A DNA stretch of 43,037 bases from a virus. This document shows positions 1 to 43,037 of this stretch, one piece after another. The first letter of the stretch is position 1, and each line of letters begins with the position of its first letter. The position numbers were made by a program, and so were the translations under genes. The stretch covers positions 1 through 43,037 of the IMG/VR virus record IMGVR_UViG_3300045282_000345; one strand, 5' to 3'. The notes beneath the pieces are model-generated. The model was not told where the DNA came from. It did not search any database and saw only the letters and a list, made by a program, of their open reading frames with translations.

Positions 1-127
1 CAATCCGATGCTGTGGGGCGGGAGTGACTGGACTCCGTTTGGAGTGGAGTACATCAAGGGACTCGATGCGCTCAAAGGGTATCAACACTCCAGGCTCCGA
101 TTGGGAATGTGGGTCAGCGCGGAGGGA
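1..127. repeat. Terminal direct repeat, left copy (circular assembly overlap)
   Basis: Bases 1-127 are identical to 42911-43037. The repeat lies inside terL and keeps its frame, so it is most simply the overlap left when a de Bruijn assembler with k=127 closes a circular contig. It is unlikely to be a biological terminal repeat. Confidence 0.95.
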
Positions 128-745
128 ATGTATTTTACGGAGTGGGATCCAAGAGTGCATGTGGTGGACCCGTTCGACATACCGGCGGATTGGCCGCGGT
201 GGTGCAGCGTCGACTACGGATTCGCCGCGCCGTTCTGCTGTCTGTGGTTTACACGGGACCCCAGCACCAGGCGGATCTACGTGTATCGCGAGGCGTACCT
301 GGCCGGACTCCGAGACGAGCAGCAGGCTCGATTGATTCTGGATAAAAGTGAAGGGGAGCACATCTTCTTCACCATTCTGGATCCGTCCATGTTCAACCCG
401 CGCACCGAAGCCATGCGGCCCAGCATCGCGCGGGTGTACTGGAATGAAGGCGTCGCCAACCTGTACGCCGGGATGAACAACCGCAAGCAAGGATGGGCCG
501 TGTTCAGACGCGTGCTGGCATCCGATGGGGACGGACCGCCGCGGCTGGGCGTGTTCCGGGACGCGGCGCCCAATCTCTGCCGCGAGCTGCCGGCCCTGGT
601 CAGAGATCCGCTGGACCCGGAGGACGTCGCCGACGTGGTCAACGGCAAGAAGATCGACGACCACGGCGCGGACGCCGCACGGTACGGGCTGGTCGCCGAA
701 GCCCAGCCGCCAGGACCTGGCCGATCGAAAGCGATGTTCGGATGA
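1..745 (+). CDS. terL: Terminase large subunit, C-terminal part (gene continues from 42339 across the circle junction)
   Basis: This is the nuclease half of the packaging motor, which cuts concatemeric phage DNA at the start and end of headful or unit-length packaging. The frame is open from base 2 (base 1 is the last base of a GAC codon) and joins the ATPase half at 42339-42910 without a break, giving about 438 residues, normal for TerL. Seen here are three acidic patches expected of the RNase H-like nuclease: SVDYGFAAP, TILDPSMF and KKIDDHGADAARYG. The stop overlaps the next gene by ATGA (742-745). Family assignment is strong. Whether packaging is by cos, pac or direct repeats cannot be told from this fragment. 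Confidence 0.93.
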   Translation, partial: NPMLWGGSDWTPFGVEYIKGLDALKGYQHSRLRLGMWVSAEGMYFTEWDPRVHVVDPFDIPADWPRWCSVDYGFAAPFCCLWFTRDPSTRRIYVYREAYLAGLRDEQQARLILDKSEGEHIFFTILDPSMFNPRTEAMRPSIARVYWNEGVANLYAGMNNRKQGWAVFRRVLASDGDGPPRLGVFRDAAPNLCRELPALVRDPLDPEDVADVVNGKKIDDHGADAARYGLVAEAQPPGPGRSKAMFG

Positions 746-1125
746 GCGTCCCTGAGGCGCTCTACCACTTCACCTGTCGGCACTCGAAGTCCGACATCGG
801 CACCTCGAACTGCTTGCTGCGGCCCATGATTCGACACCCGCTGCTGGGGTGCAAAGTGCTCTGGCTGACCACCGAAGCCACTCCCGACCGCGAGCGGACC
901 GGGCTAACAATGAACATGGTCGACTGCGACCGCATGAAATACCGCTATGTGGTGACCGACCTGACCGGGTGCCGGCCCTGGCTCGGTTCGCCCGAACGGG
1001 AAGCAGCCTCACCCAGAGTCATCGCCGATGTCGAATCCTTCGGCGATCCCGAACATTGGTGGATCACTGACCGACCGATCAGGGCCCGGTTCGACCGCTC
1101 GTGGCAGTTGTCGCTGCCCGCTTGA
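742..1125 (+). CDS. Small protein with LYHFTC start, ADP-ribosyltransferase-fold-like, unknown role
   Basis: 127 residues, starting at an ATG that overlaps the terL stop (ATGA). The N-terminus reads MSVPEALYHFTCRHS; further motifs are VLWLTTEATPDRERTGL, a CDRMKYRY block and a DPEHWWI block near the end. I recall similar small proteins in GC-rich phages and bacteria, usually unnamed. The Tyr-His-x-Thr opening followed later by a WLT block resembles the folds of KptA/DarT-like ADP-ribosyltransferases, but that is inference and no catalytic set is proven. Position directly behind terL is compatible with either a packaging-linked or an accessory (host-takeover) role. Confidence 0.7.
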   Translation: MSVPEALYHFTCRHSKSDIGTSNCLLRPMIRHPLLGCKVLWLTTEATPDRERTGLTMNMVDCDRMKYRYVVTDLTGCRPWLGSPEREAASPRVIADVESFGDPEHWWITDRPIRARFDRSWQLSLPA

Positions 1126-1142
1126 TAGAGAGAATTGTTGAT

Positions 1143-1880
1143 ATGACTACCAAACACTGGGTCGAAGGACCAGCGGATGGCTTCATGAATGACGATGGAT
1201 CATATGGTCGCGCGAAGATGGAAATGTCTAGCAAGAATGAAGCCCAGGAGCGGTATGACCGGGCCGCGCACGCGGACATAGAAGATCTGGAAGCGTGGAG
1301 CAAATCGCTTCCAGATAATGAACCTGAGGATGTCCACGTCGCATGTCGCACCGAGGTCGAGCGGCTGAAGCGGTCGGAGCGGATCGGCAGCGAACTGCTC
1401 GAACAAACACGAGTCGATCTGGCGAACACTCTGGCCGAGGTCGAGCGACTGCGGGCGACACTGGAAGGGCATGAAGTCTTCCTAGCAACGCGAACGCTAC
1501 TGGACGAAGCGCGAGCGTTTGTCGCTCCCGTGAAGCGCTTGCCAGAGATAAAGATGGAAATGACTAGCAAACTGGAGCCGCTGAACATGCACGGCCACGC
1601 CAATACATGGGAAGAGGAATTGCTGGAAGTTGCCCGCGAGCGTGACGAACTCCGCGCCGAGGTCGAGCGGCTCGCGAAAGCGGAAGGCGCGTTCCTGGCT
1701 GGAGCCAAGCGGCTGCGGGCGGCGTTGGAAGGCATGCTCCAGGTGTATGCACCAGCCGCTTTCGACGGAAGGATGAAGCCAGGTGATCCATCAGTAGCCG
1801 TGGCGCTGGAAGTGCTTAGCCATGACTTGACGCAGGACCGTATTGGGGCAACAGCAACCTGCCATCCGGGACGCATATGA
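1143..1880 (+). CDS. Coiled-coil protein with internal duplication
   Basis: 245 residues from ATG 1143 (MTTKHWVEGPADG), preceded by AGAGAGAA at about 1128. An in-frame upstream start at 1101 would overlap the previous gene and has no better ribosome site. Most of the protein is acidic/basic heptad sequence typical of coiled coils, with repeated EVERL cores (TEVERLKR, AEVERLRA, AEVERLAK). Two copies of KMEM(S/T)SK and of RLRA(T/A)LEG show that the gene arose by internal duplication. It overlaps the next gene by ATGA (1877-1880) and shares the EVERL module with it. No function is recognised; structural or scaffolding roles are possible. Confidence 0.72.
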   Translation: MTTKHWVEGPADGFMNDDGSYGRAKMEMSSKNEAQERYDRAAHADIEDLEAWSKSLPDNEPEDVHVACRTEVERLKRSERIGSELLEQTRVDLANTLAEVERLRATLEGHEVFLATRTLLDEARAFVAPVKRLPEIKMEMTSKLEPLNMHGHANTWEEELLEVARERDELRAEVERLAKAEGAFLAGAKRLRAALEGMLQVYAPAAFDGRMKPGDPSVAVALEVLSHDLTQDRIGATATCHPGRI

Positions 1881-2488
1881 CGCTGGACGTTAGCAAGCCG
1901 CCAGTCGCATGTCCCGGTTGCGGCCACCCATTTCACCCGGCTGGCAACTGTCGCGCAATCGAAGCCGGCCGATGCCCCTGCGAACACAATATGGCCATCC
2001 ATCTCAACCTGCCGCAAGGCCCGAAGACGTCAGGTTCAGTGCAGCAGCCCGAAGTCAGCACGACACCCGGACTCAGCCCGATGTTCACGGCTGGCTACAA
2101 CAGCCGCCAGCGAGAAGTTGACGAACTCCGTGAGGAGGTCGGGGCATGGGTTCACAGGCAAGCGGAGCTTCAAGCGCAGGTAGCACTACAGGAGCGACGG
2201 TTCCGAGAGGCTGAGACAGAATGGGTCGAACGATACGAACGGCTAGACGCCGAGGTCGAGCGACTGAAGGAAGCCAATACCATGCTCGCTGAAGAACGCG
2301 AAGCGTGGAAGGCTCGCGCGCAGCATGAGGAGGAACGCTGGCGAGAAGTCGTGACGACCTTCTCGGCTGGCAATGTTGCGCTGGAGGCCGAGGTCCGGCG
2401 GCTGCGGGAACTCCACGACCGACACTGTGCGTTCAAGAACTGTCAGCAGCGCACCACGTCCTATACGAGCATCGCTTGGCAGACATAA
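1877..2488 (+). CDS. Zinc-ribbon plus coiled-coil protein
   Basis: 203 residues, translationally coupled to the previous gene by ATGA. The N-terminus has a likely zinc ribbon: CPGCGHPFHPAGNCRAIEAG followed by CPCEH. After a Ser/Thr/Gly/Pro linker, residues from about 75 to 185 are a long coiled coil (REVDELREEV, AEVERLKEAN, EAEVRRLREL). The tail holds CAFKNC. The coiled coil is related to that of the 1143-1880 product, so the pair may assemble together. No known family is recognised; DNA- or protein-binding adaptor is a guess. Confidence 0.7.
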   Translation: MTLDVSKPPVACPGCGHPFHPAGNCRAIEAGRCPCEHNMAIHLNLPQGPKTSGSVQQPEVSTTPGLSPMFTAGYNSRQREVDELREEVGAWVHRQAELQAQVALQERRFREAETEWVERYERLDAEVERLKEANTMLAEEREAWKARAQHEEERWREVVTTFSAGNVALEAEVRRLRELHDRHCAFKNCQQRTTSYTSIAWQT

Positions 2489-2739
2489 GTGCCGGAAGAG
2501 TGACCAAAACGTGGTGTTGCACGAACTGCCTGGGGGAGAACGTCAGCCTTGACCGATGCCAATTCTGCGGAGCCGCAAGCCCCGACGCTGCACGCGCCTA
2601 TGCCGTGGGACTGTCCGCGCCACGGGACGTGGCAGAAGCAGCGTGGCTCAGGCGCCTGGAGCGACACGGAAATCTCTCGCTACGGCGGGGGCGCGCAGCA
2701 TCGGTGCGATGGCTGCGGAGGCTGGGTGTACTGCGCTGA
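2476..2739 (+). CDS. Small zinc-ribbon protein (TTG start), possibly frameshifted with the next ORF
   Basis: 87 residues from TTG 2476, overlapping the previous gene by 13 bases. The first 35 residues hold a clear C-x2-C...C-x2-C zinc ribbon (WCCTNCLGENVSLDRCQFCG). After residue 38 the protein becomes Arg/Leu/Ala-rich and looks like out-of-frame sequence of the neighbouring ORF at 2600-2809, which carries a second zinc-binding module. Either these are two overlapping genes, or a single two-finger protein split by a +1 shift near 2580-2600. The N-terminal half is convincing; the C-terminal half is not. Confidence 0.5.
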   Translation: MADISAGRVTKTWCCTNCLGENVSLDRCQFCGAASPDAARAYAVGLSAPRDVAEAAWLRRLERHGNLSLRRGRAASVRWLRRLGVLR

Positions 2740-2809
2740 CTGGCCGGCGTGCCCCAACGACTTGCCGCTGTCGGTCTACAACAAGCGCGCCTCGAAGCAC
2801 GTTTGGTAG
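2600..2809 (+). CDS. Small Cys/His-rich zinc-finger-like protein
   Basis: 69 residues from ATG 2600 (MPWDCPRHGTWQK); the frame is open back to a TTG at 2549. Cysteines and histidines are arranged as CPRHG ... HRCDGCGGWVYC ... C, a plausible two-part zinc site, and the C-terminus is SVYNKRASKHVW. It lies in the +1 frame relative to the zinc-ribbon ORF at 2476 and overlaps it. The stop codon TAG falls in the left arm of a perfect 10-bp inverted repeat. Function unknown. Confidence 0.55.
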   Translation: MPWDCPRHGTWQKQRGSGAWSDTEISRYGGGAQHRCDGCGGWVYCADWPACPNDLPLSVYNKRASKHVW

Positions 2810-2830
2810 ATCTATCTGCCAGATAGATCT
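2808..2830. repeat. Perfect 10-bp inverted repeat overlapping a stop codon
   Basis: AGATCTATCT (2808-2817), GCC, AGATAGATCT (2821-2830). AT-rich for this genome, no T-run follows. It may be an operator or a weak RNA hairpin after the accessory gene block. Confidence 0.7.
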
Positions 2831-2844
2831 GGTAAGTGGCTCAA

Positions 2845-2882
2845 CTGAGTGTTCAGAGCTTGCAATTACCCTGAACACTCAG
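2845..2882. terminator. 12-bp inverted repeat, terminator-like
   Basis: CTGAGTGTTCAG (2845-2856), a 14-base loop and CTGAACACTCAG (2871-2882), perfect arms, followed within a few bases by CTTCGCTTTTGCG. Its place between the accessory block and the portal gene fits a transcription terminator with a weak T-tract, or an operator. Seen directly; function inferred. Confidence 0.5.
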
Positions 2883-3079
2883 CCTTCGCTTTTGCGACCC
2901 CGCTGAGTCGCTCTGGGCACGAATTCCAGAAGGGGGTTATTGGAGGTGTCCCAGAACCCATGCCCATGTCCGCGTTCGGCTGCGCTGACCGATCTTAGCC
3001 GAGCCCCTCCTCCCCCGGTAACACGTGAAACAATGTCACAGTTGTTTCATCAGTACAGGCGTGTCACACTGAACCCCAC
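2883..3079 (+). promoter_or_regulatory. Leader/control region of the structural operon
   Basis: No convincing gene lies between 2883 and 3079. It contains TGAAACAA-8 nt-TTGTTTCA (3026-3049), a perfect 8-bp inverted repeat whose spacer holds TGTCAC, and a second TGTCAC at 3062-3067, about 13 bases before the portal ATG. The portal start has no obvious Shine-Dalgarno sequence, so a leaderless or very short leader mRNA starting within this region is possible. The dyad is a candidate operator for one of the phage repressors. Confidence 0.5.
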
Positions 3080-5215
3080 ATGGCGACCACCACGGCGCCT
3101 GCCGGCTGGGACCTCGCACGCACTGACGGCGAGCAGATGGCCGACCTCGCCGTCTCACTCGCCGAAGACCTGAGACGACAGTTCCGCTACCGCGACGAGC
3201 TGTACGAAGACATCGACACCGTCCTCTTCAACGAAGACGAGATCGATATCCCTGAGGCGTACCAGAAGACTGCCCTCAAAATTCACTCGCCGTACCCCAT
3301 GCAGATCGCCAGCACCGTCGCCGCGGCACTGTCGGTCAACCCCGCCACCGTCCAGTTCAAACCGACCGCGTTCGGCGACTCGCCCATGCAGAACGCCACC
3401 AGACGAGAACGCTTCTTCGAAGCATCCTGGGAACGACAGCAGGACGAGTCCAAACGCAGACTGCTCCGACTCTTCATGTACTCCCTCGCCACCAAAGGCG
3501 AAGGCATCCTCAAGACCGTCGAACGCAAACGAGCCGCCTGGTCGACCTACTACGACCAGTCCCAGGAAGTCCTGATCGAGCTGCTCAAGTCGTACTACGA
3601 CGACGACGCCGTCGACCACATCTACAACGCCAAGACCGAAGAACTCAAGCTCGCACTGCCCTACCCCATCGCCACCACCGACGTCCCGCCCGAAACCTTC
3701 TACTACGACATGAACGAAAACGGGTTCACGTCGTGCGTCGAGATCAAGCAACTGCCCTACCACGAGTGCCTGCAACGTTTCGGAGCGGGCATCGACAACC
3801 GCGGACGCATCCTGCCGCCGCCACCGGACTGGCAGGACCTCGACCCCAAGGATCTCGGGCTGGCGATCGCCGAGTTCTCCCGCACCGCACGCGGCCTCGA
3901 CACCAGGACCATCACCTGCGTCGAGGCATGGGACTACCGCACCCAGACCATCACCCTCATCGGCCCCGGCGACATCAGCTCGCGGAGCTCCTCGCTCGGA
4001 CGCGGCACCCTGGTCAGGACCCTCAAGCACCGCTACGGCGACCCCATCCTGAAAACCTTGCGCGGACCCTACTTCCACGCGCTCGGCATCACCACCGCGT
4101 CCCGACTGCCCGAGAAAGCCGGGCTGTCAGTCCTGTTCGGCTTTCTCAGGCTGTTTCCTTTGCTTAATAGCCTGCTCACCATGCAGGGGAACGCCGCGTT
4201 CATGACCGGGTTCCCAGCTTTTAAAAGGACGCTCGCGCCAGGGTCCGTGCCCGGGATCCCCGAATCGCAGATCCCCTTCGGCAAGGACGGCCACGAAGGC
4301 GCACCCGAAAAGATCCGACCCGGAGAGATCTACCCCTACGACATCGCCGCCGTCGAGATGCCGCGCGCCGGCTCCGAAGCCGACAAGCTACTGCAGAACG
4401 TCCAGCAACTCATCAAGATGGCCATGCCGGACGTGGTGCAGGGGATCATGAGCGGAGGCGACTCCGGTTATGCGATCAATCAGGCAGCCCACCTCGCCCG
4501 GCTCGCGTGGGATCCTATTGTTCAGAACGCGCAGTCCGCGCTCGGACAGCGCACCTCGTTCGAAAGCTGGCTGATCGAGTACTGCATCGGCGAGAAGGTG
4601 TACGCCTGGGGCGAGCAGCAGGCCAAAGGCAAGCTCAAGCACTCGCCCACCAAAGCCACCTGGCTCGGCATCGGCCCTGAGGACCTGGGCGGCAACCACC
4701 ACTACAACGTGCGGCTCGATCCCGAGACGCCGTCCAACAAGGTCATCGAAGTCCGAGCGCTGATCGAGCAGATGAACGCCAGACTGATCACCTACGAGGA
4801 TGCGGTCACCGAAAACGGCGCCAACCCGGACGAGGTCGAGCTGTCGTGGATGACCCAGGATTTTAAGAAGTCCCCGGAGATGCAGGCTCTCGTAAAGCAG
4901 ATGACGTTGCAGAAGGTCGGCACCATCACCCAGGCCCAGATCGCCGGCGCGGGCGTCAGCCAGGCCGACCTGATGGGGGGACAGGGCACACCTCCCGGTG
5001 CCCCCACTCCCAACCTGAACCAGGCCGGTGCGCCGCCGCCCAACCCGGTCCCCATGCCGGGGCAGGGAATGCCGCTCGCTCCGCCTCCGCCGATGGGCGC
5101 GGGCGGAGGGGGCATGCCTCCTGGCGGGCTGCCATCCCTTCCACCCGGACCGCCGCCGGGAACGCCCGTGGTCCCCGGCGTGCCCAGTAATGCACTCTCC
5201 TTGCCAGGTCAATAG
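3080..5215 (+). CDS. Portal protein
   Basis: 711 residues. As the first large structural gene it would form the dodecameric portal at the capsid vertex through which TerL pumps DNA. Assignment rests on length, a long alpha/beta core with a portal-like run (KTALKIHSPYPMQ, then TRRERFFEASWERQ), a central hydrophobic stretch (SVLFGFLRLFPLLNSLLTMQ) and position upstream of scaffold and capsid genes. The last 90 residues are a Pro/Gly-rich tail (many PPP and GGG runs), unusual for portals and probably flexible inside the capsid or at the neck. Start ATG 3080 lacks a clear ribosome site. Confidence 0.8.
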   Translation: MATTTAPAGWDLARTDGEQMADLAVSLAEDLRRQFRYRDELYEDIDTVLFNEDEIDIPEAYQKTALKIHSPYPMQIASTVAAALSVNPATVQFKPTAFGDSPMQNATRRERFFEASWERQQDESKRRLLRLFMYSLATKGEGILKTVERKRAAWSTYYDQSQEVLIELLKSYYDDDAVDHIYNAKTEELKLALPYPIATTDVPPETFYYDMNENGFTSCVEIKQLPYHECLQRFGAGIDNRGRILPPPPDWQDLDPKDLGLAIAEFSRTARGLDTRTITCVEAWDYRTQTITLIGPGDISSRSSSLGRGTLVRTLKHRYGDPILKTLRGPYFHALGITTASRLPEKAGLSVLFGFLRLFPLLNSLLTMQGNAAFMTGFPAFKRTLAPGSVPGIPESQIPFGKDGHEGAPEKIRPGEIYPYDIAAVEMPRAGSEADKLLQNVQQLIKMAMPDVVQGIMSGGDSGYAINQAAHLARLAWDPIVQNAQSALGQRTSFESWLIEYCIGEKVYAWGEQQAKGKLKHSPTKATWLGIGPEDLGGNHHYNVRLDPETPSNKVIEVRALIEQMNARLITYEDAVTENGANPDEVELSWMTQDFKKSPEMQALVKQMTLQKVGTITQAQIAGAGVSQADLMGGQGTPPGAPTPNLNQAGAPPPNPVPMPGQGMPLAPPPPMGAGGGGMPPGGLPSLPPGPPPGTPVVPGVPSNALSLPGQ

Positions 5216-5216
5216 G

Positions 5217-5324
5217 ATGCGGCGCGGACGAAGCTACTCACGCATGGCCGTCTTCCTCTGGCACGGCATCGGCTGGCGAGGATGCTGCCACTGGACTCAC
5301 AGCATCACCTGGCGGCACGCATGA
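5217..5324 (+). CDS. Possible 35-residue leader peptide coupled to the next gene
   Basis: ATG 5217 begins one base after the portal stop and the ORF ends in an ATGA overlap (5321-5324) with the most sensible start of the following gene. The peptide is basic at the N-terminus (MRRGRSYSRM) and rich in Trp, His and Cys afterwards. It may be a real micro-protein or only a ribosome-delivery device; nothing supports it beyond spacing. Confidence 0.3.
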   Translation: MRRGRSYSRMAVFLWHGIGWRGCCHWTHSITWRHA

Positions 5325-5803
5325 TCTCCGACAGCCCCAACGCGAATCCAACAGATGTTCTTGCTACCAACCTGGCTTTGTGGGCCGAAGACATCAGCAC
5401 CCGCATCGCCGACGGCGTCCGCGGCGGAGTCGCCGCACCCAACGCCGCGAAGGTCAGTCAACCCGAACTTTTGGCCTACTACACCCACCAGCTCTTCAAT
5501 CCGGACGGCACCCCCAACTTCGCTGGACGGATCCAGGAGATGCAGCGCATCGGCGCGGTCCGCTTCGCCGAAGCCCTCGACGAGGTGCTCAAAGCACACC
5601 CCGAGTGGAAACAATCTGGACGCGTGGTCCTGCCGCACGAGCAGGGGCAGACCGTCCCGACCGACGTGCCCGGGGTGAAGGAGATCATGCCGCCGAGCCG
5701 ACCGACCGGCGTGCCCGGGGTGAGCGAGGTCATCTCGCCGACCGTCACGCCAGAGCAACTGCCGCGCGAGCCGCGACCGGCCTCGACGCCGGGCGCCTAT
5801 TAA
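5321..5803 (+). CDS. Hypothetical virion/assembly protein
   Basis: 160 residues from ATG 5321 (MISDSPNANPTDVLA). An in-frame ATG at 5282 would add 13 residues but sits one base after its GAGG. The first 105 residues look folded and helical (DISTRIADGVRGG, LLAYYTHQLFNPDG, RFAEALDEVLKAHPEW). The C-terminus carries three imperfect Val-Pro-Gly-Val repeats, of the form TDVPGVKEI, TGVPGVSEV. It lies between the portal and other virion genes, so a portal-associated or minor capsid role is likely. No family recognised. Confidence 0.75.
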   Translation: MISDSPNANPTDVLATNLALWAEDISTRIADGVRGGVAAPNAAKVSQPELLAYYTHQLFNPDGTPNFAGRIQEMQRIGAVRFAEALDEVLKAHPEWKQSGRVVLPHEQGQTVPTDVPGVKEIMPPSRPTGVPGVSEVISPTVTPEQLPREPRPASTPGAY

Positions 5804-5818
5804 AGAGGAAGGAAGTCG

Positions 5819-7000
5819 ATGGGCCAGTACAAGGTCGATCTCGAGGACGGCGGCAGCATGATCGTGAATGCATCCAGCCCGCAGGCTGCCCGCGACAACG
5901 TGGTCAGCAGCGGCAACACCCCCAAGGGCAGCGGCTCGAGCAGCGGCAGCAGGTCCGGCAGCAGCGGTTCCTCGAGCGGGGGAGGGAACTCCGGCGGCGG
6001 CACGTACGACACCGTCAACGGACCGAAGACTCCGCAGCAGATGGCTTCGGAGCTCAAAGCCGTCGGCTGGAACGGCGATTCGAACAATCTGCAAGCGGTC
6101 GTCAATGCCTACGCCACCACCACCGGTGGATCGGCCCAGCCCAGCAACAACGGCAGCGGCAACAGCGGCAACGACGATGGGCTCGGCGGCATGGGCACCA
6201 CCACCCAGACCAACCTCGATCAGTTCAACACGTCCACCGACCAGGCCATGAAGCAGGCATATCAGGAGTACCTGAATGCCAAGCTGCGGAACGAAACCGA
6301 CCAGCAAGCGTTCGACCACGCCCAGCAGGCATTCACCAACGAGATCACCAAGGCCGGCCTGACCGGCATGTACAACGGCCAGCAGACCCAGGCCGCGCAG
6401 GCTCAGCAATTCGGCCAGGGCATCAGCGCGGCGGGGCTGACCGGCATCTATAACGGGCAGGAAACGCTCGGCGCCCAGAGCCAGTACTTCAACCAGGCGC
6501 TCGCCCAGCAGACCCAGAACCAGAAGACCACCCAGGACTACCTGAGCCTGATCGCCGGACTGCGAGGGCCCCAAGATTATGGCCAGTATTTACGTGTTCT
6601 TGCGAGCACGCCAACCGGATTGCAGGGACTGGTAGGCGCCGCCGCAGGACAGCTCGGACGCATCCCCGGATTCGGAGTCAACCCCGGCACCGCGCCGCAA
6701 GGTGCCAGCCTGCAGGGACTGATGGGAGCGGGAGCCACCGGCGTGTCCGGAGCAGGCGCCCCGCAGGGCGGAGCAGGCACCAGCTACGCCGACTACCAGG
6801 CAGCCGCGCAGGGACTCCCGCCGCCATCCCAGATCGCCCCCCAGGCTTGGAATTCGATGAATGATTCCCAGAAAAAGCTGTTGCTGGGCATGTACGAGTC
6901 CACCGGCTGGAACCTGACCGACGCCCAGCAGGCGTACAACAACAGCCTCCCCAAGTACGGAGCCCAGGCCGGGCAAACAGGCAGCGTGAAACTGGTCTAA
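5819..7000 (+). CDS. Gly/Ser/Gln-rich virion protein with internal repeats
   Basis: 393 residues, with a strong ribosome site (AGAGGAAGGA) ahead of ATG 5819. The N-terminal 25 residues (MGQYKVDLEDGGSMIVNASS) look like a small beta-module, followed by a Ser/Gly low-complexity linker, a short folded part (TPQQMASELKAVGWNGD), and a Gln-rich helical region with a duplicated AGLTG(M/I)YNGQ(Q/E)T motif around residues 180 and 205. Low-complexity Gln/Ala-rich proteins in this place are often internal (ejection) virion proteins. Function is inferred from location only. Confidence 0.75.
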   Translation: MGQYKVDLEDGGSMIVNASSPQAARDNVVSSGNTPKGSGSSSGSRSGSSGSSSGGGNSGGGTYDTVNGPKTPQQMASELKAVGWNGDSNNLQAVVNAYATTTGGSAQPSNNGSGNSGNDDGLGGMGTTTQTNLDQFNTSTDQAMKQAYQEYLNAKLRNETDQQAFDHAQQAFTNEITKAGLTGMYNGQQTQAAQAQQFGQGISAAGLTGIYNGQETLGAQSQYFNQALAQQTQNQKTTQDYLSLIAGLRGPQDYGQYLRVLASTPTGLQGLVGAAAGQLGRIPGFGVNPGTAPQGASLQGLMGAGATGVSGAGAPQGGAGTSYADYQAAAQGLPPPSQIAPQAWNSMNDSQKKLLLGMYESTGWNLTDAQQAYNNSLPKYGAQAGQTGSVKLV

Positions 7001-7004
7001 GACC

Positions 7005-10000
7005 ATGCCGCTGCCAGACGTAGATATTTCTTCCTGGAACAAGTACAGCGCGGACCGCTGGAAGCAGCAGACCGAAGACCGCATCAAGACCATCGGCACG
7101 CCCCCGCCGACGCCGGCCATGCCGTCGATGCCGGCCATGCCGCGGCCCACCCTGGCGACCGCACCGACCGGGTCGATGGGTCTGGACTTCCTCGCGTCGA
7201 GCTCGCAGAAGATCCGATCACTGATGCCGTCCGTCGACCAGCCGCCCCAGATGCCGACGATCACCCCGCCGGTCGTCGGGCCCGGCGGCATCCAGCTCCC
7301 CCCGATCCCGATCCCGCAGATCCCCGGCCAGCAGCAGATCCCCGGCCCGCAGCAACTGCCTCAGCCAGTCCCACAACTTCCCACTCCGAGCCCCACCCCG
7401 GTACCGGTGTCGCCGCAGATCGCGCCGGCACCACCCGTCGAGTTGCCCGTCTCCGGTGCGCCGCCGGTCCCTCCGCCACAAGCGCCCGCACCGGAGCAGG
7501 CTCCCCCACCCGGCCTGCCCACGCCGCAGACACCCCAGACTCCGCAAACGCCGCTGACTCCCGGACCGGCACCCGCCGCTCCGCCGCGGTCGATCTACGC
7601 CCCCGATACCGCGACCACGCCACCGCAGCAGTCGCCGTTCGCCGACCAGACCACCACCAGCGGCGGACCCTTCGCCGACCAGGCGCAGCCGACCACGGTC
7701 ACCACACCGCAGAGCGCCGGTCCGAGCGGAGCCATCCCGGCCCAGATCAACGTCCCCATCGACAGCGGGCCCACCATCAGCCGCGCCCAGGCTGAAGGGA
7801 TCGTCGCGGGCACCCCGCTCGAGGGGCTCGGCAGCCAGATCTGGGACCTGGGCGTCAAGTACAACGTCGACCCGGCGTTCGCATTGAGCATCGCCAAGAA
7901 CGAGTCGAACTACGGATCGACCCCGTTACAGCAGCAGAACAACAACGTCTGGGACATCAGCAACGCTGCCTACGGTGGTCAGGCAGTACAGGGCTCCCGC
8001 TGGGGCCAGTACCCCGACAAGCTGGCCGCCGCCGAAGCGTTCTACAAGCTGATCACCCAGGAGTACTACCCCAAGGGACAGACCACCGTCGGCTCGGTGA
8101 TGTGGGGACCCAACGGCACCCAGGTCCACGCCTATGCACCCACCAGCGAAAACAGCACCGAGTACCCCGATCGGCTGATCAACACCATGCGCGGCTACGG
8201 CGCCCAGATCCAACCGGGCGCCCAGGATCAGCACGCTCCCGCGACACCGCGCCAGACGCCCGGGACCCAGATCGCCAATACCCCCAATGTCAACGGGCAG
8301 ATCTTCCCGCTACCGATTCGACCCGACAACGCGCCGACCGCTACCTACCACAGTGAGGGCGGCTCGGACCTGATGGCTCCGCGCGGTACGCCGGTGCTGA
8401 ACATGCAGGGCGGCACCGTGGACGAGGTGTTCACCGACAACGGCTCGCACACCGTCGGCGGTAACGCGGTCCTGATCCGCGGCGATGATGGGCTTGACTA
8501 CTACTACGCCCATTTCGATCAGCCGACCTCGCTGAAGGTCGGTCAACGGGTCGGAGCGGGTGAGCAGATCGGCGCCGTCGGCAACTCCGGCAACGCGTGG
8601 AAGGGCGGCGACGGCGCGACCCATCTCCATATCGGCATCGGCCACGGAATCTCCGACGGCATCGGCTCCGAAGGTGGACTGGGGCAGCACTTCAACGCGC
8701 AAACGTTGCTGACCGATCTGGAGCCAGGAGTCGGGCAGGCCACCACCACCGGCCCGGCGCCAGCGGCGAGTCCACTACAGGTCCTCGACCAGACCCGCAA
8801 GGCGATCAGCGACAGCCTCGCCGGGCGACCCGTCAGCACTCCGATCCGTCCGCAGATTGCCGATCTGGGGATCACCGCCGCGAGCCCTCAGGCACCGCAG
8901 GCGTACCAGGACTACGCCCAGCCGCAGCGACAGCAAGACCAGCAGCGACCGCAGCCGTACGCGCCGGCAATGATGTCCGCCCCCGGCACCGGCGGCTCGG
9001 GCAGCCCGTTCGACCAGATCGGCAAGAGCATCAGCGACGCGATCCAGCAGGCGCTCGGCGGACTCGGCGGCGGCGGCGGGCCCAAGCGAACGCAGTACCA
9101 GCCCGAGGATCAGCCCGCGAATCAGGACCAGAGCGTCGGCGATCGCAGCCGCGCCATGATCGAGCGCTTCAACCAGCTTCCCGGCGGTCACACCCTGCAG
9201 GACCTGGGCATGCCCGACCTGCTCCCACCGGACTTCTCTGGAAAGTCGCCAGGGGACGCGGTGCTCGCCGCGCTCGGCGCCGCCGGTCGGCAGGCACTCA
9301 ACCGACAGTCGCCGACGCTCGGACCGGGCGGACTGGGGATCTACGACCCGCGGCTGGGCGCCGACCCGCGCCAGGAGGTGCCGCCGATTCTCGATCCGGC
9401 GGAGGCGATCGGCGAGATCCTGAGCCGCATCCGCGGACAACGAGGTTTTCACGCGCTCGAGGACGCGTTCAGTGCCGCTCGATCAGAGACGCCGCTCGGA
9501 GCCGGGTCGGTCGCCGGCGCTCCCGTCTCGGGTGGCGGCACCGGACCGGCGCTCGCGGCGATGGCCAGGGACGGCGAGAAGAGCATCGTCAGCACCCTGG
9601 ACCGCAACGGGCTGCAGGGTTTCTGGGACAGCTTCGTCCGCCAGTACAGCGACCGCAACGTCGACCTGAACCACATCGAGGAAGAGCTCGGGCGTCGGCT
9701 CGGGCGCCCGCTCCAGGACAACGAGCGCCTGGCACTCCTTGCTCGCGTCGATCCCACCCACCAGGCTGCCACCGCAACCGAGATGGCTATCGGACCGTCG
9801 CTGCGCGCGGTGCCGCAGGAAGCGCTGCCGGATACCTACGACCTGATCAAGCACCGCACCAACCTGTCGATCGCCGAGGGGCTCGCCAAACAGGAAGGGC
9901 AGCGAGTCATCGACGCGGGTATCGCTCCAAATACCGAGGCGCGAATGCAGAGCGCGATGGAGGACTGGAACAAAGCCCAGGACGCGGTCGACGAGGCGCA

Positions 10001-13000
10001 GCGATTACGAGACGAAGCGTCTTATCCGGGTGGATTGCAGACCCGCGAGTCGATCAGCATGGACGCCGCCAACCGTCGGGTGCAGGCTGCCCAGGATCAA
10101 CTGGACGCCGCGGCTGAAGTCGCTCGCCAGACCAACGCCGACGCCGCGCGCGAGCGCACCCTGGCCGCGCCGACCGCTGGCAATCGGTTAGTGACTCACC
10201 CGGAGCTCCGCGACCTGACCATCGCCGAGAACAACGCGAAGGTGCTCAACCAGAAGTACTCCAAGCTGTTCGGGACCGACCCGGAGCACCCGTACCTGGA
10301 AACGCTGGGGCGCCAGGTCGGACGAGCTGAGGACCGTGCCGCGCGACTGCGATCGCAGATCGGCGAGGCATCGGGCACGCGGAGCGCCACCATCGAGGGC
10401 CGTGCCCAGGCAGCGTCGGATGCCGCGTTCACCACTCAGCCGCGCTACAACCCGACCGCTGACTACGCCGGCGCGAATGTACGGCTTCGTTACGAGCAGC
10501 AGAACCTGGCCCGGCTCCAGCGCGAGCAGGCGCAGGGCATGAAGGGACTCACCGACGAGGTCGCGCGCGCGCAGGACCGCGTCGAGAAGGCAGCCAGGGA
10601 CGTCAGCGTTGCCCAGATGGACGTACCGCAGCGAGCGAGCGCCGCCGAGTGGGCGCAGCGCACCGGTCGCCAGTTCGAAAACATGCGCTACCCGGATATC
10701 CAGAAAGCGATGTCCGACATGCAGGCCAAGTACGCCGATCAGCCGCAGACCTGGGAGAAGATGAACAACGCCGCGCAGGCGGTCTTCGACTACCGCAAGA
10801 ACCTGCTGCAGGAAAAGGTCAACAGCGGGATCATCGACCAGAAAACGATGGACGATCTGCTGGCCACCTACAAGGACTGGACCCCTACCCGTTTGCTGGA
10901 CTACCAGACCGAGGAAGGTCCGGGCGGACTCGCGCGCGGCAACAAGGTCAACGTCAACTCCAACGGGTTCAAGAGCTACACCCTGGAAGGGTCCAACAAG
11001 GCGCAGGAGAACCACGTCGCCAGCCTGATCCGCGAAGCCGACCAGACCTATGCGCTCGGTGCCAAGAACCGCGTGTTCAACGGGCTGGTCAACGCCCAGG
11101 CAGGCGAGGGCGGCTCGCTCAAACGCATCGCCGACAACCTGAAGGAATACGTTGACACCGGCGGCGCGGCTGGTCCGCTGCACCACCCCGATTACCGCCC
11201 CCTGCCAGGCCAGGGAGAGTTCAAGCTCACCGGGTTCGTCAACGGGAAAAAGCAGGAGTACGTCACCAATAACCCGTACATCAAGCAAGCGGTCGACAAC
11301 GTCAGCGTCGCGCCGGATCCGGTCGCAACCCTGGCCAGCAAGGCCACCCATCTGGTCCGCGAAACCGCGGTGTCCCGCAACCCGCTCTGGCTGGCCGGCA
11401 ACTCCATCATCGACGCCGCGGGGTACTCCATCGGCACCACCGCTGCCGGTGGAGTGCGGCGCAACCTCCCGTCGATGGCGCTCAACCTGGCGCCGGCACT
11501 GATTACCGCGGGGACCACCTCTCCAGACGATCCCAATCGCGGTCACAAGATTGCCGCTGCGGCGATCGCCGGGATGGGCACTCGAGCGCTGATGGGGAAC
11601 CGTCTGGGCCTGGGCCCGAGCGCCATGCGGGAGTTCATGCTGGCCTACGGCGACGTGCTCAAAGGACTCGGCAGCGGGCGAATGACCGGTGAAGGAGTGC
11701 GCGAGCTGGAGGCGTCCGGCGCGGGCATGCGCGGTGGCAACTTCTTCGGCGGAGGGACCAAGGAAGCACAGAAGCGACTCGACGAGCTCACTCGCGGTAA
11801 CGCGTTTACGATCCGCAACGCTGAAGACGCGAAGAAGCTCGCCAACGACGCGCTCGCGTTCGGCTGGGTGAAGGCGCTCGGCAACCGCTTCGAGCAGGCT
11901 CCCCGAATCGCTGCCTATCGGGTCGCTCGCCAGCGTGGTGAAACCCAGCTTGAGGCGATGGCCCGCGCCCGCGACGTCACCATCGACTTCGATCGCGGCG
12001 GCAACTTCTCCAAGGCGATGAACAACTTCATCCCCTTCTTCAACGCGGGCGTGCAGGGCGGCGCTCAGTTCGGGCGACTCTGGAGAAAGAACCCCGGCGG
12101 GATGGCGCTCGCGGGCGCCTCGCTGGTCGGGATGCCGACGGTCGCCGCCGAAGAGTGGAACCGGTCCGATCCGCAGCGGTCCAAGGACTACGACAACGTG
12201 CCGCAGTACCTGAAAGACCAGGGGGTGGTGATCATGATGCCCGGCGACGCGCCCGTCGACAAGAACGGCAACCGCGTCCCGCAGCACATCGACATCAACC
12301 TGCGCGAGTTCGCCCCGTTCGCCATCGCCGCGCGCGAAGCGTACGACCGCACCACCGGCAAGGGCACGCCGCGCAACGCTGGCGATCTGGCACTGGCGAG
12401 CGGGCAGGCGCTCCAGCCGCTGAACGTCCGCAACCCCAGCGAGTCGATCACCGGGGTCATCCCGGTCCCGCTCAGCACTGCGTTCCAACTGGGTCAAAAT
12501 ACCGACCTCTACCGCGGCAGCACCATCGCCAACCAGTTCAGCGACGAGAACGCGTCCAACTTCGGCAAGGCCACCGCGCCGATCCTCGAGCGTGCGCTCA
12601 CCAGCATCCCCGGCCAGAGCGCAGATCGGATCCGTCCATCGCAGGTCGACTTCGCCACCCGCGACGTGTTCAACGGACTCGGCTCGAGTTTTCTGGGAGC
12701 GAGCGATGTCGCGACCGGGCGAGCGCCGCGCGCGCCCGGCCTGCTCCAGGACATTCCGGTGGTCGGCAGCGAGCTCGGACGGTTCGTACGCGGCAGCGGC
12801 GGGCAGGCGCGTCAGGACGTGACCAGTCCCGAGGCGATGATGGCGCCCGACGTCCGCCAGAAGATGCGCGCGATGGGCGACTACTACGAGCCGAGCACGG
12901 TCCCCTCAGACATCCAGAAGATCCCGCTCCGCGAAGCCGAGCAGGTCCAGTACCAGCAGTTGACCAATCAATACTTCGATCGCAATATGCGACGCTACCT

Positions 13001-13163
13001 CGACATGCCAGTCTTTGAACGCAGCCAGGCAGCACGTGACTATCTGCGCGCCCAGGCAATGACCAGCGCGCGCGCGCTGGCTGCCGCCCAGGTCCTGCGT
13101 GAGGTCCGTGCGAGCGGCTCCAATCTCGCAAGCCGATACAAGAGCAAGAGTTCAGCCGCCTGA
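7005..13163 (+). CDS. Giant virion protein with lysozyme-like, M23-like peptidase and LPD38-like regions
   Basis: 2052 residues, the largest gene in the phage. Residues 1-250 are Pro/Gln-rich and disordered. Residues about 255-400 resemble a glucosaminidase/lysozyme fold (VDPAFALSIAKNESNYG, with the likely catalytic Glu in KNES). Residues about 432-575 resemble an M23 endopeptidase (ATYHSEGGSD, YYYAHFD, THLHIGIGHG). Then come a Gln/Gly linker and long helical segments. Residues about 1650-1780 match the large-polyvalent-protein LPD38 pattern (DVTIDFDRGG, NNFIPFFNAGVQGG). The composition is that of an internal or ejected virion protein that opens the cell wall during DNA entry. Domain calls are from motifs; no structure was checked. 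Confidence 0.85.
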   Translation: MPLPDVDISSWNKYSADRWKQQTEDRIKTIGTPPPTPAMPSMPAMPRPTLATAPTGSMGLDFLASSSQKIRSLMPSVDQPPQMPTITPPVVGPGGIQLPPIPIPQIPGQQQIPGPQQLPQPVPQLPTPSPTPVPVSPQIAPAPPVELPVSGAPPVPPPQAPAPEQAPPPGLPTPQTPQTPQTPLTPGPAPAAPPRSIYAPDTATTPPQQSPFADQTTTSGGPFADQAQPTTVTTPQSAGPSGAIPAQINVPIDSGPTISRAQAEGIVAGTPLEGLGSQIWDLGVKYNVDPAFALSIAKNESNYGSTPLQQQNNNVWDISNAAYGGQAVQGSRWGQYPDKLAAAEAFYKLITQEYYPKGQTTVGSVMWGPNGTQVHAYAPTSENSTEYPDRLINTMRGYGAQIQPGAQDQHAPATPRQTPGTQIANTPNVNGQIFPLPIRPDNAPTATYHSEGGSDLMAPRGTPVLNMQGGTVDEVFTDNGSHTVGGNAVLIRGDDGLDYYYAHFDQPTSLKVGQRVGAGEQIGAVGNSGNAWKGGDGATHLHIGIGHGISDGIGSEGGLGQHFNAQTLLTDLEPGVGQATTTGPAPAASPLQVLDQTRKAISDSLAGRPVSTPIRPQIADLGITAASPQAPQAYQDYAQPQRQQDQQRPQPYAPAMMSAPGTGGSGSPFDQIGKSISDAIQQALGGLGGGGGPKRTQYQPEDQPANQDQSVGDRSRAMIERFNQLPGGHTLQDLGMPDLLPPDFSGKSPGDAVLAALGAAGRQALNRQSPTLGPGGLGIYDPRLGADPRQEVPPILDPAEAIGEILSRIRGQRGFHALEDAFSAARSETPLGAGSVAGAPVSGGGTGPALAAMARDGEKSIVSTLDRNGLQGFWDSFVRQYSDRNVDLNHIEEELGRRLGRPLQDNERLALLARVDPTHQAATATEMAIGPSLRAVPQEALPDTYDLIKHRTNLSIAEGLAKQEGQRVIDAGIAPNTEARMQSAMEDWNKAQDAVDEAQRLRDEASYPGGLQTRESISMDAANRRVQAAQDQLDAAAEVARQTNADAARERTLAAPTAGNRLVTHPELRDLTIAENNAKVLNQKYSKLFGTDPEHPYLETLGRQVGRAEDRAARLRSQIGEASGTRSATIEGRAQAASDAAFTTQPRYNPTADYAGANVRLRYEQQNLARLQREQAQGMKGLTDEVARAQDRVEKAARDVSVAQMDVPQRASAAEWAQRTGRQFENMRYPDIQKAMSDMQAKYADQPQTWEKMNNAAQAVFDYRKNLLQEKVNSGIIDQKTMDDLLATYKDWTPTRLLDYQTEEGPGGLARGNKVNVNSNGFKSYTLEGSNKAQENHVASLIREADQTYALGAKNRVFNGLVNAQAGEGGSLKRIADNLKEYVDTGGAAGPLHHPDYRPLPGQGEFKLTGFVNGKKQEYVTNNPYIKQAVDNVSVAPDPVATLASKATHLVRETAVSRNPLWLAGNSIIDAAGYSIGTTAAGGVRRNLPSMALNLAPALITAGTTSPDDPNRGHKIAAAAIAGMGTRALMGNRLGLGPSAMREFMLAYGDVLKGLGSGRMTGEGVRELEASGAGMRGGNFFGGGTKEAQKRLDELTRGNAFTIRNAEDAKKLANDALAFGWVKALGNRFEQAPRIAAYRVARQRGETQLEAMARARDVTIDFDRGGNFSKAMNNFIPFFNAGVQGGAQFGRLWRKNPGGMALAGASLVGMPTVAAEEWNRSDPQRSKDYDNVPQYLKDQGVVIMMPGDAPVDKNGNRVPQHIDINLREFAPFAIAAREAYDRTTGKGTPRNAGDLALASGQALQPLNVRNPSESITGVIPVPLSTAFQLGQNTDLYRGSTIANQFSDENASNFGKATAPILERALTSIPGQSADRIRPSQVDFATRDVFNGLGSSFLGASDVATGRAPRAPGLLQDIPVVGSELGRFVRGSGGQARQDVTSPEAMMAPDVRQKMRAMGDYYEPSTVPSDIQKIPLREAEQVQYQQLTNQYFDRNMRRYLDMPVFERSQAARDYLRAQAMTSARALAAAQVLREVRASGSNLASRYKSKSSAA

Positions 13164-13176
13164 GGTCCCGTCCTTC

Positions 13177-15273
13177 ATGGTCACCAACCGAGTTCCCCCA
13201 GCATCCACCGCGGTGCCCCCGCCAGGTTCGCAGGCGCCGCAAGTGCCCGGCACCGATACCTACGACTGGTGGGCGATCAACAAGGCGCTCCAGAACGCGG
13301 GCATGGGCGACGGCTCGTGGAATATCGCCGGCTCCAGCCATAGCCCGGTTCAGACTGGTAGCTGGGTTCGCAATCCGGCGTACCAGGCGATCCCCGGTGC
13401 TAGTCAGGAAGAGCTCGATCAAGCCAACGCGGGCACCCAGCCGTTCATTTATCAGGCGGGCAATACCTCCACCATCTCGGTCGTCAACAGTAAGACCGGC
13501 CAGATCTTCAAGCTGACGCTGGGCAAACAGCCGCTTACCCCTGGCGGCGACCCGAACGCCGGCTACAGCTACGCGATCTCCGACTACAGCGCGTCCGGGA
13601 CCATCGATAAGGCGAACCCAGGCGGCTACAAGGACATCCAGCGAGAGTCGTTCGCCGACGGGCACGACGAGTTGTGGGGCACCAATACCCAGACCGGCGC
13701 CTTCGAGAAGATGCCCAACAGCCCCGACAGCCTGGGCAACCTCAAGGGCTGGTCGGACGTCAAGCAGGTCGACGACGGCCAGGGACATCTCACCTGGGTC
13801 GGCACCAACCCGCAGGGACAGCCGTTCCAGCCGGTCCCGAATGCGCCCAGCGTCAATACCGCCAAGTACGTGCCGGGCACCGTCCGCCAGGTCACCAAGA
13901 ACGGGCGCCAGGTCTACGTCGGTCAGAACGCCACCACCCAGGCATTCGAGGACATCCCCGAGCTCGGCTCCGAAGGGGTGCCGATCAAGACCACCACCGC
14001 TGGCGGCAAGATCTATAAGGAGAACCCCAACGCTGGCCAGCCGGGCCAGCCGGACTTCCTCCCGGTGAGCGGCATCGCCACGCCCAACGACGGCGACCGG
14101 CAATGGACCGACGCGGGCGGCGGGTATGTCAAGCAGCAGGTCTTCACGAACGGCGTCTGGAGCGACGTCGGCCCCGACGATCCCAACGGCACCTGGCGAC
14201 CGGTCAACCCTGCCACGGTCAGAGCCGACACTGCTGCGGGCCGAGCCGACGCTGCCATCAAACCGGCTGGCACCAAGTACTACGTCCCGCTGACCGGTCA
14301 GGCGGGCACCCTGATCCAGGTCACCGCGGACGGAAACGGCGGGTTCGACTACGTCCCCGGCCCCGACGGCCAGATCCCCACCATGAAGGTGGCCGGCGCT
14401 CTCCAGCCGACCGACGTCAGCGCTGGCGCCACCAGCCAGTTCTTGCCGCCACGCCGCGACCCCGTCTCTGGGAAGGTCATCCCCGGCGAGCCGAACCCCA
14501 ACTGGACGCCAACCGATGTCGGCGACCGCACCCGCCAGTTGCAGGAGCTCGCGCGCCAGAAGCAGGCCGAGCTGCACCAGCAGGTTTCCAGCGGTGCGCT
14601 CACCGACCAGGCCGCGGACCAGCAGTTCAACCAGTGGTGGGACACCGAGATCACCCCGCGCCAGCAGGCCATCACCACCGAGCAGCAGCGCACCCAGCAG
14701 ACCGACCAGATCACCGCCAACCAGGAGCAGCGGGCGCAAGAGTCGCAGCGCATGAACCTGTACACCACTGCCCAGGCGCAGGGGCAGCAGGCACTCCAGA
14801 ACTACATGGCCCAGCAGAAGAACATGGTCGGCCCGGGCTTTCAGCAGTGGGGCGCCCAGCTCGGGCAGGCGATCGCGTCAGGTGGCAAGCCGCCGCCGGT
14901 CAACCCGGCTGACTTCACCTACCAGGCTCCGGACTTCAACCAGCTCGCGCAGCACTTCACCGCGCAGGCGCTCAAGTACATCAGCCCCACCGCGGCCAAC
15001 ATGACCGGCACCCAGCCGATCATTCCCAACGTCGCCAGCGGCGTGGACAGCGGCAGCTTGCTGAACCGCACCCAGTACCTGCCGAGCCATTCGCAGGGCG
15101 GGGTCACCATCAACATCAACGGCGGGCAAACGGACCAGACCGGACAGGCTGGCCAGCAGCAGTCGACGACCGCGACGCCGCAGCAGTTCATGGGCCAGCA
15201 GTCTCCGGGCATGCCCTCGCCGGACCAGTGGGGACGGATGATGGGCAACTTCGGCTTGCCAGCCCCGGCATAG
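13177..15273 (+). CDS. Large Gln/Gly-rich virion protein
   Basis: 698 residues from ATG 13177 (MVTNRVPPASTAV), with GAGG at the preceding stop codon as ribosome site; a longer in-frame start at 13099 lies inside the previous gene and is not needed. Residues about 80-430 are beta-rich with repeated WxDVxxxxxGxxTWV-like units, suggesting a repeated beta fold. Residues about 480-590 are a Gln-rich helix (TRQLQELARQKQAELHQQV). It sits between the giant virion protein and the scaffold gene, so it is probably also packaged in the virion. No family recognised. Confidence 0.75.
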   Translation: MVTNRVPPASTAVPPPGSQAPQVPGTDTYDWWAINKALQNAGMGDGSWNIAGSSHSPVQTGSWVRNPAYQAIPGASQEELDQANAGTQPFIYQAGNTSTISVVNSKTGQIFKLTLGKQPLTPGGDPNAGYSYAISDYSASGTIDKANPGGYKDIQRESFADGHDELWGTNTQTGAFEKMPNSPDSLGNLKGWSDVKQVDDGQGHLTWVGTNPQGQPFQPVPNAPSVNTAKYVPGTVRQVTKNGRQVYVGQNATTQAFEDIPELGSEGVPIKTTTAGGKIYKENPNAGQPGQPDFLPVSGIATPNDGDRQWTDAGGGYVKQQVFTNGVWSDVGPDDPNGTWRPVNPATVRADTAAGRADAAIKPAGTKYYVPLTGQAGTLIQVTADGNGGFDYVPGPDGQIPTMKVAGALQPTDVSAGATSQFLPPRRDPVSGKVIPGEPNPNWTPTDVGDRTRQLQELARQKQAELHQQVSSGALTDQAADQQFNQWWDTEITPRQQAITTEQQRTQQTDQITANQEQRAQESQRMNLYTTAQAQGQQALQNYMAQQKNMVGPGFQQWGAQLGQAIASGGKPPPVNPADFTYQAPDFNQLAQHFTAQALKYISPTAANMTGTQPIIPNVASGVDSGSLLNRTQYLPSHSQGGVTININGGQTDQTGQAGQQQSTTATPQQFMGQQSPGMPSPDQWGRMMGNFGLPAPA

Positions 15274-15282
15274 GAGCGCACA

Positions 15283-16044
15283 ATGCAACCCACAGAACCA
15301 ACCCCTTCGACGGACGTTCAGCAGCCGGAGTCGGTCCAGGACGCTGAGCCTTCGGAGCAGTCGGAAGAGAACTCTTCTCAGCCATCGTGGTGGCGGCGAT
15401 TCATTTCACCGATCTTCCACGGCGGTACGGAGGAGGGCGAAGATCCGGACAGCACGGACGCTCAAGCCTCCCAGAACCAGCCGCCGGTTCGGACGATGAC
15501 CGAGGAGGAGTTCCATAGGTCCGTCCAATCCGAGGTGGATCGGCGCGAAGCCAAACGGGCTGAAGCCGCGAGAGCCGCTGAAAAGCGACGCCTGCGCGAC
15601 GAGGACCCGTGGGCGTACGCCGAACAGGACCGTACCGCGGAGCAGATCGCCGAGCAGGATGGCAAGCTCACCGAGTTGCTCCAGGGGATCGGTGCCGCGC
15701 ACGACGCAGTCACCCTGATGCCGCTGATGCAGACCCTCCCCGACGAGGAGCAGAAGCGACTGATGGCTCTGCCGAACGCCGGAGTCGGTACGGACGGACG
15801 AAAGATGCTCACCACCGAAGCGCTGAAGTCGCTCGAGAAGCACTGGCGATCGGAAGGGGCAAAGGACGCGGAAGCGAAGCTCCGCAAGAACGGCTCTTTC
15901 AGAAAGCAAGTCTTCTCCGAGTTTCAGGGGCGCTCGCCAGAACCAGAGCTGCTGCCGTCCGGCTCCGCACGGAGCAACGGGCGAAGCAGCGAACAAGTCA
16001 ACGACCTGCTCCGTCGCCAGCTAGGGATCCACAAGCAAGCCTAG
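15283..16044 (+). CDS. Capsid scaffolding protein
   Basis: 253 residues, with ribosome site TAGGAG before ATG 15283. It directs capsid assembly and is lost from the mature head. The acidic, Gln/Ser/Glu-rich N-terminus, long charged central helix (SEVDRREAKRAEAARAAEKR, DPWAYAEQDRTAEQIAEQ) and basic C-terminal helix (QVNDLLRRQLGIHKQA) are typical of scaffolds, as is its place directly upstream of the capsid gene. The family has little sequence conservation, so the call depends mainly on context. Confidence 0.75.
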   Translation: MQPTEPTPSTDVQQPESVQDAEPSEQSEENSSQPSWWRRFISPIFHGGTEEGEDPDSTDAQASQNQPPVRTMTEEEFHRSVQSEVDRREAKRAEAARAAEKRRLRDEDPWAYAEQDRTAEQIAEQDGKLTELLQGIGAAHDAVTLMPLMQTLPDEEQKRLMALPNAGVGTDGRKMLTTEALKSLEKHWRSEGAKDAEAKLRKNGSFRKQVFSEFQGRSPEPELLPSGSARSNGRSSEQVNDLLRRQLGIHKQA

Positions 16045-16084
16045 TGAGAGGCGGCGGGCGTTCACCCGTCCGGAGATCTCTCAC
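16044..16084. promoter_or_regulatory. Inverted repeat before the capsid gene
   Basis: GTGAGAG (16044-16050) pairs with CTCTCAC (16078-16084), enclosing a smaller CGGG/CCCG pair. The stem ends two bases before the capsid ATG and encloses its ribosome site GGAG (16072-16075), so it could set capsid translation level or mRNA stability. Confidence 0.45.
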
Positions 16085-16086
16085 CG

Positions 16087-17106
16087 ATGGCTTACAACGA
16101 CCGTCTAACGCGGGTCACCCCTGGTGGGTCGCCGCTCATTCCCGAAGAGGTTTCCAAGGAGATCATCGAGGGCGCGATCGTCGAATCGGCTGCCCTCACC
16201 TATCTCCGCCGAACCACCATGCGCCGTGCCCAGCAGCGCATGCCGGTCCTGTCGCAGTTCCCGACTGCCTTCTGGCTGACCGGCGCCGACCTGAACGCGC
16301 GCGACGTCGCCATGAAGCAGACCACGTCCACCCAGTGGGACAACGTCTACCTGAACGCCGAAGAAATCGCAGTGATCGTGCCAGCACCAAAGTCCCTGAT
16401 CGCCGATCTGGACTACGACTTCTGGGCCGAGGTCAAGCCGCGCATCTCCGAGGCTATCGGCATCGCACTCGACGAAGCGGTGTTCTTCGGCACCAACAAG
16501 CCAGCCACCTGGCCGGTCGCGATCGTGCCTGGCGCGGTCGCCGCGAGCAATCAGGTAACCGCCGCCACCGGCACGCCCGACTGGCTGGGGGACCTGAATA
16601 CCGCGCTCGGCATGGTCGAGGCGGACGGGTACAGTCCTAACGGGATCTGGGCTCGTATCCAGGTGCGTGCCTGGCTGCGCGGCCTGCGAGCTGGTGACGG
16701 CACCACCGCGGCAGCCATCCCGCTGTTCTACCCAGACGCGGCCCCGTCGGGGACGATGCCCGAAGGGACCATCTACGGTGTCAAGACCATGTACTCGAGC
16801 GCGGGCCTGTCGGGGTTTGCGACGGGCGCGGCGAACTTCTCAGCGGTGGTCGGCGACTTCAAGCAAGCCATCCTGGGCGTCCGCGAAGACATCACCATGG
16901 ACGTCTTTGACACGGGCGTGATCACGGACAACGGCAGCCCGCCGATCATCCAATACAACCTGATGCAGCAGGACATGGTCGCCTTGCGCGTCACCGCGCG
17001 GTTCGCGTTCGCGGTGCCGAATCCGCTGAACCGTCAGCAACCAACGGCTGGGTCGCGCTATCCGTTCGCGGTGGTCAAACAGGCTGCGGCTGGTGGTGAG
17101 GCGTAG
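16087..17106 (+). CDS. Major capsid protein, HK97-type
   Basis: 339 residues. It builds the icosahedral head. Recognised by the order typical of the HK97-fold Phage_capsid family: an N-terminal segment ([20 protein letters not shown]), a beta-hinge/E-loop region ([19 protein letters not shown]), the spine-helix region ([20 protein letters not shown]), an [16 protein letters not shown] turn, and the C-terminal P-domain strand ([18 protein letters not shown]). Gene order scaffold then capsid supports it. There is no long N-terminal delta domain, in agreement with a separate scaffold gene. Confidence 0.9.
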
Positions 17107-17111
17107 GGTGC

Positions 17112-17243
17112 ATGCCGCTCAAGAAGGGCAGCTCCCGCAAGACCATCTCCGAAAACATCCGGCGCGAGCTAAAGGCGGGGCGGCCAGTCAAACAGGCTGC
17201 CGCCATCGCCTATCGCACCGCTGGCAAGTCGAGGAGGCAATGA
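17112..17243 (+). CDS. Conserved small basic phage protein
   Basis: 43 residues, [13 protein letters not shown]...[14 protein letters not shown] recognise the pattern from many phages: a tiny Lys/Arg-rich protein with an N-terminal PLKKG, a central NI-x-EL/K-G-x-P-x-KQA-A-AIA and a C-terminal AGKSR. It is often found among virion or replication genes without known role. The ORF runs from five bases after the capsid stop to one base before the next ATG, and its last codons contain that gene's ribosome site GAGGAGG. Confidence 0.75.
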
Positions 17244-17244
17244 G

Positions 17245-17658
17245 ATGTCCCGCGTGATCTTCCTCGCCGACAGCCCGGACCCGTCGACCCCGACCACCGT
17301 CTACGGCAAGGGTCACCAGATGGACCTCGCCGACGAGTCGGCGTGCCAGCTCCTGAACAACCAGGGCAAGCTGGCGTACATGGGAGCGCTCATCCGCAGT
17401 CCGGCGCCGATGACGCTCCAGGCCACCTCCGTCTCCATCGTCTGGGCAGTCGACCAACCCTGCACCGGCATGAAGGTGGATTACGGCACCACCAGCGCGT
17501 ACGGCACCACCCAACCGGCCACGCCAGCGTCCGGCTCGGGGAACATCGTGGGCAACCTGGCCGGGCTCACCACCCATACGACCTACCACTACCGCATCTC
17601 GGTCACCAGCGGGGGCGTCACCACCATGACCCCGGACGCCACCTTCACCACCCTGTAA
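17245..17658 (+). CDS. Virion protein with fibronectin-III/Ig-like domain
   Basis: 137 residues, with ribosome site GAGGAGG. Residues 1-50 form a short N-terminal module with QMDLADESACQLLNNQGK, which resembles the corresponding part of the next gene (AVIDVSDEQATALNNRGA). Residues about 55-137 show the fibronectin III/purple-acid-phosphatase N-domain pattern: VSIVWAVDQPCTGMKVDYG, LAGLTTHTTYHYRI, PDATFTTL. Such domains decorate phage heads or tails and may bind host carbohydrates. The role is inferred from fold pattern and position after the capsid gene. Confidence 0.75.
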   Translation: MSRVIFLADSPDPSTPTTVYGKGHQMDLADESACQLLNNQGKLAYMGALIRSPAPMTLQATSVSIVWAVDQPCTGMKVDYGTTSAYGTTQPATPASGSGNIVGNLAGLTTHTTYHYRISVTSGGVTTMTPDATFTTL

Positions 17659-17668
17659 GGAGGCACCT

Positions 17669-17932
17669 ATGACGAAAGTCCGACTGCTCGCCCCGTACAC
17701 CGACGACAAAGGCGAGCCGCACGCGGCGGGCGCGGTCATCGACGTCAGCGACGAGCAGGCCACCGCGCTGAACAACCGCGGCGCGGCCAGCAAGCTGGAC
17801 GAGGAGAAGGCGCTCGAGGACCAGGCTGCCACCAGCGCGGTCTACAACGCCCGCCTGCAGCGAGCCGATGCGCCGACACCCCCAGCGGAGGTGAAGCCCG
17901 CCAGCAAGGAGGCTCCCAATCGCAGGCAGTAA
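17669..17932 (+). CDS. Small virion protein related to the N-terminus of the preceding gene
   Basis: 87 residues, preceded by TAAGGAGG. The opening MTKVRLLAPYTDDKGEPHAA followed by GAVIDVSDEQATALNNRG is a pattern I recall from small phage proteins placed after capsid genes (DUF7210-like). The C-terminal 40 residues are charged and probably helical. The last codons provide the AAGGAGG that serves the next gene, whose frame overlaps this one by 14 bases. Confidence 0.72.
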   Translation: MTKVRLLAPYTDDKGEPHAAGAVIDVSDEQATALNNRGAASKLDEEKALEDQAATSAVYNARLQRADAPTPPAEVKPASKEAPNRRQ

Positions 17933-18326
17933 GACGGATGCGCTCGAGCAGCGCATCCTCGACCACATCTTCAAGGGAGGCGCCACTCCCGCGCTCGGCG
18001 CGCTGTCGACGGTCTACGTGGCGCTCTTCAGCGTGGTGCCGAGCGATTCCGCGGCTGGCACCGAGATCAGCGGATCTGCCTACGCTCGTCAGGCAGTCGC
18101 GTCCGCGGCGTGGACGAGGACCTCGTCAAGCGTCAGCAACAACGCGGACGTGCTGTTCCCGGCGGTCACCGGCTCGGCGTACACCGTGGTCGGCTGGGCC
18201 GTCATGGACGCGGTCACCGCGGGCAACATGCTGTACTGGGGGGACGTCAGCCCGAGCGTGACCTGCAACGTCGGCGACCAGGCTCGCTTCGCCGCCAGTA
18301 CCGGGATCACCGTCACCGAGGACTGA
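17919..18326 (+). CDS. Virion-associated protein, probable ATC start codon
   Basis: 135 residues if translation begins at ATC 17919, giving (M)AGSKTDALEQRILDHIF. The first conventional start, GTG 18018, would remove 33 residues that look genuine. AAGGAGG at 17906-17912 is spaced six bases from the ATC, and no ATG/GTG/TTG lies in frame in between. I recall a common phage family beginning MAGSKTDxLE..ILDH and continuing TVYVALFxxxPTD..GTEISG.xYARQAV, which this protein matches (TVYVALFSVVPSDSAAGTEI). Probably a minor virion or tail-tip protein. The family match is from memory. Confidence 0.72.
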   Translation: MAGSKTDALEQRILDHIFKGGATPALGALSTVYVALFSVVPSDSAAGTEISGSAYARQAVASAAWTRTSSSVSNNADVLFPAVTGSAYTVVGWAVMDAVTAGNMLYWGDVSPSVTCNVGDQARFAASTGITVTED

Positions 18327-18331
18327 CTGGT

Positions 18332-18649
18332 TTGGCACAGGTCACCAGGGAGGTCGGCACCGACGGTCAGGGCAGCAGCGTCTCGTACAGCTACGACGAC
18401 GTCAGCAACCTGATTACCCAGGTGACCATCGTGCAGTCCGCGCCGGGCAAACGCCAGGTGACCGCCAACGCAGTCGACCGCACCACCGGCGCGGTGCGGT
18501 ACACCGCGACCCGCAACGTCAACACCGGGACCACCAACCTGACCGCCGTCGGACTGAACATCCAGATGATCGCCAGCGTCGATCGGGCCGGAGCCGCTTC
18601 GCTGGTGCCTCCGTACAACTTCCAGTGCCAGTGGGGCCCGGCGCAGTAA
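18332..18649 (+). CDS. Hypothetical virion protein
   Basis: 105 residues from TTG 18332 (MAQVTREVGTDGQG), six bases after the previous stop; GAGG at 18317-18320 can serve as ribosome site. Beta-rich sequence with SYSYDDVSNLITQVTIVQ and a C-terminal SLVPPYNFQCQWGPAQ. It ends directly before the next ATG. Likely part of the same decoration/tail-fibre set; no family named. Confidence 0.68.
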   Translation: MAQVTREVGTDGQGSSVSYSYDDVSNLITQVTIVQSAPGKRQVTANAVDRTTGAVRYTATRNVNTGTTNLTAVGLNIQMIASVDRAGAASLVPPYNFQCQWGPAQ

Positions 18650-20095
18650 ATGGCTTACGCCGTCGTCCAGAGCAAACGGACCGGTATCAGCGGCTCGCCT
18701 CCCTACACCACCGCAGCACTCGGCGCCTTCACCACCAACCCGGTGGTCGGGAACCGGATCATCGTGGTCACCGAGCAGTGGCAGCAGGCGGCTGGCCGTC
18801 CGGCGGCGACGGTCAGCGACTCGGTCAACGGCACCTACACCAAGCACCTGTCGGCGAGCATCAACGACGGCGGCTTTCTCGGTGAGATCGCCATCCACTC
18901 GGTGGTGGTGACCGCCAGCGCATCGACCAATCCGACCGCAAGCTACTCCGCTGCCACCGCGAACGGCGGCATCATCGCCGCACTCGAAGTCTCCGGGCTG
19001 GGATCGGTCAACGGTGTCGGCGCGGTGGACGTGCAGACCTCCACCGGTGGAGGTGCGGGCGGAACGGCGACGTCTGGTGCAACCTCCGCGACCTCTGCCG
19101 CCAACGAGCTCGCTCTCTTCCTGTACGGGGACGACGGCTGGGGCGTCTCGATGTCCAGCGGTCAGCAGGAAGCGACCTGGACCTGGCTGGACGGGCTGAC
19201 CGGTGGGCAGACCGGCTCGTACCTCACTGCGTACAAGTCCTCTGGCGCCTCCGGCAGCACCGTCAACGGTCAGATGAATTCGGGCGTTCCCGGCGGCTCG
19301 GTCACCTGGGCACTTGCCGTCGCGGTCTTCAAGCTCGCGGGCGGCGGCGGGGGCACCACCCAGAGCGTGGTTGGCTCGAGCGCTGGCCTTGCGAGCATGG
19401 TCGCGCAACTACGATCGCTGCGCCGATTGCTGGTCACCAGCGCAGGTCTGGCGTCGGCGAGCGCCATCGTCCGCGCGCGACGATCCATCGGGGCTCGCAC
19501 CTCTGCCGGTATCGCCACCGCTGCGGGCGTGCTCGGCAAGGCTGGCGGCCCGCGCACCCTCAGTGCGGGCAGGGCGACCGGTGTCGCGAGCGCCGCGGGG
19601 TCGCTGGGCACTCGACGTCTTCTGGGCAGCCGGAGCGCGGCGGGTGTCGCGGTTGCCACGATGGCCACGCTGGGCCGGGTCAAGTCGCTCAGTGCCGCCA
19701 GCGCAGCGGGCCGAGCGACGGTCGCCGCGGTCGTCTATGCGCTGCACGGTCTGAGCGGAGTCTCCGTTGGCGGCTCGTCGACCACCAGCACGGTGCGACT
19801 GCGGCGTGGCCTGAGCGCAGGCGCGGCAGGTAGTGCTAGCGCCACGGGACATCTCAGCGGTGGCGTGGCCAACGTCATCCCGCGCAACTTCAACGTCAGG
19901 AGCGACGGTCACGCTTCGACGTGGACGATCCTCGTCACCTACGAGCCGCCGCCGGCACCACCGCTGAAGGTCGAGACGGATACTCCTCCCATGCGAGGGC
20001 AGGCAACATCCGTGTCCGACCCGCCGCTGAAAATCCTGGTTCAGGGTGAAGTCCCGCCCACGCCCGGCGTAGCCGTTGGAGGAGCCCGTGTCTAA
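18650..20095 (+). CDS. Fibre-like virion protein with SAG(L/V/I)A repeats
   Basis: 481 residues. Residues 1-230 form a beta-rich domain (NRIIVVTEQWQQAAG, WGVSMSSGQQEATWTWLDG) like those in phage receptor-binding or tail proteins. Residues about 240-405 consist of some seven degenerate repeats of about 20-25 residues, with cores such as SAGLAS, SAGIATAAGVLG, TGVASAAGSLG, AAGVAVATMATLG. Ala/Gly/Ser-rich repeats of this type are found in trimeric phage fibres. The C-terminus is Pro-rich and overlaps the next gene by eight bases. Functional call is inference. Confidence 0.7.
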   Translation: MAYAVVQSKRTGISGSPPYTTAALGAFTTNPVVGNRIIVVTEQWQQAAGRPAATVSDSVNGTYTKHLSASINDGGFLGEIAIHSVVVTASASTNPTASYSAATANGGIIAALEVSGLGSVNGVGAVDVQTSTGGGAGGTATSGATSATSAANELALFLYGDDGWGVSMSSGQQEATWTWLDGLTGGQTGSYLTAYKSSGASGSTVNGQMNSGVPGGSVTWALAVAVFKLAGGGGGTTQSVVGSSAGLASMVAQLRSLRRLLVTSAGLASASAIVRARRSIGARTSAGIATAAGVLGKAGGPRTLSAGRATGVASAAGSLGTRRLLGSRSAAGVAVATMATLGRVKSLSAASAAGRATVAAVVYALHGLSGVSVGGSSTTSTVRLRRGLSAGAAGSASATGHLSGGVANVIPRNFNVRSDGHASTWTILVTYEPPPAPPLKVETDTPPMRGQATSVSDPPLKILVQGEVPPTPGVAVGGARV

Positions 20096-21281
20096 CACGC
20101 TTACGATCGCCGAGCCCACGGTCGACGTGCTGATGCTGACCTACGCGGGGATCCAGCTCGAGCGCGGGCCCGCATCGACCGGCAGCTTCAGCATGATCGC
20201 CCAGTTGCCGTACGTCGCGGACCAGACCACCTACACCTACGTCGACGCCAGCGGTCAGAGTACGGACTGGTATCGCAGCGCTCGCTACACCGCGCTCGGG
20301 GCGCTCGGACCCTACTCCCAGTCCTGGCCGGTGTCGAAGCCGGACCTGCCAGGGATCAGTCTGGCGGAGATCGAGCAGGCGACCGCGCGGCGCATCGGAC
20401 CGTACTACTGTCTCGCGATGGATCGTCAGGTCCCCAGCACGGCCAGCCTGCAGCGTGCCTACTTCCCCGGTCTGAAGAGCACCGTCGAGCTCGATCTGGT
20501 CACCAATCTCTGGCTGTTGCGCCGCGGCGTCGACTTCCAGGGGAACCCGGTCGACGTCGTCGAGGATGATCGCCAGCGCACCGTCGCGATCTACGACCCG
20601 GCAGCCGGCGGCGTGACCGTCGATCGCCCATGGTCGGTCGTGCCAGCACCGGGCGAGGTCTGCGAGTTCCACCACCTGAACCCGGGCCAGGAGCTCCGCC
20701 CCGCCGTGCAGGCAGGATTGCGCCGCTGCTTCTTCGGCGACCGCTACAGCCTGGGGTCGGGCTACATCTTCGAGGCGGATCTGACCGCGGCGCTGCCGTG
20801 GCTGACGGACACGAAGTGGGTCTGGCAGATCCAGTTGTGGTCACCGTGGACGGGCACCCCAGCCGAGATCCCGTTCGTGACCTTCATCCAGTCCGGGCAC
20901 GTCTGCATCCGTCTCCAGGCTGGCGGCTACCCGGGCTTCTCCGGTGCCAACTTCGCGAGCGAGGTGCAGGTCCTGCTCGAGCGCCCCGTCAGCTCGTGGG
21001 TCAATCAGACCGAGTCGACCGTTGGCCCGACCCTTGACGACGACATGCTGGAGGTCGATCTGGATTACGCCGCGTCAGCCGGGCACATCGAGGCGTGGCA
21101 CAACTTCCCCGGGCGGATGGCCGCGGCGGCTGCTGGCGGACTGCAATCCACGCAGGCGATGGCGGCGCTCGAGTTCACCCGTCAGGCCGCGGTGAGGGCG
21201 CCGCGCAAGCCGGATCAATGGGGGCTCGAGAGCGTGTTCGGTCCGGGGTATAGCGGCGTCCATACGGTGGTCAACGCATGA
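20088..21281 (+). CDS. Virion protein, probable tail or fibre component
   Basis: 397 residues from GTG 20088, chosen because GGAGGAG lies just upstream; TTG 20076 is in frame but includes that site. The N-terminal 85 residues look like a small beta domain ([13 protein letters not shown]-like start, [18 protein letters not shown]). The rest has a beta-sandwich composition with many Trp ([13 protein letters not shown]) and ends with [20 protein letters not shown]. It is coupled by ATGA to the collagen-like fibre gene, so it may anchor that fibre. No family recognised. Confidence 0.7.
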
Positions 21282-22390
21282 GCAAGGTCGGGGTCCCGGT
21301 GGTGCCGCTGACGAAGCCGACCATCTCGTCCCTGGCAGTGTCGGCACCGGGCGGGCGCAACAGCCTGGTCGGCCCGCAGGGTCCTCCCGGTCCGGTTGGG
21401 CCGGCGGGACCGGCGGGACCAGCAGGTGCTACGGGGTCGCCAGGTCCGGTTGGGCCGACGGGGGCGACTGGTGTAACCGGTCCTCAAGGTGCAACCGGAC
21501 CTGCCGGCCCCGCAGGAGCGGATTCAACGGTTCCTGGGCCTCCGGGACCAACGGGAGCGACCGGACCCGCAGGAGCGACCGGCCCTCAAGGCCCAACGGG
21601 AGCGACCGGATCTCAGGGTCCAGCGGGGACTGGCGTGCCGGCTGGCGGCACTGCCAATCAGGTGCTCGCGAAGATCGACGCCACCAACTACAACACCCAG
21701 TGGGTCACACCGGCTACAGGGCTCACTCTGCCGCTTGGCCAGAATCTGACGTTTGCTCCCGATGCGACGTATGACGTCGGCGTCAGTACGGGAGTGAACC
21801 GACCCCGAGACATCTACGCGGCGAACACGGTGCAGGCGGTCAACGCTGTCTTCACGCCTATCGTGGGCACCCAGGCCAACCTTGACTTCAGCCTGCGGAG
21901 CAACGGCACCGACCGCTTTGTGATCCAGAACAACGGGCACCTGCGTCCGGTCGTCGACGGCAGCTATGACATCGGCAACGCCACTCACCAGATCGGCAAC
22001 CTGTACGCCTCGGCCAACATTCACCTGGGGCAGGTGCTCTTCTATCGCACCAATCCGACGACCGACCAGGCGTATGTCAACTTCGGGGCCAACGGCTCGC
22101 TTGCGTTCGCCCAGGGGTCCAGTCTGATCTGGCGCCGCAACTACGACAACGTTACCGAATTGACTCTGGACGGATCCGGAAACCTGACGGCGACTGGCAA
22201 CGTGATTGCGGCGACGGTCAAGGCAGGGGGCGTGACGCTGATGGGCACCTGGGGAAATGGCAACGGTGCGGTCGCTACCAACCCCGCCGCAAAAGGAACC
22301 GGGAGCGGCGGGCCAGTCGACCCTGGCGGCGACGGCTGGCTGATCCTCGATGTGACCGGTACTCCGGTCTACGTCCCCTATTGGACCTGA
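21278..22390 (+). CDS. Collagen-like tail fibre protein
   Basis: 370 residues, ATGA-coupled to the gene before. Residues about 33-120 are a collagen-type Gly-X-Y run, with one short interruption (ADSTVP); typical triplets are [13 protein letters not shown] and [13 protein letters not shown]. The remainder is a beta-rich shaft and tip, with repeats of the DIGxxxxxxGNLYAS type ([33 protein letters not shown]) seen in many trimeric tail fibres. The protein probably trimerises through the collagen helix and contacts the host surface. The C-terminal tip ([18 protein letters not shown]) resembles fibre ends. Confidence 0.88.
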
Positions 22391-22403
22391 CAAAGGAGCA
22401 CTC

Positions 22404-22685
22404 ATGACACTTCCTGAAACCCCGCCCCCTGCCACGATTGGCACCCAGCCGGAGACTGCGTTCGCGGTCAACCAGTTGGTCGGCACACATCTGCGGTCGT
22501 TCGTGACCATCAAGAACTCGGTTGGCCAGGATCACGACTGGCTGATCACGGTCGATCTGAAGGGAGCCCCCTGGTTCTTTACCTCGGAGCAGGAGTCTTC
22601 CATAAAGAGCGGCATCGCGGACCTCGACGCCAGCCTCGACGCGGTCGATATGACCACCATCTCCAGGCTGATCGGCCTGTTCTGA
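22404..22685 (+). CDS. Small hypothetical protein in the fibre cluster
   Basis: 93 residues with a good ribosome site (AAAGGAG). N-terminal Pro-rich segment, then HDWLITVDLKGAPWFFTSEQ and a C-terminal amphipathic helix ending SRLIGLF. No signal peptide. It could be a fibre chaperone or minor tail protein; no family recognised. Confidence 0.68.
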   Translation: MTLPETPPPATIGTQPETAFAVNQLVGTHLRSFVTIKNSVGQDHDWLITVDLKGAPWFFTSEQESSIKSGIADLDASLDAVDMTTISRLIGLF

Positions 22686-22690
22686 GTCCC

Positions 22691-22969
22691 GTGAAAACCA
22701 TCCCGCTCCAGGTCGTACCGGGCGAATTTCCACTGGACTATCGCCAGGTGCTGATGGACGTCCTGCGCCGCCCCAGCGACCCGCAGCAAGGTATCGGTCT
22801 GGACGAGATGCGAAAATCGATCCGCGTGATGGACGCGCTCGAGGCTGCGAACGGCGAGGTCAAGCTGGAAGACGCCGACTACGACCACCTCCGCGCCAAA
22901 CTGCTGGCCATGCGCTGGAACACGGCAGACCGCCGCATCATCCAGCTCGTGGACGACGTCACCGGCTGA
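22691..22969 (+). CDS. Conserved small phage protein
   Basis: 92 residues from GTG 22691. Pattern LDYRQVLMDVLRRPSDPQQG, then MRKSIRVMDALEAA, then LEDADYDHLRAKLLAMRW and RRIIQLVDDV. I recall short proteins with this LxLEDADYxxLxxxVxAMRW signature in the morphogenesis regions of other phages, annotated without function. Helical and probably a chaperone or joining protein for the tail gene that follows three bases later. Confidence 0.72.
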   Translation: MKTIPLQVVPGEFPLDYRQVLMDVLRRPSDPQQGIGLDEMRKSIRVMDALEAANGEVKLEDADYDHLRAKLLAMRWNTADRRIIQLVDDVTG

Positions 22970-22972
22970 ACG

Positions 22973-25036
22973 ATGGGAAGCCTCAGCAGTCGCCGCAAGC
23001 CGTGGCCGTGGGACGCGCGCATCGTCTCGTCGGACCTCTCGCAGGGAGTCATGCTCCTCGCGCAGCCGGACAGCTCGCTGCTGATCGCCAGGAAACAGAC
23101 CAACCTCGAAAACCTCTACCCGTCCACCGCGGAGTACGACAGCGCGCCGGTCTACCGCGAGCGGACGTTCCAGTTCCGTCCGACCGCGGGGCTGGGCCAG
23201 CCGACCCAGAGCAGTCCTGCTGAGCGGCGCTACCACTACGGCATCAACGTCTGGGTCACCGGGGGCCTGTTCGGCCTGGGCCCGAAAGTCCACCCGGTGC
23301 TGCCGGCTGGCATGGCGCCGACGCCCACCCGCGCGGGCATGTGCCGCCGCTTCATCGAGGCGCGGATCGCAGGCGTCGACCAGCTTTTCTACATCACCAA
23401 CCAGGAGGTGTTCGTCCGCAACGACGATACCGACGCTGGCCAGGCAGTTTCCCGCGCGCGCGCTGGTCATTACCCCACCGACATGGCGCGCTTCACGGGT
23501 GCATTCGCCGGAGCGGTCGACTCGCTGTACGTGGCGTGGGAAGACGGCGTGCTCGAGCAGTTCGACGGCACCGCGTGGGTGGCCTGCACGTTGCCCACCG
23601 GGTTCGGCGCGAACTTCCTCGAGGTGATCGCCGAGGAGCTCTGGGCGGCTGACTCGGCGCGGGTCGTGATTCGCAAGGTGACCGGCGACCCGAAGGTATC
23701 GACCGAGTGGGGCGGGCCCATCATCATTGGCACGCCGTCCGAGCACATCACCGCGATTCGGCAGACCAACAACCAGCTCGCCATCTTCAAGGATGACGGC
23801 TCGGTCTTCGGGATCGGCGCCGACGGCAGCGCAACCGACCTGTTCCCAGGGTTGCTCACCACCCGCGACATGGACAACGGGCGCACCGCGGTGGCGTGGC
23901 TGAACAGCCTCTGGTTCCGCGCCAGCCGCGCCTGGTACGAGCTGGACATGTCGAGCGCGTCCATCACGCCGCGAGGTCCTGGACGCAATCTGGGCAACCT
24001 GAGCGAGGTGCGCGGCGCGGTGCAGGCGTTCGCCGGCTGGAACACCCAGATGGCATTCGCCGTCATCTACAACCAGCAGCTAAACAACAGCTACCTGCTG
24101 AGCTACGGCAGTTGGGTGCCGAAGGCAGACCCGGCGACCCAGAACACGACGCTGAGCGGCACCTCGTACACCTTCCTCGACCAGTACGACGGGGCGGTCA
24201 AACGCTGGGTCGGTCGCCAGGTCACCAGTTGCTTCGTATCGAACATCCCCAACGAGGCGAGGCTCTATGTCGGGTTCCTCGACGGCGGCTATGACTGGCT
24301 CCGCCTGGTGCCGTATCCGCTGCTGCCGGACCCGGACGCCGAGTACACCCTCGAAGAAAGCTATCTGGTCGTGCCGCTGCACCACGCGATGTTCCAGTCA
24401 GACGACAAGCACTGGAGCGGGGTCAGCATCTTCGGGCCCAACATGGTCGACGGCGATCGGGTCACCGTCGAGTACCGCGTGGTGGGTCGATCCGTGGGCG
24501 CCGCGGACCCAACGGGGGGTTATAGCCTCTTCGGGCAGCCGCAGACCCAGAACGGGCAGCGGATGAATCCGAGCCAATTGATCGCCGGCAGTGCGCTCGA
24601 CCTCAAGATCGGCTTCTCCACCAACGAGCCCAACCATAGCCCGGCACTCGAGGGGGTAGGGATCCACGAGCGGCTGGTGCCGCGGTTCCGCCGAGACTGG
24701 ACGCTGACCGTCAACGCCAACGACCACGTCGCGCGGCGCGATGGGGCGACCACTCGCCAGTCCGGGGTAACCATCAGAAAGTGGATGGAGCAAGCCGCGT
24801 CCGCGCCAGCGACCGTGTCCCTCCAGTTGCCGGACGAGACGCTGGATGACGTGGCGTTCTTTGCCTACGAAGAGCACCAGACGCCGCATAGCCAGCGTGG
24901 GGGCCAGGGCTATGCGATCACCGTGCAGGCAACGCAGTTTCAGCTCGTCGACCTCTACGGCATCATCCGACGATTCAGAGGCACGCGGATCGGCGACCTC
25001 CGCGGATACAAGATTGAGGAGCTACGCCTTTTATGA
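22973..25036 (+). CDS. Large tail protein, probable hub/nozzle (beta-propeller-like)
   Basis: 687 residues. Beta-rich with repeated Gly/Trp/Asp strand-turn units (ITAIRQTNNQLAIFKDDGSVF, TAVAWLNSLWFRASRAWYEL), the composition of propeller-type tail nozzle proteins in short-tailed phages. N-terminal part has VMLLAQPDSSLLIARKQTNL. Residues about 530-680 look like a receptor- or tail-docking domain ending GTRIGDLRGYKIEELRLL. As no tail tube or tape measure gene is visible, this is the best candidate for the structural core of a short tail. Coupled by ATGA to the next gene. The call is structural inference. Confidence 0.6.
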   Translation: MGSLSSRRKPWPWDARIVSSDLSQGVMLLAQPDSSLLIARKQTNLENLYPSTAEYDSAPVYRERTFQFRPTAGLGQPTQSSPAERRYHYGINVWVTGGLFGLGPKVHPVLPAGMAPTPTRAGMCRRFIEARIAGVDQLFYITNQEVFVRNDDTDAGQAVSRARAGHYPTDMARFTGAFAGAVDSLYVAWEDGVLEQFDGTAWVACTLPTGFGANFLEVIAEELWAADSARVVIRKVTGDPKVSTEWGGPIIIGTPSEHITAIRQTNNQLAIFKDDGSVFGIGADGSATDLFPGLLTTRDMDNGRTAVAWLNSLWFRASRAWYELDMSSASITPRGPGRNLGNLSEVRGAVQAFAGWNTQMAFAVIYNQQLNNSYLLSYGSWVPKADPATQNTTLSGTSYTFLDQYDGAVKRWVGRQVTSCFVSNIPNEARLYVGFLDGGYDWLRLVPYPLLPDPDAEYTLEESYLVVPLHHAMFQSDDKHWSGVSIFGPNMVDGDRVTVEYRVVGRSVGAADPTGGYSLFGQPQTQNGQRMNPSQLIAGSALDLKIGFSTNEPNHSPALEGVGIHERLVPRFRRDWTLTVNANDHVARRDGATTRQSGVTIRKWMEQAASAPATVSLQLPDETLDDVAFFAYEEHQTPHSQRGGQGYAITVQATQFQLVDLYGIIRRFRGTRIGDLRGYKIEELRLL

Positions 25037-25815
25037 CCGCGACCACCTCCGAGCTCGCGCTGTCGACCGCTCAGGATCTAGACGACACCGCTGACTACCT
25101 GACGACCGCGCTCTCCAACTCGCTGCACACCATCGACGCGCTCTTCAACAACACCACCGGGCACAACCACGGGTCGGCCCACCAGGGCGGCGCGATCAGC
25201 ACCATTCCAGCGAGCGCCATCCCCGACGGCTCGATCACCTCGCTCAAAATCCAGGACGGCTCGATCCAGGGGGTGGACCTCGCGCCGGGCATCATCACCA
25301 GCGACAAGATCGCCGCGTCCACCATCACCGGCGGGAACGTCGCCCCCGAGACGCTGACCGGCAGCAACATTCAGGACGGCACCATTTTGGCAGCCGATCT
25401 GGGGCCGAGCGCGGCCTACGGCAACCTGGCTAACCAGGCGATCACGAACGTCCAGACCCAGTTCTTCTCGGCTGCGATGGCGACCAGCTCGGCGTCACTG
25501 GTGGCAACGCTGGACGGCATCGCGTACACCCCGACCAACCCCAATGGCATCCTGATGGCCTTCTACCAGGGCACCTTCAACAGCAACTCCAACGGCTCGT
25601 TGCTCTCCTGTGCGGTTGCCTGGAAGGGAGCTATCGCCCAGGCGCAGGGGATTTACCTGGCGCTCACGGTGGGGGCATTCATCCAGATCCACGCGGTCTT
25701 TGCGAATCCCGGCGCGGGCGGCAACCTCACCTTCTACTTCGGCACCAACGCTGGCACTGTCCAGGCTGCGCCCGGCCTTTATCGCCAGCTCACCCTGATG
25801 GAGTTTAAGAAGTGA
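25033..25815 (+). CDS. Tail fibre/spike protein with a GHNHG metal-site motif
   Basis: 260 residues, ATGA-coupled. After an N-terminal helix, the motif NTTGHNHGSAHQGG resembles His-x-His turns that bind metal ions in trimeric phage fibres. It is followed by repeats of the form IPxGSITSxKIxDGSI and APGIITSDKIAASTITGGNV, a beta-solenoid-like pattern common in tail fibre shafts. The C-terminal 120 residues form a compact beta domain, a possible receptor-binding head. The assignment as fibre is good; the host receptor is unknown. Confidence 0.78.
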   Translation: MTATTSELALSTAQDLDDTADYLTTALSNSLHTIDALFNNTTGHNHGSAHQGGAISTIPASAIPDGSITSLKIQDGSIQGVDLAPGIITSDKIAASTITGGNVAPETLTGSNIQDGTILAADLGPSAAYGNLANQAITNVQTQFFSAAMATSSASLVATLDGIAYTPTNPNGILMAFYQGTFNSNSNGSLLSCAVAWKGAIAQAQGIYLALTVGAFIQIHAVFANPGAGGNLTFYFGTNAGTVQAAPGLYRQLTLMEFKK

Positions 25816-26126
25816 CCGGCCTCCCGACTGGCGGCAAGCCCATCAACCTGGGGCAATTGCGCGAGGAGTGCGCCGCGGCCGGCGCGGACATGGGGATGGG
25901 GCAGCACGGCGACATGGTCTTCACCTATGCCGACGGGCAGCCAGCCGACTTCCCACCCGATCAGACGCCCATCGTCCAGCAGTGCCTCGACTGGCACATC
26001 GCCATGCGCGATCGATCTGACGCCGAGTACTCGGCAGAGTTCCAGGCGAGCTCCGACCCGGCGCGCAAGCAGGACATCCGCGACATCATGGCCGGGCTGA
26101 TGCCGCGCGAGCAGGTGCCGATGTGA
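25812..26126 (+). CDS. Small hypothetical protein
   Basis: 104 residues from GTG 25812, overlapping the preceding stop by GTGA. Starts MTGLPTGGKPINLGQLREEC, contains a central YADGQPADFPPDQ and a C-terminal helix with a run of acidic and basic residues. Hydrophilic; no family recognised. It lies between fibre and lysis-type genes and may be a fibre assembly factor. Confidence 0.65.
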   Translation: MTGLPTGGKPINLGQLREECAAAGADMGMGQHGDMVFTYADGQPADFPPDQTPIVQQCLDWHIAMRDRSDAEYSAEFQASSDPARKQDIRDIMAGLMPREQVPM

Positions 26127-26305
26127 CCGATTTCAGCATTGGCCCGGGCGTCCAGCAGGCGATGTCCGATGCGGGCGACGAGGCCAGGTCCGACGAGCAG
26201 TTCATCATCTTGCGGGAAGGCGAGAAGGTCAGCCAGACGTTTGGCAGGGACGCTCAGTACTTCTGGATCGAGAGGGACAACGCGGTTCGCCGCGTTCCCT
26301 TTTGA
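26123..26305 (+). CDS. N-terminal part of a probable frameshift-fused peptidase (or a separate 60-residue protein)
   Basis: 60 residues from GTG 26123 (GTGA overlap), MTDFSIGPGVQQAMSDAGDE then DEQFIILREGEKVSQTFG. I recall a phage family with this FxIGPGVxxxMxxxGDxxxSDExY pattern, sometimes as the N-terminal domain of cell-wall peptidases. The frame stops at TGA 26303-26305 right after CCC TTT. The following peptidase-like frame (26304-26798) begins at exactly that point in the +1 frame, so the two probably form one protein of about 224 residues. Confidence 0.72.
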   Translation: MTDFSIGPGVQQAMSDAGDEARSDEQFIILREGEKVSQTFGRDAQYFWIERDNAVRRVPF

Positions 26306-26798
26306 GGACATCAGCGCACCATCCTCTGGCGTCGCATGGGATCCGTGGGCAGAACAGCCGGCGCAGCTCTACGACTGGACCTGCTCTGCGGCGGCGACGG
26401 AATGGACCGAGCGCTCAGTCGGCGCTGCTCGAGGATCGGACGTCTACAGCAACCGCGAGCAGGTCGTGTACGCAATCGGCTACCCGTCGAACATCAGCCC
26501 GGCACTGGGACTGCATGACGGCAGTGGCGCCCAGCTTCAGCGGGTGCTGCGCGAGCACGCGGGACTGTTCATGCAGCAGGGATGGCTGTCGTTCGACCAG
26601 GCGTACAACATCTACTCGCACGTCGTCGGGCTCGGCTCGGGCCAGAACTACTACCACTGGGTGGCGTTCCGCGGTGCCGCCAACGGACGGATCTACTGCG
26701 CGAACAGCGCACCCGGATACAGGGGAATTTGGAACGAGCTCACGCGCTCGGACTGGGACAACCTGGGCTCGTGGAGCTGTCTCTGGAGCCAGAGTTAA
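26304..26798 (+). CDS. Cysteine-peptidase-like (C39/papain-fold-like) domain, no own start codon
   Basis: 164 codons open from the end of the preceding gene. Visible are an N-terminal Cys block (LYDWTCSAAATEW), a central DGSGAQLQRVLREHAG, a WLSFDQAYNIYSH block, a His block (NYYHWVAFRG) and an Asn block (IYCANSAPGYRG): a Cys-His-Asn order typical of papain-like and C39-like peptidases. A wall-degrading or virion-processing role is likely. There is no in-frame ATG, GTG or TTG between 26304 and the Cys codon; the first is a GTG near 26466. Expression by +1 frameshift at 26300-26305 fits best. An upstream start in the Arg/Ser-rich overlap (ATG 26169) is the alternative. Confidence 0.7.
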   Translation, partial: EDISAPSSGVAWDPWAEQPAQLYDWTCSAAATEWTERSVGAARGSDVYSNREQVVYAIGYPSNISPALGLHDGSGAQLQRVLREHAGLFMQQGWLSFDQAYNIYSHVVGLGSGQNYYHWVAFRGAANGRIYCANSAPGYRGIWNELTRSDWDNLGSWSCLWSQS

Positions 26799-26814
26799 GA
26801 GGGGAGATCAGGAA

Positions 26815-26961
26815 ATGCAAATTGCGCCGCCAGTTGTCACCATCGGATGGGTGATTGCCGTGGTCGTTCTGATTCTGTGCGTCATCTTCGCGGTCATCGG
26901 TCAACTGCCGGTGCTGCTCGCCGCTCTCATCGGGGGAGTCGCGATCGCGCGCTTACTGTAG
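26815..26961 (+). CDS. Small two-helix membrane protein, holin candidate
   Basis: 48 residues, ribosome site GGGGAGATCAGGAA ahead of ATG 26815. Two hydrophobic segments (TIGWVIAVVVLILCVIFAV and LPVLLAALIGGVAIARLL) with a short polar turn. Size and topology fit a pinholin- or class II holin-like protein. It follows the peptidase-like gene and precedes a second membrane protein by one base. Holins have no reliable sequence signature, so the call rests on topology and context. Confidence 0.6.
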   Translation: MQIAPPVVTIGWVIAVVVLILCVIFAVIGQLPVLLAALIGGVAIARLL

Positions 26962-26962
26962 G

Positions 26963-27184
26963 GTGAGCGACTCGCCCGAGACGGGCAGCCTGCTGGACTG
27001 GCACGAGGCGCCGTCGGTCACCATCACCCGGCTGGTCTGCCAGTTCGCGCTCTCGATCGGGGTGCTCAGTGGGTGTTTGTGGGTGAGCGTGGCACACCCT
27101 GAGGACGCTGGCAGCGCTGCACTCGCTGCTGGCGTCGTGATCGGCGCCTGGTTCGGGATCGTCCGCGAGCGACCTCGTCGATAG
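26963..27184 (+). CDS. Small membrane protein, second holin candidate
   Basis: 73 residues from GTG 26963, one base after the previous stop. Hydrophilic N-terminus (MSDSPETGSLLDWHEAPS), then two hydrophobic helices (LVCQFALSIGVLSGCLWVSV and AALAAGVVIGAWFGIV) and a basic tail RERPRR, a typical holin layout with cytoplasmic positive end. With the preceding gene it would form a holin pair, or holin and antiholin. Confidence 0.6.
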   Translation: MSDSPETGSLLDWHEAPSVTITRLVCQFALSIGVLSGCLWVSVAHPEDAGSAALAAGVVIGAWFGIVRERPRR

Positions 27185-27272
27185 GTGACAGTCCGGGGGA
27201 GAAGTCTCCTCAGAGGCATCGTCCGTGACAGGCTAGCTGTCGCAGGATGTGCGGGTGCCCGAGGAACCAAAA
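27185..27272. promoter_or_regulatory. Intergenic dyads after the lysis genes
   Basis: No gene seen. The stretch holds GGAGA-AG-TCTCC (27198-27209), GACAG-GCTAG-CTGTC (27227-27241) and two GTGACA half-sites (27185-27190, 27225-27230). These may be regulator binding sites or weak terminators for the late operon. Confidence 0.4.
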
Positions 27273-27294
27273 GAGCGCCCCCGAAGAGGCGCTC
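27273..27294 (-). terminator. Rho-independent terminator of the integrase transcript
   Basis: GAGCGCC (27273-27279) and GGCGCTC (27288-27294) form a 7-bp GC stem with an 8-base loop. On the minus strand the stem is followed by TTTTGGTT, so it ends transcription coming from the integrase gene. It lies 84 bases past the integrase stop. Confidence 0.7.
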
Positions 27295-27377
27295 GTCCAC
27301 CCTTGCCGGTGGTCTTTACGTTTGAGGACCACCCGACCGCTCTCAGCGAAGCGGTGCGGGCACTGGTGAAGTTGCGC

Positions 27378-29090
27378 TTAGCTGGCCACGCGAGCGAAGC
27401 TGCGATTCCAGTACAGCGGACTCACGATTGAGGCGTACTCATTCGATTGGGCCTCATCGTGAGTCTGTCGAGACACGATGGTCAGGATGCTCGCTTCGAT
27501 ACGGTCCGGGTACACCACCACGCGCTGGATCAGCGGCTGCATGAACGCGCGCATCGCTGAACGGGTGCCGGCTGCGCGAATCTTGGGCCACTCCTCAGCC
27601 ACGACGCGCACCGACGACTCGGCATCGTGGATCTGACCTAGCAGCGCTTCAGCCAGCGCGTCCTCGCTTTCGAGTATCTCCAGCTCGCGCCGCACGTCGG
27701 CTGCCTGTCGCGCGTTGTCGGCGGTCTGGGTGCGAAACTCATCCGCGCTCAACTCGCCGCTGCTGACCAGCGCGGCCAGCCCCGAACGCCCACGCTCAAA
27801 GCCTGCCAGCCGCTTTCGCAGGGCATGCATGCGCGCGTCCTGAGCGCCGATGGAGCCGTGCTGCTCGAACTGCTGCTCGCGTAGCTTGGCGAGCACCCGC
27901 TCAGGAGCGGCGGCGATCGCGTCGAACTCTTGAAGGATCTGCTCTTCGAGTTGCTCGCCGCGGATGCTTCGTCCGGGCTCGAGGGTCGGGTGGCGATTGC
28001 AGACGTAGTAGAACTTCGCGACCGACCGAGCCGACGAGGTCTTCTGGTAGTTGCCGCGCATGTGGACGTTGCAGTGCGAGCAGATCAGCTTGCCCGTCAG
28101 CAGGTAGACGTATTCCTCTTCACGGCGGCGCTCGAAGTTGGCGCGGTGTCCCCCCCTGGCACTCTTGGCTCGCTCCCAGAGCTCGCGGCTAACCAGCGCG
28201 GGCACGATCTGCACCACCGGCGCGGCGGTCTGCTTGTACTCGTTGGATTCGATGGTGTGGAACTTGAGCGTCCGCTCGCCGTAGTAGGTGGTGTTCTGGA
28301 CGATGTCCTGGAGCTTTGAGTATTGCCAGCAGGGGTAGGTTATGGAGCGGTACTGACCGGACTTCTTGCTGAAGTAGCGCTTCACGGACGGGATCCCAGT
28401 AGCCTGCAGCCAGCGCTTCACTGACAGCAGGCTTTCTGCTTTTCGATCCTCTGTGCCGGCGGTGCGCTCGAAGATCTGCTGGACGAGCTCGGCCTCAGTG
28501 CAACCCAGCTCGGGGATGGTGCGATCCGACGGAGCGAGCCAGAAGTCGCCGTTCGGCTGGGCTGCGATGACGTACCCAAACGGCACCGGGCCGTTGATCC
28601 AATCGCCCCGCTCGGCGTGGTTGGCGCGACCGCTCATGGTGCGGACGCGGATGTTCTGGCGCTCGAAGTGACCGAATGCGGCCATGATCGCGAACTGGAG
28701 TTGTCCCGTCGGGGTGCTCAGGTCAATCGTCTCGCTGGGCGCCTTGATCAGAATCTCGCGACCGCTGAACTCTTTCGCGATCTGCTCTGCGACGCCACGG
28801 TCGCGAGCCAGACGATCACCCGCGGCCACGCAGACGATGTCGACCTGCCCGTGGCGGATCAGGGTCATCAGCCGCGAGCCGTCCGGACGCTCGTCGAGGG
28901 GGATGGTTCCCGAGATGCCGTCATCCCTGAAGGTGCCGGCGAAGATCCACGGCTCGATGCTGCCTTCGCCGAAACGCCAGTCGTACGTCTTGTGCAGCCG
29001 CTTGTCCTGGCTGGCGATGGTGTCGCGCTTGCTCTGCTCGTCTGTGGAGACGCGCTCGTAGAACGCGACTCGGGGTGTTACGGTTGGCAC
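27378..29090 (-). CDS. int: Large serine integrase
   Basis: 570 residues from GTG at 29090. It integrates and excises the phage genome by cutting two short attachment sites through a Ser-linked intermediate. N-terminal resolvase domain: VAFYERVSTDEQ (nucleophile Ser15), DDGISGT, and AGDRLARDRG, which carries the conserved DR-x-x-R. Then a recombinase domain (GPVPFGYV, YYGERTLKFH), a zinc-ribbon region (LICSHCNVHMRG ... YYVCNRHP) and a long coiled-coil with leucine zipper-like heptads at the C-terminus. Length is normal for the family. It makes the phage temperate. No recombination directionality factor is recognised in the window. Confidence 0.95.
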   Translation of the reverse strand: MPTVTPRVAFYERVSTDEQSKRDTIASQDKRLHKTYDWRFGEGSIEPWIFAGTFRDDGISGTIPLDERPDGSRLMTLIRHGQVDIVCVAAGDRLARDRGVAEQIAKEFSGREILIKAPSETIDLSTPTGQLQFAIMAAFGHFERQNIRVRTMSGRANHAERGDWINGPVPFGYVIAAQPNGDFWLAPSDRTIPELGCTEAELVQQIFERTAGTEDRKAESLLSVKRWLQATGIPSVKRYFSKKSGQYRSITYPCWQYSKLQDIVQNTTYYGERTLKFHTIESNEYKQTAAPVVQIVPALVSRELWERAKSARGGHRANFERRREEEYVYLLTGKLICSHCNVHMRGNYQKTSSARSVAKFYYVCNRHPTLEPGRSIRGEQLEEQILQEFDAIAAAPERVLAKLREQQFEQHGSIGAQDARMHALRKRLAGFERGRSGLAALVSSGELSADEFRTQTADNARQAADVRRELEILESEDALAEALLGQIHDAESSVRVVAEEWPKIRAAGTRSAMRAFMQPLIQRVVVYPDRIEASILTIVSRQTHDEAQSNEYASIVSPLYWNRSFARVAS

Positions 29091-29216
29091 TGGTGGTCAG
29101 TCTCCTATCACAGGCTGATTGCTAGGCCCCGTGTCCGCTTCAGCACTTGCGGCGCGGGGCCGACCCCATCATAGGAGATGCGCTTAGTCCACGACTAAGA
29201 ATCAGCCGGCCTGTGA
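29091..29216. other. attP: Candidate attP region with nested inverted repeats
   Basis: Serine integrases usually have attP next to the gene. This 126-base gap directly upstream of int holds four dyads: CTCCTAT/ATAGGAG (29102-29108, 29171-29177), GGCCCCG/CGGGGCC (29125-29131, 29155-29161), CTTAGTC-CAC-GACTAAG (29183-29199), and TCACAGGCTGATT (29108-29120) against AATCAGCC-GG-CCTGTGA (29200-29216). One may be the attP core and others int-regulatory sites. The exact core cannot be fixed without the host junctions. Confidence 0.45.
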
Positions 29217-29229
29217 TGCGCTCGTGACC
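29210..29229. repeat. 20-bp direct repeat, copy 1
   Basis: CCTGTGATGCGCTCGTGACC. Nineteen of twenty bases match the copy at 29594-29613. Copy 1 lies in the int upstream gap and copy 2 covers the 3' end of the 29589-29879 gene, so the 364 bases in between are flanked by a direct repeat. Confidence 0.85.
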
Positions 29230-29341
29230 ACCGGCGACCCATGGCGCTCAGGTGCCGGGTTAGGGCACCTGCCAACGCCGGTCGCGCGCGCATTCCATCC
29301 GGGACCAGCGTTGAAACACGGGAGGGACAACACTCATCGTA

Positions 29342-29572
29342 ATGCTTGGAGCAGCGGACCACTGGTGCAGCCACCCGGAGTGGCCGGTCCAATACACAAC
29401 GGTCTGGGAACCCTCGGGCGGAGTCACCCTGCTACGTATTCCGAAGCCCCCGCCAGCGAAGGTCGCGGGCTGCGAGCATACATGGAACTGCCCGGTGTGC
29501 GGCTGGGGTGCTGGCTGTTGGCCAGACCCGTGCAGCACGGCTCAGGGGCGACGTAGTAGCGCCACGGTATAG
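29342..29572 (+). CDS. Possible small Cys/Trp-rich protein
   Basis: 76 residues from ATG 29342. Cys/His/Trp-rich: HWCSHPEWPVQYTTVWEPSG, then CEHTWNCPVCGWGAGCWPD, a plausible zinc site (C-x-H...C-x2-C). GGGAGGG lies upstream but about 17 bases from the ATG. It is the only plus-strand gene inside a minus-strand block and lies between the two 20-bp direct repeats, as if inserted or duplicated. Codon third positions are GC-rich as in real genes. No family recognised. Confidence 0.4.
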   Translation: MLGAADHWCSHPEWPVQYTTVWEPSGGVTLLRIPKPPPAKVAGCEHTWNCPVCGWGAGCWPDPCSTAQGRRSSATV

Positions 29573-29588
29573 AGCACCACGACTGCCA

Positions 29589-29879
29589 CTATGCCTGTGA
29601 TGCGCCCGTGACCTCTGCCGGAAGCGGCGCCAGCTTGAACTGCCAGTGCCAGCGGGAGACTTCGACGCCGTCGTATGGGCGGGTCGCGGTGGCCAGATAG
29701 AACCACGTCGGCTTGCCGCGGCCTTTGGCCTTCTTCCCCTCTTTGTAGACCTTCGGTTGCTTGATCACGGCATCGACGATCGTCCAACGCCAGCCATCTT
29801 CGAAGCCACGGTAGACCACCACCTCGCCCAGCTTGAAGCGCGGCGGCTGTTTGGGGATGAGCGGGGCCGCGTCAGCCAT
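29589..29879 (-). CDS. Hypothetical small protein
   Basis: 96 residues, MADAAPLIPKQPPRFKLGEV then VYRGFEDGWRWTIVDAVIKQ, a basic patch (KVYKEGKKAKGRGKPTW) and YDGVEVSRWHWQFKLAPLP. The segment PPRFKLGEVVVYRGFEDGWR looks like a small SH3/KOW-type beta barrel that could bind nucleic acid (inference). The start overlaps the end of the upstream 29872-30048 gene by eight bases, so they are co-translated. Confidence 0.65.
   Translation of the reverse strand: MADAAPLIPKQPPRFKLGEVVVYRGFEDGWRWTIVDAVIKQPKVYKEGKKAKGRGKPTWFYLATATRPYDGVEVSRWHWQFKLAPLPAEVTGASQA
29594..29613. repeat. 20-bp direct repeat, copy 2
   Basis: CCTGTGATGCGCCCGTGACC, one mismatch from 29210-29229. It encodes the C-terminal VTGASQ of the 29589-29879 product. 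Confidence 0.85.
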
Positions 29880-30048
29880 CCGTCTCCCATCGGTCGACCC
29901 TGATGGACGCGTCGATGCCCTGGTCGGTGAGCTCGGCGACGAAGCTTCTCACTCGAGCCAGTGCCTGGTCCTCAGTCACACTGGAGATCGGATACCTGAT
30001 GGTGATGATCACCGTGGCAGCCGGGAAAACAAGCGGTTCAGTGGTCAC
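29872..30048 (-). CDS. Small hypothetical protein (58 residues)
   Basis: GTG start at 30048 with GGAGG seven bases upstream (30056-30060 on the minus strand). The product reads MTTEPLVFPAATVIITIRYP, then SSVTEDQALARVRSFVAELT and a C-terminal GIDASIRVDRWETDG: a beta-alpha-beta layout of a small ferredoxin-like or RRM-like fold. It overlaps the following gene by ATGGCTGA. Below the usual 60-codon cut-off, but its ribosome site and coupling support it. Confidence 0.65.
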   Translation of the reverse strand: MTTEPLVFPAATVIITIRYPISSVTEDQALARVRSFVAELTDQGIDASIRVDRWETDG

Positions 30049-30091
30049 CAGGGTTCCTCCCGTACGACAGAGACTTCACGCTATGATGGTT

Positions 30092-30157
30092 CGGAAGCCG
30101 CCCCGTTCTGCTCGTGCCTTTGATCAGGGTTCCCACGAGCAGGCGGGGCGGCTTCCG
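30092..30157. repeat. Long imperfect palindrome between repressor and small genes
   Basis: CGGAAGCCGCCCCG (30092-30105) pairs with CGGGGCGGCTTCCG (30144-30157), and CTGCTCGTG (30108-30116) with CACGAGCAG (30134-30142). Only a 2/1-base bulge separates the two stems, and the loop has 17 bases including TGATCA. It is the strongest hairpin in the window. It lies downstream of the repressor on its strand and has no T-run, so it could be a terminator, an RNA-processing site or a replication/recombination structure. Confidence 0.75.
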
Positions 30158-30186
30158 TCTCTCCCCATAGCGAAGTGGGAACCTGC

Positions 30187-30378
30187 TCAGGACTGTAGAT
30201 CGACGGGCTTGATGCCCAGCGCGCGGGCCAGTTTCCGCAGCGTGGACGGTCGCGGCTGAGCGACGCCAGCTTCCAGCTTCAGCACCGTGGAGCGAGCGAT
30301 CCTGGCCTTGTCGGCCAACTCTTGCTGGGAGAGCGCTTGCTCAGTGCGGTGGCGACGAAGAGAAGCCGGCACGAACAC
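30187..30378 (-). CDS. XRE-family helix-turn-helix repressor
   Basis: 63 residues from GTG 30378. Nearly the whole protein is one Cro/CI-type HTH: SLRRHRTEQALSQQELADKA then RIARSTVLKLEAGVAQPRPS and RKLARALGIKP. Such single-domain proteins bind short operators as dimers. It is transcribed away from the early operon and faces the inverted-repeat-rich region 30379-30600, the standard place for an immunity or Cro-like repressor. It lacks a cleavable C-terminal domain, so induction must work by another route. Confidence 0.85.
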   Translation of the reverse strand: MFVPASLRRHRTEQALSQQELADKARIARSTVLKLEAGVAQPRPSTLRKLARALGIKPVDLQS

Positions 30379-30614
30379 TACGGTACATGATCACGAGCGC
30401 GACGTGATAGGGACTAGTCCATAGAACGTACCTTTCCCGGCGCGAATCCGTAGTGTTGCAGGCTCGTTACGTACTGAGTACCGTTGTACCTTACCCAACC
30501 CATCATGGTCTTGTCACGAGGCGCGACAAGTAGGGGAGACTGTAGGTGGCAGCGGAGGCATACTGAAGCGTAGTATAGAACAAGCGTTCTAGACAACCTG
30601 TAGCTGGTGTCGCA
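30379..30614. promoter_or_regulatory. Divergent control region (immunity/early switch)
   Basis: No gene seen in these 236 bases. Dyads: ATCACG-7 nt-CGTGAT (30390-30408), GGACTAGTCC (30411-30420), CTTGTC-9 nt-GACAAG (30510-30530) and a LexA-type box (30576-30591). A TATACT -10-like hexamer is on the minus strand at 30572-30577. It separates the minus-strand repressor from the plus-strand early operon, so it most likely holds both promoters and their operators. Confidence 0.6.
30576..30591. promoter_or_regulatory. LexA-type SOS box
   Basis: TAGAAC-AAGC-GTTCTA, containing GAAC-N4-GTTC, the core of the DinR/LexA box known from Bacillus, actinobacteria and Chloroflexi. It overlaps a -10-like TATA stretch just upstream of the early operon, where host LexA could hold the phage silent until DNA damage. 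Confidence 0.55.
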
Positions 30615-30710
30615 ATGGGGTTGGGGCCCGTGGTGAGTGGAAGGCGGCGGGGTAAAGCCCCCCGACGGCTGCGCGGCACGTTCAAGGGATCGGTTTGGGG
30701 AGGATCATGA
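30615..30710 (+). CDS. Possible basic micro-protein ahead of the early operon
   Basis: 31 residues from ATG 30615, or 25 from the in-frame GTG 30633; rich in Arg/Lys/Gly (SGRRRGKAPRRLRGTFKGS). It ends in an ATGA overlap with the next gene, which has its own excellent ribosome site GGGGAGG. It may be a leader peptide; evidence is spacing only. Confidence 0.3.
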   Translation: MGLGPVVSGRRRGKAPRRLRGTFKGSVWGGS

Positions 30711-31057
30711 CCCCGTTCGCGATGCACTTGCTGCAAACCATTCGTGCCCAACGGCTCACCCCGGAGCTCTCCGCGATGCTCGATTCCGCTCTGGCTGATC
30801 CCGAGCGGCGATACCAGCCGCCGGTCTGGAGTGCCTGGACCGACCCCGGTTATTTCCTGGTCGATCTGGCTGAATGGACCGACGGTCTGGAGCCGCGAGA
30901 TCTGCCGCCGCGGGAGGTGGAGTTCGCCAAAGCGATGAGCCGCCACAAACGCACCGTGCATCGCTGGCTCCAGCGCGCTGGCATGGATGGCTGGGAAGAC
31001 TTCCTTCAGGTCCACGACCTGGCGGGGCACAACGGGGTAGTCGCGCCGACTCACTGA
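30707..31057 (+). CDS. First early gene, HTH-like protein
   Basis: 116 residues from ATG 30707, spaced from the ribosome site GGGGAGG. The C-terminal half contains EVEFAKAMSRHKRTVHRWLQ, a helix-turn-helix-like segment, and WEDFLQVHDL. The N-terminal half (LLQTIRAQRLTPELSAMLDS) is helical. As first gene of the early operon directly after the switch region it may be a transcription regulator (Cro-like or activator). No family recognised. Confidence 0.65.
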   Translation: MTPFAMHLLQTIRAQRLTPELSAMLDSALADPERRYQPPVWSAWTDPGYFLVDLAEWTDGLEPRDLPPREVEFAKAMSRHKRTVHRWLQRAGMDGWEDFLQVHDLAGHNGVVAPTH

Positions 31058-31065
31058 CGACGGAT

Positions 31066-31089
31066 GTGACAGCGGCTGACAGTTGTCAC
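31066..31089. promoter_or_regulatory. GTGACA/TGTCAC dyad
   Basis: GTGACA (31066-31071) with TGTCAC (31084-31089), plus an inner TGACA-GT-TGTCA (31077-31088). The half-site recurs in other gaps of this genome, which suggests a regulator site ahead of the 31138 gene. Confidence 0.45.
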
Positions 31090-31108
31090 TCCGGAGGCAT
31101 CGACGGGC

Positions 31109-31135
31109 GGAGGGATGTCCTCTGAGAATTCCTCC
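31109..31135 (+). promoter_or_regulatory. Hairpin pairing GGAGG with CCTCC upstream of a start codon
   Basis: GGAGG (31109-31113) can pair with CCTCC (31131-31135), which lies two bases before the ATG at 31138. That gene has no other ribosome site; CCTCC is even anti-Shine-Dalgarno-like. The pairing could bring the distant GGAGG near the start, or hide it. Confidence 0.4.
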
Positions 31136-31137
31136 CC

Positions 31138-31323
31138 ATGCCCAACACCTCGCTCTACATCAAGCTCTCAGCACGGGCGTACGAAGCGCTGGAGGCGCGC
31201 GCCAAAAAGAAGCGACGCGACAAGCGCGATGAGGCCGCGCTCCTGCTCGAGCGGTTGCTGATCGGGCAGGACGAGGACGCTGAAGAAGAGGACAGCCACC
31301 GTCTGCTTGCTGCCGTTCGCTGA
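31138..31323 (+). CDS. Small basic/acidic protein, possible ribbon-helix-helix
   Basis: 61 residues. MPNTSLYIKLSARAYEALEA followed by KKKRRDKRDEAALLLERLL resembles a ribbon-helix-helix (Arc/MetJ) or CopG-like DNA-binding unit: one strand (SLYIKLS) and two helices. The acidic tail is DEDAEEEDSHRLLAAVR. Candidate small repressor of the early operon. Confidence 0.65.
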   Translation: MPNTSLYIKLSARAYEALEARAKKKRRDKRDEAALLLERLLIGQDEDAEEEDSHRLLAAVR

Positions 31324-31340
31324 CCGTGGAGGGAACCCCG

Positions 31341-31586
31341 ATGGTCACTACCGACCTGCTGGCTGCCATCCTGGCTGAGCTACAGGCGATCAATGGGAAG
31401 CTCGGCCAGCCGTCGGCGACCGAGAACCGCGACAGCGTCGAGATCACGACCAGCGCTCGCGGCTACGACATCAAGGCCAAGGTCTACGCCGACACCGTCG
31501 CCGAGGCTGGGATCTTCGCTCGCAAGGAGTGGCTGAAGTGCCGTTCCGAGTTGGAGCGCCAGCTCATGGGTGAGAAGGCGTCATGA
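31341..31586 (+). CDS. Hypothetical early protein
   Basis: 81 residues from ATG 31341, with GGAGGG spaced well upstream; the in-frame GTG at 31326 lies before this site and is less likely. N-terminal coiled-coil-like helix (LLAAILAELQAINGKLG), then a beta stretch (DSVEITTSARGYDIKAKVYA) and a C-terminal helix. It resembles small phage single-strand-annealing or recombination accessory proteins that share a DIxxKVY block, but this is weak. Coupled to the next gene by ATGA. Confidence 0.65.
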   Translation: MVTTDLLAAILAELQAINGKLGQPSATENRDSVEITTSARGYDIKAKVYADTVAEAGIFARKEWLKCRSELERQLMGEKAS

Positions 31587-31876
31587 GCGGGACGATCAGC
31601 ATCCACGTCAGCTTTCGGAAGCAGGTCAGCGACGGCAACTACGGAACCGAAGCTGCCGAGTGCAGCCTGGAGTACGAACTCTCGCCCGGTCAGGACGGGA
31701 TGGACTGCGCCCAGGTGCTGCTATCGCAAGCGCGCGACCGGGTCCACGCCGAGCTAGCCCACTCCCCGTCGCCCGCAGTGGTGCGAGCGTTGCAGCCTCC
31801 TCCGCCGCCGCGGTCATTCGGCAGGTCGGTCCCGGCTGAGCCGGTCGACGATGACGTGACGGAGATGCCGTTCTGA
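31583..31876 (+). CDS. Hypothetical early protein
   Basis: 97 residues, ATGA-coupled. MSGTISIHVSFRKQVSDGNY and ECSLEYELSPGQD form a beta-rich N-terminus, followed by a helix (QVLLSQARDRVHAEL) and a proline-rich tail ending in the acidic DDDVTEMPF. An acidic tail ending in hydrophobic Phe is the layout of single-stranded-DNA-binding proteins and their partners; suggestive only. No family recognised. Confidence 0.65.
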   Translation: MSGTISIHVSFRKQVSDGNYGTEAAECSLEYELSPGQDGMDCAQVLLSQARDRVHAELAHSPSPAVVRALQPPPPPRSFGRSVPAEPVDDDVTEMPF

Positions 31877-32067
31877 TGGCGGACGATCTGAAGGAGCGGG
31901 TCGAGTCGCTCGAGTACACGGTGATGACGCTGATCGCGATGAACCTGTTCCTGGTCGGTGCGACTGAGGAGCCGACCACTGAGGTCAAGGAAGCGATGCT
32001 CTGCGTGCTGGATCACTTCATCCAGCAGTACCGCTGGACCGATCAGCTTCGGGCGAAACAGAACTGA
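31876..32067 (+). CDS. Small helical protein
   Basis: 63 residues; the ATG shares its first base with the previous stop (TGATG). MADDLKERVESLEYTVMTLI then AMNLFLVGATEEPT and EAMLCVLDHFIQQYRW. Helical with a short hydrophobic centre. Its last base is the first of the next gene's ATG. Function unknown. Confidence 0.65.
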   Translation: MADDLKERVESLEYTVMTLIAMNLFLVGATEEPTTEVKEAMLCVLDHFIQQYRWTDQLRAKQN

Positions 32068-32399
32068 TGGCGGTCTTGCTGGGTGGTCTGCTGTTGATGC
32101 AGGCGTACACCTTCACGGTGGACGACACCTATGCCGCGATCGAGCAGGCGTCGGCTACCAGCGGAGTGTCGGCGGCGCGGCTGGAGCGCATCGTGGACTG
32201 CGAAACCGGGCACACCATGGATCCGCACGCGATAGGTGACTACGGCACCTCGTACGGCGCCGTGCAACTCCACCGCGGCGGCCTGCTCGGTCACTTCTAC
32301 TCGGTGGGCTACGACGATCCGTTCGACCCGTACCAGGCAGTGCAATACCTCGCCGATTCGATTCTCGCTGGGAAAGCCAGCGCATGGACGTGCCGATGA
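32067..32399 (+). CDS. Lysozyme/transglycosylase-like protein with signal-like N-terminus
   Basis: 110 residues. N-terminal hydrophobic stretch (MAVLLGGLLLMQAYTFTV), then RLERIVDCETGHTMDPHAIG, with a likely catalytic Glu in CETG, and SYGAVQLHRGG, GYDDPFDPYQAVQYLADSIL. This is the fold pattern of small lytic transglycosylases. It lies in the early operon between small genes and the RecT gene, far from the holin candidates. Secreted wall-degrading enzyme, possibly acting late or in superinfection control. The signal sequence is weakly basic at its start. Confidence 0.75.
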   Translation: MAVLLGGLLLMQAYTFTVDDTYAAIEQASATSGVSAARLERIVDCETGHTMDPHAIGDYGTSYGAVQLHRGGLLGHFYSVGYDDPFDPYQAVQYLADSILAGKASAWTCR

Positions 32400-33346
32400 A
32401 CCAGCAGATGCAGCGCCGTCGCGAGAGCGGCGACATCACCTTCGAGATGATCCGGTCGATGACCGGGTTCGAGCTCGCCGATCTGGCGCTCATCCGCCAC
32501 AAGATGGCCGCGTCGATGGGCAAACAGCCTAAGGACGTGTCGATGCTCGATCTGGCGATGTTCGCTCGCGCGTCCAAGACGCTGGGCATCGACCCGATTG
32601 TCAATCAGGACTACTGGATCAACCGCGAGGGTCGGGGGACGTTCCAGCTCGGCATCGACGGTTTGCGTTCGATCGCCGATCGGGCGGGCAACTACGCGGG
32701 GTCGAGTCCGCCGACGTTCCGCGGGACGCTCGAGTGGCGCTACAAGGGGACGAAGGACAAAGAGCCGCAGGTCTACATCGTCCCCGAGTATGCCCAGGTT
32801 GTGGTCTGGAAGATCGTCGAGGGCCACAAGGCAGCCTTCACCGGTGAGGCGCGGTGGGTGGAGTTCGTGCCGTCCCCGGGCAGCGCGTTTATGTGGGCGA
32901 AAATGCCGCGCCACATGCTGGCGAAATGTGCCGAGGCCCAGGCATTAAGGAAGGGCTGGGCGCTGCAGATGAGCGGTGCCGGGTTCACTCCCAACGACGA
33001 GCCGGTCCCGGTGTCGGAGCGAGTCGAGGTGTCGGAGTCGACTGAGTCGCGGGTGCCGCAGAAGCGGACGTACGACGATTTTTACAAAGAGGATTTCTAC
33101 GACATCCCCGCGACCGAGAAGGCGTTGCCGGAGGTGGCGGCGCCGGACGCCGAGCCGGAGCAGGAAGCCGAGCCGGAGGTGGATGAGTGGGCTCGCTATC
33201 GGACGCTGCGGCAGCAGGCGATCAACCTGAAGCTGAACCCGCATTCGCTTCGCAACGAGACGCCCATCGACGTGGTGCGTGAATACAACGACACGCTGGG
33301 CGAGATGATCGAGCAGGCCGGGCTCGAGAACCTGGCCGCTCGTTGA
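32384..33346 (+). CDS. bet: Single-strand annealing recombinase, RecT/Bet family
   Basis: 320 residues from ATG 32384, overlapping the previous gene by 16 bases; an ATG at 32396 is an alternative. It anneals complementary single strands during phage recombination and replication repair. Pattern typical of Bet: ARASKTLGIDPIVNQDYWIN, GIDGLRSIADRAGNYAG, EYAQVVVWKIVEGH, MWAKMPRHMLAKCAEAQALR. The C-terminal third is acidic and proline-rich (AAPDAEPEQEAEPEVDE), probably the SSB- or nuclease-binding tail. No partner exonuclease is recognised; the VRR-NUC gene may serve instead. Confidence 0.88.
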   Translation: MDVPMNQQMQRRRESGDITFEMIRSMTGFELADLALIRHKMAASMGKQPKDVSMLDLAMFARASKTLGIDPIVNQDYWINREGRGTFQLGIDGLRSIADRAGNYAGSSPPTFRGTLEWRYKGTKDKEPQVYIVPEYAQVVVWKIVEGHKAAFTGEARWVEFVPSPGSAFMWAKMPRHMLAKCAEAQALRKGWALQMSGAGFTPNDEPVPVSERVEVSESTESRVPQKRTYDDFYKEDFYDIPATEKALPEVAAPDAEPEQEAEPEVDEWARYRTLRQQAINLKLNPHSLRNETPIDVVREYNDTLGEMIEQAGLENLAAR

Positions 33347-33401
33347 TCCGTGCGGTCAGAAATCTCGGGGTGTATGCCGTCCGGAAGGAGGCACCGGCTC
33401 C

Positions 33402-35298
33402 GTGAAGGCGATTTCGCTCTTCAGTGGAGTCGGCGGCTTTCGAGCTCGGGTTCCAGCGAGCCGGTATCGCGACGGTACTACAGGTCGAGTCGGATCCGTG
33501 GTGCCTGAGCGTGCTGGAGCGGCACTGGCCTGACTGTGAGCGAGTCACCGACGTTCGCCAAGTGGACGCGTCCTCACTTCAAGGACGATGCCGAGACGTG
33601 GTCGGAGTCGGATCTGGCTCCGACGCTGAGCGGCTGGGAGGAGCGTCACGAGGTGCCGCCGGTGCTGATCGGCGAGCCGATGGCATTCCGCTCGACGGGC
33701 GGCTCGCGTTCAGTGGACGCCGGGACGATGTCGCCATCGCTGAAGGTGGGCCAGGGTGGCGGTCACGGGACGCCGGCCGTGTTGACCTCGTCTACGGAGG
33801 CTTCCCCTGTCAGGACGTCAGCGTGGCCGGAAAACGGGGTGGTCTATCCGCGGAGCGCAGCGGTCTCTGGTTTGAGTTCCACCGGATCGTGTCCGAGCTG
33901 CGGCCACGATGGGTCGTCATTGAGAATGTTCCCGGACTCCTTTCCTCAGGACCAGAGCCGGGCGCCGACTTCGGTGTCGTACTGCGGGGGCTGGTCGACG
34001 TCGGGTTTGGTGTGGCCTGGCGGGTTCTGGACGCGCGTCACTTCGGAGTCGCCCAGCGTCGTCGTCGGGTGTTCATTGTCGGCTGTCTTGGAGACGCGCG
34101 CCGTGCCGCGCAAGTACTGGCTGTCTGCGAAAGCTGCGGCGGGCATTCTGCGGCGGGCGGCGAAGCGGGGCAAGATCTTGCCTACGCGCTTAATGCAAGC
34201 GTTAGAGGCACTGGCGACGGGCACGGCAACGCGTGGAACTCCAACTACGTAGCCGATGCCGATGACATTGCCCCCACGCTTGATGACGGCGCTCGAAGGG
34301 CTAGCGTCGAGCTCCCCATGATTGCCTTCGCCAGCAAGGGTGGTGGCGGCGGTGCCATCGAGGAGTCGGGCATGTCTCCGACCATCCTGGGCACCAGGGG
34401 CAACGGTGGGGTTCCGCCGGCCATCGCGGCGACCTTGAGTGGTGGTGGTCATCCCGGCAGCAACATGCCCGGGCGACACCACGAGGACGACGAGAACCTT
34501 ATCGTCGACTCCCAGAACGCCGCGGTGGTGGACGAGGTGGGTGCACTGGGGAGTGGCGCGGCGCACGGCAATCGCGGGTTCATGGTGGCTGGCACGCTTG
34601 GGACGGAGAACACGCGCCACCCCGGTGGATCGAAGTCCGAAGCGGACATGCTGGTGGTCGGCTCGACGATCGACGATGGTCAGGCGCGTCCGCTGGTGGC
34701 TCGTGCGAGCGGGTATCGCATGGACATGGAGTCGGAGACGTTCGTGGTCGGGACCATGCAGCAGTCGTCTCTGGCTGGTCGCGGGACGTTCGGGTGGGAC
34801 GAAGACCCGCAGGCATCCAAGCCGGTCAAGACGCAGGAAGACGGGCAGATGATCGTGCTGAGCACCAACGGCACCAACGTGGGCGTATCGGATCTGCCCG
34901 GGGTGATCGGCGCCCAGCTTGGTGGTGAAGCTGACTACGTGGTCGCTGGCCCGGTCCGGGCCAGCGACGGTCATCACGGTCACTCGAGCGGACGTGGCGA
35001 CGGCGCCGACAACCTGCTGGTCGCCGATCCGGTGAGCGCTCACGAAGGCAAGACGTACACCCACGAAGGCAAGAACAACTTCCGCACCCACAACGTGGTG
35101 CCGTCGGGCATGGGTGTGCGACGGCTGACTCCGATGGAGTGTTCGCGCCTCCAGGGCTGGCCTGATGACTGGGTCCGTCTCACTGCTGACGGCAAGGTGA
35201 TCCCGGATTCGCACCAGTACAGAATGATCGGAAACGGGGTGGTGGCGCCGGTGGCGGAGTTCATAGGGCACCGGCTGGTCGAGGTCGACTCATGGTGA
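33402..35298 (+). CDS. dcm-like: C5-cytosine DNA methyltransferase, needs a +1 frameshift at 33438-33441
   Basis: GTG 33402 with AAGGAG 11 bases upstream starts MKAISLFSGVGGF, methyltransferase motif I. After GGC TTT the frame must move +1 (TTT to TTC) to read FELGFQRAGIATVLQVESD and the rest; the unshifted frame stops at 33531. Further motifs: GGFPCQDVS with catalytic Cys (33808-33810), VIENVPGLL (33916 onward), FGVAQRRRRVFIVG, RRLTPMECSRLQGWPD and IGNGVVAPV near the C-terminus. The variable region from about 34200 to 35080 has many DxxxPTL-type repeats. It would protect phage DNA from restriction or mark it. Alternative: a simple one-T insertion that has inactivated the gene. Confidence 0.82.
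33536..34252 (+). CDS. Overlapping ORF in a third frame inside the methyltransferase gene
   Basis: 238 codons from GTG 33536, two bases after the stop (33531-33533) of the unshifted methyltransferase start frame. Parts look truly coding: the N-terminus PTFAKWTRPHFKDDAETWSE and PMAFRSTGGSRSVDAGTMSP resembles methyltransferase-linker repeats found downstream in the other frame (PMIAFASKGG, GMSPTILGTRGNGG). The C-terminus KYWLSAKAAAGILRRAAKRG then LPTRLMQALEAL matches a small-protein pattern I recall from phage methyltransferase loci. Third-codon-position GC is high. It may be a genuine overprinted gene or a conserved shadow. Confidence 0.5.
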   Translation: MSESPTFAKWTRPHFKDDAETWSESDLAPTLSGWEERHEVPPVLIGEPMAFRSTGGSRSVDAGTMSPSLKVGQGGGHGTPAVLTSSTEASPVRTSAWPENGVVYPRSAAVSGLSSTGSCPSCGHDGSSLRMFPDSFPQDQSRAPTSVSYCGGWSTSGLVWPGGFWTRVTSESPSVVVGCSLSAVLETRAVPRKYWLSAKAAAGILRRAAKRGKILPTRLMQALEALATGTATRGTPTT

Positions 35299-35546
35299 GC
35301 GAGAACTGGCTGCTGCAGATGGACCCTGTGGTGGCTCAGGACCCGGTGGCTCGGAGCATGGCATGGGCGTTCCTCGCGTCGTGCTTCGGGGTCCGGACGA
35401 TCACCGACATGGGGATGATCACCCAGCCGACGCTTGACCTGATGCTGATGAAGCCGACCGCGGCGCTCAAGCGTGAAGAGCCGTCGGCGTTCAATCTGGT
35501 GCGTCGGCACAACCAGCGCAAGCGTCAGCCGGGGCTGCCGGAGTGA
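35292..35546 (+). CDS. Small hypothetical protein
   Basis: 84 residues, overlapping the methyltransferase end by seven bases. MVSENWLLQMDPVVAQDPVA then AWAFLASCFGVRTITDMGMI; mostly helical, with a basic C-terminus (VRRHNQRKRQPGLPE). Coupled by GTGA to the next gene. No family recognised. Confidence 0.65.
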   Translation: MVSENWLLQMDPVVAQDPVARSMAWAFLASCFGVRTITDMGMITQPTLDLMLMKPTAALKREEPSAFNLVRRHNQRKRQPGLPE

Positions 35547-35722
35547 CTATCGACACGGAGCGTCCGATGCACGAGCTGGTCGCGGAGATGCGGCGTGCCA
35601 TCGAGATGCTGGGTGTGCTGGCCGCGGAGCATCCCGGTCGGGAGAGTGTCTATCGGGCCTGGATGCGTCATCTGGCGCATGACTGCCACTCGCTGAACCT
35701 GCTCGCTCAGATCGAGGACTAG
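35543..35722 (+). CDS. Small helical protein (59 residues)
   Basis: GTG 35543 overlaps the previous stop (GTGA). Product MTIDTERPMHELVAEMRRAI then MLGVLAAEHPGRESVYRAWM and HDCHSLNLLAQIED. Amphipathic helices, no membrane segment. Six bases before the nuclease gene; may be its partner. Confidence 0.6.
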   Translation: MTIDTERPMHELVAEMRRAIEMLGVLAAEHPGRESVYRAWMRHLAHDCHSLNLLAQIED

Positions 35723-35728
35723 CCCAGC

Positions 35729-36043
35729 ATGCCGCTTTCGCCCGGGCGTCAGCTTGTCCTGTCTCGGGTGAAAGAGAAGCAGTTCATGATGTGGATCTGG
35801 TCCTACGCCGAGCGTGCTGGGTGGCTGGTCTATCACACTCACAACAGCCGCCGATCGCCGAGCGGGTTCCCGGATCTGTTCATGGTGCGCGGGGATCGTG
35901 CGGTGGCGCTCGAGTGCAAGGCCGGGCGTGGTCAGGCATCGCCTGACCAGAAGAAGTGGATTGCTCGGATGAACCAGGCCGGGATCCCGGCCTACGTGGT
36001 CTGGCCGGTGGACGAGGCGATGGTGATGGGCCTGCTGGCGTGA
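35729..36043 (+). CDS. VRR-NUC domain nuclease
   Basis: 104 residues. PD-(D/E)XK-type nuclease: SGFPDLFMVRGDRAVALECK contains the PD and ExK catalytic residues, followed by GRGQASPDQKKWIARMNQAG and a VVWPVDEAM end. Stand-alone VRR-NUC proteins are common in phages next to helicase and recombination genes and act on branched DNA structures. Placed between the annealing recombinase/methyltransferase and the ATPase. Coupled by GTGA to the next gene. Confidence 0.88.
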   Translation: MPLSPGRQLVLSRVKEKQFMMWIWSYAERAGWLVYHTHNSRRSPSGFPDLFMVRGDRAVALECKAGRGQASPDQKKWIARMNQAGIPAYVVWPVDEAMVMGLLA

Positions 36044-36477
36044 GCGAAGCGGAGCGGCTACGGCGGCTGCACGTGGAGAATCGTTTGCAGGAGCTCGCGA
36101 GCAAGTACGGCGAGGTGGTCGAGTCGGAGCCGGCTACCATCGACACTCCCCTGCCGGCTGCCCATCCGCTGAGTCCGCACGACCAGGCGCTGCATCAGGA
36201 CCTGCTGGAGCAGGAGCGTGGCCGGGTGCCGCGGTACGTCAGCGAAGACGAAGCCAAGCGCTGGTCGGCGGCGGGGCTGGCGCTGGACCGGTACGGCGAG
36301 ACGCGGCGCATCCCGTGCAGCGTCTGTGACGCGCCTGAGGGCATCAAGGCCAGCGTGCCAGCCCACATGTACTACTGCGCGTCCTGTGGGCGTTCTGGGC
36401 CCTCTGTGAGGCTCCTCGAGGCATACGAACGAAAGCGACCCCAACCCAGGCAGACGAGAGGCGGCGCAGATTGGTGA
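36040..36477 (+). CDS. Zinc-ribbon protein
   Basis: 145 residues from GTG 36040 (GTGA overlap). N-terminal helix (SEAERLRRLHVENRLQELAS), central helical region (HDQALHQDLLEQERGRVPRY), and a C-terminal zinc ribbon: RRIPCSVCDAPEGIKASVPA then HMYYCASCG, i.e. C-x2-C...C-x2-C. May be a primase-like or replication adaptor subunit, given its position right before the ATPase gene, with which it shares a GTGA overlap. Function inferred. Confidence 0.7.
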   Translation: MSEAERLRRLHVENRLQELASKYGEVVESEPATIDTPLPAAHPLSPHDQALHQDLLEQERGRVPRYVSEDEAKRWSAAGLALDRYGETRRIPCSVCDAPEGIKASVPAHMYYCASCGRSGPSVRLLEAYERKRPQPRQTRGGADW

Positions 36478-37793
36478 AACCGGAGATATCCGAGACGCGG
36501 GATGAGATTCGGTATGCGTGGCCGGAGGTCGAGGTGGTGCTCATTTTCGATCGGTTGCACGAGACGGAATCGGGTGCGGTGCGGGGGATGCTGACGGTGG
36601 ACAGCACCCAGCCGGCGAATGGTCATCCGGGTCATCTGTTCTGGAGTGCGGTGACGTTGACGACGATCACGGACCGGAAGAATCTGGTGAGCAAGTTAGA
36701 CAAGCTGGTGCCGCAGCCGGGCAGTAGCTGGGAGCCGGACGTGGATCGGTGTTTCCAGGATTGCTATCAGCGTCACGTGGCGGTGTCTGATCCGGTTTTG
36801 CTGACGGGTGTTGAGAACGAGTCGGCGCTTGATACGGATTTTCTGATTGATCCGCTTATTCCGCTGGGCCAGGTGACGCTGCTGCTTGCTGATCAGGGCA
36901 GTACCAAGTCCTATCTGATGCTCTACCTGGCTGCGTGCGTAGCGCTGGGGGTGCGGTCGTGTTTCGGTGATCCGAAGCACTGCGGGCCGGTGATCTATTT
37001 CGACTGGGAAGTGGACGAAGCGGTGGCGAACAAGCGGCTGGCGTGGATCTGCCGCGGTCTGGGCTCGAGCGTGCCGTCCAGTCTGCACTACGTGAACATG
37101 AGCACTCGGGGTCGGATCTTCGATCGGATTCGGGAGATGCGCCAGGTGGTGGATCGATTGAAGCCGGTGCTGGTGATCATCGACAGTCTGACGTTCGCGA
37201 CGGGCGCCGATCTGAACTCAGCTGAGTACGCGGCTCCGACCATGTCAGCCGTCGGCAGCCTGGGTGAGGGGGTGAGCAAGTTGATCAGCGCTCATCCGAA
37301 CAAGACGACTCGGAACGCGCGGACGGACGACATCAGTGTGATCGGGTCGGCGTTGTTCGAGTATCGAGCTCGTGCGATCTGGCACATGCAGCGTGAGAAG
37401 AGTGGTCCGCGGGCGACTCGGTTCGGGGTGAGCATGACTCCGCGCAAGGCGTTCGACGGTCCACCGCAGAAGCCGCTGGCGTACACGATGGACTTTGACA
37501 ACGTGCAGCACACGGCCAGGTTCGTGAGCGCTCGTCTCAGTGAGATGCCGAGTCTGGAGGTGGGGACGATGAGCGGGTCGCAGCGGATCAGGAGAGCCCT
37601 GGGTCGTGCTGGTCGATTGGACACGGCGCAGTTGGCGGATGTGACCGGGATGCCAGCCGAGACGGTGAAGATGGAATGCAATCGGATGTCGGACGTGTTC
37701 CCGATCATCAGCGGCGGGGGTCGAGGCAAACCAACCGTCTGGGCACTGAAAGCAGAAATCCGTATCGGTGAGCTTGATACCGATACGGATTAG
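36474..37793 (+). CDS. RepA/DnaB-like replicative ATPase
   Basis: 439 residues from GTG 36474 (a TTG three bases before is also in frame). RecA-fold ATPase with a Walker A variant (LLLADQGSTKSYLML, Thr in place of the usual Gly before Lys) and a Walker B strand (PVLVIIDSLTF), a CGPVIYFDWEVDEAVANKRL strand, and a sensor-like RARAIWHMQREKSG. C-terminal helix-turn-helix (LDTAQLADVTGMPAETVKME). The family (AAA_25/RepA) loads or unwinds replication origins. Last gene of the early operon; its final codons and stop lie in a perfect 13-bp hairpin. Confidence 0.82.
   Translation: MKPEISETRDEIRYAWPEVEVVLIFDRLHETESGAVRGMLTVDSTQPANGHPGHLFWSAVTLTTITDRKNLVSKLDKLVPQPGSSWEPDVDRCFQDCYQRHVAVSDPVLLTGVENESALDTDFLIDPLIPLGQVTLLLADQGSTKSYLMLYLAACVALGVRSCFGDPKHCGPVIYFDWEVDEAVANKRLAWICRGLGSSVPSSLHYVNMSTRGRIFDRIREMRQVVDRLKPVLVIIDSLTFATGADLNSAEYAAPTMSAVGSLGEGVSKLISAHPNKTTRNARTDDISVIGSALFEYRARAIWHMQREKSGPRATRFGVSMTPRKAFDGPPQKPLAYTMDFDNVQHTARFVSARLSEMPSLEVGTMSGSQRIRRALGRAGRLDTAQLADVTGMPAETVKMECNRMSDVFPIISGGGRGKPTVWALKAEIRIGELDTDTD
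37757..37791 (+). terminator. 13-bp perfect hairpin overlapping the ATPase stop codon
   Basis: AATCCGTATCGGT (37757-37769), 9-base loop and ACCGATACGGATT (37779-37791). The T of the TAG stop ends the right arm. Might stabilise the 3' end, attenuate, or be an iteron-like site near an origin. Confidence 0.65.
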
Positions 37794-37801
37794 GTTTATA
37801 C

Positions 37802-37836
37802 GGTTGTTTTGGTTTCCTTTTCCTTACAACCTTTTT
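37802..37836 (+). terminator. Terminator of the early operon
   Basis: GGTTGT (37802-37807) and ACAACC (37826-37831) with an 18-base pyrimidine-rich loop, followed by TTTTT (37832-37836) and TTCC. The T-rich surroundings are exceptional in this genome. Confidence 0.55.
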
Positions 37837-37933
37837 CTTCCGGGGCTACTAACGTACGATTCTACTTACCCTGGTCAAGGGCCTGTCACGCAGATGCCGG
37901 GTCACAATCCGGGATTTACGTTCTTTTTCTGAA
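37837..37933. other. Gene-free, AT-richer stretch after the early operon
   Basis: No gene seen. Bases are less GC-rich than elsewhere, contain CCTGTCAC and the repeated CCGGG-TCACAAT-CCGGG, and lie next to the ATPase gene. A replication origin is possible but nothing diagnostic, such as clear iterons, is visible. Confidence 0.35.
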
Positions 37934-37947
37934 GGGGGCAAGCCCCC
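37934..37947. terminator. GC hairpin GGGGGC-AA-GCCCCC
   Basis: 6-bp GC stem with a 2-base loop, preceded by T-rich and followed by C-rich sequence; a possible pause or terminator in the convergent gap. Confidence 0.45.
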
Positions 37948-37980
37948 CTCAACCCCCCCTTTAAGTGACCCGGGTAAAAC

Positions 37981-38020
37981 AAAGAGCCTCACCGGTTGGT
38001 TTCCCCGGGTGAGGCTCTTT
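37981..38020. terminator. Bidirectional terminator between convergent operons
   Basis: AAAGAGCCTCACC (37981-37993) pairs perfectly with GGTGAGGCTCTTT (38008-38020) around a 14-base loop. The minus strand continues TTTGTTTT, the plus strand CTCTTTGCCC. It lies between the early operon (ends 37793) and the minus-strand block (ends 38065), and should stop both. Confidence 0.85.
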
Positions 38021-38064
38021 GCCCTGTAGCTGCGCTTGCCGCCTGCCAAACGGCAGTTGAGATG

Positions 38065-38376
38065 TTACGCCGAACGTTCAGTCTGTTGGCCGGCTACTTT
38101 CATGGCGGCTCGGCTGATGGTGACCGGAACGGGTGTGAAGCGTCCGAGTCGTCGGTCGACCGTCTCGAGCGCCAGCGCGAGCCATGCTGGGATGGGGTAG
38201 CTGCCCGATTCCCAGTAGCTGACGGCGGCTTGAGTGACTCCGAGCATGGTGGCGAGGTCGTCCTGTTGCAGTCCGCGGATTTTGCGCCAGTCCTGGAGCT
38301 CGTCCGGGGCGAGCTTCTCTCCGAACATGTCCGGGTCGAAGCGTGGGGTAGGTGCGACGTGTTTGCGGCGCGGCAT
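38065..38376 (-). CDS. XRE-family HTH protein
   Basis: 103 residues, start ATG 38376 right after the upstream gene's TAG. HTH: LQDWRKIRGLQQDDLATMLG then VTQAAVSYWESGSYPIPAWL. The C-terminus (RRLGRFTPVPVTISRAAMKV) ends in GQQTERSA, a tail that recurs in neighbouring genes. Last gene of the minus-strand block, directly ahead of the terminator. Possible regulator of that block or of the late genes. Confidence 0.82.
   Translation of the reverse strand: MPRRKHVAPTPRFDPDMFGEKLAPDELQDWRKIRGLQQDDLATMLGVTQAAVSYWESGSYPIPAWLALALETVDRRLGRFTPVPVTISRAAMKVAGQQTERSA
38072..38092. repeat. Repeat R1: GTTCAGTCTGTTGG-type element
   Basis: GAACGTTCAGTCTGTTGGCC at the 3' end of the XRE gene (encodes QQTER on the minus strand). 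Related copies at 38549, 38844 and 39286. Confidence 0.75.
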
Positions 38377-38529
38377 CTAGCGTCGTCCGCCGCCGACGAG
38401 GGTGCCGACGGCCATCGTGGCTCCCAGTGCGATCACGAGCCACATCAGCCAGCCGGTGACGGTCCCCGAGTAGACGAGCCAGCCGCACGCGGCGACCAGC
38501 GCGATGGTGAGGACGAGTCGGAGCAGCAT
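38377..38529 (-). CDS. Small two-helix membrane protein
   Basis: 50 residues, MLLRLVLTIALVAACGWLVY then GWLMWLVIALGATMAVGTLV and a GGGRR tail. The ATG overlaps the upstream gene's TGA (TGATG) and the TAG precedes the XRE start directly. Two membrane helices with a basic end; may be an immunity/exclusion membrane protein or an antiholin-like factor. Missing from ORF lists with a 60-residue limit. Confidence 0.65.
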   Translation of the reverse strand: MLLRLVLTIALVAACGWLVYSGTVTGWLMWLVIALGATMAVGTLVGGGRR

Positions 38530-38792
38530 CAGAGTGCTGCCCCGGTCATTCGTTCAGTCTGTTGGTCGGCTACTTGTTTGCCGAGAGGGTGATCGTTGTC
38601 GCGGTAGCCCTGGCCCGGCTTCATCTCAAGGAGCTGGACGTCTTCGCGACGAATGTAGTCCGGGTCGGCGTCGGTTTGTTTGACGTGGGCGTGCCAGGCT
38701 GCCATCACGGCATCCTTGGCCTGGGCTTCGGTCAGTCCGACCGCGCTGAAGGTGAAGCGCGAGCCTTCGACCCATGCGTAATAGATGGTCAT
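38529..38792 (-). CDS. Small hypothetical protein with QQTER tail
   Basis: 87 residues from ATG 38792, ribosome site AAGGA nine bases upstream in the stereotyped leader of this block; a much longer frame to 39212 runs through other genes and is Arg-rich, so it is not used. MTIYYAWVEGSRFTFSAVGL then TEAQAKDAVMAAWHAHVKQT and DPDYIRREDVQLLEMKPGQG; the C-terminus ADQQTERMTGAAL carries the recurrent tail. Function unknown. Confidence 0.65.
   Translation of the reverse strand: MTIYYAWVEGSRFTFSAVGLTEAQAKDAVMAAWHAHVKQTDADPDYIRREDVQLLEMKPGQGYRDNDHPLGKQVADQQTERMTGAAL
38549..38570. repeat. Repeat R2
   Basis: TTCGTTCAGTCTGTTGGTCG, matching R1 over GTTCAGTCTGTTGG and onward through CGGCTACTT. Confidence 0.75.
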
Positions 38793-38823
38793 TCGATCAG
38801 GGATTCCTTCTCCGGGGTGAATG

Positions 38824-38843
38824 GCCGGCTCTAGAGAGCCGGC
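38824..38843. repeat. Perfect 9-bp palindrome overlapping a stop codon
   Basis: GCCGGCTCT-AG-AGAGCCGGC. Lies between two minus-strand genes and covers the TAG of the upstream one; an intercistronic RNA hairpin or partial terminator. Confidence 0.7.
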
Positions 38844-39265
38844 GAACGTACAGTCTGTTTGTCGGCCCAGTTGTCGTCCGGGTAGGTTGGCGTGCCTACC
38901 CAGTCTTTGAGCGACCATTCGCTGGCCAGGTTGCTGTAGTCGACGGTCCAGTCGACGATGTGCTCGCCGCAGACCATCCCCGGTGCAAACTGCCCTTCCG
39001 GCATCGGCTCGATCCAGAACCGGTAGCCGTCGCAGCCTTTGTCGGATCCCCAGTAGCGGCAGACCGGCATGGTGGCATCCGGGATGGGTTTGACGGTGGC
39101 GTGGGTGAGCGCGTGGTAGCGGAGCTCCTCGAGGCTGCCGGCGGGTGCGGTCGGCAGGAGCCGGTCTAGCTGGGCGAACTCTTCGTCGTCGGTCTGGTCT
39201 TCGAATCGGCAAGCGAGCAATGCGCCCGCCTTGCCTACGTGGAGGTGAAACTCTTGGTTTTCCAT
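38831..39265 (-). CDS. Hypothetical protein with QTVR tail
   Basis: 144 residues from ATG 39265, ribosome site GGAAAGGA in the shared leader. MENQEFHLHVGKAGALLACR, then a central RYHALTHATVKPIPDATMPV, CRYWGSDKGCDGYRFWIEPM and CGEHIVDWTVDYSNLASEW. The paired Cys and aromatic residues suggest a small beta-rich domain, perhaps metal-binding. C-terminus ADKQTVRSPAL. No family recognised. Confidence 0.65.
   Translation of the reverse strand: MENQEFHLHVGKAGALLACRFEDQTDDEEFAQLDRLLPTAPAGSLEELRYHALTHATVKPIPDATMPVCRYWGSDKGCDGYRFWIEPMPEGQFAPGMVCGEHIVDWTVDYSNLASEWSLKDWVGTPTYPDDNWADKQTVRSPAL
38844..38867. repeat. Repeat R3
   Basis: GAACGTACAGTCTGTTTGTC, matching R1 and R2 with three substitutions; encodes DKQTVR on the minus strand. 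Confidence 0.65.
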
Positions 39266-39285
39266 TGATCAGGGTCCTTTCCGTT

Positions 39286-39311
39286 GAACGTTCGTTCAGA
39301 CTGTTGGCGCG
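39286..39311. repeat. Repeat R4
   Basis: GAACGTTCGTTCAGACTGTT, one substitution from R1 over the shared core. Here it straddles the stop of the 39296-39820 gene in another frame, so the DNA, not the peptide, is what is kept. Confidence 0.7.
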
Positions 39312-39820
39312 ACCGCGCCGGTCAGGTAGAGGCTTCGGAGATCCTCAAGCGTCCAGTAGCCGAGTCCGGCGCCTTCGGCGGCGACGTCCGCGTCCCGGTA
39401 GCAACCGTTCCGGTCGTTCCAAACGTGCCAGGCGATGAGCGAGTCGCGGTCGTTCAGGTCGACCGTCGGCTCAGCCGTGACCTCCGGGAATCCGTCAGCC
39501 TCAAGCGCCATAGCGGTGGGGCTATGGCTGAGGTAGTGATCGATGGCCCAGTCCCATGCGCGGTTCCAGAGCAAGTTGTCCGCTTCGTGCTCGCCGTCGG
39601 ATGCCGGCCGGTCGTCGATCACGCGAGGATGCCGGCCCAGCACATCGATGCACGCCTGGGCCATCGCTTCGTTGGCGTCGCAGAAGTCGTGCGAATGGCA
39701 GACGCCCGGCTCGCGTGCATCGTTGCGGGTGCGGACCGTTTCGAATTCCTCCGGGGTGAGCCATTCTTCAAGGATGGTCACGAAGCGCTTGCCCAGTTCG
39801 GGCGAGTAGTCAATGGTCAT
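39296..39820 (-). CDS. Hypothetical protein
   Basis: 174 residues from ATG 39820, ribosome site AAAGGA in the shared leader. MTIDYSPELGKRFVTILEEW then EEFETVRTRNDAREPGVCHS (Cys/His cluster CHSHDFCD), NLLWNRAWDWAIDHYLSHSP, SLIAWHVWNDRNGCYRDADV. Acidic, helical. Possible zinc or nucleotide-binding role; no family recognised. Its 3' end differs from the other genes of the block in frame relative to the repeated element. Confidence 0.65.
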   Translation of the reverse strand: MTIDYSPELGKRFVTILEEWLTPEEFETVRTRNDAREPGVCHSHDFCDANEAMAQACIDVLGRHPRVIDDRPASDGEHEADNLLWNRAWDWAIDHYLSHSPTAMALEADGFPEVTAEPTVDLNDRDSLIAWHVWNDRNGCYRDADVAAEGAGLGYWTLEDLRSLYLTGAVAPTV

Positions 39821-39822
39821 GA

Positions 39823-39969
39823 TCAGGATTCCTTTCGTTGAGCCTGTTGCTCAACCTGATTGAGCCGGGCGAGCCGGCGACGGATGATGAGTCGGATCCG
39901 TTTGTCGCAGCACAGAGCGCCCGGTACGAGTCGCTCGCCGCAGTAGCCGCAAGACTGAGGCGCGTTCAC
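39823..39969 (-). CDS. Small zinc-ribbon protein (48 residues)
   Basis: GTG 39969 overlaps the upstream stop (GTGA); the TGA ends three bases before the next gene's ATG region. Product: NAPQSCGYCGERLVPGALCC then DKRIRLIIRRRLARLNQVEQ and QAQRKES. C-x2-C...CC zinc knuckle plus a strongly basic helix: likely nucleic-acid binding. The tail EQQAQR echoes the QQTER tail of the neighbours. Too short for usual ORF calling. Confidence 0.7.
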   Translation of the reverse strand: MNAPQSCGYCGERLVPGALCCDKRIRLIIRRRLARLNQVEQQAQRKES

Positions 39970-40853
39970 GCCGCAGCCTGCCATTCCGACATGCTGATCA
40001 GTTGCGCGTACTGGGCATCGGTCAACGGATCCTCCCCGGTCGCTTTGACCGGGGCAGACGTTGAGGTGATTGCCTGCACAACAAACCCGGAGGTATCGCG
40101 CTTGCCCTTGCCCTTGGCGGTCAGGCCAACGATCACTCCCCGGCGGTCAAGGAATCGAAGGTCATCATGGTCGCCGTCCACGACGTCCACGCCGTTGAAC
40201 GTCGCCGGCAGTTTGCCAGAGAAGACGACCGCGACATTGCCCCCGGCAGCAAGCACATCCCGGCAAGCCTGCCCGTTTGTCTCAGAACGAGAAAACGTCA
40301 AGTGGTAGTTGCTGGCATGAGCGCCCATCGCGTTGGCAATGGCCCGGCCCGGATTCTTGGTGTAATCGTAAAATTGAATGGTCGGATACGTCTCGAACAC
40401 GGTCCGCCCATCGCCCAACCGGAACGATTCCCAAGGCAGATCAGACGTCCCATTGAGTCGCACGACCGGGGTCAGTCCCTTGCGGACAGCCCGGCGAATA
40501 TGCGTATCGATGGCACGTACCAACAGACTGTTGAACGGAGCACGCTTGCGAAAGAGCAAATGCGTCCGCGCCACGCGAGCTCGCTGAATCGCGTTGGTGA
40601 TCTCACCCTTGCGGATGATTCCGCCATGCCCGGCCGTGTTCAGACAAGCCGCAGCACAACCAAACGAAGCGAACTGGCAGACGTTGTACCCGGACAAACG
40701 GGCCGGTGCGAGGTGAAGCACGGCGCTTGAATAGCCGGCCGCCCGACCCTTTTTCAACTTGGGGTTGTACCCATCCGGGGTGAGCAATTCCACAAAACCA
40801 TGCTCGCGATACGAGACAGGCTTGCGACGAGAGACGAGAGTGAGAGGTTCCAA
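39966..40853 (-). CDS. GP88/DUF7227-like phage protein
   Basis: 295 residues from TTG 40853, with AAAGGA eight bases upstream; an in-frame ATG at 40892 lacks a ribosome site and lies in the promoter. Pattern recalled from this family: GYSSAVLHLAPARLSGYNVC, CAAACLNTAGHGGI, VVRLNGTSDLPWESF, IQFYDYTKNPGRA, NYHLTFSRSETN, VVDGDHDDLRFLDRRG. The Cys cluster and the conserved Asp/Asn blocks suggest an enzyme, sometimes linked to rolling-circle-type or DNA-modification genes, but the activity is unknown. It starts the minus-strand block and faces the small terminase gene across a shared promoter. Confidence 0.78.
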   Translation of the reverse strand: MEPLTLVSRRKPVSYREHGFVELLTPDGYNPKLKKGRAAGYSSAVLHLAPARLSGYNVCQFASFGCAAACLNTAGHGGIIRKGEITNAIQRARVARTHLLFRKRAPFNSLLVRAIDTHIRRAVRKGLTPVVRLNGTSDLPWESFRLGDGRTVFETYPTIQFYDYTKNPGRAIANAMGAHASNYHLTFSRSETNGQACRDVLAAGGNVAVVFSGKLPATFNGVDVVDGDHDDLRFLDRRGVIVGLTAKGKGKRDTSGFVVQAITSTSAPVKATGEDPLTDAQYAQLISMSEWQAAA

Positions 40854-40874
40854 CAGAGCGTTCCTTTGATCAGG

Positions 40875-40912
40875 TTGACGACATATTCGCATAAGCCACT
40901 TATACGCGTCAA
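40875..40912. promoter_or_regulatory. Two overlapping outward promoters with symmetric TTGACG boxes
   Basis: TTGACG (40875-40880, plus) and its mirror CGTCAA (40907-40912, TTGACG on the minus strand) bracket ATAAG-CCA-CTTAT. Each can be the -35 of a promoter reading away from the other gene: plus to the small terminase (TTATAC at 40900-40905 as -10), minus to the GP88-like gene (AATATG/GAATAT region as weak -10). Confidence 0.5.
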
Positions 40913-40940
40913 GGATCCTAGGTTGAGGGAAGGTTGCGCT

Positions 40941-41480
40941 ATGATGCCGACCAGGATTTACCCACACCGGGACACTGAGGACATGTCGCGAACAGCCGGA
41001 CAAACACTCGTCAATCACGGAGCGCTCGTACAACCGTCCACACCCAGCACGGTCGCGGTACCGCAAAAGCAGGCTCTGGTATCGCGCGCATCCGAAGTTG
41101 CGCGTAAGCAATCTGCCTACCTTAGGGGACTGTCAACGGTAGGCACCATTACGGCCGGTTGTAAGGCTGCAAAGTGTGATCCGCGCACGGTCTATCAATG
41201 GCGCGAAACGGATGAGACTTTCCTATTAAGGGAAAGGGAAGCACGCGAGTCCCTTAATGACATGCTGGAGTCGGAAGCAATTAGGCGCGGCGTTAAGGGA
41301 ACCATGGCACCGGTGTATCAGGCAGGCAAGCTAGTCGGATACAAGCGCGAGTATTCCGATGCGTTGCTTACGTTAGTGCTTCGCGCCAACCGACCAGAGA
41401 AGTACCGCGACCGCGTGGACGTTGGACTCAGTCAGGTCATTAAGACGATTGCCGGTGTTGACCCGGCGGATGTTCTGTAA
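40941..41480 (+). CDS. terS: Terminase small subunit
   Basis: 179 residues from ATG 40941 (GGGAAGG upstream); an ATG at 40984 with GAGG is a possible shorter start. It recognises the packaging site and regulates TerL. A central helix-turn-helix (TVGTITAGCKAAKCDPRTVY), a helical oligomerisation region (REREARESLNDMLESEAIRR), and the C-terminal YSDALLTLVLRANRPEKYRD pattern typical of the TerS family. Unusually it is separated from TerL by three small ORFs. Confidence 0.82.
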   Translation: MMPTRIYPHRDTEDMSRTAGQTLVNHGALVQPSTPSTVAVPQKQALVSRASEVARKQSAYLRGLSTVGTITAGCKAAKCDPRTVYQWRETDETFLLREREARESLNDMLESEAIRRGVKGTMAPVYQAGKLVGYKREYSDALLTLVLRANRPEKYRDRVDVGLSQVIKTIAGVDPADVL

Positions 41481-41649
41481 CAGCGCACCGGTTGAGGGTA
41501 GTCCTCAGACTAGGCATAACGGCGGCGGCTCAACGGCTGGTAGAGGTAGCACGCGCGTTCTAGAGGTTGAGCCGCGGTTGCGCCAGCTCCTGGACCGCGG
41601 GGTGGGGCCGAACCTGGCCCGATCGGCTCGCGCGTCTGACTACCTATAG
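41470..41649 (+). CDS. Possible small protein after terS
   Basis: 59 residues from ATG 41470, overlapping terS by 11 bases: MFCNSAPVEGSPQTRHNGGG then GRGSTRVLEVEPRLRQLLDR. The DNA forms a 10-bp stem-loop in the middle of this ORF, so the conserved object may be the DNA site and not the protein. Low confidence. Confidence 0.35.
   Translation: MFCNSAPVEGSPQTRHNGGGSTAGRGSTRVLEVEPRLRQLLDRGVGPNLARSARASDYL
41525..41575. repeat. Stem-loop after terS, candidate packaging site
   Basis: GCGGCTCAAC (41525-41534) and GTTGAGCCGC (41566-41575), perfect 10-bp arms with a 31-base loop containing ACGCGCGT. A smaller TAGTC-CTCA-GACTA hairpin lies at 41498-41511. TerS binding (pac) sites are often in or near terS, so this is a candidate, by inference. 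Confidence 0.45.
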
Positions 41650-41683
41650 CCCCAAAAGCGCAGAACTCAAAATCCAGAAAAGC

Positions 41684-41887
41684 TCAGGCGATATATCGGT
41701 AACGTCGTGGTCGATTCTGGTAGATGTGATTGAAGGCGTGTTCGGTGAGGTATTCGAAGTTGCGTTGATTGAGTGTGCCGTCGGTGGGTGCTCTCCAGGT
41801 ACGTCTGCATCCGCCGCAGATGAGTTTGTGTTGTTCCGTGCGGATCAGTCTGGGGAGCTCGTGGACGGTGAGGCGTGCGGGGGACAT
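41684..41887 (-). CDS. Small zinc-knuckle protein on the minus strand
   Basis: 67 residues from ATG 41887: MSPARLTVHELPRLIRTEQH, then KLICGGCRRTWRAPTDGTLN and QRNFEYLTEHAFNHIYQNRP. The CGGC pair and later His residues could bind zinc. It is opposed to both flanking plus-strand genes and competes with a plus-strand ORF over the same bases that looks worse (low complexity). No family recognised. Confidence 0.5.
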   Translation of the reverse strand: MSPARLTVHELPRLIRTEQHKLICGGCRRTWRAPTDGTLNQRNFEYLTEHAFNHIYQNRPRRYRYIA

Positions 41888-42084
41888 GGTGGGCGATGCT
41901 GCGGGGGGCCGACGAGCTTAGCTTCCTGAAGCCCCCTCCGACAGAGGCCCGCATGGGCGGAAGCCTATAGGCATATCCATAAACGATCAACCCGGAAGTG
42001 GGGTGCCCGTATTAGTGTTGTTTATGGCTGAGATGGGGAGTGGTTGGAGGTGTCACCTCGACGGACATCTGCTGTCGGGGTGTC
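41888..42084. promoter_or_regulatory. Gap with dyads between terS block and terL operon
   Basis: No firm gene. It holds GGGGGC/GCCCCC (41904-41909, 41931-41936, terminator-like), the palindrome GCCTATAGGC (41963-41972) and CCATAAAC/GTTTATGG (41977-41984, 42020-42027) with a 35-base gap, a possible pair of operators around a promoter for the terL operon. Confidence 0.45.
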
Positions 42085-42342
42085 ATGTCGGGAGACTCGA
42101 TCCTGGTGGGGGTGGGTGGATATATTCGGTGGGTTGTGGCTGGCCCTGATCTCAGGAGTGGTGATCTGCGGGTGATGTGGGATGAGGATCCGCGGCGGGT
42201 GGTGTTCGAGCAGGGTGAGTGTCTGGTGGCGTTGAGCTCGGCTCAGTTGGACGCGGTGGTGCATTGGGCGATGGGGAACGGGATGCTGCCTGCGTTGATG
42301 GATGAGATCCGGGCGATGATTCGGAAGCCGGAGGGCAGGTGA
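42085..42342 (+). CDS. Small hypothetical protein before terL
   Basis: 85 residues from ATG 42085 (the frame is open to a GTG at 42040, giving 15 more residues). MSGDSILVGVGGYIRWVVAG then RVMWDEDPRRVVFEQGECLV and AVVHWAMGNGMLPALMDEIR. Short beta-rich front and a helical tail. It overlaps terL by GTGA, so it is translated with it; possibly a packaging accessory protein. Confidence 0.6.
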   Translation: MSGDSILVGVGGYIRWVVAGPDLRSGDLRVMWDEDPRRVVFEQGECLVALSSAQLDAVVHWAMGNGMLPALMDEIRAMIRKPEGR

Positions 42343-43037
42343 CCTCGCTGCAGATTCGGCCAGGCGAGAGCGCCGAGCCGGAAGAGCAGCCGTATCAGCC
42401 GCGGGGCGGCGCGCTCGAGTTGTGGCGATCGAAAGAGCGCGAGGTCCTGCTGGCCGGGCCGGCTGGGACCGGGAAGTCGAGAGCTGCGCTGGAAAAGCTG
42501 AATCTGGTCTGCATGCAGAAGCCGATCCGCGGCGCCATCGTGCGGAAGACCCGAGCGGCCATCACCCAGTCCGCAATGGTCACCTTCGAAACCAAGGTCT
42601 TGACCAAACCGTCCGCGGTGCGCTGGCACGAAACCGACCAGGAGTATCGGTATCCGAACGGAGCTCGCATCGTGGTGGGCGGATTGGATAACCCGGACAA
42701 GATCGGGTCGACCGAATTCGATCTGGTGTACGTGCAGGAAGCTACCGAGCTGGAGTCCGACGACTGGGGCATGCTGCTGCGCGGACTCCGGAACAATAAA
42801 TTGAGCTACCAGCAATTAATGGCGGACTGCAATCCATCTTATCCGCAGCACTGGTTGAAATTGCGGTGCGATGAGAAGGTGTGCAAAATCATCGAATCCT
42901 CCCATCAGGACAATCCGATGCTGTGGGGCGGGAGTGACTGGACTCCGTTTGGAGTGGAGTACATCAAGGGACTCGATGCGCTCAAAGGGTATCAACACTC
43001 CAGGCTCCGATTGGGAATGTGGGTCAGCGCGGAGGGA
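42339..43037 (+). CDS. terL: Terminase large subunit, N-terminal part (continues at base 2)
   Basis: Starts at GTG 42339 (GAGGGCAG upstream, GTGA overlap with the preceding gene). ATPase half of the packaging motor: Walker A LAGPAGTGKSRAALE, Walker B FDLVYVQEATEL, with the catalytic Glu, and a coupling motif region LMADCNPSYPQHW. The frame runs off the window at 43037 in the repeated 127 bases and continues as 1-745. Total about 438 residues. Confidence 0.95.
   Translation, partial: MTSLQIRPGESAEPEEQPYQPRGGALELWRSKEREVLLAGPAGTGKSRAALEKLNLVCMQKPIRGAIVRKTRAAITQSAMVTFETKVLTKPSAVRWHETDQEYRYPNGARIVVGGLDNPDKIGSTEFDLVYVQEATELESDDWGMLLRGLRNNKLSYQQLMADCNPSYPQHWLKLRCDEKVCKIIESSHQDNPMLWGGSDWTPFGVEYIKGLDALKGYQHSRLRLGMWVSAEG
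42911..43037. repeat. Terminal direct repeat, right copy
   Basis: Identical to bases 1-127; the true circle has 42,910 bp. Confidence 0.95.

Follow-up and report, generated by a model that had tools for sequence, protein, structure and literature searches.

Long genes that overlap on the same strand are rare outside tiny viruses, and those that are proposed are usually doubted. The closest described systems are m5C DNA methyltransferases (MTases) made of two polypeptides. The small polypeptide of one of them, M.EcoHK31I, is reportedly encoded within the gene for the large one, in another frame. As described in PMC3404938, which cites Lee, Kam and Shaw (1995), motifs I-VIII and X of this two-polypeptide m5C MTase reside in the large polypeptide, whereas the small one holds part of the small domain and, of the motifs, IX alone. 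M.AquI, in turn, is a single m5C MTase formed by two subunits (PMC3404938). Here we compare these systems with a phage locus at which a long ORF lies in a third frame, and sequence comparison across relatives indicates that this ORF is real, a gene that lies within that of a phage m5C MTase in its +1 frame. This widespread nested gene is the main result; an extra T in the MTase gene is an uncommon feature of one lineage, in which the +1 shift is possibly tolerated.

The window, the whole stretch of DNA analysed, is the IMG/VR virus record IMGVR_UViG_3300045282_000345 and is 43,037 bases long; GenBank phages yielded no DNA nearly identical to it. The extra T is common to the window and two other contigs, IMGVR_UViG_3300010362_001053 (L017/L092) and IMGVR_UViG_3300005764_001771 (L027/L098). 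The locus is laid out as follows.

33383..33391, plus strand: Shine-Dalgarno sequence GGAAGGAGG of the MTase gene (from the sequence, aligned with L017).
33402..33533, plus strand: unshifted 43-codon frame (VKAISLFSGVGGFRARV...) with MTase motif I, SLFSGVGGF, ending at TGA 33531-33533 (from the sequence).
33438..33441, plus strand: TTT C with the extra T, a candidate site for a P-site +1 slip (UUU to UUC) before CGA (common to L017 and L098).
33439..35298, plus strand: m5C MTase frame after the shift, with motifs IV-VIII, variable target-recognition cassettes and motifs IX and X (PF00145, phrog_116).
33536..34252, plus strand: nested gene in the MTase +1 frame, GTG start, 238 aa (conservation, phrog_16143, selection tests).
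33554..33783, plus strand: variable segment with cassettes that are meaningful when translated in the nested frame (TFAKWTRPHFKDDAETWSESDLAPTL...) (matches to MTase-frame cassettes of other phages).
34070..34216, plus strand: conserved C-terminus of the nested protein, CSLSAVLETRAVPRKYWLS followed by the two-helix domain AKAAAGILRRAAKRGKILPTRLMQALEALA (alignment, AlphaFold2 model of the L021 equivalent, frame-specific conservation).

The enzyme matches the C5-cytosine DNA methyltransferase family PF00145 (E 4.4e-50 for 33424-35295) and is also assigned to phrog_116, with M.HhaI relatives among its PDB matches. Motifs IV (PCQ), VI (ENV), VIII (QRRRR), IX and X share one frame, so that the MTase keeps motif IX, GVRRLTPMECSRLQGWPDDW, in its own frame; motif I, the SAM site, lies in the unshifted frame, to which the remaining motifs are at +1. 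The layout from which the original prediction started is found as it described it: the GTG 33402 frame has motif I, the TGA is at 33531-33533, the TTT at 33438-33440 and the C at 33441, and GTG 33536 opens a 238-codon third-frame ORF that runs to 34252. Since motif I and the rest of the enzyme are in different frames, an active MTase that contains motif I does, as proposed there, require a +1 shift at TTT C.

The C-terminal region of the MTase (34250-35150) consists of repeated PTL-type cassettes that are highly variable among relatives and look like exchangeable target-recognition pieces; PTL-type segments correspond to the part of M.HhaI-like enzymes around the recognition loop, ahead of motif IX. 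A near-perfect palindrome, GCTGGCCCGGTCCGGGCCAGC, is found inside the MTase gene at 34942-34968 as a self match on the minus strand. Elsewhere in the window, a 2052-aa ORF (7005-13163) has a metallo-endopeptidase/endolysin-like stretch at residues 446-545 and probably encodes a virion lysin or the tape measure protein of the tail.

Viral contigs scanned for the MTase core gave 80 IMG/VR loci, and in essentially all relatives inspected no stop interrupts the MTase +1 frame across the catalytic region, where it codes for a conserved protein. This nested protein is present in dmt of P1/P7 (L099), a Salmonella phage-plasmid (L100), Virus Rctr41k (L101), a Coprococcus phage (L102), Mycobacterium phage Phoebus (L103), Lactococcus phage 4268 (L210) and many streptococcal phages, and the nested gene is likewise present in Clostridia phages and prophages of several phyla. 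A tblastn search of phages with the window's own nested protein returned no match, and the cassette-free relative L021 was used as the query in its place; one query found the nested protein in 161 phage and 531 plasmid records and another found it in 205 phage records. Scanning GTDB genomes also gave 80 loci, with the nested frame lying over the MTase wherever the automatic frame check succeeded and with no standalone copy of the nested protein seen among the frame-checkable loci; about 20 of the 80 failed the motif filter, and those of them that were looked at have an MTase ORF at the site. The MTase frame is broken at L135. The annotated MTase of Lactococcus phage 4268, orf14, stops just past motif VIII (186 aa; 1302-1884), and the nested ORF there is intact. 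In L027 the nested protein has lost its conserved C-terminal domain to a deletion that is in-frame for the MTase, and this domain is therefore not indispensable everywhere.

PHROG 16143 (139 aa) is the main family of the nested protein, which is matched by 43 of its 49 members. It is a profile of the same protein, and its label, 'DNA methyltransferase', is silent on both nested nature and function. The nested protein has no match in Pfam, NCBIfam or PDB, most of the public records examined annotate the MTase alone over such genes, and literature searches of open-licence papers found no description of the nested gene. To our knowledge, this widespread gene within phage m5C MTases is an undescribed family of a known kind; the literature and annotation searched were partial, and an earlier description is possible.

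Two overlapping frames free of stops are little evidence by themselves in GC-rich DNA, as the window illustrates: when the synonymous codons of its MTase are shuffled, the nested frame stays open in 2.9% of trials. Among relatives of 43-65% GC the same shuffling shows an openness far beyond chance (0 of 1000 trials in many AT-richer genes), and in a contrast set of ordinary m5C MTases the +1 frame is mostly closed by stops. Synonymous MTase sites are frozen 2-3.5-fold from the nested start to the nested stop. Expressed as third-base differences among conserved four-fold codons, divergence in group A is 0.228 within the overlap versus 0.507 before and 0.563 after it at 50-70% identity, and 0.141 versus 0.498 and 0.469 at 70-95% identity; the corresponding values in group B are 0.380 versus 0.679 on both sides and, in a second comparison, 0.223 versus 0.620 and 0.622. 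The divergence profiles of three groups fall to 0.01-0.10 at ~60-30 codons before the nested stop and stand at 0.44-0.71 directly past it.

The amino acid sequences point the same way. Mean pairwise identity over the final 32 codons, starting at KYxLS, is for groups A, B and C 0.82, 0.69 and 0.65 in the nested frame, 0.62, 0.39 and 0.45 in the MTase frame and 0.60, 0.36 and 0.43 in the third frame. The most variable base in the C-terminal domain is position 1 of the MTase codon, which is position 3 of the nested codon, and just upstream, at motif VIII, the MTase codon periodicity is restored. An internal Shine-Dalgarno sequence with a properly spaced nested start occurs in 45 of 64 genes, versus 8.6±2.6 expected from codon permutation, with AAGGAGGCGCACAGATG (L021) and GAGGAGGGTTACCGATG (L015) as examples; the sequences behind these counts and the selection counts are related, which makes the counts non-independent, and separate groups agree. 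The window's nested gene has no clear Shine-Dalgarno sequence at GTG 33536. Of what is expected of an overlapping gene, the nested frame thus displays both frame-specific purifying selection and its own start signals, the latter weak in the window itself. The proposal that one stretch of DNA here specifies two proteins is upheld, the nested frame being conserved and under purifying selection.

Three parts can be distinguished in the nested protein: the N-terminus varies, the middle, which overlaps motifs IV-VIII, is poorly conserved, and the end is conserved as [SL]SxVLExxVPxKYxLSxKAxxGILRRAxxRGKxLPxxLxxAL. When the L021 nested protein was modelled by AlphaFold2 with 44 relatives, a C-terminal two-helix hairpin was predicted with pLDDT 95-98 and the remainder with low confidence; a fold search with this mostly low-confidence model gave no match. 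The LSxVLExxVPxKYxLS motif resembles in sequence the element with which the target-recognition domain begins in ordinary m5C MTases, which keep a motif of this kind in the MTase frame. Thus LSEVLETDVPQKYYLS of L021 is identical at 12 of 16 positions to LSEVLETEVPEKYFIS, which is found in frame after motif VIII in the ordinary MTase L091, and hhalign of the profiles of the nested C-terminal motif and the ordinary MTase, over a short segment and with few sequences, gives a probability of 87.5% (E 3.6e-6). N-terminal segments of 17 nested proteins, that of the window included, match cassettes for target recognition located in the MTase frame in other phages (best E 2e-15), and the third frame of the same N-terminal DNA has no cassette match. 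Similar cassettes are therefore translated in different frames in different phages, here as part of the nested protein and there as part of the MTase. Translated in the MTase frame, 33554..33783 of the window is a variable spacer.

The extra T is a rarer feature, separate from the nested gene and found in one small lineage. In the ~40 loci read, T-less relatives have motif I in one frame with the rest of the MTase, and the TTT_CGA site is kept only in the three related contigs. We consider an assembly slip an unlikely origin of the T because the same T is present in two contigs from other metagenome projects. Comparison of the same position in relatives gives a divided answer to the scenario set against the original prediction, in which the enzyme would be in one frame and the overlapping ORF full of stops: the enzyme does lie in a single frame there, yet the overlapping ORF is conserved and free of stops.

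Unshifted ribosomes in the T lineage would end after 43-52 codons. A stop closes the MTase frame upstream of the shift, and an enzyme initiated at the first in-frame start would be without motif I. The natural way to restore the MTase would be for tRNA-Phe to slip by +1, from UUU onto UUC, ahead of CGA; since the downstream MTase frame is under purifying selection where the T is present, such slippage at TTT_CGA is plausible. TTT accounts for 50 of the 300 Phe codons in the window, and a search for RNA structure 3' of the shift site found no consistent stimulator (z -2.0 in the window, z -0.5 in L017). Past the T, the window resembles L005 (86%) more closely than it does L017 (79%); recombination may therefore have carried the T, and it may be in this way that the window acquired it. 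The stretch upstream of the MTase is common to all three T contigs, and in L017 it is the tail of an HNH gene, DGMVRNLGAYAVQKEVPLQ. At 33342-33401 of the window, between a RecT-like gene and the MTase, lies the scar of an HNH endonuclease tail, LIRAVRNLGVYAVRKEAPAP, where L017 still has the HNH gene.

Could the T simply be a loss-of-function mutation, with the MTase of the T lineage dead and the nested gene alone kept? Apart from two contigs, the T is missing from all close MTase relatives, motif I, and with it cofactor binding, is lost without a shift, and the HNH-gene scar directly upstream shows rearrangement. However, in the MTase outside the overlap L017 and L027, which both have the T, differ by 10 synonymous and 2 non-synonymous changes, versus a neutral expectation of 76% non-synonymous (p about 2e-5 from 12 substitutions in one genome pair), which argues that the MTase frame still matters in the T lineage, and the L027 deletion that drops the nested C-terminal domain preserves the MTase frame. 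We consider a dead enzyme unlikely, while according it more weight than the alternatives that follow. The simpler explanation offered originally, a one-base T insertion that broke the enzyme, has in its favour the absence of the T from other relatives, and the purifying selection on the downstream MTase frame where the T is present speaks against it. A second alternative, also part of the original prediction, has ribosomes that do not slip terminate at 33531 and start again on the nested gene and those that slip make the MTase, in a fixed ratio. It would account for the two bases between stop and start in the window, for the overlap of the stop with a GTG in L017/L027 and for a nested start in the window that lacks a good Shine-Dalgarno sequence. 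The juxtaposition of stop and start stems, however, from NTGA-type starts and is also found in 13 T-less relatives, where the frame that ends near the nested start is untranslated; we therefore rejected this proximity as evidence for reinitiation, and reinitiation as its purpose is not supported. The T is in three contigs only, whereas T-less relatives keep the nested gene and most use an internal Shine-Dalgarno sequence, all of which makes a fixed ratio through reinitiation improbable. The T is instead probably tolerated through low-level frameshifting and is not essential to making the nested protein.

The two remaining alternatives concern the nested frame itself. Because synonymous suppression alone cannot separate RNA from protein, the conservation might reflect an RNA element or a DNA signal. 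Against this, the suppression is structured by frame, leaving free the third position of the nested codon, its edges coincide with the nested start and stop, the amino acids of the nested frame are better conserved than those of both other frames, and Shine-Dalgarno starts are enriched; we regard a nucleic acid signal as highly improbable. Even harder to credit is an inserted homing endonuclease of the ShiLan kind, although the ShiLan domain shows that phage methylase genes can harbour an ORF out of frame (PMC11855218) and L017 has an HNH gene just upstream of the MTase. The nested protein matches neither HNH nor anything else in Pfam, NCBIfam or PDB, and its ORF overlaps the catalytic motifs and occurs in nearly all members, where an insertion would be patchy.

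We return to the reading in which the nested gene is genuine, its product a likely partner of the enzyme and the T a tolerated feature of one lineage, an account that we consider probable as a whole. The nested gene would make a small, largely disordered protein that ends in a basic two-helix domain. This protein would act with the overlapping MTase and would most likely be a second polypeptide that contributes parts of the target-recognition (small) domain. A partner is the simplest reading because every copy whose frames were checked lies within an MTase gene and the nested protein looks like parts of the recognition domain; on the strength of this co-occurrence and resemblance we tentatively propose that it is the small partner, or second polypeptide, of the MTase, a proposal that could fall either way. 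With rather less assurance we suggest that the m5C MTases of phages and prophages might include a very large class of dual-frame enzymes, extending over actinophages, P1 and streptococcal phages, in which a second subunit encoded in the +1 frame would hold part of the target recognition, cassettes would switch between frames and one small lineage would add a +1 slip in motif I.

Conservation of the nested gene extends to phages of several bacterial phyla, and since the gene sits in dmt of the laboratory phage P1 it is directly testable. For the specificity of phage MTases, it means that some of the recognition machinery may be encoded as a protein of its own that annotations miss and that recoding a phage MTase gene for a single frame would destroy.

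The candidate shift site is like those of programmed +1 frameshifting (RF2, Ty1; reviewed in PMC5009743) in that the P-site tRNA could re-pair one base forward, and differs from them in having neither a stop codon at the site of the shift nor a recognised stimulator. With ShiLan the locus has in common a protein hidden out of frame within a phage methylase gene; ShiLan, however, is an inserted mobile endonuclease of patchy occurrence, whereas the nested gene overprints MTase sequence and is near-universal in its clade. M.AquI is similar as an enzyme made from two subunits, but it is split head to tail with motifs IX-X in the second subunit, whereas the nested gene overlaps the catalytic motifs.

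The window's family shares with M.EcoHK31I a second product from another frame of the MTase gene, which in M.EcoHK31I is reportedly the small polypeptide. The nested protein would act like the small polypeptide of M.EcoHK31I, supplying a different missing piece. The MTase frame of the window retains motifs IX and X, unlike M.EcoHK31I, and the nested protein has instead a motif like the start of a target-recognition domain, recognition cassettes and a basic two-helix domain. Because motifs IX and X stay in the MTase frame, the logic of M.EcoHK31I is not directly transferable to these phage MTases, and we do not class the window's family as a member of that type.

A second family of nested +1 ORFs, phrog_1008, is found in L093-type phage MTases (L272-L351). 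All 78 of its nested ORFs of at least 150 aa have a motif IX-like LNPxWVEWLMGYPxGWT, and a pattern search found motif IX in none of the 78 overlapping MTase frames; both overlapping ORFs are annotated in RefSeq for Paenibacillus phage Jacopo. Homology between this motif-IX family and the nested family of the window is not established, their profile similarity being weak (36%) and such as may only echo the shared MTase frame. The layout of M.EcoHK31I is shared by these L093-type genes, and through this branch an M.EcoHK31I-like layout is common in phages.
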